From an uncultured Saprospiraceae bacterium (GTDB taxonomy: Bacteria; Bacteroidota; Bacteroidia; Chitinophagales; Saprospiraceae): a stretch of DNA of 64,000 nucleotides. Below the pieces are notes generated by a model. It was not told the origin of the DNA, searched no databases, and saw only the letters and a list, made by a program, of their open reading frames with translations. The stretch is from NCBI GenBank assembly GCA_938001865.1, contig CALLAW010000008.1, positions 1 through 64,000 on the forward strand. Reading direction: 5' to 3'. Both the position numbers and the translations under genes were made by a program. Shown here one piece after another: positions 1 to 64,000 of the stretch. Every line of letters begins with the position of its first letter. Positions within the stretch are counted from its first letter, which is position 1.

Positions 1-30
1 TCGATTTGGTGAACCGCCGTATACGAGACC

Positions 31-121
31 CGTACAGCCTGCCCTGAGCACAGTCGAATGGGTACGGTGGTACTTCGACTTCGCTCAGCAGAGCTGTGAG
101 AGGCGTACTGGCAGGACTACA
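31..121. repeat. REP-like nested inverted repeat
   Basis: Bases 44-58 (ctgagcacagtcgaa) and 74-88 (ttcgacttcgctcag) are inverted copies with two mismatches. An outer, imperfect pair (about 31-43 with 111-121) encloses them. The ttcgacttcgctcag type of palindrome is a common intergenic repeat in Bacteroidota, so this is probably a dispersed REP-like element between genes. No gene is supported in 1-185; a 64-codon frame over the repeat has no signal peptide or family resemblance. Confidence 0.5.
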
Positions 122-185
122 ATCCTGTCAGCCGTCTACTCGATTACATGCTCGCATTTCAGTTAATTTTATTTTTCAATCATAC

Positions 186-230
186 AAAAAAAGGAACCAA
201 AATATTTATGAATTCATGGCTCCTTTTTTT
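186..230. terminator. Bidirectional intrinsic terminator
   Basis: An A-run and T-run flank the arms ggaacca and tggctcc (one mismatch), so the hairpin can act in both directions. It lies 35 bases beyond the stop codon of the minus-strand low-complexity gene and probably ends its transcript. Confidence 0.7.
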
Positions 231-264
231 CGAACATTACTTTGTACCAAAATTGAAAAGTTAT

Positions 265-987
265 TTATTTTAATTTTTTCTTACCCTTAGCAAGTGCGGA
301 TTCTAATTTTTCGGTAGCCTTTTCTGCTGCTTTCACCTTTGCCATTTTTTCTTGAAAGTCAGATTCTGAGATTGTACCATTTTTTCTGGCACTCTCCGCT
401 GATTCTTTAGCTTTTGCTATTTTTTCTTTAGCGTTTCTAACTTTATCTTCATTTTGCCTAACACTATCTTTGACCTTGGACTTCTTCTCCTTATTCTTGG
501 ACTTAGCAGCTTGTGCCCTTGCTTGACCAAATTCTTTACCTTTCAGGTCGCCTTTGTTTTTACCATAGGCTTTCCCCTCTACTGTCTTGTCCTTTTTGTC
601 TTTCTTCCCTTTCTTGTCATCATCATCGTCATCCCCTTCATCTTCGTATTCTTCATCAATTTCGTCATCATGCTTTTGACTGCCCTTTTCTTTATCTCCT
701 TTGTCCTTTTTTCCTTTTCCCTTGTTCTCTTCTTTTTTACCCTTGCCTTTACCTTCTGATCTCTCCTCTACTTGTTCTGCATCCTGTTTGGCCTCTTCGA
801 CATTACTTTCTGCCTTAGTTTTCATTTCTTTGGCCTTGTCTCTAGCTTTTTCACTCTTCCCTCTTGCTTTTTCTTCCATTTTGTCTTTGCCTTTATCGTT
901 GCCCTGGCCTTGTTGTGCATTCAAGCCACTGAAACTAAAAAGTATTAGAAAGCTGAATATCGTTGTTATGCTTAATTTGATTTTCAT
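265..987 (-). CDS. Secreted low-complexity Lys/Glu/Asp-rich protein
   Basis: This is a 240-residue protein of unknown function. Residues 1-24 form a good Sec signal peptide (KIKLS, a hydrophobic core, then LNAQ). The rest has almost no hydrophobic core. It holds Lys/Glu/Gly stretches, an acidic run around residues 113-124, and a C-terminal half rich in Lys, Ala and Glu that should form charged helices or coiled coil. The cysteine-free, highly charged mature part suggests a disordered periplasmic or surface protein that may bind cations or nucleic acid; this is inference. It stands alone, with a terminator just downstream. The opposite strand is open in several frames only because of the composition bias. 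Confidence 0.75.
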   Translation of the reverse strand: MKIKLSITTIFSFLILFSFSGLNAQQGQGNDKGKDKMEEKARGKSEKARDKAKEMKTKAESNVEEAKQDAEQVEERSEGKGKGKKEENKGKGKKDKGDKEKGSQKHDDEIDEEYEDEGDDDDDDKKGKKDKKDKTVEGKAYGKNKGDLKGKEFGQARAQAAKSKNKEKKSKVKDSVRQNEDKVRNAKEKIAKAKESAESARKNGTISESDFQEKMAKVKAAEKATEKLESALAKGKKKLK

Positions 988-1029
988 GATTTACCTTTTT
1001 GATTAAATAATACATTTACAGTCAATACC

Positions 1030-2342
1030 GTCCTAAATAAAAATATGAAGAGAGGTTAAGTATCCCTACATTAGGGTTGCACAACCAAACCAATCTTCAT
1101 GTCAGTAAATATAAGTTTGTTTTCTCAGATAATAAAGCAACTAGATAGGAATAGCTTCACTAGTTTAGTAAGGAAGTACGATACGGATAAGAGTTGCAAA
1201 GGATTCGATAGTTGGACACACCTAGTGAGTATGTTGTTTTGTCACTTTGCCAAGAGTTGTTCAGTTAGAGACATCAGTAATGGGTTGCGATCAGCCACAG
1301 GTAACCTCAATCATCTAGGAGTAAAGAAAGCCCCATCAAAGTCATCTATAAGTTATCAGAATGCACGTCGTGATTCAGAACTGTTTGAGAGCTATTATTT
1401 TGCGATGCTAAATCATTTTGGACAGCATCTTAAGATTCCAAAGTCAAAGTTGCGAATAAAGGCACCTGTCCACCTATTAGATTCTACTACGATTAGTCTG
1501 TGCTTATCTCTGTTTGATTGGGCTAAATACAAGACACATAAGGGAGCAGTCAAGATGCATACACTGCTAGATTACGAGGGAGGTTTGCCACTCTATGTCA
1601 ACATCTCAGACGGTAAGACAGGCGATAATAAAGGGGCTTATAACATTCCAGTTCAAAAAGGAGCAGTAATTGTAGCTGACCGATACTATAATGATTTTTC
1701 TATGCTCAACGTTTGGGACAGCAAAGAGGCATTTTTCGTTGTGAGGCATAAAAACAACCTGAAATATGACACAATTAAGAGACGATCAGTGCCACTAGTA
1801 AGACAGAAAAACATCATGATAGATGAAGAGGTGAAACTGTCCAATACAAGCTCCTATAAAAAGTATTCTAAGAATCTACGAAGACTCTCGGTATGGGACG
1901 AGAAAAACCAACAGTGTATAGAACTGATTACTAATAACTTTACCTGGAGTGCTGATACAATTAGTCGGCTTTATAAAGCAAGATGGACGATTGAAATTTT
2001 CTTTAGAGATATCAAGCAACTCTTACACATTAAGACATTTATAGGCACATCAGAAAACGCTGTAAAAATCCAAATATGGACAGCTTTGATCACTATTTTA
2101 CTACTCAAGATGCTAAAACATATCGCTGCACATCCTTGGTATCTTAGTAATCTAGTTGCATTCTTAAGACTCAATCTGTTTGTAAAAATAGACCTCTTTA
2201 AATGGCTTAATAACCCATTCTTAAACAAACCTGATAATGCCAAGTACGGGACGCAGGGGGTCTTGTTTTAGTTTTACGCAAATAATAGTGCCTTAAACCC
2301 AATTTTATTGACCTATACTGAAAATATTAAATCGTTTAGGAC
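1030..2342 (+). mobile_element. IS4-family insertion sequence, complete
   Basis: A 1.3-kb element with one transposase gene. The likely ends are short inverted repeats, gtcctaaa at 1030-1037 and tttaggac at 2335-2342; the match decays further in. I could not find an obvious target-site duplication (flanks are caatacc and actatta), so the exact ends are uncertain or the duplication has been lost. The right end is only 9 bases from the start codon of the downstream lipoprotein gene. Confidence 0.75.
1099..2271 (+). CDS. IS4-family transposase
   Basis: A 390-residue DDE transposase that catalyses cut-and-paste movement of the surrounding element. The catalytic residues are visible: D128 in LLDSTTIS, D194 in IVADRYYND, and E299 within the IS4 signature Y-x2-R-x3-E-x6-K (YKARWTIEIFFRDIK). 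The N-terminal 80 residues resemble the DUF4372 domain found in many Bacteroidota IS4 transposases. The frame is intact and full length, so the copy may be active. A small palindrome (cccta-cat-taggg, 1064-1076) lies in its leader. Confidence 0.93.
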   Translation: MSVNISLFSQIIKQLDRNSFTSLVRKYDTDKSCKGFDSWTHLVSMLFCHFAKSCSVRDISNGLRSATGNLNHLGVKKAPSKSSISYQNARRDSELFESYYFAMLNHFGQHLKIPKSKLRIKAPVHLLDSTTISLCLSLFDWAKYKTHKGAVKMHTLLDYEGGLPLYVNISDGKTGDNKGAYNIPVQKGAVIVADRYYNDFSMLNVWDSKEAFFVVRHKNNLKYDTIKRRSVPLVRQKNIMIDEEVKLSNTSSYKKYSKNLRRLSVWDEKNQQCIELITNNFTWSADTISRLYKARWTIEIFFRDIKQLLHIKTFIGTSENAVKIQIWTALITILLLKMLKHIAAHPWYLSNLVAFLRLNLFVKIDLFKWLNNPFLNKPDNAKYGTQGVLF

Positions 2343-2351
2343 ACTATTAAT

Positions 2352-3314
2352 ATGAAATCATTAAAATTTATTTTTGCTATCTCTGCAATAGCTTCCACAC
2401 TACTCTTTGTAGCCTGTTCTGATCAAGAAATTACACATGAGCATGCCAATTCATTAGAACAACTTTCTCTTGACAGTCAATCAGAAATGCAACAACCAAT
2501 GCCTCTTCCACAAGATGTAAAGGATGCAATCACTACCAATGGAGGCAATGTCTACGATTATGAATACATGGAAATCAAGGCGTTTACTAAAAAACCAGTT
2601 GGACTCGTTGTCCACAATGATGTATCTGTAACTAAAGAGGAATTTTTAGATAGATTATTGCAAGAAGATGATAAGCAATATCGTACGGAGTTTCTTGTAG
2701 ATGTTGCAACGTTTACAACTGTTGACTTATTCGTGTATACTGGTCCACAAGATGAAGATATCGTAGGTCTTGTCCCTGCTGCAGTGACTCAAGTACAGAA
2801 TGCAGTAGCTAACTGGAATGGAGCAAATTCAAACTTGGTATTCACTGTCACGATAAGTGATGATTCAAGTGAGTATGATGCAGCTATCCATGAGACACTC
2901 CTTGGTGCTGTAGACTTTTCTGCATTTGGAATCAATGCTTCAGGTATTGCTGAATTCCCAACTTCAAATGGAGCACCTGGTATATTTGCATTTATTAATA
3001 CTTCTGTAAATAATAGTGCAAGCTTCTTCGAACCAGAAACCCTAGAGCACTTATTCACTCACGAATTAGGACACTCGATTGGATTTAGACATTCTGACTG
3101 GGATACTCGTCAATCATGTGTTGACTTAGGACTTGAGGATGAAGAATCTTCTGAAAATTTTGCACAGAGAATTTTTGGTACTTTTTCAACTTTCTTTTTC
3201 CAGCACGATTCAGTAATGAATGCTTGCTTTGCTGACGGCGAAACTGATGGAAATCCAAATTTCATGGACGAAACATCATTGAGAAGACTCTATGGCTACA
3301 ACCTAAACAACTAA
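2352..3314 (+). CDS. M57-like zinc metalloprotease lipoprotein
   Basis: A 320-residue protein with a lipoprotein signal peptide (LFVAC, lipidated C22), so probably membrane anchored and exposed to periplasm or outside. The zinc motif HELGHSIGFRH gives ligands H237, H241 and H247 and catalytic E238, the metzincin arrangement HExxHxxGxxH followed by SD. This fits the bacterial M57 (dual-action HEIGH) group. The region before it (residues 110-230) should be the upper catalytic subdomain. The start codon is 9 bases from the right end of an insertion sequence, so its native promoter has probably been replaced. The reading frame is intact. Confidence 0.85.
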   Translation: MKSLKFIFAISAIASTLLFVACSDQEITHEHANSLEQLSLDSQSEMQQPMPLPQDVKDAITTNGGNVYDYEYMEIKAFTKKPVGLVVHNDVSVTKEEFLDRLLQEDDKQYRTEFLVDVATFTTVDLFVYTGPQDEDIVGLVPAAVTQVQNAVANWNGANSNLVFTVTISDDSSEYDAAIHETLLGAVDFSAFGINASGIAEFPTSNGAPGIFAFINTSVNNSASFFEPETLEHLFTHELGHSIGFRHSDWDTRQSCVDLGLEDEESSENFAQRIFGTFSTFFFQHDSVMNACFADGETDGNPNFMDETSLRRLYGYNLNN

Positions 3315-3368
3315 AGTAAATCCAATTTACGAATAGATTGTAATATAGACTACTTTTAAAAATTCTTA

Positions 3369-3404
3369 GCGGATGATGCAGATAGCTTCATCCGCTTTTT
3401 TTTT
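3369..3404 (+). terminator. Intrinsic terminator after the metalloprotease gene
   Basis: The arms gcggatga (3369-3376) and tcatccgc (3388-3395) pair perfectly over an 11-base loop, followed by nine T residues. It lies 55 bases after the protease stop codon. Confidence 0.9.
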
Positions 3405-3569
3405 CTTCAAGTTATAGAATAATTGATTCGAGTAAACACTTCCAAACGACTTAGGCTACGACCACATCAACTGCGCCTCATAGAAAAAAGCAAACTATCA
3501 GACTCACAAGTCTTACTAATGAGAGAGATCAATTATCTTTAAGCTTATCAATTTTAAGCGAGAGATCAT
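3405..3569. other. Intergenic spacer without a recognised gene
   Basis: Non-coding stretch between the metalloprotease terminator and a small membrane peptide gene. One frame is open from a TTG at 3423 to 3539 with a basic, leucine-rich product, but it has no ATG or recognisable motif and I do not call it. Confidence 0.4.
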
Positions 3570-3728
3570 ATGAATATTGCAATACTACTCATCATATTAG
3601 GAAGCATCAATATCCTGCTCACTCTCCGATCAACCAAACGGTATAAAACTCGAAGGATCCCTGGGAGTATCGTAGTCTCATTCATCATTATTGGAGTTGG
3701 ACTCTTCATGCTATTGAGCTCCATCTGA
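3570..3728 (+). CDS. Small two-helix membrane protein, 52 residues
   Basis: An ATG at 3570 opens a 52-codon frame ending in TGA at 3726-3728. The product has two hydrophobic helices (about residues 2-19 and 33-51) joined by a strongly basic loop (RSTKRYKTRR, 20-29). This is the organisation of small bacterial inner-membrane proteins with a positively charged cytoplasmic hairpin. No family is recognised. It precedes the DEAD-box helicase by about 100 bases on the same strand and could share a transcript. The hydrophobic pattern with a basic turn is unlikely to be chance, but expression is unproven. Confidence 0.55.
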   Translation: MNIAILLIILGSINILLTLRSTKRYKTRRIPGSIVVSFIIIGVGLFMLLSSI

Positions 3729-3825
3729 TCCCTCTACTCTAACCTATCACAGTGACAACAAGACTTACATGGTCACATGACGTCATTCGGTTGAAGCAAA
3801 GAATTGGCTTACCTTTACACCTAAT

Positions 3826-5070
3826 ATGAAATTTACAGATTACAATCTCAATCCGAAAGTCGAAAAAGGTCTGAAACTTCTTGGATTCAATAGACCTACT
3901 GATATACAATACAAGTCTATCCCCAATATCCTCAATGGTGAAGATTTGCTCGCAGTAGCTCAGACTGGTACAGGAAAAACTGGGGCATTTGGAGTACCAA
4001 TCGTAGATCTGATCTATGAAAACAAACTCCGAGAACGGAGAAAAACTGGAGTAAAATGTCTCGTATTAGCTCCCACTAGAGAGCTAGCTCTGCAAATAAG
4101 TAATGTCATCAATGCGATCTCCAAGTATACCACAGTCAAGTCTCTTGCTGTGATAGGTGGAGTGGATCAAGATCCACAAATCAAGACACTCAATGAGAGA
4201 GTAGATATCGTGATCGCTACACCAGGGAGGATGTTTGACTTGATCAGTCAAGGGCACCTGATTATCCATCGTGTCGAGATCCTCGTATTAGACGAAGCTG
4301 ATTACATGCTAGATCTTGGCTTTATCAAAGATATCCAAGATCTTATTCGCAAACTCCCCAAACGGAGACAAACTCTCTTCTTCTCAGCTACAATCAACGA
4401 GCAAATCAAGAAGACAGCTTACTCTATAGTCAAGCAAAATGCAATCAGAATCCAAATCTCTCCTAAAGACCCTGTGGCTAAGACGATAGATCACTCGGTC
4501 ATCCACATGGAGATGGATCATAAGAGGTACTTCCTCGAGAGAGTCGTAAGAGAAAATCCAGACAAAAAAATCCTTGTATTCGTCAGGACTAAAGTACGTG
4601 CCGAACGAGTAGTCGCTGCTATGGCAAGAGTAGATATCAAGAGCACAAGTATCCACGGTGATAAGACTCAAGAAGAACGATCTCAAATCATCCAACAATA
4701 TAGACAAGGAGATATCCAGATCTTGATCGCTACTGACATTACTGCAAGAGGGATCGATATCCCAGATATCGAAATCGTCATCAACTATGATCTACCAGAT
4801 ATTGCTGAAAATTACGTACACAGAGTAGGTCGTACTGGTCGAGCCAAACACAAAGGATGGGCTTACTCATTCTGCGCAGAACACGAAAAAGAAACTCTAA
4901 TAACTATCCAGACATTTCTCACAAGAGAAATCAAAGAAATTAAAATCAATAAAGACAACTACCAAGATACTCTCAAAATAGAACGTGATCGAAAACTCGA
5001 CTATCAAAGCTTAGTAGATGAGATCGAATCTTTTGATCATCAAAAAAGGAAAAAGAAAAAGAAAAAATAG
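3826..5070 (+). CDS. rhlE: DEAD-box ATP-dependent RNA helicase (RhlE-like)
   Basis: A 414-residue helicase that remodels RNA duplexes, typically in ribosome assembly or RNA decay. All family motifs are visible: a Q motif ending at Q28, Walker A AQTGTGKT (45-52), PTRELALQ, TPGR, DEAD (156-159), SAT (187-189), ARGIDIP and HRVGRTGR (from 332). The short C-terminal extension ends in a run of lysines after KKRKK, the kind of basic tail that raises RNA affinity. Several DEAD-box paralogues exist in Bacteroidota, so the RhlE assignment rests on overall similarity. The converging gene on the other strand ends 33 bases beyond its stop. Confidence 0.93.
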   Translation: MKFTDYNLNPKVEKGLKLLGFNRPTDIQYKSIPNILNGEDLLAVAQTGTGKTGAFGVPIVDLIYENKLRERRKTGVKCLVLAPTRELALQISNVINAISKYTTVKSLAVIGGVDQDPQIKTLNERVDIVIATPGRMFDLISQGHLIIHRVEILVLDEADYMLDLGFIKDIQDLIRKLPKRRQTLFFSATINEQIKKTAYSIVKQNAIRIQISPKDPVAKTIDHSVIHMEMDHKRYFLERVVRENPDKKILVFVRTKVRAERVVAAMARVDIKSTSIHGDKTQEERSQIIQQYRQGDIQILIATDITARGIDIPDIEIVINYDLPDIAENYVHRVGRTGRAKHKGWAYSFCAEHEKETLITIQTFLTREIKEIKINKDNYQDTLKIERDRKLDYQSLVDEIESFDHQKRKKKKKK

Positions 5071-5103
5071 GGTAAAATGATAAGGTAAGATTAAATCTGT
5101 TCC

Positions 5104-5394
5104 CTATCGCTTCGAAATCTTATTATTGGAGATATGGCGCTGTCGACTACACTTAAATCGGGTAATCTGACTGCTCCGCTTCTTAAGATGCTTACGACTG
5201 ACTCCACTCTGTACCCTAGCCCTCCAGAGACGAAAACTCTTTGGCTTGAGAGTAGCTCTCATAATCTTGATGACTTCACTTTCCGTATATCCGAACTGAT
5301 ACTCTATCGCTGAGAATGGGGTACGATCCTCCCATGCCATCTCGATGATGCGATCATGATCCCTAAGAGTGAGTGTATTGATAATTTTAGACAT
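5104..5394 (-). CDS. DUF2805 / TIGR03643 family protein
   Basis: A 96-residue basic protein. It shows the family's typical core: RIIEMAWEDRTPFSAIEYQFG, then EVIKIMR and KPKSFRLWRARV. The N-terminal part looks like a helix-turn-helix fold and the C-terminus is rich in Arg and Lys (KHLKKRSSQ onward), so nucleic-acid binding is plausible. The family is widespread in Bacteroidota and has no established function. It converges on the helicase gene and is followed at a distance by a glycosyltransferase on the same strand. Confidence 0.85.
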   Translation of the reverse strand: MSKIINTLTLRDHDRIIEMAWEDRTPFSAIEYQFGYTESEVIKIMRATLKPKSFRLWRARVQSGVSRKHLKKRSSQITRFKCSRQRHISNNKISKR

Positions 5395-5487
5395 CTAAGA
5401 AGATAAACTCATTCTATGAGAAATTGTTGAGCTACCGACTGAGATTGTATCATCACATGCTCAGATGTGAGTCGATATAGAAGGATA

Positions 5488-6207
5488 CTATTTGCCTCTC
5501 AGTAGACCATATTTCAGGATGCAGTAGATAGCTCTGACTCCATCCTTCCATCCTATCTTCTTCCCTTCTTCATATGTACGACCATAATATGAGATACCGA
5601 CTTCGTAGATTTTCACTTGAGGTATCCGAGAGAGCTTGGCCGTCAGCTCGGGTTCGAATCCAAACCGCTGTTCTCGCAAATTTAAGGACTGGAGGATTGG
5701 CGTCCTTACCATCTTGTAGCACGTCTCCATATCAGTCAAATTCAGATTGGAAAACAGATTAGATAAAAATGTCAAAAACTTATTTCCGATAGTATGCCAG
5801 AAGAAGAGGATACGATGTGGATTACTACCAACGAATCGACTCCCATAGACTGCATCAGCACCACCCTTGAGTATCGGTACGATAAGGGCATTGTAATCAT
5901 TGGGGTCATACTCTAGATCAGCATCTTGGATGACACAATAGTCACCGCTAGCCTTACTGATTCCAGTATGAAGTGCTGCACCTTTTCCTTTGTTCGTATA
6001 GTGTTGGCAGAGTTGCATATTTACCTCAGAGTGAGACTGGATATACTCTGTAACAAGAGAAGCAGTCTGATCAGTACTCGCATCATCTATCACGATAATT
6101 TCCTTTGTGATCCCACCAACGAGTGAGACTTCTCTGACAGCATCTAAGAGCTCTATGATAGTTCTCTCTTCATTATAAGCCGGTATGATGATAGTCAGAC
6201 TTTTCAC
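5488..6207 (-). CDS. Family 2 glycosyltransferase (DPM1-like)
   Basis: A 239-residue GT-A fold glycosyltransferase. The N-terminus IIIPAYNEE is the nucleotide-sugar binding strand, VIDDASTD follows, and the metal-binding DxD is DAD at 95-97. There are no clear transmembrane helices, so it is probably a peripheral enzyme transferring a sugar to a polyprenyl phosphate or glycan; the substrate cannot be read from sequence. Its start overlaps the stop of the acetyltransferase upstream by four bases, indicating translational coupling in a two-gene operon. A stretch resembling a tRNA T-loop near 5651 is coding sequence. Confidence 0.88.
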   Translation of the reverse strand: MKSLTIIIPAYNEERTIIELLDAVREVSLVGGITKEIIVIDDASTDQTASLVTEYIQSHSEVNMQLCQHYTNKGKGAALHTGISKASGDYCVIQDADLEYDPNDYNALIVPILKGGADAVYGSRFVGSNPHRILFFWHTIGNKFLTFLSNLFSNLNLTDMETCYKMVRTPILQSLNLREQRFGFEPELTAKLSRIPQVKIYEVGISYYGRTYEEGKKIGWKDGVRAIYCILKYGLLRGK

Positions 6208-6704
6208 TGCACTGTAAGATCTAACTGATAATAGGTGTCACATCCTCCATGACCAGTACTTCCAATAGAGTTGTCACATCTCACAAATCCACTGCTTTGA
6301 TAGAGTGAGTTGGCCGCTTCCATTCGCTGCACCGTTTCAAGATAACAGATTTGATAACCCATCGATTTAGCATCAGCGATTAACTGTATGATCAACTCTC
6401 TGCCAAGTCCATAACCTCTCCCCTCTGGCAAAAAATACATCTTCTTGAGCTCACAGATTGATGGATCAGCACCTACGAGCTGACTGATGCCAGCCCCACC
6501 TACTACAGTGCCATTGAGCTCGACGACATAGTATCTCGACCTATCACCTGAGTATGCTTGGTACATCTGATCGACTTCATCGTCAGTAATAGAGTACCCA
6601 GATCCTACACAGCCGTAAGCAGTCATTACGTGTCTGATGATGTGGGAGATAACTTGATTATCCTCTAAGGTAATGGGACGGTATGAAGTACGTTGATCTC
6701 TCAC
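6204..6704 (-). CDS. GNAT family N-acetyltransferase
   Basis: A 166-residue single-domain acetyltransferase. The acetyl-CoA pyrophosphate-binding motif is RGYGLGRELI (about residues 95-104). The preceding strand carries the usual VVELNGTVVGGAGI, and the C-terminal strand YLETVQRMEAANSLYQSSGF is a typical GNAT end. The acceptor (small molecule or protein) is unknown. It is the first gene of a pair with the GT2 gene, overlapping by ATGA. lysS ends 21 bases upstream on the same strand, so all three may be co-transcribed. Confidence 0.88.
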   Translation of the reverse strand: MRDQRTSYRPITLEDNQVISHIIRHVMTAYGCVGSGYSITDDEVDQMYQAYSGDRSRYYVVELNGTVVGGAGISQLVGADPSICELKKMYFLPEGRGYGLGRELIIQLIADAKSMGYQICYLETVQRMEAANSLYQSSGFVRCDNSIGSTGHGGCDTYYQLDLTVQ

Positions 6705-6725
6705 ACTTGTATATTCTTGTCGAGA

Positions 6726-8279
6726 TTACTCATCAGATGTGCTATCGGTAGCTTCAGGAGAAGGGTTACCCGATTCTGGTTTCATTTGCGGAAAGAAGAG
6801 AACATCTTGAATCGAATCAGAGTTAGTCATAATCATCGCTAATCTGTCCATCCCTATCCCAAGACCAGCAGTAGGTGGCATGCCGTACTCCAATGCCCTT
6901 AGAAAATCCTCATCTAAGACCATTGCCTCTTCGTCACCTCTCTTCCCTAACTCGAGTTGATCTTCAAATCTCTGCCTCTGATCTATTGGATCATTGAGCT
7001 CGCTAAACGAGTTACATATCTCCTTCCCATTGCAGATTGCTTCGAATCGTTCGACTAGACCGGGCTTGGACCGATGTGACTTAGCGAGTGGTGACATCTC
7101 TACAGGATAGTCTGTGATAAATGTCGGTTGGATGAGTCGTGATTCACATTTCTCACCAAATATCTCATCAATTAATTTGCCACGTCCCATCGTATTATCT
7201 ACTGACACATTGAGCTGTTTAGCGGTAGCTCTCATCGCTTCTTCGTCCATCTCAGAGATGTCTACTCCTGTAAAATGCTCAATCGCTTCATACATCGTAT
7301 ATCGCTTCCATGGTCTTTGAAAATTGATTGTATTCTCCCCTACTTGCAACTCGGTCGTCCCATGCATATCCATGGCTACCTTCTCTACCATCTCCTCTAC
7401 CAGATCCATCATCCACTCATAATCCTTATACGCCACATAGAGTTCGATCTGAGTAAATTCTGGGTTATGGAATCGGCTCATTCCTTCATTACGAAAGTCT
7501 TTACTGAACTCATAGACTCCATCAAAGCCTCCAACGATAAGACGCTTGAGGTAGAGCTCATTAGCTATCCTAAGATACAGCTTCATGTCCAGTGTATTGT
7601 GATGAGTCGTGAACGGCCTAGCCGCTGCCCCACCATAGAGAGGCTGTAAGATTGGAGTCTCTACTTCAAGGTAACCCTTGGCATTGAGGTAGTCTCTCAT
7701 TGATGTGTACATCTGAGTCCTCTTGACGAAGGCATCCTTGACATGCGGATTGACGACTAAGTCTACATATCGTTGTCTATATCTCAGCTCAGGATCAGAG
7801 ACCTCATCGTAGACATTGCCTTCAGCATCTTTCTTAGTTACTGGTAACGGCTTGAGTGACTTACTCAACAGTACTAGCTCTGTGACGTGGATTGTTAGCT
7901 CTTCTTTCTGAGTGAAGAATGCTCTTCCTCTTACGCCTATAAAGTCTCCAAGATCTAAGTATTTTTTGAAGAACTTATTGTAATAATCTGTATCCTCATC
8001 TGGACAGATATCATCTCTACTTACGTAAAGCTGGATACGACCTGTACTATCTTGCAACTCGGCAAATGATGCTTTACCCATGATCCTTCTACTCATCAAT
8101 CGACCTGCGAGGATGACATCTTGATAGTCAGCACTATCTTTGACATAGTTAGCTCTTATCTCCGCAGCCTTTGCATTGACATGGTATTGCTCACTTGGAT
8201 ATGGATTGATGCCTAGAGATTTTACTTTCTCTAAGTTTTCTCGTCTTACTAATTCTTGTTCGTTGAGTTGTCTTGACAT
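6726..8279 (-). CDS. lysS: Lysyl-tRNA synthetase, class II
   Basis: A 517-residue cytosolic enzyme that charges tRNA-Lys using ATP. An N-terminal OB-fold anticodon-binding domain (about residues 55-165, including [21 protein letters not shown]) precedes the class II catalytic core. Motif 2 is [18 protein letters not shown] and motif 3 is [12 protein letters not shown] (from 472). The length is slightly above that of E. coli LysS because of a short Ser/Thr/Glu-rich tail. The start [16 protein letters not shown] matches the usual N-terminal helix. A gap of about 170 bases with a terminator separates it from the preceding gene on the same strand. Confidence 0.97.
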
Positions 8280-8375
8280 GGATTATTATAAATTATGGAC
8301 ACAAAGTTAACCACACAGTAATTAAAAACAAATAGATCCTAATCCTCAATCAATAAGAATAGAGATCTGATAACA

Positions 8376-8410
8376 ATAAAAAAAAGTCGGTCATGTGTGA
8401 TGACCGACTT
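8376..8410 (-). terminator. Intrinsic terminator after the PD40 protein gene
   Basis: Perfect 10-bp arms aagtcggtca (8384-8393) and tgaccgactt (8401-8410) with a 7-base loop, preceded on the plus strand by a run of A. Read on the minus strand this is a hairpin followed by a U-run. It lies 42 bases downstream of the PD40 gene and insulates lysS. Confidence 0.92.
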
Positions 8411-8451
8411 AAAATTCAATAATTAAACAATAAACTAAATTTCTTCAGGAT

Positions 8452-10638
8452 CTAGTGAGATTTGATTGTCTCTAACACACCATCATTATCTATGACTACT
8501 TCTGCGTCAGCAAATCCTCTATTGAGTGCTGCTATCCTAGCACTATTGGCATCATCATATCCAGAATATCCACTGAGTACGAAGATTGTCCAATCTTTTT
8601 TGGACCACTGCTCTATAACGCCTAGATCATTTACTTTGTTTACCTCAAACCATATTGGGTCTTCGTATGCAGCAAGTCTTACCTTATACTGAGTACCAGA
8701 AGTATAACCACTAGTATGTTGCTCCCCAAAGTTTACGTTGTTATCATTTTTGCTTACAAGCAGCTCCATATCACCACCATTCAAGACATCCTGAGTGATG
8801 AACGCATCACCAAATCCTTTGCTCTTAACCTGAGCTAATACTCGGTCTGCCTCATACTGATCGTAGAAGTATCCGAGTTTGATCTTGGTTACTCGAGTTG
8901 TCTTAGTCTTGTAGATATTACCATAGTCGATGAGATTTTTGAATGGTAATACTGTCCCACTACTATTGTAGAGAGCCGCTAACTGGATGAAGTATACGAG
9001 TGAGTTATCATTCACTACCTCGCCATAAGAGACTTTCTTCGCATTAGATACTGAGACTGTTCCCATCGAAGTCTTACGCTGCAGTTCTTCTAAGTTGACA
9101 GCAGCTGGCGGTACATCTGTATATGTAGGCGATGTCGCAAGCTCATCTTGTACTTGGTTAGTCTCTGTAACTATCGTCTCTACAATTGGAGCCTCTTCGC
9201 TTACAGCGACCGCGGTAGGTGCTGACTGCGTATTGAGAGTACTTTCTGATTGAGTGTTTTCTAGATTATTCGTTACAGGAACAGCTGTAGGAGCCGTTAC
9301 TGGAGCCTCATCTAATGCTACAGCACTAGGGATTTGCTCTTCGATGAGTGTATTGAGATCTACCATTTCATTTCTATAAATGGGTGACCCTACATAGATA
9401 TCATATCCTCCTTTACCTCCAATCCGATTAGACGAAAAGTAGACAAGCTCTGTACCAGGTTGTACACTTGGATAGAACTCATCCTCAGGACTGTTGACTC
9501 CGTTACCAATGTTGGCAGCATCAGACCAGCCAGTCGCTATGACTTCACTCTTGAAGATATCAAATCCACCGACTCCATGGCGAAAGTCTGATGAAAAGTA
9601 CAATTCTGAACCATTAAGGAATGGGGTGATTTCATTGCCTTGAGTATTGATATTAGGACCAAGGTTTTCTGGGTACGTCCAGTCTTTATTTTTGTAATAA
9701 CTGACATAAATGTCATATCCTCCGAATCCCCCTGGTCTATTAGATGCAAAGTAGAGTGCCTTACCGTCAAGACTCAATGAAGGATATCCATTGCTGAAGC
9801 CAATCTCATTATGAGTAAACGCTAGCTCCGAATAGAAGTTACCGTTCTCTTGTACCTTACCGAAGTAGATATGCATATCATCATCTACAGAAGTCATCTC
9901 CATCCCGCTCTTAGCATAGTTACTCTTAGTATATGCACAGAACTTGCCAGATGGTGAGTAGCTGATACTTGAGATATCAAAAGTCTCCTCAGCATCAGGT
10001 CTTACGTACTCTATGCTCTCAGCCTTAGTCTCTAATCCTGGTGTCGTGATGAAGAGTTGACTCCCCAATGGACTCAAGAGTGATTCATCATTCCTTGCGA
10101 GGTCTCTCAAGATATCTTTTCTAAATGAAGAGTAGACAAGCTTATCTTGAAAGAAAGTCACACCATAATCACTCTGATCTGAGCTTCCTTTGAATAGACT
10201 GATATCATAATCAGGCTGTGCCGATAAAAGAGATATTGCATAATCACAACTTGTCGCAAAGTGATCTCCAATTACTGGATCCACTGTTTGATATTCATAG
10301 AAGAGATCTCTTGCTTTTTCGTATTGTCCCATTTTCTTCATCATCAGACCATAGTTGAGTGTGTAGTCAGTAGGGAGCACTGACCGATCTGTGATTTTAC
10401 GATACCACACCGCAGCTTCGAGGCTTTCGTTTTGCAATCTGTAAGCTTCTGCTATCTTATAGATGCACTTCTGACAATCTTCATTTTCTTCTAATGTCAG
10501 CTTGTAGCTCTCGATAGCTAGCCCGTAAGCCTTTAAGTCAAACTGCTTGTCAGCTTTTTTCAAGCTTTTCTGAGCTGTGACTAACAAAGGAAGTACTAAA
10601 GCGCTTACGATGAGTAAGGATTTGAATATTTGGTTCAT
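8452..10638 (-). CDS. TPR / PD40 beta-propeller / SPOR-like envelope protein
   Basis: A 728-residue exported protein: signal peptide at 1-22, TPR-like helices at about 25-130, WD40-like PD40 strands at about 150-420 (FASNRPGGFGGYDIYVS, YFSSDFRHGVGGFDIF and YFSSNRIGGKGGYDIYVG are successive blades), then a Val/Thr/Pro/Ala-rich linker at about 430-520. Two C-terminal modules begin near 547 (VYFIQLAALYNSSG) and 651 (YKVRLAAYEDP) and look like SPOR peptidoglycan-binding repeats. The front half resembles Bacteroidota OmpA-family proteins such as PorE, but the usual OmpA domain is absent and the SPOR-like repeats occupy its place. It probably sits in the periplasm and contacts peptidoglycan. The role is inferred. 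Confidence 0.8.
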   Translation of the reverse strand: MNQIFKSLLIVSALVLPLLVTAQKSLKKADKQFDLKAYGLAIESYKLTLEENEDCQKCIYKIAEAYRLQNESLEAAVWYRKITDRSVLPTDYTLNYGLMMKKMGQYEKARDLFYEYQTVDPVIGDHFATSCDYAISLLSAQPDYDISLFKGSSDQSDYGVTFFQDKLVYSSFRKDILRDLARNDESLLSPLGSQLFITTPGLETKAESIEYVRPDAEETFDISSISYSPSGKFCAYTKSNYAKSGMEMTSVDDDMHIYFGKVQENGNFYSELAFTHNEIGFSNGYPSLSLDGKALYFASNRPGGFGGYDIYVSYYKNKDWTYPENLGPNINTQGNEITPFLNGSELYFSSDFRHGVGGFDIFKSEVIATGWSDAANIGNGVNSPEDEFYPSVQPGTELVYFSSNRIGGKGGYDIYVGSPIYRNEMVDLNTLIEEQIPSAVALDEAPVTAPTAVPVTNNLENTQSESTLNTQSAPTAVAVSEEAPIVETIVTETNQVQDELATSPTYTDVPPAAVNLEELQRKTSMGTVSVSNAKKVSYGEVVNDNSLVYFIQLAALYNSSGTVLPFKNLIDYGNIYKTKTTRVTKIKLGYFYDQYEADRVLAQVKSKGFGDAFITQDVLNGGDMELLVSKNDNNVNFGEQHTSGYTSGTQYKVRLAAYEDPIWFEVNKVNDLGVIEQWSKKDWTIFVLSGYSGYDDANSARIAALNRGFADAEVVIDNDGVLETIKSH

Positions 10639-11142
10639 GATTAAAATAAATTTTCACTTAGAAATTGTCTATTATAATCACTCTCATTGGTTTGTAGACG
10701 CTAATATATAACAAAAATTACATATATAATTTATTTCCCATATATATTTAAGAATATTAACATCTTGTTTGGACTAGAAGAGTTTCGATTGAATGTCCCC
10801 CACTACTCTAGGTAAATTTAATACTCATGAACACTTGAATTAACCCTATAAAGTAAGGAGTCATTGGGACAAAGTATGGAAACAAAAAAAAGGATTTAAG
10901 GGTCATCCTCTCTGGACTGAGATATGATGGGATGATACTACTCAAGCGAAGTATCCAGAGAGATGGACAGACTTGTGAGGCATCAATTTTGAGTTCTTTA
11001 TTAGAGAGAGTCACAGTAGGTAATTATCCCCCTCTATTCATTGAGATTCTATCTTCCTCAATCTCATGCGATGATTCGATATCTTACTTATAACTCCGAT
11101 TCAATATCTGGAGGATCTATTCATTTGATCGACAGATTGCCA
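10639..11142. other. 500-base intergenic region, AT-rich promoter plus unexplained part
   Basis: Bases 10680-10760 are very AT-rich and must contain the promoter of the PD40 gene. The part from 10780 to 11140 is less AT-rich. It contains one copy of a 13-mer repeated elsewhere (10805-10817) and an inverted repeat ctctctgga / tccagagag around 10910-10960. A 68-codon minus-strand frame over it has no signal, motif or plausible start context, so I do not call a gene. Confidence 0.4.
10805..10817 (+). repeat. Intergenic 13-mer repeat, copy 1
   Basis: Exact copy of actctaggtaaat, found four times in this window, each time between genes. This copy has no gene immediately downstream in its own orientation. 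Confidence 0.5.
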
Positions 11143-12162
11143 TTACTTCTTACTGCCATACTTAGCTAGGGCATATACTGATGTAGCACCAACTCCCATA
11201 CTGATGATACAGTATAGTGTATAAGGATTACTAAAGTATGTACCTGGAGATACAAATTGTTCAGAAATGATCTTCAGATTTTCATTGTGAAAAATCGATC
11301 TTGTCAATTCTGATTCTTGGATACTTCTAATGAGACTCGTAGACTTATCTAGTACAACTTCTGGATTGCGCCAAGGCCAGATCTTCACCAACGAACCAAG
11401 CATGAAACCACTCAAGGTAGCTAAGGTAATATCTCTGTGATGATGATAAATATATGTCAACAATCGACTAAACACAGCTAAGCCCACCAAACAACCGAGT
11501 CCAAATACAAAGAGTAAAATGAAATGCTCAAGTGCAAATGTGGACAAAAAAGCCTTAATACTTGGAATTACCGTCGTATAGAGACCAAGTAAAACTAGGA
11601 TAAAGCTTCCACTCACTCCTGGTAATATCAATGCACTGATCGCTAATGCTCCGGCGACGAATAGATAGAATAATGATGGCTCTGCTTGGATCGGTTGTAA
11701 GATACAGAGATATCCTGCAATCGATGCGGCCAGTACAAATCCCAAGACAGCTGGCAATCTAAACCTACTCACTTGAGAGAGCATATAAGGAATGGAAGCA
11801 AGGATACAACCAAAGAATAGCGACCAGAGGATTTCGGGGTATGTCTCCAATAGAAAAGTCACTCCGAAAACCCCACAGACCACACCGATAAACATGCCGA
11901 TGGCTAATAGCATGAGGAATCGGCCATTGACTCTCTCCCACACCTGTCTGAATTGACCAGTGAAGAGCAAGCGCATCACTGTGAGATCAATAGACTTAAT
12001 AGAGACTAATAACTCCTCGTAGATACCAGTGATGAAAGCTAGAGTACCACCTGATACACCTGGAATCACCTCAGCAACCCCCATACTGAGTCCTCTCAAT
12101 ATCAAGCCAAGTTGTGATCTTCCTTGCTTAGTTTGTGTGATCTCTTCCAAAGAGTTTTCCAT
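11143..12162 (-). CDS. popT: DUF368 undecaprenyl-phosphate translocase
   Basis: A 339-residue polytopic membrane protein of the DUF368 family. Members (PopT) were shown to return undecaprenyl phosphate from the outer to the inner leaflet of the cytoplasmic membrane for reuse in cell wall synthesis. Family hallmarks are the N-terminal RGLSMGVAEVIPGVSGGTLAFITGIYEELL and the repeated LPGVSGSFILVLLGLY in the second half, an inverted structural repeat. About eight helices are visible. Its start lies inside the end of the upstream S1/P1-like gene (35-base overlap), so translation is coupled. uppP, which makes the same lipid, lies 6.4 kb upstream in the same gene series. Confidence 0.88.
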   Translation of the reverse strand: MENSLEEITQTKQGRSQLGLILRGLSMGVAEVIPGVSGGTLAFITGIYEELLVSIKSIDLTVMRLLFTGQFRQVWERVNGRFLMLLAIGMFIGVVCGVFGVTFLLETYPEILWSLFFGCILASIPYMLSQVSRFRLPAVLGFVLAASIAGYLCILQPIQAEPSLFYLFVAGALAISALILPGVSGSFILVLLGLYTTVIPSIKAFLSTFALEHFILLFVFGLGCLVGLAVFSRLLTYIYHHHRDITLATLSGFMLGSLVKIWPWRNPEVVLDKSTSLIRSIQESELTRSIFHNENLKIISEQFVSPGTYFSNPYTLYCIISMGVGATSVYALAKYGSKK

Positions 12163-13348
12163 TTTGAAATTTTTGTTCTAAAGTATCTCTCGACTCTGCT
12201 ATAATCTGATTATTCGCTAACTCTGATAAGTCAGGAGATCCTGCGTCTATCCATGCCGAATACCAAGTACTCCCTATAGAGTGTACTGCATCCTGCATCC
12301 GTATCTCGACCATACCATCTAATGACTCATGATAGGCTCCAGCATACTCTGTACACTGTGTACGGATAGACCGCTCTAGCCTATCCTCGAAGCAATACTG
12401 CTGATCTTGAGGATACAAGATGCTCAACTCCTTCTCATTATCCAAGACTGCAGCGAGATATGAGTGAGACTTAAGCACCACCTCCCAGAAGTATGGCCCT
12501 ACGTCATCTATATACTCAGCTCTGCCGACGAAGAAGTCGTAAGTCTCATCAGCAAATAACTCAGGTAATCGACTCTCCCAGAATGCATGTATCCCTAGTT
12601 GATCAGTAAACTGTCCATTGTAGTTCTCAGTAGTGTGCAGAGGTACATGTGCATCACCGATATAGTGACCTATCTCTGCACTGACTCTCAATATCTTCGT
12701 AAGATCTTTTTTAGCGAAAGCGGCTACTAATCTTGCATAATAGTCCTTGAGGTGATAAGGAAGTATCCCATAACTCGAAAAGTGATCTACAAAATAGATG
12801 TCCTTCCCTCTCAAGTCTGACCCTATTGGAAGAAATCTAGCGATATCCCTCCGTGAGATGACTTGATCATCAGCATAATAGATCGGATCAATTAACTCTC
12901 TATAAAACTGATATGAAGAATCACAATCGATAGGCAAATATTGCAATGTACTGTCTAATCCCTCTGGCTGACATGGCCACTTGTAGAGGGTTGTATCCTC
13001 ATCAACAATCGTAAGGAAGTCAGCAAACTGTAAGTAGGCCTCATGCTTGAGTCTTGGGACATTATCAAACGGATACTCCCCCCAGTGGTCTACATCGATG
13101 TAGTGTCTGACGGCTTCATGCTTAGTCGCATATCGACGCTTATCAGGATCTACAGCATGCTCTGTAATATACTCAATATGAGACTTGTAGAATCCAATCA
13201 AGTCAGGTGGCAATGTGAACACTGCCATCCTATTGATCTTACGATGACCATAGAATCCCCACTCTGGTACTTCGAACCCAGATGCCGTCAATACTATCAT
13301 GACGAAAAAACTCCTAATAATGAGGTAACGTGATTTCATATCTTGCAC
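12128..13348 (-). CDS. Secreted S1/P1 nuclease / zinc phospholipase C-like enzyme
   Basis: A 406-residue protein with a signal peptide (cleavage near residue 24-29). The mature N-terminus starts with WGFYGHRKIN (W30, H35), where the Trp amino group and His bind zinc in the S1/P1-PLC fold. The motif IGHYIGDAHVPLHTTENYNGQ (about residues 222-242) supplies further His and Asp zinc ligands. The substrate, nucleic acid or phospholipid, cannot be decided. The start could be Met1 or Met4. It lies 15 bases after the DUF4340 gene and overlaps popT, as part of the same operon. Confidence 0.85.
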   Translation of the reverse strand: MQDMKSRYLIIRSFFVMIVLTASGFEVPEWGFYGHRKINRMAVFTLPPDLIGFYKSHIEYITEHAVDPDKRRYATKHEAVRHYIDVDHWGEYPFDNVPRLKHEAYLQFADFLTIVDEDTTLYKWPCQPEGLDSTLQYLPIDCDSSYQFYRELIDPIYYADDQVISRRDIARFLPIGSDLRGKDIYFVDHFSSYGILPYHLKDYYARLVAAFAKKDLTKILRVSAEIGHYIGDAHVPLHTTENYNGQFTDQLGIHAFWESRLPELFADETYDFFVGRAEYIDDVGPYFWEVVLKSHSYLAAVLDNEKELSILYPQDQQYCFEDRLERSIRTQCTEYAGAYHESLDGMVEIRMQDAVHSIGSTWYSAWIDAGSPDLSELANNQIIAESRDTLEQKFQNGKLFGRDHTN

Positions 13349-13363
13349 TAAAGATAGTACAAT

Positions 13364-14371
13364 CTATAAGTAGAAAAAGTTATATGTGACCATTAAGTTT
13401 TGATAGATTCGATGTTGTACGATGTAGAGATCATCATTATTCGTCTCCACAAAGAACCGCTCGACCATCTTTAGAGACTTTTGGGACTCGGGATCGATGT
13501 CATTGGTCAAGATATTGCTAAATGGCCAAAACTTATAACTCTCCGATGTACCATCAGCAAGTGTGATATCACAGATCATAAATGGTACAGCAGAGGTGAT
13601 CTTATCACTATTGGGGTTGCCAGTCTCATATGTCTCACTATAGAACTGCTTGAACTCTATTAAGAAATTATCTACGGCCTTGGCATTGAGACTCCGCTGC
13701 TCTACACTACTTGATGGATAGAGCGGAGTGACAGTATAATCTCCATCAGAATGCTTATCCAATGCGAAAGATGAGTCCGTATTCTTCGGATAGTTAATCT
13801 TTACTTGGGTAATGTCTCCTACTTGGTATGTGGCTATGCTCTTATCTCTAATCTGTCCTGGCTTGAAGAGAAATAATCCACGCAGCGTACCTCTAGAGAA
13901 TGGAATCTCCATCATATATGGTTGATCTGCGCCATTGACTAGATAGGCAGTACCATCTTCATTGTTCGTATTACGTCCTACCCAATAATCTCGCAATATA
14001 TTATTCTCTTTGTCAAAGAGTTTGACTTCTATCCCTATCTGATTTAGACTTGTCTTGATGAGTTTTTTTTCATTTCCAATAGGGATATACTTGACTGTAG
14101 GCAGAGTGATGACTCTCTCTAGGTTACCCATGTATACTTTACTGATCAATACTGAATCTTCGAAGTACCATCGATCTCCTTTACGCTTGATGAATCTTCC
14201 TTCCTTATTCCGTTCTCTGATGAAGATCTTATCTACATTATCGAACTCTTTGTAGGCGATCTCTCTATCACTAAACTGTGGTGTAGCTTGACTTTGATCC
14301 TGTTGGATCATGAAGTAGTATAGGGTCCCCAAAGTGATAAGGATTGCAAGTAGGCTGACTATTCTTTTCAT
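13364..14371 (-). CDS. DUF4340 domain membrane-anchored protein
   Basis: A 335-residue protein with one N-terminal hydrophobic segment (residues 5-21) and a periplasmic beta-rich DUF4340 region (RKGDRWYFEDSVLISK through YWVGRNTNNEDGTAYLV). DUF4340 proteins are commonly encoded directly after GldG-like proteins of ABC exporters, as here, so it is probably an accessory extracytoplasmic part of the GldAFG complex. That role is inferred from context. An 89-base gap separates it from gldG, and an imperfect copy of the intergenic 13-mer lies in it. Confidence 0.85.
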   Translation of the reverse strand: MKRIVSLLAILITLGTLYYFMIQQDQSQATPQFSDREIAYKEFDNVDKIFIRERNKEGRFIKRKGDRWYFEDSVLISKVYMGNLERVITLPTVKYIPIGNEKKLIKTSLNQIGIEVKLFDKENNILRDYWVGRNTNNEDGTAYLVNGADQPYMMEIPFSRGTLRGLFLFKPGQIRDKSIATYQVGDITQVKINYPKNTDSSFALDKHSDGDYTVTPLYPSSSVEQRSLNAKAVDNFLIEFKQFYSETYETGNPNSDKITSAVPFMICDITLADGTSESYKFWPFSNILTNDIDPESQKSLKMVERFFVETNNDDLYIVQHRIYQNLMVTYNFFYL

Positions 14372-14460
14372 AATAGGGATTGATGTATTGGAGATTCTCT
14401 AGGTAAGTGTTGATAGTAGGATAACAATCGAAGTCTAGTACTCCTCTACTCTATTTGATA

Positions 14461-16152
14461 TTATTTTGCATATTTTCTTCTTCTGAGAGAGTTGAAGACT
14501 AATCCAAAGATGGCCAATAACAACAACGGAAGGACCATATTGATTACTTGCCACTGAGTTTTCTCTTGGATTACCTTAGCTCTATTGAGCAGTCGCAGCT
14601 TGACGTCTTTGTTCCTTGCTTCCATGACATTGATCTCATCCACCATATAATCTATTGAGTTGAGGATGTACTCTTGGTTACCATTGTAGAGGATTTGTTC
14701 CCATTGGTTGAATCCTATAGGGCTAATCCTATTGTTACTCGGATTATAGAGATTGGAGATCAAGTAAGCATCAGATATCCACAGTTGTTTGCTCCCAACA
14801 CTCTTTGACCGATATGGTGTACCTAGCTGTTTGAGGGTCTCTTGCTGCTCTTGGCTGAGTCTATTCTTGTAGTGAGAGTCAAACTGCCCTTCGGCGAAGA
14901 CCGCAACGGCTTTGTTGCCTCTATTGAATCGACTTGGATCCTCTCCTAGCCTTACAACATCGAAGGTAAGATTCATTGGATACACTTGGTAGAATGTCGA
15001 AGGCGAAGTTGCCAACACTACTTCTGCGGAGATGCCTTCTCTGTCAAGGATCTCTATCTCTGAGGGAAATGTCAGATTGATGTTACTGACATTGTGAGTT
15101 GTCGGATGATTATTGGATCCTGTGATGATTGGATGATAGAACCATGGAAACATCTCTGTCTGCGGCTTACCACCCTGCATGGCTACCACTTGTGGCACTT
15201 TACTACATTGCAAGTCGAGCAGTAGATTGGCCTTATATCTTACTCCATAATCAAAGAAGAGGTCATCCAGGTTATGCACGATCTCTCTTGGGACTGAACT
15301 CCCACTCGTGTCGATGCTGAACACATTGGCCTCATACTTCTCGACTAACCAGATGATGTTACCTCCGTTCATGACATATTGATCGATTATGAGCAGATCT
15401 CTATCACTATATGACTGAGAAGGTCTTGCGACTATCAATAGGTCTATCTCGGAGGGGAGTGTATAGATGGAGTCTAGGCTGATGCGACCGATATCATAGT
15501 CAGTCTTAAGGGTCTGCTCTAAGACTGCTGTCTGCTGAGGCGGGAGTTCTCCTCTGCCTTCGAGTAATACGATATTTGGCTTTTCTAATCTTGTCAGCTT
15601 ATAGATCTGATCAGCAAACTTATACTCGAGGAGTGAGATGGACTTGTTAAGCGTCATATCTTCTGACTCCCCTGCATCTTGAGATTTGAGTAGGTTGACT
15701 ACTGCCTTACGACTACCGTTACTAATCAGAGCATATGGAAATATCAATCGTTCCGTCATCTGACCATTGTCTTGCACTACCAGATTTGTTGGTAGCACAC
15801 CGATTTCTTTGAGATTCTCATAGCGAGATTTGAGCTCTTCTGCACTTCCTTGAGTCGGGTCTTCGAAGTCAAAATTGACGTTGGAATTAATCGACCTATA
15901 CTGTTGGAGTAGCGATCGAGTAGCTTCTTCTAATCGTTCGAATCCTGCTGGAAATGTCCCAGTTAGGAGTACTCTGATATAGATTGGGTCTTCGATGACA
16001 TCAATGACTTCTCTTGTTGACTCAGATAGACTATACCTCTTATCTTCTGTCAAGTCCCATGCGAGTGTTGATCGATTGACCAATGCATTTATGATCAATA
16101 TCCCTACTAGGAGTATCAGGGTCGTCAGTATGGCTTCACTTCTTTTCTTCAT
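14461..16152 (-). CDS. gldG: Gliding motility ABC transporter protein GldG
   Basis: A 563-residue protein from the ATG at 16152; a longer frame begins at 16281, but MKKRSEAIL with its immediate transmembrane helix is the natural N-terminus and follows the gldF stop by one base. It has one N-terminal helix, a large extracytoplasmic region with the GldG/ABC_transp_aux signature (WDLTEDKRYSLSESTREVI near residues 30-50), and a C-terminal helix before RRRKYAK. With GldA and GldF it forms an ABC complex required for gliding in several Bacteroidota and associated with T9SS organisms. The gene order gldA-gldF-gldG is intact. Confidence 0.92.
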   Translation of the reverse strand: MKKRSEAILTTLILLVGILIINALVNRSTLAWDLTEDKRYSLSESTREVIDVIEDPIYIRVLLTGTFPAGFERLEEATRSLLQQYRSINSNVNFDFEDPTQGSAEELKSRYENLKEIGVLPTNLVVQDNGQMTERLIFPYALISNGSRKAVVNLLKSQDAGESEDMTLNKSISLLEYKFADQIYKLTRLEKPNIVLLEGRGELPPQQTAVLEQTLKTDYDIGRISLDSIYTLPSEIDLLIVARPSQSYSDRDLLIIDQYVMNGGNIIWLVEKYEANVFSIDTSGSSVPREIVHNLDDLFFDYGVRYKANLLLDLQCSKVPQVVAMQGGKPQTEMFPWFYHPIITGSNNHPTTHNVSNINLTFPSEIEILDREGISAEVVLATSPSTFYQVYPMNLTFDVVRLGEDPSRFNRGNKAVAVFAEGQFDSHYKNRLSQEQQETLKQLGTPYRSKSVGSKQLWISDAYLISNLYNPSNNRISPIGFNQWEQILYNGNQEYILNSIDYMVDEINVMEARNKDVKLRLLNRAKVIQEKTQWQVINMVLPLLLLAIFGLVFNSLRRRKYAK

Positions 16153-16153
16153 C

Positions 16154-16885
16154 TTACCACTTGTGTTTAGTGACAGCGATCCATGTACCCCAAAGTACAA
16201 ATCCCGTCGTGGTGACAAAATAGACGACATCTCGCAGCTCGATCTTACCCTTACTGATCGATGCATAATGGTACTCTGCACCCATCTTCTGGACTACCAA
16301 GTCGGTATTACCAAAGAAGATTGGTAGTCTACTCAAATAATCAAATCCTAAGTAAACCAAGAAACATCCAATCGCAGCGATCAAAAATGCCACGATCTGA
16401 TTGTCTGACAGACTCGAGGTAAATAATCCAATCGCAGTAAACAGTCCGGCTAAAAATAACAACCCTGCATATGACCCAATGATTTCTCCGATATCAATAT
16501 TTCCTTTAGGGGCACCTAGTTGGTACACAGACCAGACATAGATCAAAGTAGGGACAAGGGTAATAACCACTAATAGTAAGTTACCCAGATATTTACCTAT
16601 GAGTATCTTCCAGGCTTTGATCGGCTTGGTATTGAGAAACTCAATCGTACCTCGTTGTTTTTCTTCGGAGAAACTCCGCATCGTAATCGCAGGGATGAGG
16701 AATACAAATATCATCGGAGCTATGCCAAACAGCTGAGCTAGTGAGGCGTAGCGATTATCAAGGATACTTGTATCAGTAAATATCCACATGAACAATCCGA
16801 TAAAGATTAGGAATGTTGCGATGACGAGATAACCGATCAACGAACTGAAAAATGCTTTTAACTCTTTGCCTAAGATACTGATCAT
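16154..16885 (-). CDS. gldF: Gliding motility ABC transporter permease GldF
   Basis: A 243-residue ABC-2 type permease with six predicted helices. The N-terminal MISILGKELKAFFSSLIGYLV and the loop RSFSEEKQRGTIEFLNTKPI are typical of this permease class; the latter is the coupling segment for the ATPase. It overlaps gldA by four bases (ATGA) and is followed one base later by gldG. It provides the membrane channel of the GldAFG complex. Confidence 0.92.
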   Translation of the reverse strand: MISILGKELKAFFSSLIGYLVIATFLIFIGLFMWIFTDTSILDNRYASLAQLFGIAPMIFVFLIPAITMRSFSEEKQRGTIEFLNTKPIKAWKILIGKYLGNLLLVVITLVPTLIYVWSVYQLGAPKGNIDIGEIIGSYAGLLFLAGLFTAIGLFTSSLSDNQIVAFLIAAIGCFLVYLGFDYLSRLPIFFGNTDLVVQKMGAEYHYASISKGKIELRDVVYFVTTTGFVLWGTWIAVTKHKW

Positions 16886-17802
16886 GCTTCTTTAGGTTGA
16901 GATGTGAGTGCTTGGAATACGTCTTGCATATCTTGTTTTTGGACAGTAAGTCCGACCAAGCGATTAGAGTGATGTACTGCGAGGTCGAAGAGATCTGCTC
17001 TGACATCCACCCCAGGAGCAGATGTCACTTGATAAGAGCTATCAGTTAACTTGAGGACTGACTCTACGCCATCGAGAGCTTTGATCTGATCACTCTCCAA
17101 GGGCTTCTGATAATCCACAGTGATGAGCTGACTCCCTTGCATCTGAGAGACTAGACTATCTATCGGACTATCAGCGATGAGTTGACCTTGATTGAGGATT
17201 ACCACTCGACTACAGAGAGCCTGCACTTCTTGCATGATATGGCTAGAGAAGATTACTATTCTATCCTGACCAAGCGTACTGATGAGTTGTCTGATTTCTA
17301 CGAGTTGATTAGGGTCGAGTCCTGATGTTGGCTCATCGAGTATTAGCACCTTGGGTTGGTGGATGATAGCTTGTGCTAGTCCTACTCTCTGTCGATAACC
17401 CTTAGAGAGCATTTTTATTTGCTTATGAGATTCGATACCTAATCCCGTCATCTCTATGACATCGGATACTCTTCTCTTCGAATGATCTAACTTGTGGATT
17501 TTAGCGACAAGCTCGAGATATTCTTTGACGTACATGTCTAAGTAGAGAGGATTATGCTCTGGCAAATATCCAATCAATCGTTTGACTTCAAGTGGGTGTG
17601 TCTCGACAGGATAATCGTAGAGTGTTGCTTGTCCTGAAGTGGCAGGTATATATCCCGAGAGTATCTTCATCGTCGTCGTCTTCCCTGCTCCATTTGGCCC
17701 TAGGAAACCTATGATCTCTCCCTCTGAGACAGTGAACGACAAGGAGTCAATTGCTTTTTGACTCCCGTAGAGTTTGGTCAAGTTATCTACTATTACTGAC
17801 AT
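16882..17802 (-). CDS. gldA: Gliding motility ABC transporter ATPase GldA
   Basis: A 306-residue ABC ATPase. Walker A is GPNGAGKTT (35-43), the ABC signature is LSKGYRQRVGLAQ (near 134), and Walker B plus D-loop is VLILDEPTSGLDPNQL (near 153). The C-terminal 90 residues form the extra domain usual for GldA/NatA-type ATPases. It starts six bases after truB and overlaps gldF, so the motility ABC genes are co-transcribed with the ftsX-uppP-truB block upstream. Confidence 0.93.
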   Translation of the reverse strand: MSVIVDNLTKLYGSQKAIDSLSFTVSEGEIIGFLGPNGAGKTTTMKILSGYIPATSGQATLYDYPVETHPLEVKRLIGYLPEHNPLYLDMYVKEYLELVAKIHKLDHSKRRVSDVIEMTGLGIESHKQIKMLSKGYRQRVGLAQAIIHQPKVLILDEPTSGLDPNQLVEIRQLISTLGQDRIVIFSSHIMQEVQALCSRVVILNQGQLIADSPIDSLVSQMQGSQLITVDYQKPLESDQIKALDGVESVLKLTDSSYQVTSAPGVDVRADLFDLAVHHSNRLVGLTVQKQDMQDVFQALTSQPKEA

Positions 17803-17808
17803 ACAGAC

Positions 17809-18552
17809 CTAAGCTTGAGTTTGCGGTTTAAGTTTTTGAATTAACTCATCTACCTCTAAGGCATCTGAGAGCTTGTACTTACCTATGGCAGTACGTATGA
17901 GACCATCTAGATATCCTCCTACACCGAGTTGGTGACCGAGATCATTGGCGATCGATCTAATGTAAGTCCCCTTACTTACCTTGAGGTCTAGCTCGAGATA
18001 GGGATTCATATAGCCAATAAAGCCAACATTGTGGACAAAGATGGTCCTTGGGTCTCGCTTGATAACCTTGCCTTCGCGAGCAAGCTTGTACAGTGGTCGT
18101 CCGTTTTTCTTCAATGCAGAGAACATTGGTGGTATCTGTTGTGACTCACCGATAAAACTCATCGCGGCATCTACGACCTGTTGGATATTGAGATGACTTG
18201 TATCTTTCTTTTCTTCTTCGATCATCTCTCGATCATACGACGCAGTCACTGCTCCGAGTTTGATCTTAGCTCGATAGTCCTTCTCCATCCCCTGCAAGAG
18301 ATCTATCTTCTTGGTACTCTTACCTGTACAGACGATGAGCAGACCTGTAGCTAGAGGGTCGAGTGTCCCGGCATGTCCTACTTTGATCTTTTTGATTTGA
18401 TACTTCGTACGGAGTAAGTTACGCAACTTACCCACCACATCGAATGATGTCCAGTCAAGAGGCTTATTGATTAATAATGTAGCACCTGCAAGGAAGTCCA
18501 CTTGATCGAGATCAGTATCCTTAGTGATGATATTAAACTTGAGTGTTGTCAT
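17809..18552 (-). CDS. truB: tRNA pseudouridine(55) synthase
   Basis: A 247-residue enzyme that isomerises U55 in the T-loop of tRNAs. Catalytic D65 lies in GHAGTLDPLATGLLIV, and the KL motif (INKPLDWTSFDVV, 28-40) precedes it. There is no C-terminal PUA domain, which is the usual short Bacteroidota form. It belongs to the conserved ftsX-DUF3098-uppP-truB order, with 58 bases to uppP and 6 to gldA. Confidence 0.95.
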   Translation of the reverse strand: MTTLKFNIITKDTDLDQVDFLAGATLLINKPLDWTSFDVVGKLRNLLRTKYQIKKIKVGHAGTLDPLATGLLIVCTGKSTKKIDLLQGMEKDYRAKIKLGAVTASYDREMIEEEKKDTSHLNIQQVVDAAMSFIGESQQIPPMFSALKKNGRPLYKLAREGKVIKRDPRTIFVHNVGFIGYMNPYLELDLKVSKGTYIRSIANDLGHQLGVGGYLDGLIRTAIGKYKLSDALEVDELIQKLKPQTQA

Positions 18553-18610
18553 ATGCTAATCGGTCGCAATGTTTTTTTTGGAATTATTCTGTCAGTATCC
18601 TAGCTAATCT

Positions 18611-19396
18611 CTATTGACTAAACAAAGATAACGCAATGATACCACCTCCTATGATAAAGCAGTAGTATGAAAAGTATTTAAGCTTTGCTTTTTTTACGAT
18701 CTCTACCATAAACTTACAAGCAAGTAACCCCACTACAAATGCAAAAATAAATCCAGTAAAATAATACGAAGTTGTTTGCTGTAAGACGATTTCGCCTCCT
18801 ATCAAGTCCTTAGCTATCTTACCAAATATCAATGGAATCACCATCAGGAATGAAAATCGTGCAGCTTCTGACCGTTCTACATTGAGGAGGAGTGCTGTAG
18901 AAATAGTAGCTCCAGATCTACTAATGCCAGGCAACATTGCGATCGCCTGCGCCAATCCGATTACGATTGCTCTAGGACCATCAATCTTACCAAAGGTCTC
19001 ATGCTTTCTGCCTGCATAGAGTAAGAGGAGCCCTGTAACGATCAACATCCCTCCTACTAGCTTGATCTGACGATCAAACATGACTTCCAATAACTCTTCG
19101 AAGAATAATCCGACTCCAACAGCAGGAATCATAGAGATCAATATAAACAGGATATAACTCGAATGCTCCTTAGAGAATATGCCTTTAATCAGCTTGAGTA
19201 TGTCTGACCTAAAGAAAATTACAGTACTGAGAGCCGTCGCAAAATGAAGAAGTACAGTCATCAACATCCCATTGCCCTGATCCAGATCGTCACCCATTAG
19301 ATACTCAACTATCTCTATATGTCCACTGCTGCTCACTGGCAAAAACTCAGTCAGACCTTGGACGATTCCAAGTATGATAGCTTCTATTATATCCAT
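18611..19396 (-). CDS. uppP: Undecaprenyl-diphosphate phosphatase
   Basis: A 261-residue polytopic membrane enzyme (BacA/UppP) that dephosphorylates undecaprenyl diphosphate on the outer face of the cytoplasmic membrane, freeing the carrier used by MraY. The two re-entrant active-site motifs are present: GLTEFLPVSSSGH (14-26, with E17, S23 and H26) and LPGISRSGATIS near residue 150. It is placed between a DUF3098 gene and truB. Together with popT downstream it covers the return half of the lipid-carrier cycle. Confidence 0.96.
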   Translation of the reverse strand: MDIIEAIILGIVQGLTEFLPVSSSGHIEIVEYLMGDDLDQGNGMLMTVLLHFATALSTVIFFRSDILKLIKGIFSKEHSSYILFILISMIPAVGVGLFFEELLEVMFDRQIKLVGGMLIVTGLLLLYAGRKHETFGKIDGPRAIVIGLAQAIAMLPGISRSGATISTALLLNVERSEAARFSFLMVIPLIFGKIAKDLIGGEIVLQQTTSYYFTGFIFAFVVGLLACKFMVEIVKKAKLKYFSYYCFIIGGGIIALSLFSQ

Positions 19397-19470
19397 AAGA
19401 TGGGACGAAGAGTCTGACGAGAGAATACCTCCAAAGGAGTGTTATCTCATAGACTAATCAGAGAGGGTGA

Positions 19471-19803
19471 TTAAGTGTTAGAGTTTTTATTACTAAATAT
19501 GGCAACAAACTGCATCCCAAGACCCGCAAGGATCAATATGGGGGAGATTACAGTCCTGACAGGACTATAGATAATAGACTCGTCCCAGACATCCGGTGAC
19601 GGCATCTTACCACCCATCATGAGTATCATGCCCAATGCAATCAGCCCTATACCAATCAGCATGTACTTATAATTTTCTCTCCCAAACAACAGATTGGAGT
19701 CATTACTGAGCATCAATTTATCCCTCTGAGATGCGACTGGAGTCACACCTTTCTTTGTGGACTTTGCTACTTCTATTGTTTTCTTCTTATTAGATTTTGC
19801 CAT
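19471..19803 (-). CDS. DUF3098 small membrane protein
   Basis: A 110-residue protein with a Lys/Ser-rich cytoplasmic N-terminus (about 45 residues) and two hydrophobic helices (YMLIGIGLIALGMILMM and VISPILILAGLGMQFVAIF), joined by the DUF3098 loop MPSPDVWDESIIYSPVR. The family almost always lies next to ftsX and uppP in Bacteroidota, suggesting a link with division or envelope synthesis. No biochemical function is known. Confidence 0.88.
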   Translation of the reverse strand: MAKSNKKKTIEVAKSTKKGVTPVASQRDKLMLSNDSNLLFGRENYKYMLIGIGLIALGMILMMGGKMPSPDVWDESIIYSPVRTVISPILILAGLGMQFVAIFSNKNSNT

Positions 19804-19916
19804 AGGTACTGAGCATTTTGTACAAAGATAAGCATTGCAGGTCTATTGTCTCTCTATTCTGACCGATAGACTGATATTTACTCCTAATCCCCGCAGGAGA
19901 TGGTTCACGTTGCACC

Positions 19917-20771
19917 TTATTCTATATCATAAAAGTTGATCTCCAAGTACCTCGTCAATTCGGCAAAGGTCGTGATGCTTATCGCAGCGATCATGGCCAA
20001 ATGAGTAATGGCAATACTGCCGATTACCTTGATGAAGGACAGATACTCACGGGTAAATGGATAGGAAAGTAACAATACTCCGATGAGAAGAATCAAGATA
20101 ATATCACTAATCAATAATGCTTTCAAAGTCTTAGACATCGTACTCTTCCTCAACGGTTGCCAGATAAATGACTTACGAGCCCCGACAATCTGCATCGTAT
20201 GGATCCTCTCCCGCTCTTGATGTAGACTATATCGGATCGATCCGATGACAAAGAAGAGAGCAAATAAAAATAAAATTCCTGTCAATAATGTCCCAATAAT
20301 CAAGAGTCTATTGAGGTTCTTCTTGATGAGGTTAAAGTTTTGCTCTTGATGCAGTAATGCTTTTACGGAAGTATGATCCTCAAGATAGACCTGCAAGTCT
20401 CTGATATACTCTGGATGGTAGGCATCAGATCTCAGTTGAAAGAAGATCAGATCAGAGAATGGATTATCAGCATCATCAGGGAGCTTATCGTCAGGCAGCA
20501 TAAGCTGAAATGCTTCTTGCTTAGTCTGTAGCTCTATCGTATTCTGCTTTACCCCCGATTGGGCTTCTAAGAGTTGAATCACTTCAGTATAATCAGAAGT
20601 CTTACTATCTTGCACGAGTTCCACAATGAATGGAATTTTTTCCTTTAAATATTTGCTGATATTACTGAGATGCAGTCCAAATATGAGCAATACAGTTAGC
20701 GTCAGCGTCACGAATGCTACTGAAGCTTGGGTATAAGAATTAAGAGACTGTGGTAATAATCTAGACGTCAT
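19917..20771 (-). CDS. ftsX: Cell division protein FtsX
   Basis: A 284-residue permease-like protein from the ATG at 20771; the frame is open further back to 20822, but MTSRLLPQSLNSYTQ is the typical short cytoplasmic start. It has one N-terminal helix (ASVAFVTLTLTVLLIFGL), an extracytoplasmic loop of about 110 residues, and three C-terminal helices, the FtsX layout. FtsX with the ATPase FtsE regulates peptidoglycan hydrolases at the septum; ftsE is not in this window. Its start codon and that of the divergent plus-strand gene share the palindrome catg at 20769-20772. Confidence 0.9.
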   Translation of the reverse strand: MTSRLLPQSLNSYTQASVAFVTLTLTVLLIFGLHLSNISKYLKEKIPFIVELVQDSKTSDYTEVIQLLEAQSGVKQNTIELQTKQEAFQLMLPDDKLPDDADNPFSDLIFFQLRSDAYHPEYIRDLQVYLEDHTSVKALLHQEQNFNLIKKNLNRLLIIGTLLTGILFLFALFFVIGSIRYSLHQERERIHTMQIVGARKSFIWQPLRKSTMSKTLKALLISDIILILLIGVLLLSYPFTREYLSFIKVIGSIAITHLAMIAAISITTFAELTRYLEINFYDIE

Positions 20772-21369
20772 GTCATATATAAAAAACACAAATATAACTT
20801 CTCTCGCCGTAATCCTCCTCAATCTGACAATATTCTGTCCTGCTATTTTTGGTCAGATCGACATTGATAATGGCTCATTTGAAGACACTCCAGCGGATGC
20901 TACCATGCCGTCAGGCTGGTGGTTGATCTCCAGAGGCACTACTCCAGATATCTTACCAGGTTACTGGGGAGTCTATGGTGACGCATCAGATGGTGAGACT
21001 TATATCGGGATGATCACAAGGCATGATGGCACGATCGAGAGTATCGGCCAACGACTCTCTGCGACCCTGATCGCTAAGCACTGCTACTCTGTCTCGATAG
21101 ACCTAGCTCAGTCATCAAGTTATGTAGGATACAATGCTCCCATCAAGCTTCGCATCTACATAGGATCGAGCCGTAAGTCCAAGGATCAGCTCATTTACCA
21201 AAGTGCCAAAATAGACAATCAAACATGGGAAACTCACACCATAGAGTTCTCTCCTGATGACAACTATCGCTATATTATCCTTGAAGCCTATACTGATGAA
21301 GGACCTCAGACTGCAGGCAATATCTTGATAGACCAGATGACATCTATCATAGACTGCAATAGAGCCTAA
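20770..21369 (+). CDS. Secreted jelly-roll-like protein of unknown function
   Basis: A 199-residue exported protein. Residues 1-28 make a signal peptide ending IFGQ. The mature part begins NGSFEDTPADATMPSGWW, a start often seen in carbohydrate-binding jelly-roll domains, followed by beta-strand-rich sequence (KLRIYIGSSR, WETHTIEFSPDDNYRYIILEAY). Sugar or surface binding is plausible but unproven. No sorting domain is present. The start codon overlaps that of divergent ftsX. Confidence 0.7.
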   Translation: MSYIKNTNITSLAVILLNLTIFCPAIFGQIDIDNGSFEDTPADATMPSGWWLISRGTTPDILPGYWGVYGDASDGETYIGMITRHDGTIESIGQRLSATLIAKHCYSVSIDLAQSSSYVGYNAPIKLRIYIGSSRKSKDQLIYQSAKIDNQTWETHTIEFSPDDNYRYIILEAYTDEGPQTAGNILIDQMTSIIDCNRA

Positions 21370-21408
21370 TGAGAATCATCATTGCAATAAATCTATAAAG
21401 TCTTAACT

Positions 21409-21861
21409 TTGATAAAAATTAAAATGATGAAACAGATACTCATAACTCTCTTTTGTATTACGACTCTTCTGCAAGTCGGCTATTCACAATTCAACTTTGG
21501 AGCTGGGCTTACCTACCTTGAGAGAGGGAGTGATATTGGTATCCAAGGGAAGACATTTTTGGGCCTTTCGGAGTATTGGGGAGCAGCGTTAGGAGCTGAC
21601 TTCATCTTGACCAATGACATTGTATTTGATATCAATGCTGATGCCCATTATCGGTTCAATGTGGGACAACAGAGTAGGATTCACCCGTTTGGAGGTCTCA
21701 ATCTGGCAAAGTTTCCAGAGAGTAGCGAAATAGATATTGGGATTAACTTTGGTGTATTTGCATCGTTCCCGATACAGAATAGACTCCAACTCTATCTCGA
21801 ACCAAAGGTAATCGTCGGAGGTCTGAAGACTTTCGTCCTCTCAGCAGGAGTAATGCTCTAG
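21409..21861 (+). CDS. Small outer-membrane beta-barrel protein
   Basis: A 150-residue protein with a signal peptide (core ILITLFCITTLL, cleavage after GYSQ). The mature part has alternating strands (FGAGLTYLERG, YWGAALGADFIL, VFDINADAHYRFNV, LQLYLEPKVIVGG) like eight-stranded outer-membrane barrels of the OmpX/porin-like class. The start could be Met1 (21409) or the MM pair at 21424. It follows the jelly-roll gene by 39 bases. No specific function. Confidence 0.7.
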   Translation: MIKIKMMKQILITLFCITTLLQVGYSQFNFGAGLTYLERGSDIGIQGKTFLGLSEYWGAALGADFILTNDIVFDINADAHYRFNVGQQSRIHPFGGLNLAKFPESSEIDIGINFGVFASFPIQNRLQLYLEPKVIVGGLKTFVLSAGVML

Positions 21862-21911
21862 CACTCGCAGGTAAATGTATCACAGCTGACCTTCAACATA
21901 ATTACAAACAG

Positions 21912-22787
21912 ATGACTCCTACGACTATCAGACTCGGTGGTGTACCAGAACACTTCAACCTACCACTCCATCTCGCAATAGAGGATGGCAGCTTCACTTC
22001 TCGTGGAGTAGACATCGATTGGACGACATTCCATGGTGGGACTGGTCAGATGACTAGAGCCCTTAGAGAAGATGAGATAGATGTCTGTATCCTACTCACA
22101 GAGGGCATCATCAAAGATATCATCGCAGGTAACCAATCAAAAATCATCTCAGGCTATATCAATACTCCACTTATCTGGGGAGTACACACTGGGGCCAACA
22201 ATAGTCTCAACAATCTCTCTGAGATCTATAGCCACCAATATGGAATCAGCCGATTTGGCTCAGGGTCTCACTTGATGGCCATCGTCGATGCGACAGGCCA
22301 AGAGATGAAGATCCAGAAAGATCAATTCCACATAATCAAAAACCTAGATGGAGCTCTATCATCTCTCACCGCTCTAGAGACAGATGTCTTCTATTGGGAA
22401 AAATATACAACTAAGCCATATGTCGATAATGGACAACTCCGCCGCCTTGGTGAGTTCGTCACTCCATGGCCATGTTTCATGATCGCAGCTACAGATAAGA
22501 TACTCCACGCAGAACCAACCGCTATCATACGCATGCTGAGGACGATCCATGACAGTTGTGACCAGTTTATGCAATCCCAAGAGAGTATCCCTCTCGTAGC
22601 TAAGCGGTACAATCAACAACTCAAAGATGTCGAACGGTGGTATCATAGTACAGAATGGGCCATTCACGGATGGGTAAGCGACAAGATGCTCAATAGTGTA
22701 GTACACAACCTACGAGTTGCAGATATCGTCTCATCAGATGATGTGATCCCTCAGTTAGTCTGGAAGAGAAATACCTCTACCACCTAG
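21912..22787 (+). CDS. SsuA/THI5-like substrate-binding protein without signal peptide
   Basis: A 291-residue type 2 periplasmic-binding fold. The opening TIRLGGVPEHFNLPLHLAIEDGSF and the EIDVCILLTEGIIKDI segment resemble SsuA/THI5/TauA-like binding proteins. There is no signal peptide or lipobox and no transporter gene nearby, so it is probably a cytosolic protein reusing the fold as an enzyme or sensor, as THI5 and MqnA do. The ligand is unknown. Confidence 0.75.
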   Translation: MTPTTIRLGGVPEHFNLPLHLAIEDGSFTSRGVDIDWTTFHGGTGQMTRALREDEIDVCILLTEGIIKDIIAGNQSKIISGYINTPLIWGVHTGANNSLNNLSEIYSHQYGISRFGSGSHLMAIVDATGQEMKIQKDQFHIIKNLDGALSSLTALETDVFYWEKYTTKPYVDNGQLRRLGEFVTPWPCFMIAATDKILHAEPTAIIRMLRTIHDSCDQFMQSQESIPLVAKRYNQQLKDVERWYHSTEWAIHGWVSDKMLNSVVHNLRVADIVSSDDVIPQLVWKRNTSTT

Positions 22788-22800
22788 ATCTTGGGTATCT

Positions 22801-23406
22801 CTATACTGACTTCACTGTCCTCAGAGGATACTGCAGTACTTCAAAATCCGCAGCATAGAAGGTGTTGAACTTAATTAAGAGTTCTGTTGACCACTTCAGA
22901 GGAGTTCTTTCTGATTGGTGGTGATGTGGCACTTCTTTCGGGAGAGGAATTCCGTGCTCTTTATGGATGCGTCCTATTATGGTATCGATACCCTCTTCAT
23001 ATCGGTAGACTGTGACATCTGTCTCAACAAAGTAAGACTGTGGTAGCCAATGATTATCAAGGTGATGTGGATTGCGACCAGCTAACTCAAGATGTCTGAT
23101 CATCCATGCTGAGAAGTTAGGTCTGAGATTGGGAGATTGTCCTTTGACTCTAAAAAAATACTCACTCTCTGCTCGGTCATAGGGATCCCTCACTATTGTA
23201 AATGCCGGACAATCAAGATGTGGGTCGAGTAATTTGAGGTAACTCATCGTAAAGTGCTGTGGCGAACATTTCAGAAAACTAGGAACCACTGTACTGTAAT
23301 ACGAAATCTCCCCCTGATCACTCAACCAATGCTCAAGAGATGTCCCTCCCGTCTTAGGAATATGGATGAAGAGGAGCTTGCAATCGTTAATCTTGAATAG
23401 TGGCAT
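22801..23406 (-). CDS. Sulfotransferase family protein
   Basis: A 201-residue cytosolic enzyme of the sulfotransferase-2 group. The PAPS 5'-phosphosulfate loop is FIHIPKTGGTSLE (residues 13-25), and the 3'-phosphate-binding segment is FTIVRDPYDRAESEYFF (about 70-86). Such enzymes sulfate glycans or other polymers. The acceptor is unknown and no glycan locus surrounds it. It converges on the SsuA-like gene with a 13-base gap. Confidence 0.85.
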   Translation of the reverse strand: MPLFKINDCKLLFIHIPKTGGTSLEHWLSDQGEISYYSTVVPSFLKCSPQHFTMSYLKLLDPHLDCPAFTIVRDPYDRAESEYFFRVKGQSPNLRPNFSAWMIRHLELAGRNPHHLDNHWLPQSYFVETDVTVYRYEEGIDTIIGRIHKEHGIPLPKEVPHHHQSERTPLKWSTELLIKFNTFYAADFEVLQYPLRTVKSV

Positions 23407-23641
23407 TGCGATACGGGTTTAGCATTAAAGGTAATACAAAGTTGTGTGAACTCTCAGATGTCCAAGATCTTCTTCGATATTAAAGAAAACTGTAGATATC
23501 GGAATCCTAGGACTTGACCCACTGAGAATATAAACGATTAATTAACTGATAAATAGCTTTTTAGACATTTGATTATATTCTAATATATACTAACCACTGA
23601 ATGCAAATCGTTATACCCGTCAATCACCAATACAACTGATT

Positions 23642-23776
23642 ATGAAAGTCATAGAATCTATAATTGATACTATTGTCATCACTGCAGTAGTCATGATCAC
23701 TCTCAGTGGCATTGTACGTCAACCTATCCACGAGACTCCACAGAGAAGCAATCTTCACCACATCGAGCAGGCATGA
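23642..23776 (+). CDS. Possible 44-residue single-helix membrane peptide
   Basis: An ATG at 23642 opens 44 codons to TGA at 23774-23776. Residues 7-25 (IDTIVITAVVMITLSGIV) form one hydrophobic helix, followed by a polar tail rich in His, Gln and Arg. No family is recognised. It sits alone in a 500-base gap with an AT-rich leader. The clear hydrophobic/polar split favours a real gene, but the length makes chance possible. Confidence 0.4.
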   Translation: MKVIESIIDTIVITAVVMITLSGIVRQPIHETPQRSNLHHIEQA

Positions 23777-23825
23777 TGCATCATATTTCAGAGTTGCTTA
23801 TAGTCCCCTTAATGAGATAGATAGA

Positions 23826-23864
23826 TAAAAAAAAAGAGCTAGCTTCATCTCTGAAACTAGCTCT
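23826..23864 (-). terminator. Intrinsic terminator of the Omp28-like gene
   Basis: Arms agagctag (23835-23842) and ctagctct (23857-23864), with inner ttc/gaa pairing, and a long A-run on the plus strand at 23827-23835 (U-run in the minus transcript). It lies 38 bases beyond the stop codon. Confidence 0.88.
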
Positions 23865-23902
23865 ATAAGTATTATCGTCTCTTTGTTAAAGAGTCTATTT
23901 AT

Positions 23903-25906
23903 TTAGTCTTTCGTAAACTGTACTATCGATGTCTGAGTACCAGAAGTCATCACAGTATAATATGTACCTGATGCAAGGTGCTCAACTTTCAATTGATGTT
24001 GGCTCTCTCCTACTGAAGTAAATCTATCAGTCATCAGTGTCTGACCGAGTGCATTGACAACTTTCACATCAATCACCTTAGACTCTTCCGTAGTCAACTC
24101 TAATGTAATGTCTCCACTTGTAGGATTAGGATAGAGGGAGATGTCTTCTCCTATCGGATTCACATCCACTGTTTGAGTAGTGAAGAGTTCTGTCATCGCT
24201 GCTTTGTAAGCGTTATTTATCGTCCCATCTGGATTGTGTAATATCATTACGATATCCATCTCTGTTACTTCCCACTCATCATTGAGCATGATAGAGTAAT
24301 CATAAGATTCAGAGTTACCTGCTGTCATTGCAGAGTTGAGTGGTGATCCGTCATACCCTAGAGGCACTGCTCGAGCTACGTGATCATAGACGATATCTTC
24401 TGCTGGTACAGGGTTAGGAAGATTTTCGTATCCTCCCATAGGTCCTTGTCCTCCTCCAGCGTAGAAGTTAGACTGAGACCAACCGTTTCCTGTTCCAGTT
24501 ACTCCATCTTCGATGAGTACAATAGATACTGCATAGTCAGTATTCATGTCTTCATTTGCTGTCACAGTACTCTGAAGGTTCAATACTCTTGATGGTCCAT
24601 CATAAGAACCTTCTAACTCAAAGGTACCTGCAGGAGCTTCAGTAATACTCTGTAGGAATGGGAGCTCTATATTACCTAGTGATCCAAATCCTGTACTTGC
24701 ACTAGCTCTATTAACCGTAATCCCTGGATAGCCACTGAATCCATGCTGACCATCATAACCACTCACCACCATAGGATCCCCGTTATGCACAGCGATACTT
24801 GCGAATAGCTTACCATACTTATCAGTCAGTGCATCTAGGAATACAGCTCCTCTAGGACACCAGCCACACCAAGTACCTGTACCTTCTTCGATAAGGACAC
24901 CTTTACCCTCTGCAGGAGTAGCACCTAAGAGAGAGTTACCTGACTTACTATTACATGGATCTTCGTCCACTGATCCACCATTGAGTGAGAGCACCTCTAA
25001 GACAAGCTCTTGCTGACCATCTACTAGTGTATACTCCTCTGGCAACATGAACTCTGTGGTAGCCCCTTTAGCTATAGCGATATTATCTACAGTAAATGTC
25101 TCTACACCTGATGGACTAGTCAATTGCAACTCGGCACTCACTATGACTTCTTCACCTTGGTTAGTCATCGTACCAAAGACTGGAGTCGACATACCTGTCA
25201 ATCCTCCTGATCCTAGGTCACCTATCTCTAGTGATGCATCGTACTGTCTTACTGGAGCATCTGCTGTGTGTGAAAAACTTACATCATCAACATAAAAGTC
25301 ATGCCCACCTAGCGGGAAAAGATCTAACGATGCTACTTGTGCATTTTCGTTGAAGAATGATCCAAGACAATCACCATTAACTGACACTGTCCAGACGTCA
25401 GTATCAAGATTAATCGCGTAGTCAATTACGTTCCAAGTGTCTAATGAGAGTACTGTACTTAGTCTCGTCTCATTCCCTGCATTGGTAAATTGGACATCAC
25501 CAGTACCGAACACAGTACAGTTATGTGCCCATACCTGACCGATAGTAGTCTCGCCTTGGAAGTTCCAATATGCTCCAGCGCCAGCCCTAACGTATACGGC
25601 CATAGAAAAATTAAATACCCCTGTTGAATAGGCAGTATTGCCAAACGGGAGCACTACATCTTGAGGACCTCCATTGGCAGCTCCAACAAAATGGATACTA
25701 TTAGTTCCACTCAATGCTTGATCAGTTGTGATCGCGGCATCTTCAGCATTACCAGTAGTCCCTGACCATGTCGTCCACTCACTCGATTGGACACCGATGT
25801 AGTCTCCTGTAGAGTAGGACTCAAAATCATCAGAAAATTCCACTTGGGCTACTGCCTGAGTGAAAACAAATCCGAATAAAAATAAAAATGTGTATAATCT
25901 TATCAT
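23903..25906 (-). CDS. Omp28-related protein with T9SS sorting domain
   Basis: A 667-residue secreted protein. After the signal peptide (1-20, ending AVAQ) come a jelly-roll/lectin-like region (about 21-215, FSDDFESYSTGDYIG through YVDDVSFSH), an Ig-like segment (about 225-315), and an Omp28 domain with thioredoxin-type EEGTGTWCGWCPRG (Cys pair near 343-346). The C-terminal 80 residues are a type A T9SS sorting domain (ISLYPNPTSGDITLEL to the end). It should be exported by the T9SS to the cell surface. Omp28 function is not established; the CxxC site suggests redox or metal chemistry. Confidence 0.87.
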   Translation of the reverse strand: MIRLYTFLFLFGFVFTQAVAQVEFSDDFESYSTGDYIGVQSSEWTTWSGTTGNAEDAAITTDQALSGTNSIHFVGAANGGPQDVVLPFGNTAYSTGVFNFSMAVYVRAGAGAYWNFQGETTIGQVWAHNCTVFGTGDVQFTNAGNETRLSTVLSLDTWNVIDYAINLDTDVWTVSVNGDCLGSFFNENAQVASLDLFPLGGHDFYVDDVSFSHTADAPVRQYDASLEIGDLGSGGLTGMSTPVFGTMTNQGEEVIVSAELQLTSPSGVETFTVDNIAIAKGATTEFMLPEEYTLVDGQQELVLEVLSLNGGSVDEDPCNSKSGNSLLGATPAEGKGVLIEEGTGTWCGWCPRGAVFLDALTDKYGKLFASIAVHNGDPMVVSGYDGQHGFSGYPGITVNRASASTGFGSLGNIELPFLQSITEAPAGTFELEGSYDGPSRVLNLQSTVTANEDMNTDYAVSIVLIEDGVTGTGNGWSQSNFYAGGGQGPMGGYENLPNPVPAEDIVYDHVARAVPLGYDGSPLNSAMTAGNSESYDYSIMLNDEWEVTEMDIVMILHNPDGTINNAYKAAMTELFTTQTVDVNPIGEDISLYPNPTSGDITLELTTEESKVIDVKVVNALGQTLMTDRFTSVGESQHQLKVEHLASGTYYTVMTSGTQTSIVQFTKD

Positions 25907-26163
25907 TTCGATTAATTTACTGTTAACAAAATATTATCATTATTAAAATACTAATGTATGGAATAAATCACTTCTTCATTCTATCCAATGCATACTAAAT
26001 TGTCTTTTTGTGTACTACAATGCAATTTTAGCCTATTCACAATAATATTTATCGAGCATTCAAGAATAATGAAGTATCTTTCCATGTCGTTTGGTTGAAA
26101 TCACTTAATTTTTATCAATTGTAAACTAATCTACAAACTCTAATTTATATAGAATACCAACCC

Positions 26164-27297
26164 ATGACATTTATCTCTCATCGTATCTTCATTATTTTAC
26201 TCTTTACTCTCTGTACTCTTTCTCTTGGATTAAGTCAATTGACTTTGGATGGATCCATTAATGTAGATGGAGTCGAACGGACTTATATCCTCCACTTTCC
26301 TACTAACAATACAGAAGGGTCTACTGATCTACCGCTTGTCTTCAATCTCCATGGATATACAAGTAATGCGGCGCAGCAAGAATTCTACTCTGCAATGAAT
26401 ACCACGGCGGATAACAACAATTTTATTGTTTGCTATCCAGAAGGACTCGGTAATGCATGGAACATTGGAATCAATGGAGGATCCACTGCCGATGATGTTG
26501 GATTTATTAGCGCATTGATTGATGAGTTTGCAACTCTCTATCAGATCAATACGAATCGCGTCTACTCATGTGGTATGTCTAATGGTGGGTTCATGTCGTA
26601 TGAGTTAGCCTGTAAGGTGCCAGAGAAGTTTGCTGCGATTGCATCCGTTACCGGAAGTATGGTAAGTAATATTGATTGTGATCTCAATACATCTGGGATG
26701 CCAGTATTACAGATACATGGGACAGATGATCCGATCGTGGACTATGATGGGAGTTTTGGTATTATGCCAATAGAGGATGTGATTGAGTTTTGGGTAGACA
26801 AGAATAGTTGTGATATTGACTCAGTGACCCTAACGCCAATCCCTGATACTAATATGGATGACAATAGTACAGTAGAGCATATCATCCACTCATCGTGCCA
26901 TCGAGAGGCTAATGTCGAGCTCTTCAAGGTGATTGGAGGTGCTCACACATGGCCAGGTGCAGCACTGGTAATCGCTGCCACGAACTACGATATCAATGCA
27001 AGTGAGGAGATTTGGAAGTTTTTCAATCGCTACACGATAGATGGATCTGCCACTTCTGTAAATGAAACACAGCTCTCAGAGATTACTCTCTCACCTAATC
27101 CAGGAGATCAACAACTCCTCATTAATACCTCACAGAATATTACTGGTCCGATCACACTCCGTGATATGCATGGTAATCTTGTCCTTTCTACGCAAGACAA
27201 GCAAATCAATGTGAGTCATTTGCCATCAAGCATGTACATCCTCACTCTGACACTTGAGAGTAATATCATCACCAAAAAAGTCGTAATCCAACATTGA
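26164..27297 (+). CDS. T9SS-secreted PHB depolymerase/feruloyl-esterase-like hydrolase
   Basis: A 377-residue alpha/beta hydrolase with a signal peptide (1-24). The catalytic triad is visible: S139 in GMSNGG, an Asp in GTDDPIVDYDG (D188 or D189), and H261 in GGAHTWPG. The LpqC/PHB depolymerase family includes polyester, feruloyl and acetyl-xylan esterases; the substrate is undetermined. Residues from about 300 (EITLSPNPGDQQLLI) form a type A T9SS sorting domain, so the enzyme acts at the cell surface or outside. It is a monocistronic gene with AT-rich flanks. Confidence 0.87.
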   Translation: MTFISHRIFIILLFTLCTLSLGLSQLTLDGSINVDGVERTYILHFPTNNTEGSTDLPLVFNLHGYTSNAAQQEFYSAMNTTADNNNFIVCYPEGLGNAWNIGINGGSTADDVGFISALIDEFATLYQINTNRVYSCGMSNGGFMSYELACKVPEKFAAIASVTGSMVSNIDCDLNTSGMPVLQIHGTDDPIVDYDGSFGIMPIEDVIEFWVDKNSCDIDSVTLTPIPDTNMDDNSTVEHIIHSSCHREANVELFKVIGGAHTWPGAALVIAATNYDINASEEIWKFFNRYTIDGSATSVNETQLSEITLSPNPGDQQLLINTSQNITGPITLRDMHGNLVLSTQDKQINVSHLPSSMYILTLTLESNIITKKVVIQH

Positions 27298-27593
27298 TTT
27301 GGCCTCACATCTCCGTCATTGAATACAGTCTGCACCTGCTCGGATATCGTTGAGTAATCACCACAGCACTTATGCGGTCTCATTAAATCATAGTATGCTG
27401 ATTTAATGCTATTTATATATTATACTATTTCATTATAAATCAGTTTTGTTCGATTTGAATAGCTCTTGATTTCGACGAAAAAATTAGAGATTTTAGATTT
27501 TAACAAACATTAAGGAAAAAAATGGATGTATTTTGTGTTTACCTAAAGTGAGACACAATTAATCACAATAACTAGACTATCAATATTATAAGT

Positions 27594-29135
27594 ATGAAAC
27601 AATATCACATTTACGCAAGTATCCTCCTCATAATAGGTATTGTAGGCTGTACGCCAAAGGTGGCAGCTCCTGTCTCTGAGACAACTACGCAGCCAGTCGT
27701 AGAAGAGAGTCCAACCAACCCCAACTGCATCCAACTCGATGATCTCTCCGGTAGTAAAAAAGAAGAAGTCGAGACTGCATTTGTCCTCTACAGAGATTTC
27801 CTACCAAAGGACTCCAACAAAGAAGCTGAGATCTTATCGAGAAAACCGACAGATAAAAGTGCTATAGCAACTTGGGAGCTAGAGTACAACTCCTATCTCC
27901 AAAGTGTAGATGCGAATTATACCCAAGCCTATGAGATGTGGAAAGTTGCCTACGAGTCTGCACCTGCCGCTAATGGGTCTATCCAATATCACTTCGATGA
28001 TGGGATCAAAATATACAAATATCAATATAGCAAGGCAGATACACCTACCGAAAAAGCGGAGATCGTAGCTAAGGTAAGAGCTCTCTATGCTAAGCGGAAA
28101 GAATGCTTTGGTGATGAGGCTTACCTCAATAGTCGGGAAGGATTTGACTTATATTATTACTTTCCTGGAGAAGTGAGTGACAAAGAAATCTATACACTTT
28201 TCAAGGATAATCTAGAGATCAAAAAGGATCAAGCAGATTACTTCATCATCAATCCTATGGCTAAGATACTCTCAGATATGGCAATCGCAGGCGATCTTAG
28301 TCCCTCTGAAGCTGGTAAATATGCCAAGATCATGCACAGTGCAATAAAAAAGGCTACAACTAACTGCGTCAAAGATTGCGAAAGTTGGAAAGTAGTAGAG
28401 AGCTATGCACCAGCTAGATTAGAAAATCTTGAAGGAATCAAAGGACTCTATGACTGTAGCTACTATACCGAAAAGTACTATGCTAACTTCAAAACTGCAC
28501 CAACTGACTGTGAAACTATCAATGAAGCATACCGAAGGCTCAAGTGGGGAGGCTGTGATGACGCCAATCCGATGCTTCAAGAGATTGCTGCCGCTAAAGC
28601 TACTCACTGCAAAAAGCAAATCGTAGCTGCCTCAGAACCTGGACCATTGAGACAAGCCTATAATCTCTACGAGTCAGGAGACTATCTCGGTGCGGTGAAG
28701 GGGTTTGAAGACTTTGCTAACTCCACTACTGATGTAGACAAAAAAGCAAAATACCTCATGCTGGTCGCAAAAATCTACTATAGAGATATCAAGAAATACT
28801 CAAAAGCAAGGGCATTCGCAGAGCAAGCAGCAAGTGTCAAATCTAATTGGGGTGACCCTTATATGCTCATCGGCAAACTCTATGCATCAAGTGGTCCTCT
28901 CTGTGGACCAGGTACAGGATTTGACAGTCAAGTGGTTACATGGCCAGCTATAGATATGTGGAACAAGGCTAAGCAGGTAGACCCCTTACAAGCTGATGCT
29001 GCGAATAAACTTATCAGGACGTACACTCAATATATGCCAAGCAAAGAAGATATCTTTTCACGAACGATCAAAGAAGGATCAACTTACAAAGTAGGTTGCT
29101 GGATCAATAGAAATACAGTGGTAAGGACTCCCTAA
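27594..29135 (+). CDS. TPR-containing lipoprotein
   Basis: A 513-residue lipoprotein (lipobox IVGC, C19). It has helical repeats throughout; the C-terminal part (about 355-470, LRQAYNLYESGDYLGAVKGFEDF and KARAFAEQAASVKSNWGDPYMLIGKLYA) shows clear tetratricopeptide spacing. Several cysteines lie in the middle region (KDCESW, YDCSYY, TDCETI, GGCDD). This type is common in Bacteroidota next to surface-protein genes and is presumably a periplasmic scaffold. It lies 75 bases before the M48 protease gene on the same strand. Confidence 0.8.
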   Translation: MKQYHIYASILLIIGIVGCTPKVAAPVSETTTQPVVEESPTNPNCIQLDDLSGSKKEEVETAFVLYRDFLPKDSNKEAEILSRKPTDKSAIATWELEYNSYLQSVDANYTQAYEMWKVAYESAPAANGSIQYHFDDGIKIYKYQYSKADTPTEKAEIVAKVRALYAKRKECFGDEAYLNSREGFDLYYYFPGEVSDKEIYTLFKDNLEIKKDQADYFIINPMAKILSDMAIAGDLSPSEAGKYAKIMHSAIKKATTNCVKDCESWKVVESYAPARLENLEGIKGLYDCSYYTEKYYANFKTAPTDCETINEAYRRLKWGGCDDANPMLQEIAAAKATHCKKQIVAASEPGPLRQAYNLYESGDYLGAVKGFEDFANSTTDVDKKAKYLMLVAKIYYRDIKKYSKARAFAEQAASVKSNWGDPYMLIGKLYASSGPLCGPGTGFDSQVVTWPAIDMWNKAKQVDPLQADAANKLIRTYTQYMPSKEDIFSRTIKEGSTYKVGCWINRNTVVRTP

Positions 29136-29210
29136 CGATTGATCTTAGCACTCTAATTCAAAAACTGTACATTCAGAAAAAAAAACTCAAAACAAAAGAG
29201 ACAGACAACC

Positions 29211-30053
29211 ATGACTTACTACAGAACAGGAAGGCAACAACAACCTCCGAGCAACTATGGTCGCGGACAACGGAGAAGTGGCCGAGGTGGACAGATCAAA
29301 CTGATGCTTATCATCGGTCTCGGGTATGCAGCATTTACCCTCTTCAAGTACTTCGCTAATACTCAGGTCAATCCCGTCACTGGCGAAAAACAACACATCA
29401 GCATAACACCACATGATGAGATAGCGATCGGTCTCCAAGCGACACCACAGATGGTACAACAGCATGGAGGCATCCATCCAGACCAGAGAAGACAATCATT
29501 CCTCAAGCAAATCGGACAGAGATTACTCGGTGCTCCTAGTATCAGAGGATCAGAGTACCAGTACGACTTCCACGTACTCGCAGACCCGAGTGTTGTCAAT
29601 GCATTTGCATTGCCAGGCGGTCAAGTATTCATCACTGACGCATTGCTGAGCAGGTTGAATACCGAAGATATGGTCGCAGGCGTAGTAGGTCATGAGATTG
29701 GCCATGTGATACATCGGCATGGAGCAGAGAGGATGGCTAAGATGGATCTTACACAAGGACTCACAGGTGCAGCTGTACTTGCATCAGGCAGCCCTGATGC
29801 CGCAGGAGCAGCTCAGATGATCGGTAACCTCATCAATATGAGCTATGGTAGAGAACAGGAGCTAGAGTCGGATGAGATAGGTGTACTCTTGATGATAGAG
29901 GCTGGCTATGATCCCACAGCACTAATCTCCGTCATGGATGTCTTAGAGGATGCAAGTGGTGGCAGCAAGGTCCCAGAGTTCCAAAGTACACACCCTAGTC
30001 CAGAGAATCGAAGAGAAAAAATTCAAGAAGCAATTGACAAATATTCCAAATAA
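29211..30053 (+). CDS. M48-family zinc metalloprotease
   Basis: A 280-residue protease with a basic, Gln/Gly-rich N-terminus (1-27) and one transmembrane helix (about 30-46), anchoring a soluble M48 domain. HEIGH gives H161, E162 and H165, and the third ligand is E217 in ELESD. It resembles LoiP/BepA-type outer-envelope proteases rather than the multi-helix HtpX. It probably degrades misfolded envelope proteins. A Bax-inhibitor-1-like gene follows after 11 bases; HtpX-type proteases and BI-1 proteins both belong to membrane quality control, which makes the pairing sensible. Confidence 0.88.
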   Translation: MTYYRTGRQQQPPSNYGRGQRRSGRGGQIKLMLIIGLGYAAFTLFKYFANTQVNPVTGEKQHISITPHDEIAIGLQATPQMVQQHGGIHPDQRRQSFLKQIGQRLLGAPSIRGSEYQYDFHVLADPSVVNAFALPGGQVFITDALLSRLNTEDMVAGVVGHEIGHVIHRHGAERMAKMDLTQGLTGAAVLASGSPDAAGAAQMIGNLINMSYGREQELESDEIGVLLMIEAGYDPTALISVMDVLEDASGGSKVPEFQSTHPSPENRREKIQEAIDKYSK

Positions 30054-30064
30054 AACACATAATT

Positions 30065-30832
30065 ATGGCTAATTTTTTAAAATCCAGCAACCCCCTTATA
30101 TCTGAGAAAGCAATGGAATCAAGGTTTGAATCCTCATCCCAGAGTCTTGATACCAACAATTCGCATCTCATCGTAGAGAGTGATCAGATGACAATGCAAG
30201 GGGCAATCAATAAGACATTTACCCTACTCGGCATCTTGATGGTGACTACACTGATTAGCTATATGATGCCATCAACATTACTCTTATGGACAGGTCTTGG
30301 AGGTGGATTGATTGCTGTACTTGTTGCTAGCTTCAAGCCACATACCTCTCCGATCGCGGCTCCAGTATACGCAGCCTTCGAAGGATTATTCGTAGGAAGT
30401 GTAAGTGCTATGTTTGCATCGATGCAGGACGGTATAGTACTACAAGCAGTAAGTCTGACATTTGCAACCCTATTCAGTATGTTGATCATCTACAAGACTG
30501 GGATCATCAAGGTCACTGAGAAGTTCAAAGCAGGTGTAATGATGGCTACAGGAGCAATTATGATTATGTATCTCATCAGTATCATAGGATCATTTGCAGG
30601 ATTCCAAGTACCATATCTCCACGAAGGAGGTCTCATGGGGATCGGACTCAGTCTCGTGATCATCGGAGTAGCTGCCCTCAACCTCCTCATTGACTTTGAT
30701 GCCTTTGAGAAGGGTGTACAAGCCAAGGCACCTCAGTATATGGAATGGTTCGTCTCACTTGGATTAATAGTTACATTAGTATGGCTGTACATAGAGTTTC
30801 TCCGATTACTCTCTAAGTTACAGTCTGACTAA
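30065..30832 (+). CDS. Bax inhibitor-1 / YccA family membrane protein
   Basis: A 255-residue protein with a polar N-terminus of about 50 residues (SSNPLISEKAMESRFE) and seven transmembrane helices. The helix at SPIAAPVYAAFEGLFVGSVSAMF and the late LNLLIDFDAFEKGVQ, carrying conserved acidic residues, are characteristic of BI-1/YccA channel-like proteins. E. coli YccA modulates FtsH; others leak calcium. It is co-oriented and nearly contiguous with the M48 protease. Confidence 0.87.
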   Translation: MANFLKSSNPLISEKAMESRFESSSQSLDTNNSHLIVESDQMTMQGAINKTFTLLGILMVTTLISYMMPSTLLLWTGLGGGLIAVLVASFKPHTSPIAAPVYAAFEGLFVGSVSAMFASMQDGIVLQAVSLTFATLFSMLIIYKTGIIKVTEKFKAGVMMATGAIMIMYLISIIGSFAGFQVPYLHEGGLMGIGLSLVIIGVAALNLLIDFDAFEKGVQAKAPQYMEWFVSLGLIVTLVWLYIEFLRLLSKLQSD

Positions 30833-30873
30833 TCTATGTAGAGTACTCAGGGTATACTCCCATATTGGGCAAT

Positions 30874-30886
30874 ACTCTAGGTAAAT
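30874..30886 (+). repeat. Intergenic 13-mer repeat, copy 2
   Basis: Exact copy of actctaggtaaat, 53 bases upstream of the GIN-domain gene and on the same strand. Confidence 0.5.
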
Positions 30887-30939
30887 GCTAAACTTAATCA
30901 GCCAATCATACAGTTACTAATCTCTATAGACTCAATATT

Positions 30940-31635
30940 ATGAAGACAATAATCACCGGATGGTTACTCATACTCACTCTCTGTATCACATATGCCCAGA
31001 CAGAGACAAGATCAATAGATACATATAAAGGAATCAATGTCTCTGGAAGTATCTCCATAGAGATAAGAAAAGCAACAGTGTCCAAGGCAGAGATCACAGT
31101 ATTGAAAGGCGACATCAATCAACTAATGACCACAGTAAGCGGTGGGATATTAGATGTCCGATTTGTCAAGTCTGATAGTGACTCATGGGGAGGAGGAGCT
31201 AAAGCTAATATTGTACTCTATACTCAATCACTCAATGCAATTAGTGCATCTGCTGGAGCAACTATAGAGTCAGATGACATCTGGGACACTAAGACTCTAG
31301 ACCTCATCGCCTCGTCAGGTGCTAGGATAGCAATAGCAACTACCACTAACAAATGCAAAGCAGAATCAAGCAGTGGCGCAAAAGTAACTGTAAAAGGAAC
31401 ATCAAATAGTCTGACAACAAGTAGCTCGAGTGGTGCCTCCATCTATGCTCTAGGACTCATCGCTAATACAGTCAAGGCAAGTGCATCATCAGGTGGCAGT
31501 GTCCAAGTCAATGTAACCGAAAGTATCAAAGCGAGTGCAACAGCAGGTGGTACGATCAATTACAAAGGCAACCCAACTCAGCAAGAGATCAATAATGATA
31601 AGCACAGCGGTGGTATGATCAAGCAGATACTTTAA
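30940..31635 (+). CDS. DUF2807 (GIN domain) exported protein
   Basis: A 231-residue protein with a signal peptide (1-19, ending TYAQ) and a single DUF2807 beta-helix-like region. It opens with RSIDTYKGINVSGSISIEI and runs through repeated Ser/Ala/Gly-rich strands (ISASAGATIES, IASSGARIAIA, SSSGASIYALG, ASASSGGSVQVNV). This is the head-like fold once described as a putative autotransporter adhesin. Adhesion or surface scaffolding is possible, but the family is uncharacterised. Three 18-bp repeats start at the last base of its stop codon. Confidence 0.85.
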   Translation: MKTIITGWLLILTLCITYAQTETRSIDTYKGINVSGSISIEIRKATVSKAEITVLKGDINQLMTTVSGGILDVRFVKSDSDSWGGGAKANIVLYTQSLNAISASAGATIESDDIWDTKTLDLIASSGARIAIATTTNKCKAESSSGAKVTVKGTSNSLTTSSSSGASIYALGLIANTVKASASSGGSVQVNVTESIKASATAGGTINYKGNPTQQEINNDKHSGGMIKQIL

Positions 31636-31688
31636 TGTACTACACATATTAAATGTACTACACCAAACTAATGTACTGCACCTAAGTA
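31635..31688 (+). repeat. Three tandem 18-bp repeats
   Basis: The unit begins atgtactacac and recurs at 31635, 31653 and 31671 with exact 18-bp spacing; the third copy reads atgtactgcac. The array starts at the last A of the preceding stop codon and ends before a terminator. It could be a short slippage array or a protein-binding iteron set. Confidence 0.6.
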
Positions 31689-31715
31689 GGATCAATCATC
31701 TATCGTAATAATATA

Positions 31716-31755
31716 CAAAGGGGAGTAAGCACTTAATATGCTTACTCCCCTTTTG
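31716..31755. terminator. Bidirectional intrinsic terminator
   Basis: Perfect 15-bp arms (31717-31731 and 31739-31753; core ggggagtaagca / tgcttactcccc) with a 7-base loop, between converging genes. The T-run on the plus strand and the A residues upstream serve both directions. Confidence 0.9.
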
Positions 31756-31800
31756 TTTCTGATCAGGTAAGTCTGGTCTTGATACCTTTAGTCAGACTTA

Positions 31801-32424
31801 TTACTTCTTGAGTTTCTTATTGAGTTTTTCTTTACGTTGTAATTTGCCAGTCTTGCTATGGTCGTTAACTGTACCAAAACGATAGCCAACAGACATTCTT
31901 AGAATATAATCAAAGTTAAACGCATCAGGTTCACTGCTTGTTGAGGCGTTGATATTATTATTGGTTGGAGTCCACTTAGAAAAAATCTTATTACCAAAAC
32001 CAGCAGTAAAATCTATCAAAACACCAGCGGGAGATACGAGTTTATAACCACTAATCATTCCCATAGCTAATCTCTTTTCAATCCCTGAATCAGAAAATAA
32101 AGTTGAACCAAATTCTCTGCGTTGCATCTTGAGATAACCGCCGATGTAGATGCCATCTGCTCCCTTCTTGGAGTTTAGATAGTACTTACCAAACCCTTGA
32201 AGGCTGATCACTTTTCTCTCTGTTATCTCACGTTGCTTGTACTGAATGATGCTTTCAATACTGACATTATCGTTTAGACAAAAATCAGTACTCACTCCGA
32301 CTCCTCCGAGTATCATCTTGAGAGGTGCAGTCTTCACCTCTATGACAGGTTGGTATTCCTGTCCGAAAAGTGCGGTTGCAAATCCTGTCAACAAAATCAT
32401 AAATGCATAAATAGAATTCTTCAT
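31801..32424 (-). CDS. Outer-membrane barrel protein with basic tail (paralogue A)
   Basis: A 207-residue protein with a signal peptide (1-21, ALFGQ) and a beta-barrel body resembling DUF3575-type outer-membrane proteins (PLKMILGGVGVSTDFCLNDNVSIE, GFGKYYLNSKKGADGIYIGGYLK, FDYILRMSVGYRFG). The last 22 residues are strongly basic (KTGKLQRKEKLNKKLKK). It shares layout and motifs with the neighbouring gene upstream, so the two are old tandem paralogues. Function unknown. Confidence 0.72.
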   Translation of the reverse strand: MKNSIYAFMILLTGFATALFGQEYQPVIEVKTAPLKMILGGVGVSTDFCLNDNVSIESIIQYKQREITERKVISLQGFGKYYLNSKKGADGIYIGGYLKMQRREFGSTLFSDSGIEKRLAMGMISGYKLVSPAGVLIDFTAGFGNKIFSKWTPTNNNINASTSSEPDAFNFDYILRMSVGYRFGTVNDHSKTGKLQRKEKLNKKLKK

Positions 32425-32563
32425 AATAAATTGTTTTTACGTTATAACTAAATTACGATGTAAAGGTAGAGGACACTTTGGTTCACAAAATGAGAAAGAA
32501 GAAAATAAATTCTCACTATTTGATAATTTCTAAAGCAGTCTTTTGAATCTAAAAGGTATAGGC

Positions 32564-32594
32564 AAAAAAAAAGCAAGGATTAATATCCTTGCTT
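32564..32594 (-). terminator. Intrinsic terminator of barrel paralogue B
   Basis: Arms aagcaaggat (32571-32580) and atccttgctt (32585-32594) over a 4-base loop, with an A-run on the plus strand acting as U-run in the minus transcript. It shows that the two barrel genes are separately terminated. Confidence 0.9.
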
Positions 32595-32631
32595 CTTGAA
32601 TGAATTATCTCTGAAAAGAAATGGTTTAACC

Positions 32632-33288
32632 CTATCTTCTTTTCTTTCCTTTTGATGATTTTTTTCTTCTGTCATTATCTGATTTCATATCCTTATCCGA
32701 CCCTTTCATTGACTTGTTGCTACTACCACCAAATCTGTATCCCAATGCAAGCCTAGCTAGTAAATCAATATTTGTAAGATCTGTGAAAGCAAACTCTTCA
32801 TCAGTATCTCTGTTCTTAACAGTATCTGTGAAGGCTCTACCTCCACCAACTCCAACCTCAAATACGATTCCAGACTGACTGACAACTTTGTAACCAACTG
32901 CCAATCCAGCAGCTACTCGAGTTCTGATAAACTCATCGTTACTGATATCCGAGCTTCCTACTCCACCCTTGTATTTTAAGTATGGTCCTAAGTAGAACTT
33001 ATCTGCTCCCACTTCAGGATTGAAGTAATATTTCCCTATAGCTCTCAGTCCAAATCCAGTGAAGGAAACTTCTTCGGCGATACCTGTAAGGCCTAGATTA
33101 GTCCGACCAAAATCAACAATTGGTTCCACACCAATCTTATCAGATAGAATAAACTCACAACCAAGTACTACATCGCCACTTAGTATCACAGCAAGGGGAT
33201 TGATTTTGGGTTCAATCTGTGCATCTAGCTTGAGAGTACTAAATGCAACCACAATTAAAGGAATTAGTAAAATTTGAAGGTTTTTCAT
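32632..33288 (-). CDS. Outer-membrane barrel protein with basic tail (paralogue B)
   Basis: A 218-residue protein with a signal peptide (1-23, KLDAQ) and a barrel-like body (PLAVILSGDVVLGCEFILSD, GKYYFNPEVGADKFYLGPYLK, LLARLALGYRFGGSS). The tail of about 28 residues is Lys/Arg/Asp/Ser-rich and ends KKSSKGKKRR. The motif pairs GKYY-N-(K/E)-GAD and LGYRFG are shared with paralogue A. A soluble basic tail after the last strand could face the periplasm and bind peptidoglycan or nucleic acid; this is inference. Confidence 0.72.
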   Translation of the reverse strand: MKNLQILLIPLIVVAFSTLKLDAQIEPKINPLAVILSGDVVLGCEFILSDKIGVEPIVDFGRTNLGLTGIAEEVSFTGFGLRAIGKYYFNPEVGADKFYLGPYLKYKGGVGSSDISNDEFIRTRVAAGLAVGYKVVSQSGIVFEVGVGGGRAFTDTVKNRDTDEEFAFTDLTNIDLLARLALGYRFGGSSNKSMKGSDKDMKSDNDRRKKSSKGKKRR

Positions 33289-33500
33289 AAGTTTTAAATT
33301 TTTGTTATGATTAGTATAGCAAAGATAAAGATATATTAGTTTATCCAGAGATTTAATTAATAATTACAAATACGATTTATTCGATTAATAACTCTTATGT
33401 CAATTTCGCAATCTTCGCATAAATAAATTATAGTTTGGAAAGTTTGTTGTTTACCAAAATCTAAATATCTTGGCGTGATATTCATAAAATCAAATCAATT

Positions 33501-33950
33501 ATGTTAAAAAACCAAATACTGCTTTCTTTTCTTCTTTTAATAGGAATGACATTCTCAGCAATGGCGTTACCGACAACTGGAAAACACCTCCTGAATAAAG
33601 AGGTTGATGTCACTCTTCTTCAAAAAGCTGATATTCAATCAGTAGACCAATTCTTAGCTTTGACTCCAAAGTCTTACAAAGAACTTACAGGAGAAAGACT
33701 AACAATCAAGGAAACTATTCAGATGAAGGCTGCTCAAAAGGCTGTAGGTGAAATTACTCAACCTGTCTCTGACATTGACATTCCAAAGGGACTGTATATT
33801 GTAGCTGCCATCTTTGGATGGGGTTGGTTAGTAATGGGTCTGCTTGATGATTTCCAAGGAAACAACTGGTGGATAAACCTAATCCTAACATTACTTTGCG
33901 TGATACCAGGAGTTATCCATTCGTTTATCAAGATGGATGAGTACTACTAA
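33501..33950 (+). CDS. YqaE/Pmp3-family membrane protein with N-terminal extension
   Basis: A 149-residue protein. Residues 1-22 are a signal peptide (MALP), residues 23-95 a soluble helical segment (LTPKSYKELTGERLTIKETIQ), and 96-149 a two-helix Pmp3-like module (IPKGLYIVAAIFGWGWLVMG, then WWINLILTLLCVIPGVIHSFI). The combination of a signal peptide, a KEL-type linker and Pmp3 is seen in other Bacteroidota. Pmp3 proteins are linked to salt stress and membrane potential in yeast; the role here is unknown. Confidence 0.85.
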   Translation: MLKNQILLSFLLLIGMTFSAMALPTTGKHLLNKEVDVTLLQKADIQSVDQFLALTPKSYKELTGERLTIKETIQMKAAQKAVGEITQPVSDIDIPKGLYIVAAIFGWGWLVMGLLDDFQGNNWWINLILTLLCVIPGVIHSFIKMDEYY

Positions 33951-33976
33951 GTCTCAGTGACTTATTAAATAATAAT

Positions 33977-34016
33977 AATCTGAATTTGGCTTACAGTTAA
34001 ATTCAGATTTTTTTTT
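33977..34016 (+). terminator. Intrinsic terminator after the Pmp3-like gene
   Basis: Arms aatctgaatt (33977-33986) and aattcagatt (34000-34009) with a T-run to 34016. It ends only 11 bases before the next start codon, so the DUF2752 gene needs readthrough or a promoter overlapping the hairpin. Confidence 0.85.
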
Positions 34017-34027
34017 AAATCCAACAT

Positions 34028-34408
34028 ATGGCTAAACTCTCAAAATCTCTTGAAAGGATTTGGTTAATCATTTTGCTCGCTGTTCCTATTGTTCTTTGGA
34101 TACTTCCAGGTGACTTCTTTGACAGCGGTACTGTTGACCTTTGTCCATCTAAGCTTTTCTTTGATTTTGAATGTCTTGGATGTGGAATCACAAGAGCAGT
34201 GATGCATTTCCATAATTTTCAATACTCCGATGCTCTCTTTTATAATTATGGAGTAGTCATCGTTTACCCGATATTGATTATGATGTGGTTGATATTTGTA
34301 AAAGCGAGTCTACAAAATCTTGGTCTGAAACAAGCAAAGTATATCCCGATACTGACAAATAGAGATTGGAAAGAAAGAAGGAACAATAAAGAAAAGCATT
34401 CTACATAA
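34028..34408 (+). CDS. DUF2752 membrane protein
   Basis: A 126-residue protein with an N-terminal helix (LIILLAVPIVLWIL), the DUF2752 signature CPSKLFFDFECLGCGITRA (conserved Cys and CGxTR), and a second long helix (GVVIVYPILIMMWLIFV). The tail is basic. DUF2752 proteins are small inner-membrane proteins often found beside Pmp3/TM2 proteins, as here. Function unknown; the CxxC pair might bind metal or be redox active. Confidence 0.83.
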   Translation: MAKLSKSLERIWLIILLAVPIVLWILPGDFFDSGTVDLCPSKLFFDFECLGCGITRAVMHFHNFQYSDALFYNYGVVIVYPILIMMWLIFVKASLQNLGLKQAKYIPILTNRDWKERRNNKEKHST

Positions 34409-34570
34409 TAACTTCATGCAACTCTAAAGTAAGGACAAGGACGTTAGGCAAGGTTAAATCATTTGATTCATTTATCTTTCAAAACAAACAATAATTATGA
34501 GTCATAAAATCAACTTATTATATTCTTATTTGGTCACATTCGGTATCAACTCTACAATACTATAAAGCAT

Positions 34571-34618
34571 AAAAAAAAAGAAAGGGTTAGCTAATTGACT
34601 AGCTAACCCTTTCTTTAT
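34571..34618. terminator. Strong bidirectional terminator
   Basis: Perfect 15-bp arms at 34579-34593 and 34600-34614 with a 6-base loop (attgac), an A-run before and T-rich sequence after. It lies between converging genes and 20 bases beyond the iscA stop. Confidence 0.93.
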
Positions 34619-34634
34619 TTCTATATATATTGTA

Positions 34635-34961
34635 CTACACAGCGAAACTCTCACCGCATCCACATGTACGTGCTGCATTAGGATTGTCAAAGTAGAATCC
34701 TTTACCTTCTAGACCACCACTAAACTCCAAAGTAGTATTACAGAGATACAGAAAACTCTTCAGGTCTGTTACCACAGTGATCCCATTATCTTCAAAGACT
34801 TGGTCGTTCTCTTGGCGAGTATCATCAAAGTCTAAGTTATAAGAGAGCCCTGAGCAACCTCCGCTCGTCACGGAGACTCTCACAAAATGTGAATCAGTCA
34901 AACCACTCTTCTGTATCAGTTCAGTGATTTTTTCCTTAGCGCTATCTCCTACGAATACCAT
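34635..34961 (-). CDS. iscA: Iron-sulfur cluster assembly A-type protein
   Basis: A 108-residue A-type carrier (IscA/ErpA/HesB) that receives Fe-S clusters from the scaffold and delivers them to target enzymes. The three cluster ligands are C36 (SGGCSG) and C100 and C102 (TCGCGESF). It begins six bases after iscU and ends the iscS-iscU-iscA operon. IscA and ErpA cannot be separated from sequence alone. Confidence 0.93.
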   Translation of the reverse strand: MVFVGDSAKEKITELIQKSGLTDSHFVRVSVTSGGCSGLSYNLDFDDTRQENDQVFEDNGITVVTDLKSFLYLCNTTLEFSGGLEGKGFYFDNPNAARTCGCGESFAV

Positions 34962-34967
34962 AATGTC

Positions 34968-35354
34968 TTACAGTCCGTTTTTTGATTTATAATCAGTGAT
35001 TGCACTCTTGATTGCATCCTCTGCGAGTACTGAGCAGTGAATCTTTACAGGAGGCAAGGCTAGCTCTTCTACGATCTCCATATTATCAATTGCAAGTGCA
35101 TCATCGATACTCTTACCCTTCAACCACTCAGTAGCCAATGAAGACGAAGCGATCGCAGACCCACAGCCGAATGTCTTGAACTTAGCGTCCTTGATCATCC
35201 CTGACTCTTTATCTACTTCTATCTGGAGTCTCATCACATCACCACACTCAGGTGCTCCTACGAGACCTGTACCTACTGAGGAAGATTCTTTATCTAATGT
35301 TCCTACGTTTCTTGGGTTTTTGAAGTGGTCGATTACTTTTTCAGAATATGCCAT
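34968..35354 (-). CDS. iscU: Fe-S cluster scaffold protein IscU
   Basis: A 128-residue scaffold on which the desulfurase builds [2Fe-2S] clusters. The three cysteines are in APECGD (C37), FGCGSA (about C63) and IHCSVLAEDA (about C106), with D39 as the release aspartate. The LPPVKIHC segment is the HscA-recognised loop. It lies 74 bases after iscS. No iscR, hscA/B or fdx is present. Confidence 0.95.
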   Translation of the reverse strand: MAYSEKVIDHFKNPRNVGTLDKESSSVGTGLVGAPECGDVMRLQIEVDKESGMIKDAKFKTFGCGSAIASSSLATEWLKGKSIDDALAIDNMEIVEELALPPVKIHCSVLAEDAIKSAITDYKSKNGL

Positions 35355-35428
35355 AATTTCTTTCTATTTATCCGTTTATCTAATAACGTTTATTTGACTC
35401 TAATTAGTTTCAATATTGGGAGTTACTT

Positions 35429-36652
35429 CTAGTGTTCTGCCCATTCTACGGCATCTAGATCGATACCTTCTTTGAACATCTCCCAGATCGGACTGAGCTC
35501 TCTCATGTGATTGACACCGTCGGTAATCAACTTTATCGTCTGATCTATCTCCTCTTCTGTAGTGAACCTACCTAGACTGAATCTGATAGAACTTACTGCC
35601 ATATCATCACCAAGCCCTAATGCCATCAATACATAACTTGGCTCAAGTGATGCAGATGTACATGCTGATCCAGATGATACAGCCACATTCTGATTGAATG
35701 TCATCATGAGTCCTTCACCTTCTACGTGTTTGAATGAGATGTTAGTTACGTGTGGCATCCGATGTTCTGTATTGCCATTGACATAGACCTCTTCGATATT
35801 TTGCTTAAATGCATTTTCGAGTTTATCTCGGAGTACGGAGAGTCTAGCGGCATCAGCTTCCATCTCCTTGTTAGCGATGTAGGCTGCCTTACCGAATCCT
35901 ACGATACCAGGCACATTGAGTGTCCCAGACCTCATCCCTCTCTCGTGACCACCTCCATCGAGCTGTGACGTTACTTTGACTCTTGGATTCTTTCTACTTA
36001 CATATAGAGCTCCCACACCTTTGGGTCCGTACATCTTATGACTTGTGAATGCAAGTAAGTGGACACCGACCTCCTTAGGGTGAGTCTTGATCTTACCTAC
36101 TGCCTGAGTAGCATCCGACATGAAGAGGATACCATGCTTAGCACAGAGATCACCGATCTCCTTCATAGGCTGGATGACACCAGTCTCATTATTAGCCCAC
36201 ATGATAGAGATCATGATGGTATTTGGCTTGATCGCCGCCTCTAGCTTATTGAGGTCCACTCTACCATCTCGTTCGACGTCAAGATATGTCACCTCACCGC
36301 CCATCTTTTCTATCTTTTTGCAAGAGTCAAGGACAGCTTTGTGCTCAGTCTTAAGAGTGATGATATGATTACCCTTACGAGCATACATCTCAAAAGCACC
36401 TTTCAATGCAAGGTTATCACTCTCGGTAGCTCCTGAAGTAAAGATAATCTCCTTAGAACTGACAGCAAGTAAGTCTGCAATCTGCTCTCTCGCATAATCC
36501 ACAGCTTCCTCGGCTTGCCAGCCAAATGGGTGAGATCTACTCGCTGCATTACCAGGCATCTCGTAGAAGAACGGTAGCATCGTGTCTACTACTCTTGGGT
36601 CACAAGGTGTCGTGGCATTATTATCGAGGTATATTTGAATAGGTTTGCTCAT
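35429..36652 (-). CDS. iscS: Cysteine desulfurase IscS
   Basis: A 407-residue PLP enzyme that takes sulfur from cysteine for Fe-S clusters and tRNA thiolation. The N-terminus YLDNNATTPCDPRV, the PLP lysine in FTSHKMYGPKG (about 206) and the catalytic Cys in SSGSACTSASLEPSY (about 331) are all present. The long loop and the C-terminal extension mark it as an IscS-type rather than SufS-type enzyme. It is the first gene of the isc operon, divergent from meaB across an 80-base AT-rich promoter region. Confidence 0.95.
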   Translation of the reverse strand: MSKPIQIYLDNNATTPCDPRVVDTMLPFFYEMPGNAASRSHPFGWQAEEAVDYAREQIADLLAVSSKEIIFTSGATESDNLALKGAFEMYARKGNHIITLKTEHKAVLDSCKKIEKMGGEVTYLDVERDGRVDLNKLEAAIKPNTIMISIMWANNETGVIQPMKEIGDLCAKHGILFMSDATQAVGKIKTHPKEVGVHLLAFTSHKMYGPKGVGALYVSRKNPRVKVTSQLDGGGHERGMRSGTLNVPGIVGFGKAAYIANKEMEADAARLSVLRDKLENAFKQNIEEVYVNGNTEHRMPHVTNISFKHVEGEGLMMTFNQNVAVSSGSACTSASLEPSYVLMALGLGDDMAVSSIRFSLGRFTTEEEIDQTIKLITDGVNHMRELSPIWEMFKEGIDLDAVEWAEH

Positions 36653-36733
36653 TAGTCTATTTTCGTAGCGTTACTTAAGTACTAAAAATTATCTTTTCTT
36701 TTAAAACCACAAAGGTAAGGATTAGTTTAGTCA

Positions 36734-37747
36734 TTGAACATATTTATATCACGAAGGATTGTGGCAAAGTCAATCAATGTAAAGAATAGACATACCTGGC
36801 ATTTTGGACGAAAGTCCGCTGCTGACTACTCTAGACTGCTAATGTCTCATGAGAGGAGTACTCTCAGTCAGTGTATCTCTCTCGCAGAATCCCAAAACTT
36901 CGCAGATAAGGTCATTATCTCAGAGTTACTCGATCTCAGACAGTCTTCGTGGGTCGACAATGAGACTCTTAGGATCGGGGTGACAGGACCGCCAGGTGTA
37001 GGCAAGAGTACATTCATCGAAGGACTAGGTATCTCTATGGCTCAGCTGAGTCAACAGAAGTTAGCCGTACTCGCAATCGATCCATCGAGTACGAGTACTA
37101 AGGGATCTATACTTGGAGACAAGACTCGGATGGCCGGTCTCAGCCAAATGGAAAACGTCTACATCAGACCCAACCCCAATAGAGAACAGCTCGGAGGACT
37201 CACCTTAGAGACGGCTACCTCTCTACTCCTCTGCGAAGCAGCTGGATATCACACTACTTACATCGAATCAGTCGGAGTAGGTCAGTCCGAGATAGAGATA
37301 GATATGATGACTGACATTGTCATCCTCCTCATACAGCCAGGATCAGGAGATACCCTCCAAGGGATCAAAAAAGGAATCATGGAAGTCGCAGATATCATTG
37401 TCATCCACAAACTCGATGGAGCTACTGAGCTCATCGGCAAAGAGATGCTCAATCAACTCAAACAACTCTATCCGCATACTCCAGTCATAGGTCATAGCAG
37501 CCACCCGATCGTCAATCAACACTCACTTACACAGATCCAATCAACGCTATCTCAGCTGAGTGCTGACACCAAAGCAAAACGAATAAAACAGAAAACTTAC
37601 CTCCTCAATGCTGAGCTCAAATCAGCACTCCTCGATCATGCTCAGGCCAATGATATCTATCAACTGATCGGTGAGATGAGCAATATCAAGCATCCTACAG
37701 AGGCTTATGTCAAACTTCGTAATGCACTCAATAATTCAAAGATTTAA
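36734..37747 (+). CDS. meaB: MeaB/ArgK-type P-loop GTPase
   Basis: A 337-residue G3E-class GTPase that chaperones cobalamin-dependent methylmalonyl-CoA mutase. Walker A is GPPGVGKST (85-93). IDPSSTSTKGSILGDKTRM and ESVGVGQSEIEID are the MeaB switch segments. The base-recognition NKxD motif reads HKLD (225-228), with His replacing the usual Asn. The C-terminal dimerisation arm is present. The mutase genes are not adjacent. The M23 peptidase frame begins right at its stop codon. Confidence 0.88.
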   Translation: MNIFISRRIVAKSINVKNRHTWHFGRKSAADYSRLLMSHERSTLSQCISLAESQNFADKVIISELLDLRQSSWVDNETLRIGVTGPPGVGKSTFIEGLGISMAQLSQQKLAVLAIDPSSTSTKGSILGDKTRMAGLSQMENVYIRPNPNREQLGGLTLETATSLLLCEAAGYHTTYIESVGVGQSEIEIDMMTDIVILLIQPGSGDTLQGIKKGIMEVADIIVIHKLDGATELIGKEMLNQLKQLYPHTPVIGHSSHPIVNQHSLTQIQSTLSQLSADTKAKRIKQKTYLLNAELKSALLDHAQANDIYQLIGEMSNIKHPTEAYVKLRNALNNSKI

Positions 37748-37834
37748 TTGCACATTTGTGGGATGATTTCGAAAAATTGGCGATGTGTCGTATCCAGTAG
37801 AGGCAATCAAAGTCTACCAAAGCAATGTCTACCT

Positions 37835-39502
37835 ATGCGTAGCGCTGGATATCAGAGGATAGAGATATGGATGCTATCAGTACTGCTCTGTCTATTGGGC
37901 TCACACATCCAAGCAGAAGATTCATCAGATTACTATCAATCACCAGTCAATCATTCGATAAGACTCAGCGGTACATTTTGTGAGCTCCGACCTAATCATT
38001 TCCATGCAGGGATAGACATCAGAAGCGCCAAAGGTATAGCAGGTGATTCGATATACAGTGTAGCAGCTGGTAGACTCTCAAGAGTCCGTGTGCAACGAAG
38101 CTCATATGGTCAAGTCCTCTATATAGATCATGACAATGGGACGACATCTGTCTATGCTCATCTAGACGAGTTCCATCCCAAAATCGAGGCAATTGTCAAA
38201 CACTACCAATATAGCTTCGAGGAATCTGAGATTGATGTCTACTTAGATAGTACTCTAGTCCAGATTGACAAAGGTGACTACATCGGCAAGATGGGTAATA
38301 CAGGCAGATCTTATGGAGCACATCTACACTTCGAGATAAGGGACACAGAGACAGAAGAACCAATTAATCCATTCCTCTATGGATTCAACGTAGAGGATAA
38401 GTCCCCACCAACATTACTTTCTCTCTGGGTCTACTCTCTAGATAAGATAGGGAGGATACTTAGCAAACAACAACTCTCAACTCAGCGAGGAAGTGACAAT
38501 AGACTCAAGGCAATCATTACATCACCTCAGAGTCCTTACATCGGGATAGGCATAGGTGCTTACGACAAAATCCCAAATTATAAAAACTACAAAGGTATCT
38601 ATGGCGCTACCGTTAGCTCTGATCAAGATACGATCTGTACATATCTCAATCAAAGATTCAACTTCAATGAGAATAAAGGAATCAACGGCCTTATTGACTA
38701 CCATCACTACAAGGCGACTGGATCAAGAGTGATGAAACTCTTCAAGATGCAATATCAGGATTTGAGCCTCTTCGATGACTGTGAGACCAGTAGAGGTATT
38801 ATTACATTAGATAGTCTCCAATCCCAACATCTCGTAGTCGATTTCTATGACTATGATCACAACACAGTGACAATAGATATTACAGCTCCGCCATGGTCAT
38901 CAACTTACCCCGATGCTCAACGTAGAAGAGTCACCCCAGGCAATACATACAAGTCAGGGAATCTGAGCATCTCTATCCCACCAGATGCTCTCTTTGAAGA
39001 CGTAGACATTACCCTTGAGCAGAAGGGCAATACTTGCACGATAGGAAGCAACTCTATCCCCCTCAACACACCGATAACTGTAAGGATAGAATCACCATTG
39101 ATCAAACCTGGAGCAATATTGATGAAAACACAAAAAAATCAAAGCTTTGGTGGACAAGTGATTGGATCTACTCTTACTACAACTGTGAGTGAGTTGGGTA
39201 CTTTTGAGATTGGATATGACTCCACCCCACCTGTCATCACAACAGTAAGGCAAAGTCCCAATCGATCTAAGTACTCCTCATGGAAATTTACTATTACTGA
39301 TAATATGAGAGACAAAAGTATCAACGCCTCACTTCAAGTCTTTGCAAGAGTCGATGGTAGGTTTATTCGGTCGACTTACGATAGCAAGAGCAACTCATTA
39401 ACTATCAGAGACTTAGATGACATTCCACCAAATGCTAATACTCTCAAAATATTCGCAATAGATATCCACGGAAACGAGTCAGTCAGATCATATCCACTCT
39501 AA
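37835..39502 (+). CDS. M23-family metallopeptidase with extra domains
   Basis: A 555-residue exported protein from the ATG at 37835; the frame is open from 37748 but starts there with TTG, and only the later start gives a normal signal peptide (IEIWMLSVLLCLLGSHIQA). The peptidase domain follows: the first zinc ligands lie in NHFHAGIDI, then the VYAHLDEF strand and GAHLHFEIRD with the HxH pair (about residues 165-175). About 350 residues of beta-rich sequence follow. M23 enzymes cut peptidoglycan cross-links. Missing in-frame ligands were not noticed, so it is likely active, in the periplasm. Confidence 0.83.
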   Translation: MRSAGYQRIEIWMLSVLLCLLGSHIQAEDSSDYYQSPVNHSIRLSGTFCELRPNHFHAGIDIRSAKGIAGDSIYSVAAGRLSRVRVQRSSYGQVLYIDHDNGTTSVYAHLDEFHPKIEAIVKHYQYSFEESEIDVYLDSTLVQIDKGDYIGKMGNTGRSYGAHLHFEIRDTETEEPINPFLYGFNVEDKSPPTLLSLWVYSLDKIGRILSKQQLSTQRGSDNRLKAIITSPQSPYIGIGIGAYDKIPNYKNYKGIYGATVSSDQDTICTYLNQRFNFNENKGINGLIDYHHYKATGSRVMKLFKMQYQDLSLFDDCETSRGIITLDSLQSQHLVVDFYDYDHNTVTIDITAPPWSSTYPDAQRRRVTPGNTYKSGNLSISIPPDALFEDVDITLEQKGNTCTIGSNSIPLNTPITVRIESPLIKPGAILMKTQKNQSFGGQVIGSTLTTTVSELGTFEIGYDSTPPVITTVRQSPNRSKYSSWKFTITDNMRDKSINASLQVFARVDGRFIRSTYDSKSNSLTIRDLDDIPPNANTLKIFAIDIHGNESVRSYPL

Positions 39503-39576
39503 GTTTGTTTGTTTTATTTGCATAAATGTTAAACAAAAGCACGTCACACAGCATTTAATAAGCAAACAACAAATAC

Positions 39577-40062
39577 ATGTTAAAAGTAGGTGACAAGGCC
39601 CCAGAGTTCAGTGTAACCAATCAAGAAGGCAAATCAATCACAAGAGAAAATCTATTAGGAAGTAAGTATATCTTATTCTTTTATCCCAAGGATGATAGTC
39701 CGGGATGTACTAAGCAGGCCTGTAGTGTCAGAGATAACTCTAGGAAGATAACCAAGCACGGTTATAAGATTTTTGGTGTAAGCCCTGACAAAGAAGCAAA
39801 GCACCAAAAGTTTATTGATAAATACGAATTTGGTTACGACTTACTCTCCAACCCTGACAAGACAATGATCCAAGCATTCAAAGCTTGGGGAACAAAGAAA
39901 TTTATGGGAAGAGAGATCGTAGGCGTCAAGAGATTCACGTTTATTATCGATGAGTTAGGAATCATCACTCACATCATAGATAAGGTCAAGACCAAAGAAC
40001 ATGGTACAGAGATCTTAACAGTCATCGAATCAGAAAATAAAGAGTCCGAATCAGCAGCATAA
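39577..40062 (+). CDS. bcp: Thioredoxin-dependent peroxiredoxin (BCP type)
   Basis: A 161-residue cytosolic peroxidase that reduces hydrogen peroxide and alkyl hydroperoxides. The peroxidatic C44 sits in KDDSPGCTKQAC with resolving C49 four residues later, the atypical two-Cys BCP/PrxQ pattern. The AWGTKKFMGREIVGV segment is typical of the family. It is monocistronic, with a strong terminator 20 bases after the stop. Confidence 0.93.
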   Translation: MLKVGDKAPEFSVTNQEGKSITRENLLGSKYILFFYPKDDSPGCTKQACSVRDNSRKITKHGYKIFGVSPDKEAKHQKFIDKYEFGYDLLSNPDKTMIQAFKAWGTKKFMGREIVGVKRFTFIIDELGIITHIIDKVKTKEHGTEILTVIESENKESESAA

Positions 40063-40081
40063 CAATCGGATAGAATTATAT

Positions 40082-40120
40082 AAAAATAGCCGCTTGATCT
40101 TGGATCAAGCGGCTATTTTT
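40082..40120. terminator. Bidirectional terminator between bcp and the LOG gene
   Basis: Perfect 18-bp arms (40082-40099 and 40103-40120) over a 3-base loop, with five A at one end and five T at the other. It serves both converging genes. Confidence 0.94.
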
Positions 40121-40162
40121 ATTTTGAAACATGACATTTATGCCACAACTCTAATTCTTTAT

Positions 40163-40870
40163 TTACAACTCATAATTAGGCTTAATCGTATGAGCTTCGT
40201 CAGCATAGAACTCTTCAATGATTGTCACCACCTCATCTGGTGTGTCTACGATAGGGATGAGATCCAAATCCTTCGGTGAGATATTCCCATGTTCTTCAAG
40301 CATCGTATTGACGATCCAGTCCTTCATGCCTCCCCAGAAATCACTCCCCACTAAGATCACTGGTACGTTAGATATCTTCTTAGTCTGGATCAGTGTAAGT
40401 ACCTCAAACAACTCATCTAGAGTACCAAATCCTCCTGGCATCACTACAAATGCTTGGGCATACTTCACAAACATCACCTTCCTTACGAAGAAATAATCAT
40501 AATTGAGATTCTTATCTGGATCGATAAATGGATTGTGTGACTGCTCAAATGGTAGGTCAATATTGAGACCTACTGAGAGTCCACCTTTCTGATATGCACC
40601 TTTGTTACCTGCTTCCATGATACCCGGTCCACCTCCAGTAATGATACCAAATCCTTCGGCAACTAATCTCTCTGCCATCGTAACGGCGAGTTCATAGTAC
40701 TTAGCACCAGGTTTTGTCCGTGCTGATCCAAATATGGAGATACATGGTCCCAATTTATTTAATGTCTCGAAACCATCTACAAGTTCAGCGATTACTTTGA
40801 ACATCGTCCAAGAGTTCTCCCCTTTGATCTTAGTCCATTGCTTCATAGGTATTGCACTTTTTTCAGCCAT
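40163..40870 (-). CDS. LOG-family protein (TIGR00730)
   Basis: A 235-residue Rossmann-fold protein. GGGPGIMEAGNKGA and MPGGFGTLDELFE are the paired LOG motifs for nucleotide binding and catalysis. Relatives hydrolyse cytokinin riboside 5'-monophosphate or other nucleoside monophosphates. The bacterial role is mostly nucleotide salvage or damage control and is not certain here. It is a single gene between a terminator and an AT-rich promoter region. Confidence 0.9.
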   Translation of the reverse strand: MAEKSAIPMKQWTKIKGENSWTMFKVIAELVDGFETLNKLGPCISIFGSARTKPGAKYYELAVTMAERLVAEGFGIITGGGPGIMEAGNKGAYQKGGLSVGLNIDLPFEQSHNPFIDPDKNLNYDYFFVRKVMFVKYAQAFVVMPGGFGTLDELFEVLTLIQTKKISNVPVILVGSDFWGGMKDWIVNTMLEEHGNISPKDLDLIPIVDTPDEVVTIIEEFYADEAHTIKPNYEL

Positions 40871-40982
40871 TCCGTTATATATTTTTGATATTATAAATTT
40901 TTTTGTAATAATTAATAATGTGGTAAGAGCTTACTTGTTCTTTAACGCAGCTCTATACTGAGTATTATACACCTCACAGACG

Positions 40983-42257
40983 CTAAGCCTTGACCGCCTT
41001 GTACTTATCAAACTCTGATCTGAGATAAGCCTCTGCATCAGCATAGGTATGATACTTATCGAAGAGAGATTGTAGGGCTGTCCTCTGATTACTATTGGCG
41101 ACTGCATATTGCTCCACATTCTTCTTAGTAATCGTCTGATCACCAAGGATTACCAATCGTTCGACTACGTTGCGTAGTTCTCTGATATTCCCTGTCCAAT
41201 TGATCTTTTGGAGACCTTTGACTGCAGTACTGTCTATGGTTTTCTTGGGCATATTATACTCAGCACATACAGAGGTAATGAAGTGATCGACAAGTAGAGG
41301 GATATCATCTCTCCGATCATTGAGAGCAGGCACCTTGATGATGATGACACTCAATCTATGGTAGAGATCCTCTCTGAATGTTCCCTTAGCGATTTCGCTT
41401 TGGAGGTCTTTATTGGTTGCAGCTAAGATCCTTACATTTACTTGGATTTCCTTATTGCCACCTACTCGAGTGATTCTATTTTCCTGGAGAGCTCTAAGCA
41501 CCTTTGCTTGAGCATTGAGGCTCATATCACCGATTTCATCTAGGAAGAGAGTACCTCCATTCGCCTCTTCAAATTTTCCGATTCTTTGCTTGTGAGCTGA
41601 TGTAAATGAGCCTTTCTCGTGACCGAAGAGTTCACTCTCTATCAGCTCAGAAGGGATTGCTGCACAGTTGACCTCGACGAGTGATTTGTCCGATCTTTGG
41701 CTTTTTTCGTGGATCCACCTTGCTACGAGTTCTTTACCCGTCCCATTCTCTCCAGTGATGAAGACACGAGTATCAAGTGGTGCCACAGTCTCTATCGTCT
41801 CATGGACCTCTTTGATTCCGTGGGACTGCCCGATGATCTCCTGCACAGATTGTTTCTTTACTCTTTTCTGTAGGACTTTCTTCTCTGTGATGAGAGTTGA
41901 CTTGTCCATAGCGTTACGAAGTGTAATCAACAGTCTATTGAGATCCGGCGGCTTAGAGATGAAGTCAAATGCTCCTTTCTTCACTGCCTCGACTGCAGTA
42001 TCGATAGTCCCATGTCCTGAGATCATGACTACTGGTGTATCATGGGATAAGACATTGATTCTCTCCAGTGCTTCCATCCCATCCATCTTAGGTAACTTGA
42101 TATCAAGGATAATTACATCATAGTTATTTTGCTTTAACTTGACGATGCACTCTAATCCGTCAGCAGCCTCGTCTACCTTGTACTTCTCCAGCTCTAGGAT
42201 ATCTCTCAATGTCCTACGGATACTTTTTTCGTCGTCTACAATGAGTACGTGTGCCAT
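40983..42257 (-). CDS. NtrC-like sigma-54 activator lacking a DNA-binding domain
   Basis: A 424-residue response regulator: receiver domain at 1-115 (D8, D9, phospho-acceptor D52 in ILDIKLPKMDG), then an AAA+ sigma-54 interaction domain at about 140-375. Walker A is GENGTGKE, Walker B GGTLFLDEIGD, and the arginine-finger region WTGNIRELRNVVERL. The sigma-54 loop reads GSFTSA instead of GAFTGA. The protein ends with FDKYKAVKA, at the point where relatives continue into a Fis-type helix-turn-helix. No histidine kinase gene is adjacent. It probably activates RNA polymerase from solution or through a partner. Confidence 0.88.
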   Translation of the reverse strand: MAHVLIVDDEKSIRRTLRDILELEKYKVDEAADGLECIVKLKQNNYDVIILDIKLPKMDGMEALERINVLSHDTPVVMISGHGTIDTAVEAVKKGAFDFISKPPDLNRLLITLRNAMDKSTLITEKKVLQKRVKKQSVQEIIGQSHGIKEVHETIETVAPLDTRVFITGENGTGKELVARWIHEKSQRSDKSLVEVNCAAIPSELIESELFGHEKGSFTSAHKQRIGKFEEANGGTLFLDEIGDMSLNAQAKVLRALQENRITRVGGNKEIQVNVRILAATNKDLQSEIAKGTFREDLYHRLSVIIIKVPALNDRRDDIPLLVDHFITSVCAEYNMPKKTIDSTAVKGLQKINWTGNIRELRNVVERLVILGDQTITKKNVEQYAVANSNQRTALQSLFDKYHTYADAEAYLRSEFDKYKAVKA

Positions 42258-42390
42258 AATAAATTACATTAAATATATTTCAAATATGTTTATAACTCAA
42301 AGATAGTTAATTATCCATTAATAATATTACTAATATGTAATGAAGTGTATCGATAGCAAGCATTACCTCATGTGGGGACATTGGTTATAC

Positions 42391-42403
42391 ATTTACCTAG
42401 AGT
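42391..42403 (-). repeat. Intergenic 13-mer repeat, copy 3
   Basis: Exact minus-strand copy of actctaggtaaat, in the divergent region between the NtrC-like regulator and the UbiD gene (134 bases upstream of the regulator). Confidence 0.5.
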
Positions 42404-42518
42404 ACACATCCTCCACTTGTGTAAATGCAGGACGCGTTATATCTTGAAAAATATCCATCGATTCTGTATAACAATATGCATTGATAGATTGTATTATTAC
42501 CAGCAATAAATAGCCAAT

Positions 42519-44348
42519 ATGTATACATCACTCAGAGACTGCGTAGACGACTTAGAGAAGCATGGGATGCTCCTCAGGATATCACATGAGGTAGATCCCG
42601 ACTTAGAGATGGCAGAGATCCATAGACGTGTCTATCATGCTGGTGGACCGGCAATACTCTTTGAGCAAGTCAAGGGGAGTCCATTCCAGGCAGTGTCCAA
42701 TATCTACGGTACAGAAGAGAGGACTGACTTTGTATTTCGCAAGACTCTCCCTTCTGTCAAGAAGATCGTGGAACTCAAAGTAGATCCAATCAGAGCTCTC
42801 AAGAAGCCATGGAGGTATGCGACAGCGCCTTTGACGGCACTCACAGCACTCCCCAAGAAGACTTGGACTCAAGGTAAAGTGATGTATGGTCAGACAACGA
42901 TCGATCAAGTGCCGCTGATCAAATCTTGGCCGATGGATGGTGGAGCATTTGTCACTCTCCCCCAAGTCCTCACTCTGCCTCCTCAAAGTGACAATATCAT
43001 GGAGAGCAATATCGGAATGTATCGTATCCAACTCAGTGGAAACGAGTATGTCCAAAATGAAGAAATTGGCTTACACTACCAACTTCACCGAGGGATAGGG
43101 GTACACCACACTCTCTACAATGCATCAGAAGAAGAATTTAAATGTAGCATCTTCATCGGAGGCCCACCGTCGCATGCTTTCTCAGCGATCATGCCTCTCC
43201 CTGAGGGAATGAGTGAATTGACATTTGCTGGCTTACTAGGTGGTAGACGATTCAGATATTATAAAGATAGCCAAGGGCATATCATCTCCAATGACGCAGA
43301 CTTTGTCATTACAGGTACTATCCGCAAGAACGTCAAAAAACCAGAGGGTCCATTTGGCGATCACCTTGGATACTACAGTCTTGAGCATGAGTTCCCAGTG
43401 ATGAAGGTAGAGAATGTCTATCATCGTAAGGATGCACTCTGGCACTTCACTGTAGTCGGACGACCACCTCAAGAAGATAGTAGTTTTGGGTATTTGATCC
43501 ATAAGATAGTCAAGGAGCTGACTCCTGGCGAGTTCCCAGGGCTAGTTGCTATCAACGCAGTAGACGCGGCAGGTGTCCACCCTCTCCTCCTTGCGATCGG
43601 ACAAGAGCGGTATATGCCATTCCGTGATCAGAGACCTGAGGAGATCCTGACAATTGCTAATCGTATACTTGGGTCAGGACAGACGAGTCTTGCCAAGTTC
43701 CTTTGGATCGCAGCAGAGTCGGATGGCTTGGATATCTATGATTATCCAGCATTCTTCCAGCACATGCTCGAGAGAGTCGATTGGAGATATGATCTCCACT
43801 TCTACACACAGACGACCATAGATACACTAGACTACTCAGGCGATGGGTGGAATGCTGGAAGTAAGGTTGTCATCGCAGCGAATAGACCAGTCATCACTCA
43901 GCTCTCAGCCACAGCTCCTGACTTGACTCATATCGATCATGTCAGTGATCAATCAATAGTCATGAACGGGGTTCTAGGGATAACATATGGTAAATTTTCA
44001 ACATATGAAAACGCTAAGGCTGAGCTCGATACATTTACCAATGCCTGTGCATCTCTCGATCTGGAAGGAATCAAACTGATCGTACTCTGTGATGATGCAA
44101 ACTTCTTAGCTGCAAGTATCAACAACTACCTCTGGGTGACCTATACTCGTGCTAACCCTAGTCATGACATCTATGGAGTAGGCAGCTATATAGAATACAA
44201 GCACTGGGGATGTACCGGTCCACTCATCATCGATGCTCGGATCAAACCTCACCATGCACCAGAGCTAGTAACTGACGAGGCTATCAGCAAGCGGGTGGAT
44301 CAGTACATGGACAGAAGTGGCAATCTACTCTCAGATACATCAGCATGA
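42519..44348 (+). CDS. UbiD-family prenyl-FMN decarboxylase
   Basis: A 609-residue decarboxylase of the UbiD group. Long conserved blocks are evident: HAGGPAILFEQVKGSPFQAVSN, EEIGLHYQLHRGIGVHH, IFIGGPPSHAFSAIMPLPEG and EGPFGDHLGYYSLEHEFPVM, which carries the cofactor-binding and catalytic Arg/Glu residues. The enzyme needs prenylated FMN made by UbiX. In Bacteroidota this long form probably acts in menaquinone synthesis, but other aromatic acids are possible. It is a single gene, divergent from the NtrC-like regulator. Confidence 0.88.
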   Translation: MYTSLRDCVDDLEKHGMLLRISHEVDPDLEMAEIHRRVYHAGGPAILFEQVKGSPFQAVSNIYGTEERTDFVFRKTLPSVKKIVELKVDPIRALKKPWRYATAPLTALTALPKKTWTQGKVMYGQTTIDQVPLIKSWPMDGGAFVTLPQVLTLPPQSDNIMESNIGMYRIQLSGNEYVQNEEIGLHYQLHRGIGVHHTLYNASEEEFKCSIFIGGPPSHAFSAIMPLPEGMSELTFAGLLGGRRFRYYKDSQGHIISNDADFVITGTIRKNVKKPEGPFGDHLGYYSLEHEFPVMKVENVYHRKDALWHFTVVGRPPQEDSSFGYLIHKIVKELTPGEFPGLVAINAVDAAGVHPLLLAIGQERYMPFRDQRPEEILTIANRILGSGQTSLAKFLWIAAESDGLDIYDYPAFFQHMLERVDWRYDLHFYTQTTIDTLDYSGDGWNAGSKVVIAANRPVITQLSATAPDLTHIDHVSDQSIVMNGVLGITYGKFSTYENAKAELDTFTNACASLDLEGIKLIVLCDDANFLAASINNYLWVTYTRANPSHDIYGVGSYIEYKHWGCTGPLIIDARIKPHHAPELVTDEAISKRVDQYMDRSGNLLSDTSA

Positions 44349-44380
44349 CGGTTGGATGTCTCAATCAATTGATTAGATAC

Positions 44381-44529
44381 AAAAAAAAATAACAGCTGGG
44401 CGGAGAGCCTCAGCTGTTACAAATTCAATAAACTTAATCTTTTAACGCCGGTAATCAATCGGCTCAGATAAGCGTATAATAAAAAGACGAAATCTTCTTT
44501 GGTCTACTACTTATCATTCATTCAGGTTT
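44381..44529 (-). ncRNA. Candidate small RNA, unit B
   Basis: Read on the minus strand, this unit has a ~79-nt core (44421-44499) shared with unit A and ending in a terminator hairpin: arms taacagctg (44390-44398) and cagctgtta (44411-44419), an inner ggc/gcc pair, then nine U. Inside the core, gccg and cggc can pair around attgattac. No protein is plausible in any frame. The core is 97% identical to unit A apart from two single-base indels, whereas the hairpin sequences differ completely and keep the same layout. It may be an independent small RNA or part of the ftsZ 3' region. Confidence 0.55.
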
Positions 44530-44604
44530 TGATTATTCTAAAGTCTATTGAGTTTAATGTTTGGGTTATTGGTTTTTCGTTTTGTTCTCAGTAAGTAGAG
44601 TCTC

Positions 44605-44746
44605 AAAAAGTAGTCTGGACTGAGAATCCAGACTACCAAATTCAATAAACTAATCTTTTAACGCCGGTAATCAATCGGCTAGATAAGCGTATAATAAAAA
44701 GACGAAATCCTCTTAAGTCCACGACTTACCATTCTCTATTTAGGTT
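44605..44746 (-). ncRNA. Candidate small RNA, unit A
   Basis: This is the first of two tandem units downstream of ftsZ, starting about 30 bases after the ftsZ stop. The shared core lies at 44638-44714. The hairpin has perfect 10-bp arms gtagtctgga (44610-44619) and tccagactac (44627-44636), followed by five U on the minus strand. Upstream of the core, weaker similarity to unit B continues for about 30 bases, so the whole unit was duplicated. It could be processed from the end of the dcw transcript or have its own promoter. Confidence 0.55.
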
Positions 44747-44776
44747 GCTTTAGTTTAGTTGAATCACGTTTTGACT

Positions 44777-46243
44777 CTAGTCTACACTTCCGTGTAGAAA
44801 TGAATTTTCACTAATATTAAGATCACCACCTTCGTCTACATTGACTCGTGTACCAGAAGCAAATCCCTCAGCACTGGCTTCTTCAAGGTTTTCGAGTTCG
44901 ACTTCTCTTCTCTTGTATGCAGGCACTGACTCCATCTGAGAGACGACACCGGCATTATCTAGTGGCAGAGTTTTGGTTTTACGCAAGTACTCTTTTTTTG
45001 CTTTTTCCATCTCACTATAGGTTGCCTCATCTCTTTTGGACGACTTGGAGATATTGACCCATGGGTCATTATTCTCTACGAGAGTATTACGACCTTGGTG
45101 AGCTTGGATTGTAGATTTGACATCATCTACTTCTAAGTCTAATGTAATGGTACTACTTCCTTCTGATGGTGATGTGATCGTATTCAGTCCGATACTATCT
45201 CCGTCATCTAAGGCTACCTTGATCTCTGCAGGCTTAGTCTCTTTGGTTACTGTAGCATTCTCTTGGAATCCTGTAGCGATGAGAGTAATTGAGATCTTCT
45301 CACCTAACTCTTCATTATTACAATTACCCCATATGATATCTGTACCATAGCCAGCTTCGTCTTGGATATAGTTGGAGATCATTGAGATCTCATCCATGGT
45401 TACCTCTTTGATCCCGGATGTCACATTGAACAAGATATAGTTAGCACCTCTGATCTCTTTATCTTGGAGGAGAGGTGAGTTGAGAGCCATCTCTACCGCA
45501 CGCTTAGCTCTTTCTTCGCCTTCTGCTTCGCCAGTTCCCATCATTGCTACTCCACTATCTTTCATGACAGTATTGACGTCTTCAAAGTCAACATTGATAT
45601 ATCCAGGTACTGTGATGATCTCAGCGATCCCTCGTGCTCCAGTAGTCAAGATATTATCAGCCATACCGAAGGCATCTCTCATACTGAGGTCACCGTACAT
45701 CTCTCTGACCATATCATTGGAGATGACGAGAAGTGAGTCTACATTCTGTCTCATTTTCTCTATTCCTTCGAGAGCAAATCTTGATCGTTTATTCCCTTCG
45801 AAAGAGAATGGCTTAGTGACAATACCTACTGTCAATATTCCCATCTCTTTAGCTGCCTTAGCGATAATCGGAGCAGCACCAGTCCCTGTGCCTCCACCCA
45901 TCCCAGCAGTGATGAAGAGCATCTTAGTATTATTAGCAAGGAAAGCTCTTACTGTATCGATAGACTCGATACATGACTCCTTACCTACCTCTGGTCTTGA
46001 TCCAGCTCCTCTCCCCTCAGTAAGAGTGGGTCCGAGTTGAATCTTAGTTGGTACCGGGCTAGACTCTAGTGCTTGGTTATCAGTATTGCAGATTGCGAAA
46101 TCTACACCTCTGATCCCTTGGAGGTACATATGCCCTACTGCATTGCCGCCACCGCCACCGACTCCGATGACTTTGATTTCGGATGTATTAGACTTTTCCA
46201 TGTTGTCAAATAATTCTGGGTTATTGATATTTGAATTGCTCAT
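44777..46243 (-). CDS. ftsZ: Cell division GTPase FtsZ
   Basis: A 488-residue tubulin-like GTPase that forms the Z-ring. The glycine-rich GGGGGNAV (29-36) and the tubulin signature GGGTGTG (116-122) bind GTP. The globular domain ends near 340 and is followed by a linker of about 130 residues and the terminal peptide ISENSFLHGSVD, the Bacteroidota version of the conserved C-terminal tail that binds FtsA. It is the last gene of the dcw cluster, 46 bases after ftsA. Confidence 0.97.
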   Translation of the reverse strand: MSNSNINNPELFDNMEKSNTSEIKVIGVGGGGGNAVGHMYLQGIRGVDFAICNTDNQALESSPVPTKIQLGPTLTEGRGAGSRPEVGKESCIESIDTVRAFLANNTKMLFITAGMGGGTGTGAAPIIAKAAKEMGILTVGIVTKPFSFEGNKRSRFALEGIEKMRQNVDSLLVISNDMVREMYGDLSMRDAFGMADNILTTGARGIAEIITVPGYINVDFEDVNTVMKDSGVAMMGTGEAEGEERAKRAVEMALNSPLLQDKEIRGANYILFNVTSGIKEVTMDEISMISNYIQDEAGYGTDIIWGNCNNEELGEKISITLIATGFQENATVTKETKPAEIKVALDDGDSIGLNTITSPSEGSSTITLDLEVDDVKSTIQAHQGRNTLVENNDPWVNISKSSKRDEATYSEMEKAKKEYLRKTKTLPLDNAGVVSQMESVPAYKRREVELENLEEASAEGFASGTRVNVDEGGDLNISENSFLHGSVD

Positions 46244-46289
46244 GATTGTGAGTTTGTAGCTTAGTTATAAATATTAAAATCGAAAGAAC

Positions 46290-47615
46290 CTAAAATTCTG
46301 AATCTGGAGTTGTTTCAAAAAATTCCTTTACGTAAGTGAAGAAATTATTCATTCGTGTTGGTTCGCTTATGTTGGTGTCTTCTGTATCATCAGACTCATC
46401 CATGTCTATCACCTCACTCTCTGCAGTATCGGCAATGACGATTTCATCTTGATTGTCTATCGCAGTCAGTAAGAGACCGAGTGCCGTGGAGTATACTGGG
46501 CTCGCCAACTCAGACGAGTATCCATGTGCTAGGTGATCGATAGGCATCCCTATCCTTACTGAGTGACCAGTATGACCCTCTACGAGTAGATTGATGTTTT
46601 TGAGTAGTGATCCTCCACCTGTGAGCACCATCCCTGCGATGAGTTTGTTTTCGTATCCACTTCTTTTAATCTCCCAGAGTACATAATCAAATATCTCTTC
46701 TACTCTTGCTTGGATTATCCTTGCAAGATTTCGTTCTGTTACTTCTTTTGGTTCACCACCTTTGAAACCCGGAATCGTAATCACTCTATTGTCATAGACT
46801 TCGTCAGAGAGAGCTGAGCCAAACTTGACTTTCAACTTTTCTGCCTGACTAGACATGACGATGCAACCTTCTTTGATATCCTTGGTAATGATATTGCCAC
46901 CAAAAGGAAGTACTGCAGTGTGTCTGATAATGCCTTCGTGGAAGATCGTGATATCAGTCGTACCACCACCAATATCCACAAGGACGACACCTGCTTCTTT
47001 TTCTTCTTCGGAGAGCACAGCATTGGCACTGGCGATTGGCTCAAGCGTCATATCAGCGATCTTGAGGCCAACCTTCTCTACACACTTGATGATATTCTGC
47101 GATGCAGAGATCTGACCAGTGATGATATGAAAGTTCGCTTCGAGTCTCACTCCTGCCATACCGATAGGATCGATGATATTAGTCTCGTCATCTACTGTAA
47201 ATTCCTGAGGGATGACATGCAATATCTTATCACCTGCTGGCAATGCCAATTTATGCATATCAGTGATTAGTTTTTCGACATCAGCCTTAGAGATTTCTGT
47301 AAGGCTATTATTCCTTACGAGCATTCCATGGTGATGATAACTCTTGATATGCTGACCCGCAATCCCTACATGAACGGAATCAAACTTCTTTCCACTAGAT
47401 TGCTCTGCACCTTCTACTGCAAGTTTGATCGCCTTAGATGTTTTTTCAATGTTAGAGACTACACCTCTATTGACACCTTCAGACTTGACAGTACCGATAC
47501 CTAAGATATCTATCCTTCCATACTCATTGCGTATCCCCGCGATGGCACAGACCTTGGTAGTACCGATATCGAGTGCTACTGTGAGCTCAGATGTGTATGT
47601 TACGTCCTTATACAT
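46290..47615 (-). CDS. ftsA: Cell division protein FtsA
   Basis: A 441-residue actin-like protein that tethers FtsZ to the membrane. Phosphate-1 motif VALDIGTTKVCAI (about 13-25), the 1C subdomain (SVHVGIAGQHIKSYHHHG), phosphate-2 VVLVDIGGGTTDITIF and adenosine motif MVLTGGGSLLKNI are present. The C-terminus (NNFFTYVKEFFET) is amphipathic, as in membrane-targeting FtsA tails. It lies between ftsQ and ftsZ in the normal order. Confidence 0.96.
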   Translation of the reverse strand: MYKDVTYTSELTVALDIGTTKVCAIAGIRNEYGRIDILGIGTVKSEGVNRGVVSNIEKTSKAIKLAVEGAEQSSGKKFDSVHVGIAGQHIKSYHHHGMLVRNNSLTEISKADVEKLITDMHKLALPAGDKILHVIPQEFTVDDETNIIDPIGMAGVRLEANFHIITGQISASQNIIKCVEKVGLKIADMTLEPIASANAVLSEEEKEAGVVLVDIGGGTTDITIFHEGIIRHTAVLPFGGNIITKDIKEGCIVMSSQAEKLKVKFGSALSDEVYDNRVITIPGFKGGEPKEVTERNLARIIQARVEEIFDYVLWEIKRSGYENKLIAGMVLTGGGSLLKNINLLVEGHTGHSVRIGMPIDHLAHGYSSELASPVYSTALGLLLTAIDNQDEIVIADTAESEVIDMDESDDTEDTNISEPTRMNNFFTYVKEFFETTPDSEF

Positions 47616-47684
47616 AATATGATATTTATTGATTGAGTGATTTCTATGTTATTCTTTCAATGTTATTCAAAATAAAACTCTCGG

Positions 47685-48476
47685 TTAGGATTCATCAGAC
47701 TTGCTAAATACTTTACCATCATACTGGAGATCGAGCTCAGAGAACTTATCGATCCCATACTTAGATATCGCCTTACTGTAGAATACCTTCAACCTATAGA
47801 GTTTGTCTTCAATGTTTGTAATGTCTCCGATTTTGATCTTATTACGTCCCATCTTTGGAGCTATTACGATTTTATTCTCTTCTGTGATATTGATCTGCTC
47901 TACTAGCGATTTGAGGAAGTCATCAGCCTCTATCAGCTGAGCTATCTTGAGTACTGCATTGAGATTATGTCCTTGATCCATCTGATAGTTGGGCACATAA
48001 GCGTCCACTGCTCCAGTCACTACTGGTACTCTTACTGTATGTCCACTGACAGGGACATAATCACCGTGCTGATCGATATAGTAGCTGGCACCAGATGTCA
48101 TCACTCTTACGATTGGTGTTTTCTGCTTGATATCTACATGGAGCACCATTTTCTTGTCGACATAGAGGTCTGCATTCGCTACTCTCCTATCGCTATCTAT
48201 TAGATATTCGAGATCCAAGAGATTGAGTCTCTTGAGTGTAGCTCTCGATGCATCATATCCGACATATTCATTGATCATAGTCTTGACATCTGCCTCGTCT
48301 ATGAGGTACCTGTTATCAGTGATAGGGTCTATCTTGATATCCATCTTATCTAGTGATGACTCTGAGTACATCTGCACAGCCAGACTCAGCACTACCATCA
48401 CGATACCAATCGCCACCAGATGGAAAACCCACTGATACTTTGTGATAAACGGTATGTCTCTGTACTTCTTAGTCAT
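47685..48476 (-). CDS. ftsQ: Cell division protein FtsQ
   Basis: A 263-residue bitopic protein with a short cytoplasmic N-terminus, one helix (residues 16-34) and a periplasmic POTRA-plus-beta region (SDRRVANADLYVDKKMVLHVDIKQKTP and AASYYID-like strand YYIDQHGDYVP). It links FtsL/FtsB to the late divisome. The start overlaps the murC end by eight bases. The position between murC and ftsA confirms the call, since FtsQ sequences diverge widely. Confidence 0.9.
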   Translation of the reverse strand: MTKKYRDIPFITKYQWVFHLVAIGIVMVVLSLAVQMYSESSLDKMDIKIDPITDNRYLIDEADVKTMINEYVGYDASRATLKRLNLLDLEYLIDSDRRVANADLYVDKKMVLHVDIKQKTPIVRVMTSGASYYIDQHGDYVPVSGHTVRVPVVTGAVDAYVPNYQMDQGHNLNAVLKIAQLIEADDFLKSLVEQINITEENKIVIAPKMGRNKIKIGDITNIEDKLYRLKVFYSKAISKYGIDKFSELDLQYDGKVFSKSDES

Positions 48477-49851
48477 CTGACTGATTCTTCAATAATTTGA
48501 GGAGCATTTCATGGTGTTTTTCCAAGTTACCTGCTCCGAGTGTTATTACTATTTCGTGTTCTTCTTTCTTTATTTCTTCTTCTAATTGATCATGATCTAC
48601 AGCCTTAGCTCTTACGAGAGTCATATGCTTGACTATCATCTCAGAGGTAATCCCATCTATCGGCAACTCTCTAGCTGGATAGATTGGCAAGATGTAAGCG
48701 ATGTCAAGTAAGCTCAGTGTCTCAGCAAATCCCTCAAAGTGATCTCTCGTCCTCGTATATAGGTGAGGTTGAAAGATTCCCGTAAGTGACTGATCAGGAT
48801 ACAGTTGCTTGATGGCTCCTATGACAGCTCTGAGTTCTTCTGGATGATGTGCATAGTCATCTATCAGGGTTGCATTTTTACTCTCATAGAGACATTCGAT
48901 CCTTCTCTTCACACCTCCATAGCCTTTGATCGCTTTCGCTAAAATGCTATCCTCACATCCAAGTCGCTTTGCGATGAACCAACCGATACTTGCATTGCTT
49001 GCATTATAGTATCCTGGTATATTCCATTGCCAAGATGTCTTCTGTCCATCGATCCTCGCATTTACATGAGTGTCAAATCCTGCTCCAGTCCAACTCTCTA
49101 TCCAGAGATCAGCATCTGGTGACCCAAATGTGATTATCTCAATCGATCTCTGCTCCATGATCTGCTTCCACTCATCGGTAAATGCTTCCGAGATACCATG
49201 CTGTATGATGAGTATTCCTCCATCATTAATCTGAGTAGTGAATTCTTCATACGTAGCGATCATCTCACTCTGACTCCCATAGATATCGAGATGGTCAGCA
49301 TCCATACTGAGGATGACTGCTATCTGAGGGTAGAGTTGCAGAAACGATCTATCAAACTCATCAGCCTCAGCGACCAACCATCCACTCTCTCCATAGCTAT
49401 AGTTAGAGTTCCAATCTCTATGGATCCCTCCAAGGAAATTGATACTCTCGACACCACTCTCGACTAAGAGGTGTGCTAAGACAGTAGATGTACTCGTCTT
49501 GCCATGAGTACCAGCGACTGCAATAGTCTTGTACGATTGGCTGATCAATCCGAGTGCCTCTGATCTCTTCATCACTGGGATCTCTGTACTTAGTAGGTAC
49601 TGATACTCCTTGTGTGACACTGGGATCGCAGGTGTGTAGATTACAATGTCAATTAGCTTAGGGATGGCATCCACATCTTCTGTGTAGTGGATATTCATTC
49701 CTTCCTCTTCCAACGTTTTGGTAAGAGCAGTACTCGTCCTGTCATATCCAGAGACTTGTACTGATTTATCTTTGAAGTATCGAGCTATCGCTGACATCCC
49801 GATTCCTCCGATTCCTATGAAATATGCATGCTTCACCTTCGTGATATCCAT
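48469..49851 (-). CDS. murC: UDP-N-acetylmuramate--L-alanine ligase
   Basis: A 460-residue ATP-dependent ligase adding L-Ala to UDP-MurNAc. The N-terminal GIGGIGMSAIAR (12-23) binds the UDP-sugar, the P-loop is GTHGKTSTST (about 114-123), and IDDYAHHPEELRAVI is the MurC C-terminal signature. It overlaps ftsQ by eight bases and starts four bases after murG. Confidence 0.97.
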   Translation of the reverse strand: MDITKVKHAYFIGIGGIGMSAIARYFKDKSVQVSGYDRTSTALTKTLEEEGMNIHYTEDVDAIPKLIDIVIYTPAIPVSHKEYQYLLSTEIPVMKRSEALGLISQSYKTIAVAGTHGKTSTSTVLAHLLVESGVESINFLGGIHRDWNSNYSYGESGWLVAEADEFDRSFLQLYPQIAVILSMDADHLDIYGSQSEMIATYEEFTTQINDGGILIIQHGISEAFTDEWKQIMEQRSIEIITFGSPDADLWIESWTGAGFDTHVNARIDGQKTSWQWNIPGYYNASNASIGWFIAKRLGCEDSILAKAIKGYGGVKRRIECLYESKNATLIDDYAHHPEELRAVIGAIKQLYPDQSLTGIFQPHLYTRTRDHFEGFAETLSLLDIAYILPIYPARELPIDGITSEMIVKHMTLVRAKAVDHDQLEEEIKKEEHEIVITLGAGNLEKHHEMLLKLLKNQSDD

Positions 49852-49855
49852 ATTC

Positions 49856-50956
49856 TTAGGTTTTGTTATTTCCGAGTGCTATGACTAACTCTGCGATTCT
49901 ATCCGCAGCTGTTGGCTTAGCGAGTTGCTTCACATTAGAAGCAAGTGTTTGTTGGAGTTTATCATCCTTACTCAACCGAATTGCTTCGGTTATTAAGGTC
50001 TCTTGAGCATCTGCATCTCTGACCAATATTGCTGCATCTCTATTGACTAGAGCCATTGCATTCTTAGTCTGATGATCTTCTGCTACATTTGGCGATGGTA
50101 CTAAGATGGTAGGCATCCCTACGATACTCAGTTCGCTTATCGTCAATGCTCCTGCTCTCCCGATCATCACATCTCCTACTGCATATGCGAGGTCCATCCT
50201 ATCGATGAACTTTGTAGCTTTGACATGACCCAACTGCGCCGTATCACTTGCCATAAACCTCTCTTCGTGTGCAGCTCCTATCTGCCAGACAAACTGTAAA
50301 TCATCAACTGACTCAAGCTGACTACAAGCAGCATCCATCGCCTTATTCAGTGTCAGTGCTCCGAGGCTTCCACCTACGATGAGGCAGGTCTTCTTACTTG
50401 GGTCTAGCCCAAAATGAGAATAAGCTTCGTCACGCTTACTTGCGACTTCCAGGAGATCAGTCCTGACTGGATTACCAGTAAACTCAATTTTATCATGAGG
50501 AAAAAACTGAGTCATCTCCGGATATGCAGTACAGATCGTTTGAGCTTTACCCGCGAGTATCTTATTAGTGATCCCTGGATAAGAGTTCTGCTCCTGCAGT
50601 AAGAGAGGCAAACCCTTGCTCGCCAACTTATACATCGCAGGTCCACTTGCATAACCACCAACTCCAACACCGACATCCGGTCTGAAGTCCTTGATGATCC
50701 TCCCAGCTGCCATCAGACTCTTCATCACCTTGAAAGGAAATGAAAGATTCTTCAAGGTAAGTCTTCGCTGAAATCCAGCAATATCTAACCCCTCAATGTC
50801 ATAACCTGCAGCAGGTACCTTGGTCATCTCCATCCGACCATTAGCTCCTACAAACAATATTTCAATCTCCGCATCCTTACTCTTCAATGCGTCTGCTATC
50901 GCTATAGCAGGATAGATATGTCCACCTGTACCTCCGCCACTTATCAATACTCTCAT
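49856..50956 (-). CDS. murG: UDP-GlcNAc--lipid I transferase MurG
   Basis: A 366-residue GT-B glycosyltransferase that adds GlcNAc to lipid I on the inner membrane face, making lipid II. The N-terminal ISGGGTGGHIYPAIAIAD is the lipid I-side loop, GGSLGALTLNKA starts the C-terminal domain, and RAGALTISELSIVGMPTILVP binds UDP-GlcNAc. It overlaps ftsW by four bases. Confidence 0.97.
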   Translation of the reverse strand: MRVLISGGGTGGHIYPAIAIADALKSKDAEIEILFVGANGRMEMTKVPAAGYDIEGLDIAGFQRRLTLKNLSFPFKVMKSLMAAGRIIKDFRPDVGVGVGGYASGPAMYKLASKGLPLLLQEQNSYPGITNKILAGKAQTICTAYPEMTQFFPHDKIEFTGNPVRTDLLEVASKRDEAYSHFGLDPSKKTCLIVGGSLGALTLNKAMDAACSQLESVDDLQFVWQIGAAHEERFMASDTAQLGHVKATKFIDRMDLAYAVGDVMIGRAGALTISELSIVGMPTILVPSPNVAEDHQTKNAMALVNRDAAILVRDADAQETLITEAIRLSKDDKLQQTLASNVKQLAKPTAADRIAELVIALGNNKT

Positions 50957-52116
50957 ACTGGTACAGCTTCCAACTTTTGCTTAGCAATGTGACTATCAAC
51001 ATACTTAGAGACACTGAGTATGATCCCACATGAGATCAGTGTAAAGAGAAGTGATGTACCTCCCATACTGACAAGTGGTAGTGTCAACCCTGTCACTGGT
51101 ACGAGATGAATAGACACTGCTATATTTGCAAAAGCTTGAATTACAATATTGAGACACAGACCCATCGCTAAGATTGAGCCAAATGTCTTAGGTGATTGAG
51201 TCACCAACTTGGTGCATCTGAAGAGTAGACCGAAGTACAATAAGATCATCGTGATCCCACCCACTAATCCTGTCTCCTCACAGATAATCGCATAGATAAA
51301 ATCCGCATACGGACTTGGTAAGAAGTTTCGCTGTATACTCCCGCCTAATCCAAGACCAAAAATTTCTCCATTGGCAATTGCCATCTTACTCTGTTGTATC
51401 TGATATCCTCCATCTGTATTGTAGAAGAACTCATGGATCCTCATCTGCCATGTCTCTACTCTCACAAAATCTGGAAAGATCGTACCCAAAGCAACGATGA
51501 GCCCAAATGCAATAACTCCAAGTACGAGTAAAGCTGCGATATACTTGAGAGAGACTCTTCCTATAAACATCATCATCAGACTCGTCATAAACAGCAATGC
51601 TGCAGTACTAAAATCTGCTGGAGCTATCAATGCACAGATGACAACGACTGGTATAATCAATGGAAGGAATGCCCCTTTGAGATCTTTGATATTTTCTTGT
51701 CGCTTAGAGATGCTCTTCGCAACAAATATGATAAGTGTCAACTTCGCTAAATCAGAAGTCTGAAATGTGAAATCAGTGAATGGTAATTGTATCCACCTCC
51801 TCGCCTCATTGATCTCAGCGCCAAAGAAGATAGTATACACAAGGAGTGGTATAGTCAAGATAAGTAATATTGGCGCTAGCTTAGCATAATACATATAATT
51901 CACCCTATAGCACATGTACATCACCAAAGCACCAAAACTCAAGAAGATGAAATGCTGAAAGATATATCTCTCAGTATTACCACCATTGTAACGGTAGGCC
52001 ATACTCCCCACAGCACTATAGACTGCGAGCATTGAGAACAACGCAAGCAAGGTGATAATCAACCAAATGACTTTATCACCTCTAAGTGTATTGTAAAATT
52101 GAGCAACTCTAGACAT
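50953..52116 (-). CDS. ftsW: Septal SEDS glycosyltransferase FtsW
   Basis: A 387-residue polytopic SEDS protein with about ten helices that polymerises lipid II at the septum with FtsI. The large loop NEARRWIQLPFTDFTFQTSDLAKL, the AIVNGE-like segment MAIANGEIFGLGLGGSIQRNFLPSPYADFIYA, and PLVSMGGTSLLFTLISCGI near the end are SEDS hallmarks. It overlaps murG and follows murD by 25 bases. Confidence 0.95.
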   Translation of the reverse strand: MSRVAQFYNTLRGDKVIWLIITLLALFSMLAVYSAVGSMAYRYNGGNTERYIFQHFIFLSFGALVMYMCYRVNYMYYAKLAPILLILTIPLLVYTIFFGAEINEARRWIQLPFTDFTFQTSDLAKLTLIIFVAKSISKRQENIKDLKGAFLPLIIPVVVICALIAPADFSTAALLFMTSLMMMFIGRVSLKYIAALLVLGVIAFGLIVALGTIFPDFVRVETWQMRIHEFFYNTDGGYQIQQSKMAIANGEIFGLGLGGSIQRNFLPSPYADFIYAIICEETGLVGGITMILLYFGLLFRCTKLVTQSPKTFGSILAMGLCLNIVIQAFANIAVSIHLVPVTGLTLPLVSMGGTSLLFTLISCGIILSVSKYVDSHIAKQKLEAVPV

Positions 52117-52141
52117 TAAGAATATGAGTTATTGAATATGG

Positions 52142-53434
52142 TTATTTATAAATCAGTTTGTAGACTGCGTCTCTAAACATGTTACCTCTGTGTATATAAT
52201 TATCGAAAAGATCAAAGCTGGCACATGCTGGTGAGAGTAAGACAGTGTCTCCTTCTCGAGCAATCCCCGATGCAGCTTCGATGGCAGATGCGAATGTTGA
52301 GCAATCCCTCAACGGTATTCCAAAGTCACTATAGTGGTGGATAATCGCTTGATTGTCCAACCCCATACAGATGATGTGGCTTACCTTTGATCTTACGAGA
52401 TCGTCTAATGCTGTGTAATCGTTACCTTTATCAGTGCCTCCTACGATCCAGATGACTGGCTTCTCTACTCCCCCAAGAGCATAGTATACCGCGTCAGTAT
52501 TAGTGGCTTTGCTGTCATTGATATATGTCACTCCATTGACCCTCGCGATGATCTCCATACGATGTGGTAGAGCTTGATACTGCATGAGTGCTCCATCCGC
52601 CTCCTCTTTGGGAAACCCTAGGTGGTTGACTACTTCTCTGACTACTAGAGCATTGAAGTGATTGTGAACTCCTGAAAATGGTAACTCATCTAAGTCAACA
52701 AACTGTGCTAACTGTGTACTACTTTGCTCCATTGAGATTCCAATTCGAGGAACTCTTAAATCCTTACATCTTGTAGCAATTCGATGATCATCTTTATTGT
52801 AAATAATCAGATGATCCTCACCTTGATGTGACAAGATTCTGAATTTAGCTTCAGCGTACTTCTCAATATCATACTCATAGCGATCTAAGTGATCTGGAGT
52901 AATATTGAGCAATACACTGACATCAGGAGTAAAATCAACACAGTCCTCTAACTGAAAACTACTCAACTCAAGCACGAAGTAATCATACTGAGTTTGTTGA
53001 GTAAGTAATCTACAAAGTGATGTACCAAAATTGCCACCGATGCAGACATTGAGTCCAGCATGCTTGAGACATTGGTAGATCATATTAGTGACTGTTGACT
53101 TCCCATTACTCCCTGTGATAGCGATACAGTATCCATCAAGATGACGGTAACCGTACTCGATCTCACCGATGACCTCTACACCTCTCGTGACAAGGTCAAC
53201 AATAAGCGTAGAACTCCGAGGAATTCCTGGGCTTTTGATTACTAAATCTGCCTTTCCAATAATGTCAATATTATGTCCACTTTCTTCAAAGCGGATATTA
53301 TGTTCGTTCAGTAGAGTCTGAGTCTCTGGTCTGATGTGACCTGAGTCTGAGACGAATACTGTGTGAGCATTGTGGTGTGCAAGTAGTGCAGCGCCTATGG
53401 CACTTTCGCCGCTACCGAGTACTACGACATCCAT
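52142..53434 (-). CDS. murD: UDP-MurNAc-L-alanine--D-glutamate ligase
   Basis: A 430-residue Mur ligase. The N-terminal VLGSGESAIGAALLAHH binds the UDP part, the P-loop is ITGSNGKSTVTNM (about 111-123), and HRMEIIARVNGVTYINDSKATNTDA is the MurD C-terminal signature. Its first base overlaps the final base of mraY. It adds D-Glu as the second peptide residue. Confidence 0.96.
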   Translation of the reverse strand: MDVVVLGSGESAIGAALLAHHNAHTVFVSDSGHIRPETQTLLNEHNIRFEESGHNIDIIGKADLVIKSPGIPRSSTLIVDLVTRGVEVIGEIEYGYRHLDGYCIAITGSNGKSTVTNMIYQCLKHAGLNVCIGGNFGTSLCRLLTQQTQYDYFVLELSSFQLEDCVDFTPDVSVLLNITPDHLDRYEYDIEKYAEAKFRILSHQGEDHLIIYNKDDHRIATRCKDLRVPRIGISMEQSSTQLAQFVDLDELPFSGVHNHFNALVVREVVNHLGFPKEEADGALMQYQALPHRMEIIARVNGVTYINDSKATNTDAVYYALGGVEKPVIWIVGGTDKGNDYTALDDLVRSKVSHIICMGLDNQAIIHHYSDFGIPLRDCSTFASAIEAASGIAREGDTVLLSPACASFDLFDNYIHRGNMFRDAVYKLIYK

Positions 53435-54699
53435 TATCTAATCTTAAGAGTGATAATACTGATGATGGCGAGGATAATCCCGATTATCCAAAACCGAGTA
53501 ACGATTTTGACTTCGTGGATACCTTTCTTCTGGTAGTGATGGTGGAGAGGTGACATGAGAAATACTCGTCTACCTTCACCATATTTACGCTTAGTGTATT
53601 TGAAATAACCGACTTGAATGATGACCGAAAGAGCCTCAATAAAAAATATTCCACATAAGAGTGGGAGTAATAATTCCTTCCTTAATAAGATAGCCATAGA
53701 AGCGATAATCCCACCGATGGCTAAGCTCCCAGTATCACCCATGAAGACTCTTGCTGGATAGGCATTGTACCAGAGAAAGCCGGTACAAGCTCCTACAAAG
53801 CATGCTGCATAGATCACTAACTCTCCGATATTGGGGAGATAGAGGATATTGAGATATTCTGCGGTAATCGTATTACCTGACACCCAAGCCAGTAAGCCTA
53901 GGGTCACCGCAATGATAGCACTCAATCCAGCGAGTAGACCGTCTAGTCCATCTGTGAGATTGGCACTATTAGAGACCGCGGTAACGATAAATATCACTAC
54001 GGGCACGAATAAAAGCCAGACCCAAGATTCTCTATTTTGGTTAACAAAAAACAGAAAATCGCTATAGGAAATCGTGTTGTTTTTAAAAAAAGGAACGTTA
54101 GTAAGTGTAGTTTTTGCGTAAGCCATTTTCCTTGAGATAGTGACACCCGCTATAGTTTTCTCTTCGAGATCAAAAGATTTCACGATTTGAAGATTTTCTT
54201 GGACTGCTGTCTGATACGGCAGTCTGACATTGATATCGTCATTAACTATCATGGTAACACCAATGATAAGACCAAGTCCAATCTGTCCAAAAATCTTGAA
54301 TTTGCCGTGAAGGCCATCCTTGTTTTTTCTAAATACTTTGATATAATCATCAACGAAACCAATCACAGCCATCCATACGGTAGCGATGAGCATCAAGATA
54401 ATATATACATTGTCGAGACGAGCCACTAATAGACATGGAATCATGATTGCCGCGACGATAATAAGCCCACCCATCGTAGGGGTACCCTCTTTTATCTTCT
54501 GACCATCAAGACCCAGTTCTCGGACTGTCTCTCCTACTTGCCGCCTTTTCAAAGATCGTATGATTCGATTACCAAACACTGTGGCAACAAAGAGTGAAAT
54601 CAATATTGCAAGTGCAGCTCGAAACGATATAAATTGGAACAATCCTGCCCCTGGCAGATGATATTGTTCTTCTAAAAATTCAAATATGTAATAAAGCAT
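53434..54699 (-). CDS. mraY: Phospho-MurNAc-pentapeptide transferase
   Basis: A 421-residue polytopic enzyme that makes lipid I from UDP-MurNAc-pentapeptide and undecaprenyl phosphate. Conserved aspartates are in [17 protein letters not shown] and [12 protein letters not shown], and the C-terminal motif is [12 protein letters not shown]. It is about 60 residues longer than E. coli MraY because of an insertion around residues 155-225, a feature of Bacteroidota MraY. A 121-base gap with a terminator-like hairpin separates it from murE upstream. Confidence 0.96.
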
Positions 54700-54718
54700 T
54701 CTTGTGCTTAATTCGTCT

Positions 54719-54782
54719 TAAAAAAAACAGCCCAGTGGGGTGCCCAAATCGTTATCCGGTGCATGATCCCACTGTAACTGTT
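54719..54782 (-). promoter_or_regulatory. Terminator-like hairpin (possible attenuator) between murE and mraY
   Basis: On the minus strand the outer arms cagtggg/cccactg enclose tgc/gca and ccggat/atttgg (with G-U pairs) around an aacg tetraloop, and aacag/ctgtt extends the base. The stem runs straight into eight U. It is 20-83 bases upstream of the mraY start and 22 bases past the murE stop, so it sits inside an otherwise tightly packed operon. It should reduce transcription of mraY-to-ftsZ or act as an attenuator. No leader peptide is evident. Confidence 0.7.
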
Positions 54783-54820
54783 AAAACCAACCTGAGAATG
54801 ATAATAGAACCTACTCTTAA

Positions 54821-56272
54821 TTATCTTATGGAAAACTCCATTATCTTTCTCTTGTCATCAAATGGAGTCCTCACCCCATTAATTTCTTGATACTTTTCGT
54901 GTCCTTTACCGGCTACGAGTAACACATCTCCAGCTTCGACAAGCATTACACCCATCTTGATTGCCTTCTCTCGTTGTGTCATTCTGAATACTCTATGCTC
55001 ATCTTCACTTGTGATTCCTTCTTCCATCTGATCCAGTATAGCATCTGGATTTTCTGTTCGAGGATTATCGGAGGTCAAGATGACTTGATCACTAAAGTGA
55101 GCTGCTATTGCAGCCATCTTAGGTCGCTTACTCTTATCTCTATCTCCGCCACATCCTACTACTGTTACTACTTTGCCGCTCGTCATCTGCTTGATTGTTT
55201 TCAAGACATTTGCAAGAGCATCAGGAGTATGTGCATAGTCTACGATAGCTAAAGCATCTTTGCTCATGACTCTGATCACATCTAGCCTACCCTCTGGAGG
55301 TCTGACTTGCGTCAAAAGAGTCAACAACTCATCTTGTGGAGCTACATCTAACTCGACTAAGCATGCATATGCTGCGAGTAGATTATAAGCATTGAAGTTA
55401 CCCGCTAATCTGAAGAGTGCTTCGATAGAGTTAAACTCTAGATGCAATCCCTCCAAAGTTGAGCTTAGGATTTTTCCCTTATAATCACTCCCTTGCTTGA
55501 GAGCATAACTCACTTTTTTTGCTTTCGTATTCTGAAGCATTACTTCACCGTTTTTGTCATCGGTATTGGTAATTGCTACAGCTTCCGGTTCCAGACTGTC
55601 AAAGAACATTTTCTTTACTCGGAGATACTCCGAGAAATGATTATGATAATCGAGGTGATCGTGTGTGATATTCGTAAATATCCCACAGTCAAATTCGATA
55701 CCTTGTATACGTTGTTGGTGTATCGCATGAGAACTTACTTCCATGATCACATAGCTGCATCCAGCTTGTAACATCTCGAAGTGTATGCGATGAAGTGTCA
55801 GTACATCAGGAGTAGTCAACTCAGAAGGATACTCATCCTCTCCGATGATTACTTTCACAGTAGAGATCAATCCACACTTAGCTCCAGAGGCTACGATAGC
55901 CTGATAGAGGATCGTCGCAACTGTCGTCTTGCCATTGGTACCTGTAATGCCGATCACCGTTAATTGCTCTGACGGATAGTCGTAGTATACATTAGCAAGC
56001 TTACCGAGTAGACCATCTTCCCATCGAAGACTAATCATCTCAGACTCTACTTCCAATCTGCCATCAGTGACAAGTACAGCGACTGCACCATTGTCCAAGG
56101 CTTGATCAAGATACTTGTGACCATCACTCTGTCCACCTTTGATCGCTATAAAGAGATCTCCTGGCTTGACTTTGCGACTGTCTATCACGAGTCCTGTTAT
56201 CTCAGTTTCCAAATCAACTGAGACTGCAAGCACATCTGTGACTTCAAGTAAGTCTGATAACTTCTTCACCAT
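54821..56272 (-). CDS. murE: UDP-MurNAc-tripeptide synthetase (meso-DAP type)
   Basis: A 483-residue Mur ligase that adds the third peptide residue. The P-loop is GITGTNGKTTVATI (about 110-123). The substrate-choice motif reads DNPR (near residue 403, in TSDNPRTENP), which selects meso-diaminopimelate over lysine, so the wall is predicted to be mDAP-type. VAGKGHEKYQ near the end is also conserved. It follows ftsI by 41 bases. The strong hairpin after it separates it from mraY. Confidence 0.96.
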   Translation of the reverse strand: MVKKLSDLLEVTDVLAVSVDLETEITGLVIDSRKVKPGDLFIAIKGGQSDGHKYLDQALDNGAVAVLVTDGRLEVESEMISLRWEDGLLGKLANVYYDYPSEQLTVIGITGTNGKTTVATILYQAIVASGAKCGLISTVKVIIGEDEYPSELTTPDVLTLHRIHFEMLQAGCSYVIMEVSSHAIHQQRIQGIEFDCGIFTNITHDHLDYHNHFSEYLRVKKMFFDSLEPEAVAITNTDDKNGEVMLQNTKAKKVSYALKQGSDYKGKILSSTLEGLHLEFNSIEALFRLAGNFNAYNLLAAYACLVELDVAPQDELLTLLTQVRPPEGRLDVIRVMSKDALAIVDYAHTPDALANVLKTIKQMTSGKVVTVVGCGGDRDKSKRPKMAAIAAHFSDQVILTSDNPRTENPDAILDQMEEGITSEDEHRVFRMTQREKAIKMGVMLVEAGDVLLVAGKGHEKYQEINGVRTPFDDKRKIMEFSIR

Positions 56273-56313
56273 TTCAATTTTTCAATTTTGTATAAACCAT
56301 CACATTTGAAAGT

Positions 56314-58425
56314 TTATTTGAGATAGACTATTTGAGTCTTTCCTTCTATGTCTTCACCTGGTTTTACTGTCTGTCTCCAAACACGTCCAACCCCGTAGAC
56401 TTTATACTTTACACCGAGATTTTCCATCACGTAGACGGCATCTCTGAGTCCCATTCCTATTACGTCAGGGATTTTGTTTTTCAATATTTTCTTTCGTTCG
56501 ACAGTCAATTCATTTTCCTTTGGAGTAATATCCACCCATCTATTTCGTGATGGCACAGCTGCTTTCAATCCTAAGTAGTCTAAGACCACATCATAATCGT
56601 CAGCAAATCCTGCATGATAACTTGTCACTAACTCTCCCTTGTCTTCATCTTCGAGGCGATGCATTAATTGATCATCGATCAGCATCACACCCTCGGCGAT
56701 ATTCTTGAAGACTGGTCCAGCTACTTTGCCACCATAGTAGTGATCTCCTCCAGGATTATAGACTTGAACTAAGAGTGTGTACTTTGGATTTTCTGCCGGA
56801 AAATACCCGACAAATGAAGCGTTGTATTGCTTCTTGGCATCCTTATCTACATAATTCACTCTAGTCGTACCTGTCTTACCTGCGATGTCTACAAGATTAG
56901 ATCTTACACTTTTTCCTGTTCCATCTAGCACTGTTGCTTTCAACAATGCTTGCATTTTTCTTATATTTTCAGTCTTTGCTATTTGCTTGACTAATATTTC
57001 ACTTCCAAATGTTTCCCACACTTCACCGTTCTTCAATATCTTATCCACGAGATATGGCTTCATGAGGTCACCCCCATTTGCTATAGCATTACAGAAATTC
57101 AATATCTGCAGTGGAGTAAACATCGCTTCATATCCGTGTGCCATCCATGGCAATGTTGTTCCATTCCAATGCACACCTGATGCTCTTGGTGACTTTACTT
57201 TTGGCTCAGCTTCTCCCTTTATCTCTGTCCCTGTCTTTGAGGTCAAGCCAAATGACTCCAGTCTCTCAATGAAGTTCTGCTGGGCTTCATAATTAGGATA
57301 GACATTCATCGCAAGACTTGCTACACCTACATTGCTTGACATCTTGAAGGCTTCTGCAGCAGAGACATTAAACTCTCCATGTAAGTGTGAGTCTCTCATC
57401 GTCAGGTTGTAGAATTTCTTCTTCCCACCATTAAGATTGACACTCTCATTGAGCTGTAAGTCTGCATCCTCCATCATCGCCAAGTAACTCGCCAACTTAA
57501 ATGTCGATCCAGGTTCACTCAATCTTGCAACAGCATAATTTCTCACTTCATGTAATCCATCTTTACTGTTTTCGAGATTCGAGATCGCTTTAATTGCTCC
57601 AGATCTAGTATCCATGAGTATTGCGGTCCCAGCACTTGCACTATGATCCAGTACTGCTCTACTTAGCTCCTTATGCACAAGATCCTGCATGATCATATCA
57701 AGTGTAGTTACGAGATCATTCCCTTTCTCCACCTTCAATTCAGAAGGATCAAACAAGGGGACTTTCACACCACCAGATACTTTCTTCATCAATACATTAC
57801 TCACTGGACCAGATAACACCTTATCATAAGCTTCTTCCAACCCGACTTTATCTGCATTGACTCTATCTTTACCAATAGTCCGACTTGCCAACTCTCCAAA
57901 AGGCTTGAATCTTTTATTCTTCCTAGAAACGATCAATCCACCTTTGTACTTCCCTCTTCTCAATATTGGATAAGCTTTGAGCTTAGCTAATTGATCTAGA
58001 GTGATGTTGTCAACTATCTTGGTGTATCTTACTCCTCTTTTCTTCTGCTCTCTTCCTAACTTTCTATCTCTAGCGAGTCTTGTCTTCCAGCTTGCTGCAC
58101 TTCCCAAATCTGGAAAATCCTGAGCTAGCATCAGACACAAAGAATCAATCCCCGCATCAAAGACTTCATCCTTTGAAGCTAACAAGTCCATTCGTATGTC
58201 AAAAAAGGGTAATGAAGTTGCTAAAATATTACCTCGAGAATCAAAGATGTTACCCCTTTCGGATTCCACCTCGACCCACTGAATATTATTATCAGCTTTT
58301 CCTCTCCATTTATCACCTTCAAACTGGGAGATCTTTATCACCCGGCATATCATCACTAATGCAACCAAAGCAAAGAAAGCAAGCAAGAGGTACACACGTA
58401 CTAATACTTCATTCTTCTTGTCCAT
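56314..58425 (-). CDS. ftsI: Septal transpeptidase FtsI (PBP3) with PASTA domain
   Basis: A 703-residue class B penicillin-binding protein with one N-terminal helix (residues 9-29), a pedestal domain, and a transpeptidase domain with the three active-site motifs: the catalytic serine in EPGSTFKLA (near 306), SSNVG, and KTGTTR (near 515). A single PASTA domain at about 640-703 (IPDVIGMGLRDAVYVMENLG) is at the C-terminus, as in many Bacteroidota and Gram-positive homologues but not in E. coli FtsI. It cross-links septal peptidoglycan with FtsW. Confidence 0.95.
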   Translation of the reverse strand: MDKKNEVLVRVYLLLAFFALVALVMICRVIKISQFEGDKWRGKADNNIQWVEVESERGNIFDSRGNILATSLPFFDIRMDLLASKDEVFDAGIDSLCLMLAQDFPDLGSAASWKTRLARDRKLGREQKKRGVRYTKIVDNITLDQLAKLKAYPILRRGKYKGGLIVSRKNKRFKPFGELASRTIGKDRVNADKVGLEEAYDKVLSGPVSNVLMKKVSGGVKVPLFDPSELKVEKGNDLVTTLDMIMQDLVHKELSRAVLDHSASAGTAILMDTRSGAIKAISNLENSKDGLHEVRNYAVARLSEPGSTFKLASYLAMMEDADLQLNESVNLNGGKKKFYNLTMRDSHLHGEFNVSAAEAFKMSSNVGVASLAMNVYPNYEAQQNFIERLESFGLTSKTGTEIKGEAEPKVKSPRASGVHWNGTTLPWMAHGYEAMFTPLQILNFCNAIANGGDLMKPYLVDKILKNGEVWETFGSEILVKQIAKTENIRKMQALLKATVLDGTGKSVRSNLVDIAGKTGTTRVNYVDKDAKKQYNASFVGYFPAENPKYTLLVQVYNPGGDHYYGGKVAGPVFKNIAEGVMLIDDQLMHRLEDEDKGELVTSYHAGFADDYDVVLDYLGLKAAVPSRNRWVDITPKENELTVERKKILKNKIPDVIGMGLRDAVYVMENLGVKYKVYGVGRVWRQTVKPGEDIEGKTQIVYLK

Positions 58426-58471
58426 TAATCACACTTTATAATATCAATTCTCTATTCCACATTTGCAAAGT

Positions 58472-58759
58472 CTAACCCTTGCTATCAGAAATCACAACTG
58501 GAGCTACTTGCTTACGTCCCAATCCCTGACTATTTAATATCTTATCCAACTCAGAAGCAGTACTCTTATGCATCACTTCTTGCTTCAACTGCATATAACT
58601 ATCATGCCTATCCTGCCTCTCAATCTTCATCTTCTGTATCGTTCTCAATTTCCTTTCCGAACGATGAGCATTCCAGATATATACCATCCCCAATCCCGCT
58701 AACATTAGGACAAACCCTATGTTTTTAATCACAAACTGAATCGGACTTCTTTTACTCAT
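58472..58759 (-). CDS. ftsL: FtsL-like bitopic division protein
   Basis: A 95-residue protein with a short cytoplasmic N-terminus, one helix (about residues 10-30, NIGFVLMLAGLGMVYIW) and a charged periplasmic coiled coil (SERKLRTIQKMKIERQDRH onward). It has the size and layout of FtsL. FtsL sequences are poorly conserved, so the name rests on its place between rsmH (four-base overlap) and ftsI. It would form the FtsQLB complex that activates FtsWI. Confidence 0.82.
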   Translation of the reverse strand: MSKRSPIQFVIKNIGFVLMLAGLGMVYIWNAHRSERKLRTIQKMKIERQDRHDSYMQLKQEVMHKSTASELDKILNSQGLGRKQVAPVVISDSKG

Positions 58760-59664
58760 TTTATTTTCTCTACAACTCTTAGCTTAGCACTTCGAGCTCG
58801 ATTATTTTCTTCAATTTCTACTTCACTCGCTACTCTAAACTTTGGACCAACCCTCTTGAAGGGACTCAATCCTTGACCAAAGTCATTCTTCTCTTCTTTA
58901 CCATCTAATGATCCTGACTTCATCAAGTTTTTCACCAGCTTATCTTCTAAGGAATGATAAGTCAACACTACTAACACTCCTCCTATCTTCAAATGCTTCT
59001 CAACCTGCTGCAACATCTCCTTCAGTGCCCCTATCTCATCATTTACCTCAATTCTCAATGCCTGATAGACTTGCGAGAAGTAGCGATTCTTATCTCCAAT
59101 GTACTTTCGATCAAGCAAGGCATTGAACTGACTCACCTGCACTTCTCCCTTCCACTTTACTCTTGCATCTACTATGGATGATGCCAGTGACTTACTATTC
59201 CTCACCTCACCATACTCACTCATCACTGCGACAAGATCTTGGTAAGAGTAATGAAGTACAACATCAGAGGCAGTCAACTGAGAGTCATTATTCATTCGCA
59301 TGTCTAAGACTCCATCATTAAACCTAAAAGCAAACCCTCTCTGAGCAGCATCTATCTGCCAAGAACTCACGCCGAGATCAGCAAATATTCCATCCACCTG
59401 CTCATCTCCATAGAACTTCAACCACCTTCCAAAGTGTCGAAAATTGGATAAACTAAATTTCAAATTTCGATGTCCGACTACTTGATTTTTAGCATCAAGG
59501 TCCTGATCGAAGGCGTACAACTTCCCATCGGAGTCGAGCTTCTTCAATATTTCTTTACTATGACCTCCACCTCCAAAGGTGAGATCAACAACTACACTGC
59601 TTGAGGACTGCACGAGTGCCTCTACACACTCACTTAGCATTACTGGCTTATGATAATCACTCAC
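58756..59664 (-). CDS. rsmH: 16S rRNA m4C1402 methyltransferase
   Basis: A 302-residue SAM-dependent methyltransferase (MraW) acting on C1402 of 16S rRNA. N-terminal HKPVMLSECVEAL, the SAM motif VDLTFGGGGHSKEIL (about 24-38), FADLGVSSWQID and VLTYHSLEDKLVK are all family blocks. It overlaps mraZ by eight bases and ftsL by four, the standard start of a dcw operon. Confidence 0.97.
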   Translation of the reverse strand: MSDYHKPVMLSECVEALVQSSSSVVVDLTFGGGGHSKEILKKLDSDGKLYAFDQDLDAKNQVVGHRNLKFSLSNFRHFGRWLKFYGDEQVDGIFADLGVSSWQIDAAQRGFAFRFNDGVLDMRMNNDSQLTASDVVLHYSYQDLVAVMSEYGEVRNSKSLASSIVDARVKWKGEVQVSQFNALLDRKYIGDKNRYFSQVYQALRIEVNDEIGALKEMLQQVEKHLKIGGVLVVLTYHSLEDKLVKNLMKSGSLDGKEEKNDFGQGLSPFKRVGPKFRVASEVEIEENNRARSAKLRVVEKIK

Positions 59665-60118
59665 CTTCTGCTTTCTTTCCCCCGAAGACCTCTTCAGCTA
59701 AATCCGAGAACTCTTCTGGCTCGTGATCAGCAAGCATATTTTCATATTCTTCCTGATCCCAAATTTCTATCTGCTCATTGTATGCGAAAAGCACAACTGT
59801 CTTCTCTAAACCTGCATACTTCATCAACATCTTTGGCAATAATATCCTGTCTGCTGCATCACAGCTCACATTCGTAGCGCCTCGATAGAAATACCTAACA
59901 GCCTGTCTGTTTTTCTTTATGTAGATATTTAAGGAATTGATTTCGTTCGTCTTTTTATCCCAAACATCATGAGGATATAACATTAAATGTTTTTCAAATC
60001 CTCTATTCACAGTAAATCTCGCATGCTCTGTACCTAGTTGCTTCAACAATGCAGTTGGAAGTCTTAATCTTCCTTTTGCATCGATCTTACATTCATATTC
60101 TCCAGCTAAGTTGTACAT
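59657..60118 (-). CDS. mraZ: Transcriptional regulator MraZ
   Basis: A 153-residue AbrB-like DNA-binding protein that forms ring-shaped oligomers and represses the dcw operon in E. coli. Its two tandem SpoVT-AbrB repeats each carry the DxxxR motif: CKIDAKGRLRLPTALLK (about 11-27) and SCDAADRILLPKMLMKY (about 83-99). It is the first gene of the cluster. Three 10-bp-phased boxes that match the known MraZ operator type lie just upstream, so autoregulation is likely. Confidence 0.96.
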   Translation of the reverse strand: MYNLAGEYECKIDAKGRLRLPTALLKQLGTEHARFTVNRGFEKHLMLYPHDVWDKKTNEINSLNIYIKKNRQAVRYFYRGATNVSCDAADRILLPKMLMKYAGLEKTVVLFAYNEQIEIWDQEEYENMLADHEPEEFSDLAEEVFGGKKAEGE

Positions 60119-60146
60119 ACGTTATCAACTAATGACAATACAAACT

Positions 60147-60171
60147 TACTACACTTTCCCACTTCTTCCTA
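60147..60171 (-). promoter_or_regulatory. Putative MraZ operator
   Basis: On the minus strand, tagga, tggga and tagta occur at exact 10-base steps (60167-60171, 60157-60161, 60147-60151), that is, five-base boxes separated by five bases. Known MraZ operators are three to four TGGGN boxes with the same N5 spacing. Only the middle box is a perfect match. The set is 29-53 bases upstream of the mraZ start. Confidence 0.6.
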
Positions 60172-60656
60172 CTTTTCAACACATAATTAAAAATAAATAT
60201 GTAAAAAACTTGTAATCTGTTATTCGGTGTAAATAAAGTGTTTACAGATTGTACATTTTTTGACTACAAAGGTCCGCTAAATGCCCATTTTCACTACATC
60301 TATATTTTTACCATCTATTAACATCTTATAAATAGTATATTACAAATATAAAAACTTTATAATATATATAATCAAAAGAGATATATAAATAATTGATAAT
60401 ATGTTGATGTTTCTATTGCTACACTACTAATAATAAGGTATTAGCTATATATAGAAGAAAACCTTATGAATCGATTGATGAAGATTTTGTATGAACTACC
60501 TGTGACATACAACCACCTGCACCTAGTTACAAAAGCCGGGACATGAACATCCCTAACTCTATGAAATGAAAATGTGTGGAGTACATTCTGATTGACTCAC
60601 CAGAAAGATGTAAAGTGCTTACTCTAAAAATGTTTGATAAGATGCGAATCTTGGAC
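60172..60656. other. AT-rich spacer upstream of mraZ, no gene seen
   Basis: Bases 60172-60470 are strongly AT-rich and should hold the promoter of the dcw operon, but no single -33/-7 pair stands out. Bases 60470-60656 are less AT-rich. They contain only a 26-codon frame without any motif. Confidence 0.4.
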
Positions 60657-60846
60657 TTAGTGACTTACAACGATTAACTCAGACTTAAGCATCTGAGTGG
60701 TATCACTCACTGTAACCACATAATTGCCAACAGGAAAAATCACTGACATCAACGGCTTGGATCGATCCAGCACTCTCAAGAGTATACAGATCATACTCTC
60801 TACCAAGATGATCAGTAATGCGATAAGTCAAATTACGAGCAGGAAA
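60657..60846 (-). pseudogene. Remnant of a T9SS C-terminal sorting domain
   Basis: Translation on the minus strand gives FPARNLTYRITDHLGREYD and LYTLESAGSIQAVDVS in one frame and, after a shift near 60731-60750, FPVGNYVVTVSDTTQMLKS plus ELIVVSH and a stop at 60657. Joined, this is a type A T9SS sorting domain in the correct order. An in-frame stop lies just before it, and no body of the protein remains, because a glycosyltransferase gene begins at 60881. It is therefore the 3' stub of a lost secreted protein gene. Confidence 0.75.
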
Positions 60847-60880
60847 CAATTAATGATGCAATTGAAAGTATCGTCTGTCT

Positions 60881-61603
60881 TTACACCTTACTATAAGATC
60901 TAAACCGCATACCGATCACACCTAGGATAGCTTCTTTGACAATACTGGTATCCATTTTGGAATCACCAAGTACTCTATCTTTAAATGTGATAGGAACTTC
61001 GATTATCTTATACCCGAGTCTGTATAGAGTATACTTCATCTCTATTTGGAAAGCATACCCAACGAATCGTACTTCATCAAGACGCATAGTCTCTAAGACT
61101 GATCTCTTATAGCAGACGAAGCCTGCAGTCGTGTCTTTGACTGGCATCCATGTTATAGCTCTTACAAACAGTGAAGCACCGTATGAGAGGATCAATCTAT
61201 CCATTGGCCAGTCTTTGATACCTCCCCCTTTGATATAACGGCTCCCTACTGCGACATCTGCACCTTGCTTACAAGCTTGTATAAGGTACGGTACCTTACT
61301 GGGTTCATGGCTGAAGTCTGCATCCATCTCTATGAGATAATCATACTTATGCTCGATGCCGTACTTAAATCCGGTAATATATGCAGTACCCAATCCTGAT
61401 TTTTGTGGACGTTGGATGAGTGCTATCCTCTCTTGATATTCTTGTTGGAGTTCTTTGACAGCATCAGCTGTACCATCTGGTGAGCCATCATCTATCACTA
61501 AGATATGATACGATGTATTTTGACTCAATACGGCTTTGACAATGCCCTTGATGTTTTCAATTTCATTGTAGGTAGGAATGATTATGAGAGCCTTATCAGT
61601 CAT
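60881..61603 (-). CDS. Polyprenol-phosphate mannosyltransferase-like GT2
   Basis: A 240-residue family 2 glycosyltransferase close to dolichol/polyprenol phosphate mannose synthase. ALIIIPTYNEIENI opens the domain, VIDDGSPDGTAD binds nucleotide sugar, and the metal motif is MDADFSHEP. GSRYIKGGGIKDWP and TAGFVCYKRSVL are typical of the DPM1 group. There are no C-terminal helices, so it is the soluble/peripheral form. It probably transfers a hexose to undecaprenyl phosphate for lipoprotein or glycan modification; the sugar is not certain. A 13-mer repeat lies 65 bases upstream. Confidence 0.9.
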   Translation of the reverse strand: MTDKALIIIPTYNEIENIKGIVKAVLSQNTSYHILVIDDGSPDGTADAVKELQQEYQERIALIQRPQKSGLGTAYITGFKYGIEHKYDYLIEMDADFSHEPSKVPYLIQACKQGADVAVGSRYIKGGGIKDWPMDRLILSYGASLFVRAITWMPVKDTTAGFVCYKRSVLETMRLDEVRFVGYAFQIEMKYTLYRLGYKIIEVPITFKDRVLGDSKMDTSIVKEAILGVIGMRFRSYSKV

Positions 61604-61667
61604 TTTCTTAGAGTAAACAATCGCTTTCAGTTATATAATAATGCTATTCTAAGTGAGATTATTGTCA

Positions 61668-61680
61668 CATTTACCTAGAG
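61668..61680 (-). repeat. Intergenic 13-mer repeat, copy 4
   Basis: Exact minus-strand copy of actctaggtaaat, 65 bases upstream of the GT2 start codon and 14 bases past the stop of the dehydrogenase gene. Confidence 0.5.
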
Positions 61681-61693
61681 TGTCACTCCCATC

Positions 61694-64000
61694 TTATTGG
61701 CTAATGACAGACATCGCTGCTTCGTAGACGTCTGACACTTGAGGCTTAGTAAAATAGTCACCCTCACTCCCATAAGGCGGTCGATGATCTTTCGCTGTCA
61801 ATGTAGCTGGCTTAGCATCGAGTGAAAAGTAACCATTTTGCTCTTCGAGTATCTGTTGGAGTAAGTATGCTGATGCTCCTCCAGGGATGTCTTCGTCCAC
61901 TATCAGTAGTCGGCTAGTCTTTGCTAGGGACTGCCCTATCATATGCTCAAGATCAAATGGTAGCAGAGTCTGTACATCTATAACTTCTGTTGAGATTCCA
62001 TTCTCTGACAATTCTGCTGCTGCCTTAAGTACAATAGGGACACATGACCCATATGTCACAATGGTCAGATGATGACCAACAGTCAGGATATCAGGACTAC
62101 CCAATGGCACTGTGTATGACCCAATATTATCTGGCATTCGTTCTTTGAGTCTGTATGCGTTGAGTGGCTCTACGACGATTGCTGGATCAGTTGATTGTAG
62201 GAGGGTTTGATACATCCCTGCTGCTTGGACAAAGTTGCGTGGCACGCAGATATGCATCCCTCTCAATGAGGAGAGTAACAAACTCATCTGAGATCCAGAG
62301 TGCCATATACCCTCGAGTCTATGCCCTCTAGTCCTGATGATCGCAGGTGCCATTTGTAATCCAGCAGATCGATATCTGAGTGAAGCTAAGTCATCAGTCA
62401 ATGGTGATAAACCGTAGACGAGATAATCAAGGTACTGAATCTCAGCTATCGGTCTGAGTCCTCGCATAGCCATGCCTATTGCTTGCCCGATGATCGTCCA
62501 CTCTCGTATTCCTGTATCAAATATTCGTTCTATCCCATACTTCTCCTGTAATCCAGCAAATCCTTGATTAACATCGCCAATATATCCAACATCTTCTCCA
62601 AAGGCATATGTGATCGGATTATTCTCAAATGCCCGATCAAAGTAAGCATTGATCACCTCGTAACCAGCTACCTCCTTAGACTCCTCTGTAATCTGTGGCT
62701 GTATGATTGGCTGTGTAAGTGGACTACTATCAGCATCTGAGTAGAGTTTAGTATTATAGTATTGCTTCCCTTCTGCCATTAGATCTTGTAAGAGATCCTG
62801 GAGTTGTGGGAGGAAGACATTACCCTCAGCATCAGACTGTCTTTGACCTTCTCTGAGAAGTTTGATGAGCTCATGCTTCGTAGGCATGTACAGAGTATTG
62901 AGAGACTCTATCATCTTACTATAATTCCCATCTGCCTTACAGATTTGTAGGATTTGTCTTTTGGTGGCTATGATAGGTGATTGGAAGTTATCCCATGCGA
63001 TTTTTTTCTTAGCTCTTGCAAATGCGATTGCTGACTTATCTAATGCATCGATATCAGCTTGATCAGCGAGACCTGCATGCATCATCCACTGACCCATCTT
63101 GAGTATACAATCATTCTCTGCTTCCCACTGGAGTCTTTCTTGGTCCTTGTACCGCTCATGTGATCCCGAAGTACTATGTCCTTGCGGCTGTGTGAGCTCT
63201 TCGACATGGACGAGTACAGGCTTGTGTCTTAGTCTAGCTAAATGTGCAGCTTTCTCATAGGTAAGTTGTAGATCTATATAATCCCAACCATTGACAGTGA
63301 AGATATAGATGCCATCATCATCTTCATTGATTTCAAATCCTCTAGCAGCTTTGGAGATACTTGCCTTTGTAGTCTGATACTTCTTGGGTACTGATATCCC
63401 ATACCCATCATCCCACACTGAGATCACGAGAGGGACTTCCATCACTGTGGCTGCATTGAGAGTCTCCCAGAACACACCCTCTGAGGTACTTGCATCACCA
63501 ATCGTCACGAATACTACTTCATCTCCATTACCGAGATGTGGATACTTCTCTTGATAGAGTTCTTTGGATTCTCTGATCTTCTTAGATGTAAGTGCTAGAC
63601 CTAGAGCTCTAGCCATCTGACCTCCAGTAGATGAGGTGTCGGAGGAGATATTGTACCGATTCTTAAGATCTAACATCTGATCATTCTCATCGATAAATGG
63701 TGTAGCAAAGTGGCTATTCATCTGTCTGCCACCAGAGAAAGGATCATGTGCTACATCTGCATAGAGCTGAGCAAGACAGTCCTGTACTGTACACTCACCC
63801 AATCCCATGACAAGAGTCTGATCACGGTAATATCCCGACCTGAAATCCCCTTTGGCGAAGTGTCTGGCAAGTACGATCTGTGGCAGTTCTTTGCCATCTC
63901 CTGTGATGCCAAACTTTGCTTTGCCGTTGAGTACTTCCTTACGAGAGATGACAGAGACTTCTCGGCTGACCTTACAGATCCAGTAATCCTTACATACGGA
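61694..64000 (-). CDS. 2-oxoacid dehydrogenase E1, fused alpha and beta subunits (5' end outside window)
   Basis: The frame is open to the right edge (768 codons visible) and continues upstream of the first in-window Met. The alpha half (to about visible residue 410) carries the thiamine diphosphate motif GDASTSEGVFWETLN and the phosphorylation-loop-like GHSTSGSHERY. The beta half starts near NAYFDRAFENNPITYAFGEDVG and includes GLRPIAEIQYLDY and the C-terminal ADEDIPGG-like VDEDIPGGASAYL. It decarboxylates pyruvate or branched-chain 2-oxoacids and passes the acyl group to a lipoyl E2. Fused E1 is common in Bacteroidota; substrate choice is not readable. Confidence 0.92.
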   Translation of the reverse strand, partial: SVCKDYWICKVSREVSVISRKEVLNGKAKFGITGDGKELPQIVLARHFAKGDFRSGYYRDQTLVMGLGECTVQDCLAQLYADVAHDPFSGGRQMNSHFATPFIDENDQMLDLKNRYNISSDTSSTGGQMARALGLALTSKKIRESKELYQEKYPHLGNGDEVVFVTIGDASTSEGVFWETLNAATVMEVPLVISVWDDGYGISVPKKYQTTKASISKAARGFEINEDDDGIYIFTVNGWDYIDLQLTYEKAAHLARLRHKPVLVHVEELTQPQGHSTSGSHERYKDQERLQWEAENDCILKMGQWMMHAGLADQADIDALDKSAIAFARAKKKIAWDNFQSPIIATKRQILQICKADGNYSKMIESLNTLYMPTKHELIKLLREGQRQSDAEGNVFLPQLQDLLQDLMAEGKQYYNTKLYSDADSSPLTQPIIQPQITEESKEVAGYEVINAYFDRAFENNPITYAFGEDVGYIGDVNQGFAGLQEKYGIERIFDTGIREWTIIGQAIGMAMRGLRPIAEIQYLDYLVYGLSPLTDDLASLRYRSAGLQMAPAIIRTRGHRLEGIWHSGSQMSLLLSSLRGMHICVPRNFVQAAGMYQTLLQSTDPAIVVEPLNAYRLKERMPDNIGSYTVPLGSPDILTVGHHLTIVTYGSCVPIVLKAAAELSENGISTEVIDVQTLLPFDLEHMIGQSLAKTSRLLIVDEDIPGGASAYLLQQILEEQNGYFSLDAKPATLTAKDHRPPYGSEGDYFTKPQVSDVYEAAMSVISQ

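Follow-up and report, generated by a model that had tools for sequence, protein, structure and literature searches.

A conserved RNA element follows ftsZ in Saprospiraceae and probably pairs with an unlinked small RNA

We describe an RNA element that follows ftsZ in Saprospiraceae and is not convincingly present in the other families of the order. That it constitutes a conserved RNA family is virtually certain. In addition, one of its two conserved blocks very probably pairs, judging from covariation across the family, with a second RNA encoded at an unlinked locus. Both blocks also match part of mraZ, the first dcw gene, and the three sequences hint at a possible RNA circuit joining both ends of the division gene cluster. 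The element is described here from the window, i.e. the whole stretch of 64,000 nucleotides from an uncultured Saprospiraceae bacterium (contig CALLAW010000008.1) that was analysed, whose genome is G000 in our labels; other genomes (G) and stretches (L) are cited by label where they have to be told apart.

Two Structured Units Downstream of ftsZ

A preliminary reading of the window, made from the sequence alone (hereafter the sequence-only reading), had reported twin cores downstream of ftsZ, each followed by a terminator hairpin. Both observations hold: the cores, 79 and 77 nt long, are near-identical and differ in the alignment by one substitution and two single-base indels, and a terminator-type hairpin with a U-run lies 3' of each of them on the minus strand, the two hairpin sequences being unrelated. 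The location after ftsZ also stands, but the distance of 30 nt does not, as the core starts 62 nt past the ftsZ stop; about 30 nt is the gap between that stop and the edge of the interval which the sequence-only reading had delimited. The features of the window are listed below, each with its basis.

44777..46243 (-): ftsZ, whose protein ends SFLHGSVD and whose 3' region holds the units (ORF; Pfam Tubulin and FtsZ_C)
44638..44714 (-): unit b, proximal conserved core (core alignment; R1 match at E 7.9e-11)
44694..44709 (-): unit b block A, GATTTCGTCTTTTTAT (near-invariant in alignment A1)
44643..44656 (-): unit b block B, diverged, AGATTAGTTTATTG; family form GAGATTGGTTTATTG (family alignment)
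44605..44637 (-): unit b terminator hairpin and U-run (folding; stem covaries across the family)
44421..44499 (-): unit a, distal conserved core (core alignment; R1 match at E 8.6e-8)
44479..44494 (-): unit a block A (alignment A1)
44426..44440 (-): unit a block B, diverged, AGATTAAGTTTATTG (family alignment)
44381..44420 (-): unit a terminator hairpin and U-run (sequence and folding)
59657..60118 (-): mraZ, first dcw gene, candidate mRNA target (ORF; Pfam MraZ, E 4.9e-30)
59946..59958 (-): 13-nt mraZ stretch, ATAAAAAGACGAA, complementary to block A (complement search of the window; codon evidence in relatives)

Pfam confirmed ftsZ and mraZ, and the remaining dcw genes of the window were named by eye. 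None of 200 shuffles folds as well as either unit (z -5.0 and -4.1), and a 29-nt piece of the core has two matches in the window when up to three mismatches are allowed, versus none in 100 shuffles. The 366-base stretch that holds the units occurs only once in its own genome, in which the covariance model built for the element (R1) matches these two units only. A simple terminator scanner reported neither hairpin of the two units. Two further candidate features were rejected: a 5' stem (P1) obtained from minimum free energy folding of the window's units, for which 11,694 of 20,000 family permutations were at least as good, and a small coded peptide, as indels separate the two copies and, in relatives, the frame of the blocks varies (by eye). 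Two side observations concern hairpins. The hairpin sequence is also matched in six stretches of viral contigs, and L042 and L005, from the same genus, show by eye a hairpin upstream of the unit whose stem changes and whose loop, GTTAGGTTCT, is fixed.

Distribution and Structure of the RNA Family

An alignment of 25 units gives the order of the element as block A (UUCGUCUUUUU), a variable hairpin, block B (GAGAUUGGUUUAUUG) and the terminator. BLAST searches of 60 relatives returned matches in 50 of them at E <=1, strong matches beyond the window's own genome (E < 1e-7) being found in G001, G002, G003, and G020. The motif is present in 21 of the 30 FtsZ loci nearest to that of the window, with block A beginning no more than 279 nt past the stop. 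Among 150 genomes of the family, 146 show an ftsZ match and 47 carry the element according to R1 at E <=0.1; on the scale of the order, R1 detects it in 46 of 396 genomes, 44 of which belong to the family and the other two of which match at E 0.04-0.05. These R1 counts are lower bounds, as members seen by eye in G404, G416, G450, and G016 were missed. One R1 match (G226:C4) was judged false, as it is without block B.

A pattern scan of one genome per species (84,980 species) yielded 64 stretches, in 53 of which the end of FtsZ lies 5-277 nt upstream of the element; among the other 11, eight are cut by a contig or stretch end and three are chance-like. The element starts at a median of 17 nt from the ftsZ stop codon. 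The sequence-only reading had not recognised the family, in agreement with Rfam 15, which gave no match at the gathering cut-off for the window and 19 loci; low-threshold matches in the window region were all far under the cut-off and chance-like. The C-rich terminator loop was considered as a seed and rejected, as the loop sequence varies. We also noticed that L062 and L069, both without the element, share a different sequence 3' of ftsZ (GGTTCTGAGTGTTTTAACCAGG).

The terminator stem displays double changes at eight of its nine pairs, and over the whole structure 53 cells are changed on both sides, versus 17.9 in shuffles. When partner strands were swapped among units, none of 20,000 permutations was as good for the terminator (40 units) and seven of 20,000 were for the middle hairpin (the 32 units whose middle is long enough). 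The hairpin between the blocks thus appears to be kept by compensatory change as well, more weakly than the terminator stem. The sequence-only reading had argued for selection on the RNA, to be verified with a covariance model, and the homologues bear it out, with their compensatory changes and their conserved place after ftsZ. Transposon-like scatter is not supported, since the stretch has a single place in its own genome and elsewhere the element lies mostly 3' of ftsZ.

Tandem Arrays and Promoters

Tandem arrays of two to four units recur after ftsZ: two copies are present in the window's genome, G424, G428, G035, G016, L144, L186, and L187, three in G468, G127, G465, and L143, and four in G439. 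In G000, G424, and L187 (MAG-103), the cores agree and the terminators differ. In G468, G439, and G035, the copies are near-identical, with matching terminators, as expected if duplication was recent. A second array is located before ligD and ku, away from ftsZ, in three related MAGs (L119/L138 1-481, L160, L173); ligD and ku were identified by Pfam in L138, and those contigs begin inside the array. A separate observation concerns L105 (G412), in which about 0.9 kb (~390-1400) separate block A of the second copy from its block B; the insert carries helix-turn-helix and Gp49-like genes, is toxin-antitoxin-like and has short inverted-repeat ends (by eye).

No promoter-like match beats shuffles in the 17 spacers before downstream copies (lowest shuffle fraction 0.225), and a Bacteroidota -7 box is found within 150 nt of one of 40 units. 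The sequence-only reading had left two origins open for the units: small RNAs derived from the dcw 3' end, which fits these data, and independent twin sRNAs, which are disfavoured by them. The units could still possess a promoter of another type.

An Unlinked RNA Complementary to Block B

Some 14 nt of block B are complementary to a second RNA, encoded at an unlinked locus, which has its own terminator. A search of 26 genomes for sequence complementary to block B, with up to one mismatch, gave 79 matches, versus 15 for the reversed pattern, and 30 of the 79 fall within the element itself. We inspected 20 of the remaining 49: 14 are located 3' of a glucosaminidase gene (PF01832) and/or convergent with pdxA (PF04166), and six lie in or near other genes, both Pfam calls having been made on G003 proteins and the genes of other genomes identified by motif or by eye. 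Partner neighbours are partly different in G127, G465, G251, G428, G292, and G439. The predicted fold is rod-shaped, with a stem that closes it, a U-run, and an open middle in which the site complementary to block B (b') is located. Folding beats mononucleotide shuffles by 2 sd in 36 of 37 partners, and the openness of the b' site (0.65) exceeds that of the remaining sequence (0.36). The partner loci gave no match to an Rfam family.

A covariance model of the partner (R2) detects it in 37 of the 150 family genomes at E <=0.1 and, over the order, in 34 of 396 genomes at E <=0.02, namely 33 in the family plus G136 (E 0.008). In 15 of the 37 genomes, a TAnnTTTG box, which we take to be the Bacteroidota promoter consensus, lies no more than 60 nt before the partner, versus a mean of 1.3 and a maximum of 6 in 500 rounds of mononucleotide shuffling. 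The box stands at an identical distance in eight of these 15, and five genomes have the full TTG-N-box; the window's own genome has no exact promoter box at its partner.

The two RNAs tend to co-occur. The element is found by R1 in 33 of the 37 genomes with a partner at E <=0.1 and in 28 of 30 at E <=2.1e-4, a line drawn after the list was seen (Fisher 1e-15, uncorrected for ancestry). In G404, G416, and G450, the element found by eye at ftsZ has a block B complementary to the genome's own partner; G337 (partner at E 0.05) is counted by R1 alone. Conversely, 14 of 47 element-bearing genomes are without a partner by R2 or by hand, a count in which G402 (R2 match at E 0.09) is taken as lacking it, and G296 has a partner and has lost block B at ftsZ. 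As a side observation, L351 (G296:C9:91500-93600) contains at least four tandem partner-like fragments between Mur ligase and mraY-like genes, with an N run inside.

Covariation between the Two Loci

When two unlinked non-coding loci covary, as here, the comparison of genomes directly supports contact between their RNAs. Over 37 genomes, the duplex of block B with the partner of the same genome reaches -23.8, versus -21.9 when partners are swapped, and only one of 100,000 permutations was as good. The same value (1 of 100,000) was obtained with one genome per genus (28 genomes, G003 standing for the window's genus in place of G000), and none of the permutations was as good with G000 replacing G003. 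Columns with double changes hold 460 paired cells versus 442.7 (3 of 20,000; 28 genus representatives), 36 of the 37 genomes being anchored in this test and G000, which has no anchor, being dropped. Because complementarity was used to find the first partners, the tests are biased; restriction to the 15 genera with R2-found partners (-26.6 vs -22.7; 0 of 100,000) corrects this in part only, R2 having itself been trained on partners found in that way. G296, G001, and the further order-wide R2 genomes were kept out of the 37-pair test, and all of these tests correct for shared ancestry at most in part.

A double change is seen in G432, where GGUUUACUG faces CAGUAAACC, and others are present in G439, G465, G416, G420, and G208. 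Block B (AGAUU(A)AGUUUAUUG) and the partner site (AUCAUCAACCAAUCUG) have both drifted in the genome of the window, and their duplex (-8.8 kcal/mol) is the weakest of the 37; in G001, from the same genus, both sites are kept. Duplexes between the partner and the complete units of the window were left aside, as they ignore internal structure. Block A gave a marginal result with the partner (-13.0 vs -12.2; 1,382 of 100,000; 36 genomes, in some of which, e.g. G007 and G450, the block A window was misplaced). The partner stretch facing block A lies in many genomes 3' of the first site, and is there in antiparallel order.

A Complementary Site in mraZ

When the rest of the window was searched for complements of the cores, the longest was the 13-nt stretch of mraZ, which matches block A. 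We compared 27 element-bearing genomes with 20 lacking the element by R1, and MraZ was recognised in 25 and 16 of them, respectively. Block A has an exact 11-nt complement in mraZ in 7 of 25 genomes with the element versus 0 of 16 without it. A Thr codon of mraZ is ACG in 17 of 19 cases, versus 2.7 expected (three of the 19 being from the window's genus), and in one of five genomes without the element. This ACG column shows the strongest synonymous constraint among 99 (G002 being left out of the scan), the other constrained columns clustering at residues 44-61. The latter residues, in which GTT (Val) and CTC (Leu) are constrained, are a separate observation, as pairing explains only part of it.

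In synonymous-codon resampling, p <=0.05 was reached in 10 of 25 genomes for block A and in 9 of 25 for block B. Both matches are individually significant in only three of the 25 (G003, G002, and G424), which slightly lowered our confidence in mraZ as a target. In a scan of 18 genera excluding the window's, with one genome for each, the combined signal is restricted to scan windows over the site: the values there are 9e-5 for A and 2e-4 for B, and the lowest value in a scan window clear of the mraZ site is 0.037. G066 has all three parts, with a partner duplex of -25.6 and mraZ matches at p 0.003 for block B and p 0.087 for block A. In the window's genome, the match of block A is kept (-18.5, p 0.007) and that of block B is lost (p 0.77 vs resampled codons). 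Blocks A and B thus appear to be complementary to adjacent mraZ codons beyond synonymous expectation, a supported but post hoc result, as the codon tests were designed after the first match was seen. As the A site is 5' of the B site, a single molecule cannot use both in one duplex. Taken together, the codon data lead us to lean slightly towards mraZ being a real target.

Proposed Mechanism and Alternatives

The partner and mraZ are both complementary to the ftsZ element, which is thus the common denominator of the three loci, and we infer that a regulator, its mRNA target, and a decoy imitating the target make up the simplest scheme. The element has the placement expected of 3'-end-derived small RNAs: it lies on the same strand as a coding gene, directly 3' of it (53 of 64 stretches), and ends with a terminator, and comparative data point to pairing in trans, most weakly in the window's own genome. 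It also shows complementarity to a small RNA encoded by a separate gene, and this pairing is maintained, as would be expected of a sponge or decoy relationship. Our best explanation, to which we give an even chance, makes mraZ mRNA the trans-pairing target of an RNA that originates at the ftsZ 3' end, and the second RNA a decoy for the latter. The element would be released as a small RNA by processing or terminator read-through and would act on mraZ mRNA, the tail of the operon thereby controlling its head. The unlinked small RNA would be a decoy imitating the mraZ site, and tandem copies would raise the dose. In E. coli and Mycoplasma genitalium, MraZ is reported to repress the cluster to which it belongs (PMC8475190). 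If the mraZ link is true, control of the division operon would lie with an RNA that is produced only once transcription reaches the last gene. We are somewhat less confident that control runs in this direction, with the ftsZ element as the regulator. The complete tail-to-head dcw circuit, in which an ftsZ 3' RNA, its dose set by tandem units, the mraZ codons and a separately promoted mimic RNA would have co-evolved within a single family, is put forward tentatively.

The roles could also be reversed, the element being a target site and the unlinked RNA a regulator which binds the 3' region of ftsZ mRNA in cis, changing its decay, or is soaked up by it; mraZ would then be either another target or no more than a faint likeness. 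The promoter box of 15 of 37 partners, their open b' site (0.65 vs 0.36), the proximity of the element to the ftsZ stop (median 17 nt), and units without a visible promoter of their own would all suit such a regulator. However, each copy has its own terminator, and those further downstream could be part of ftsZ mRNA only if transcription reads through; in addition, ligD and ku are preceded by an array in three MAGs, and mraZ codons follow both blocks. We consider this reversal rather unlikely.

The remaining explanations are less probable still. Independent small RNA genes, with promoters inside ftsZ or in the spacers, would account for the terminator of every array copy and for the second array away from ftsZ, but are improbable given 17 spacers without a Bacteroidota-type promoter above shuffles and a box in one of 40 units. 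A termination or mRNA-stability element serving ftsZ only, without pairing in trans, agrees with the terminator end and the position directly after the ftsZ stop in many genomes; the covariation between loci and the codon constraint in mraZ make it more improbable again. Finally, we give almost no credence to an inert recent duplication or a mobile repeat. Tandem copies that are near-identical in G468, G439, and G035 and the insertion with inverted-repeat ends in the G412 array are what such a repeat might leave, but it is contradicted by conservation across genera, by the fixed place after ftsZ, by compensatory changes, and by cores kept next to differing terminators in G000, G424, and MAG-103.

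Comparison with Known Systems

The comparison was made by description, sequences being compared through Rfam only. The literature searched, as far as its text was available, contains no ftsZ 3' RNA of Bacteroidota and no paper combining 'Saprospiraceae' and 'sRNA'. 6S RNA associates with RNA polymerase and serves as a template for short RNAs. The partner resembles the 6S-Flavo RNA (RF01685, PMC2864571) as described, which is also a Bacteroidota RNA of similar length (its model has 108 positions) forming a rod with an open middle. Eight partner loci searched with the Rfam models at E <=1 gave no 6S match, the sole match listed in those loci being DUF805b (E 0.12, under the cut-off and on the other strand); a search of 20 genomes with RF01685 carries no weight here, as it gave no match in the control either.

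UpsM of Rhodobacter sphaeroides (PMC5089854) shares with the element an origin in an untranslated end of the dcw cluster and a family-restricted distribution, but comes from the 5' leader before mraZ, and pairing with an ftsZ 3' end does not figure in its published description as available to us. DicF and DinR (PMC9438474, PMC10907235) are likewise small RNAs tied to FtsZ and division, and DinR derives from an mRNA 3' end. According to these descriptions, both act on ftsZ from outside, DinR at the ribosome binding site, whereas the element comes from the ftsZ 3' end itself.

A likeness is also seen with SroC, a fragment of the gltI 3' end which is described as a sponge of GcvB, and with the comparable SkatA and PspH (PMC9438474): in each case, an RNA from the 3' part of an mRNA pairs with a separately transcribed small RNA, as would be the case here. 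SroC, SkatA, PspH, DicF, and DinR are known from other phyla and, as far as they are described, none of them, nor UpsM, has the present place and arrangement. The element departs from the three sponges, as these are reported, in its source, ftsZ, in its tandem repeats, and in its occurrence in Bacteroidota, and its second RNA seems to imitate a site within a coding region.
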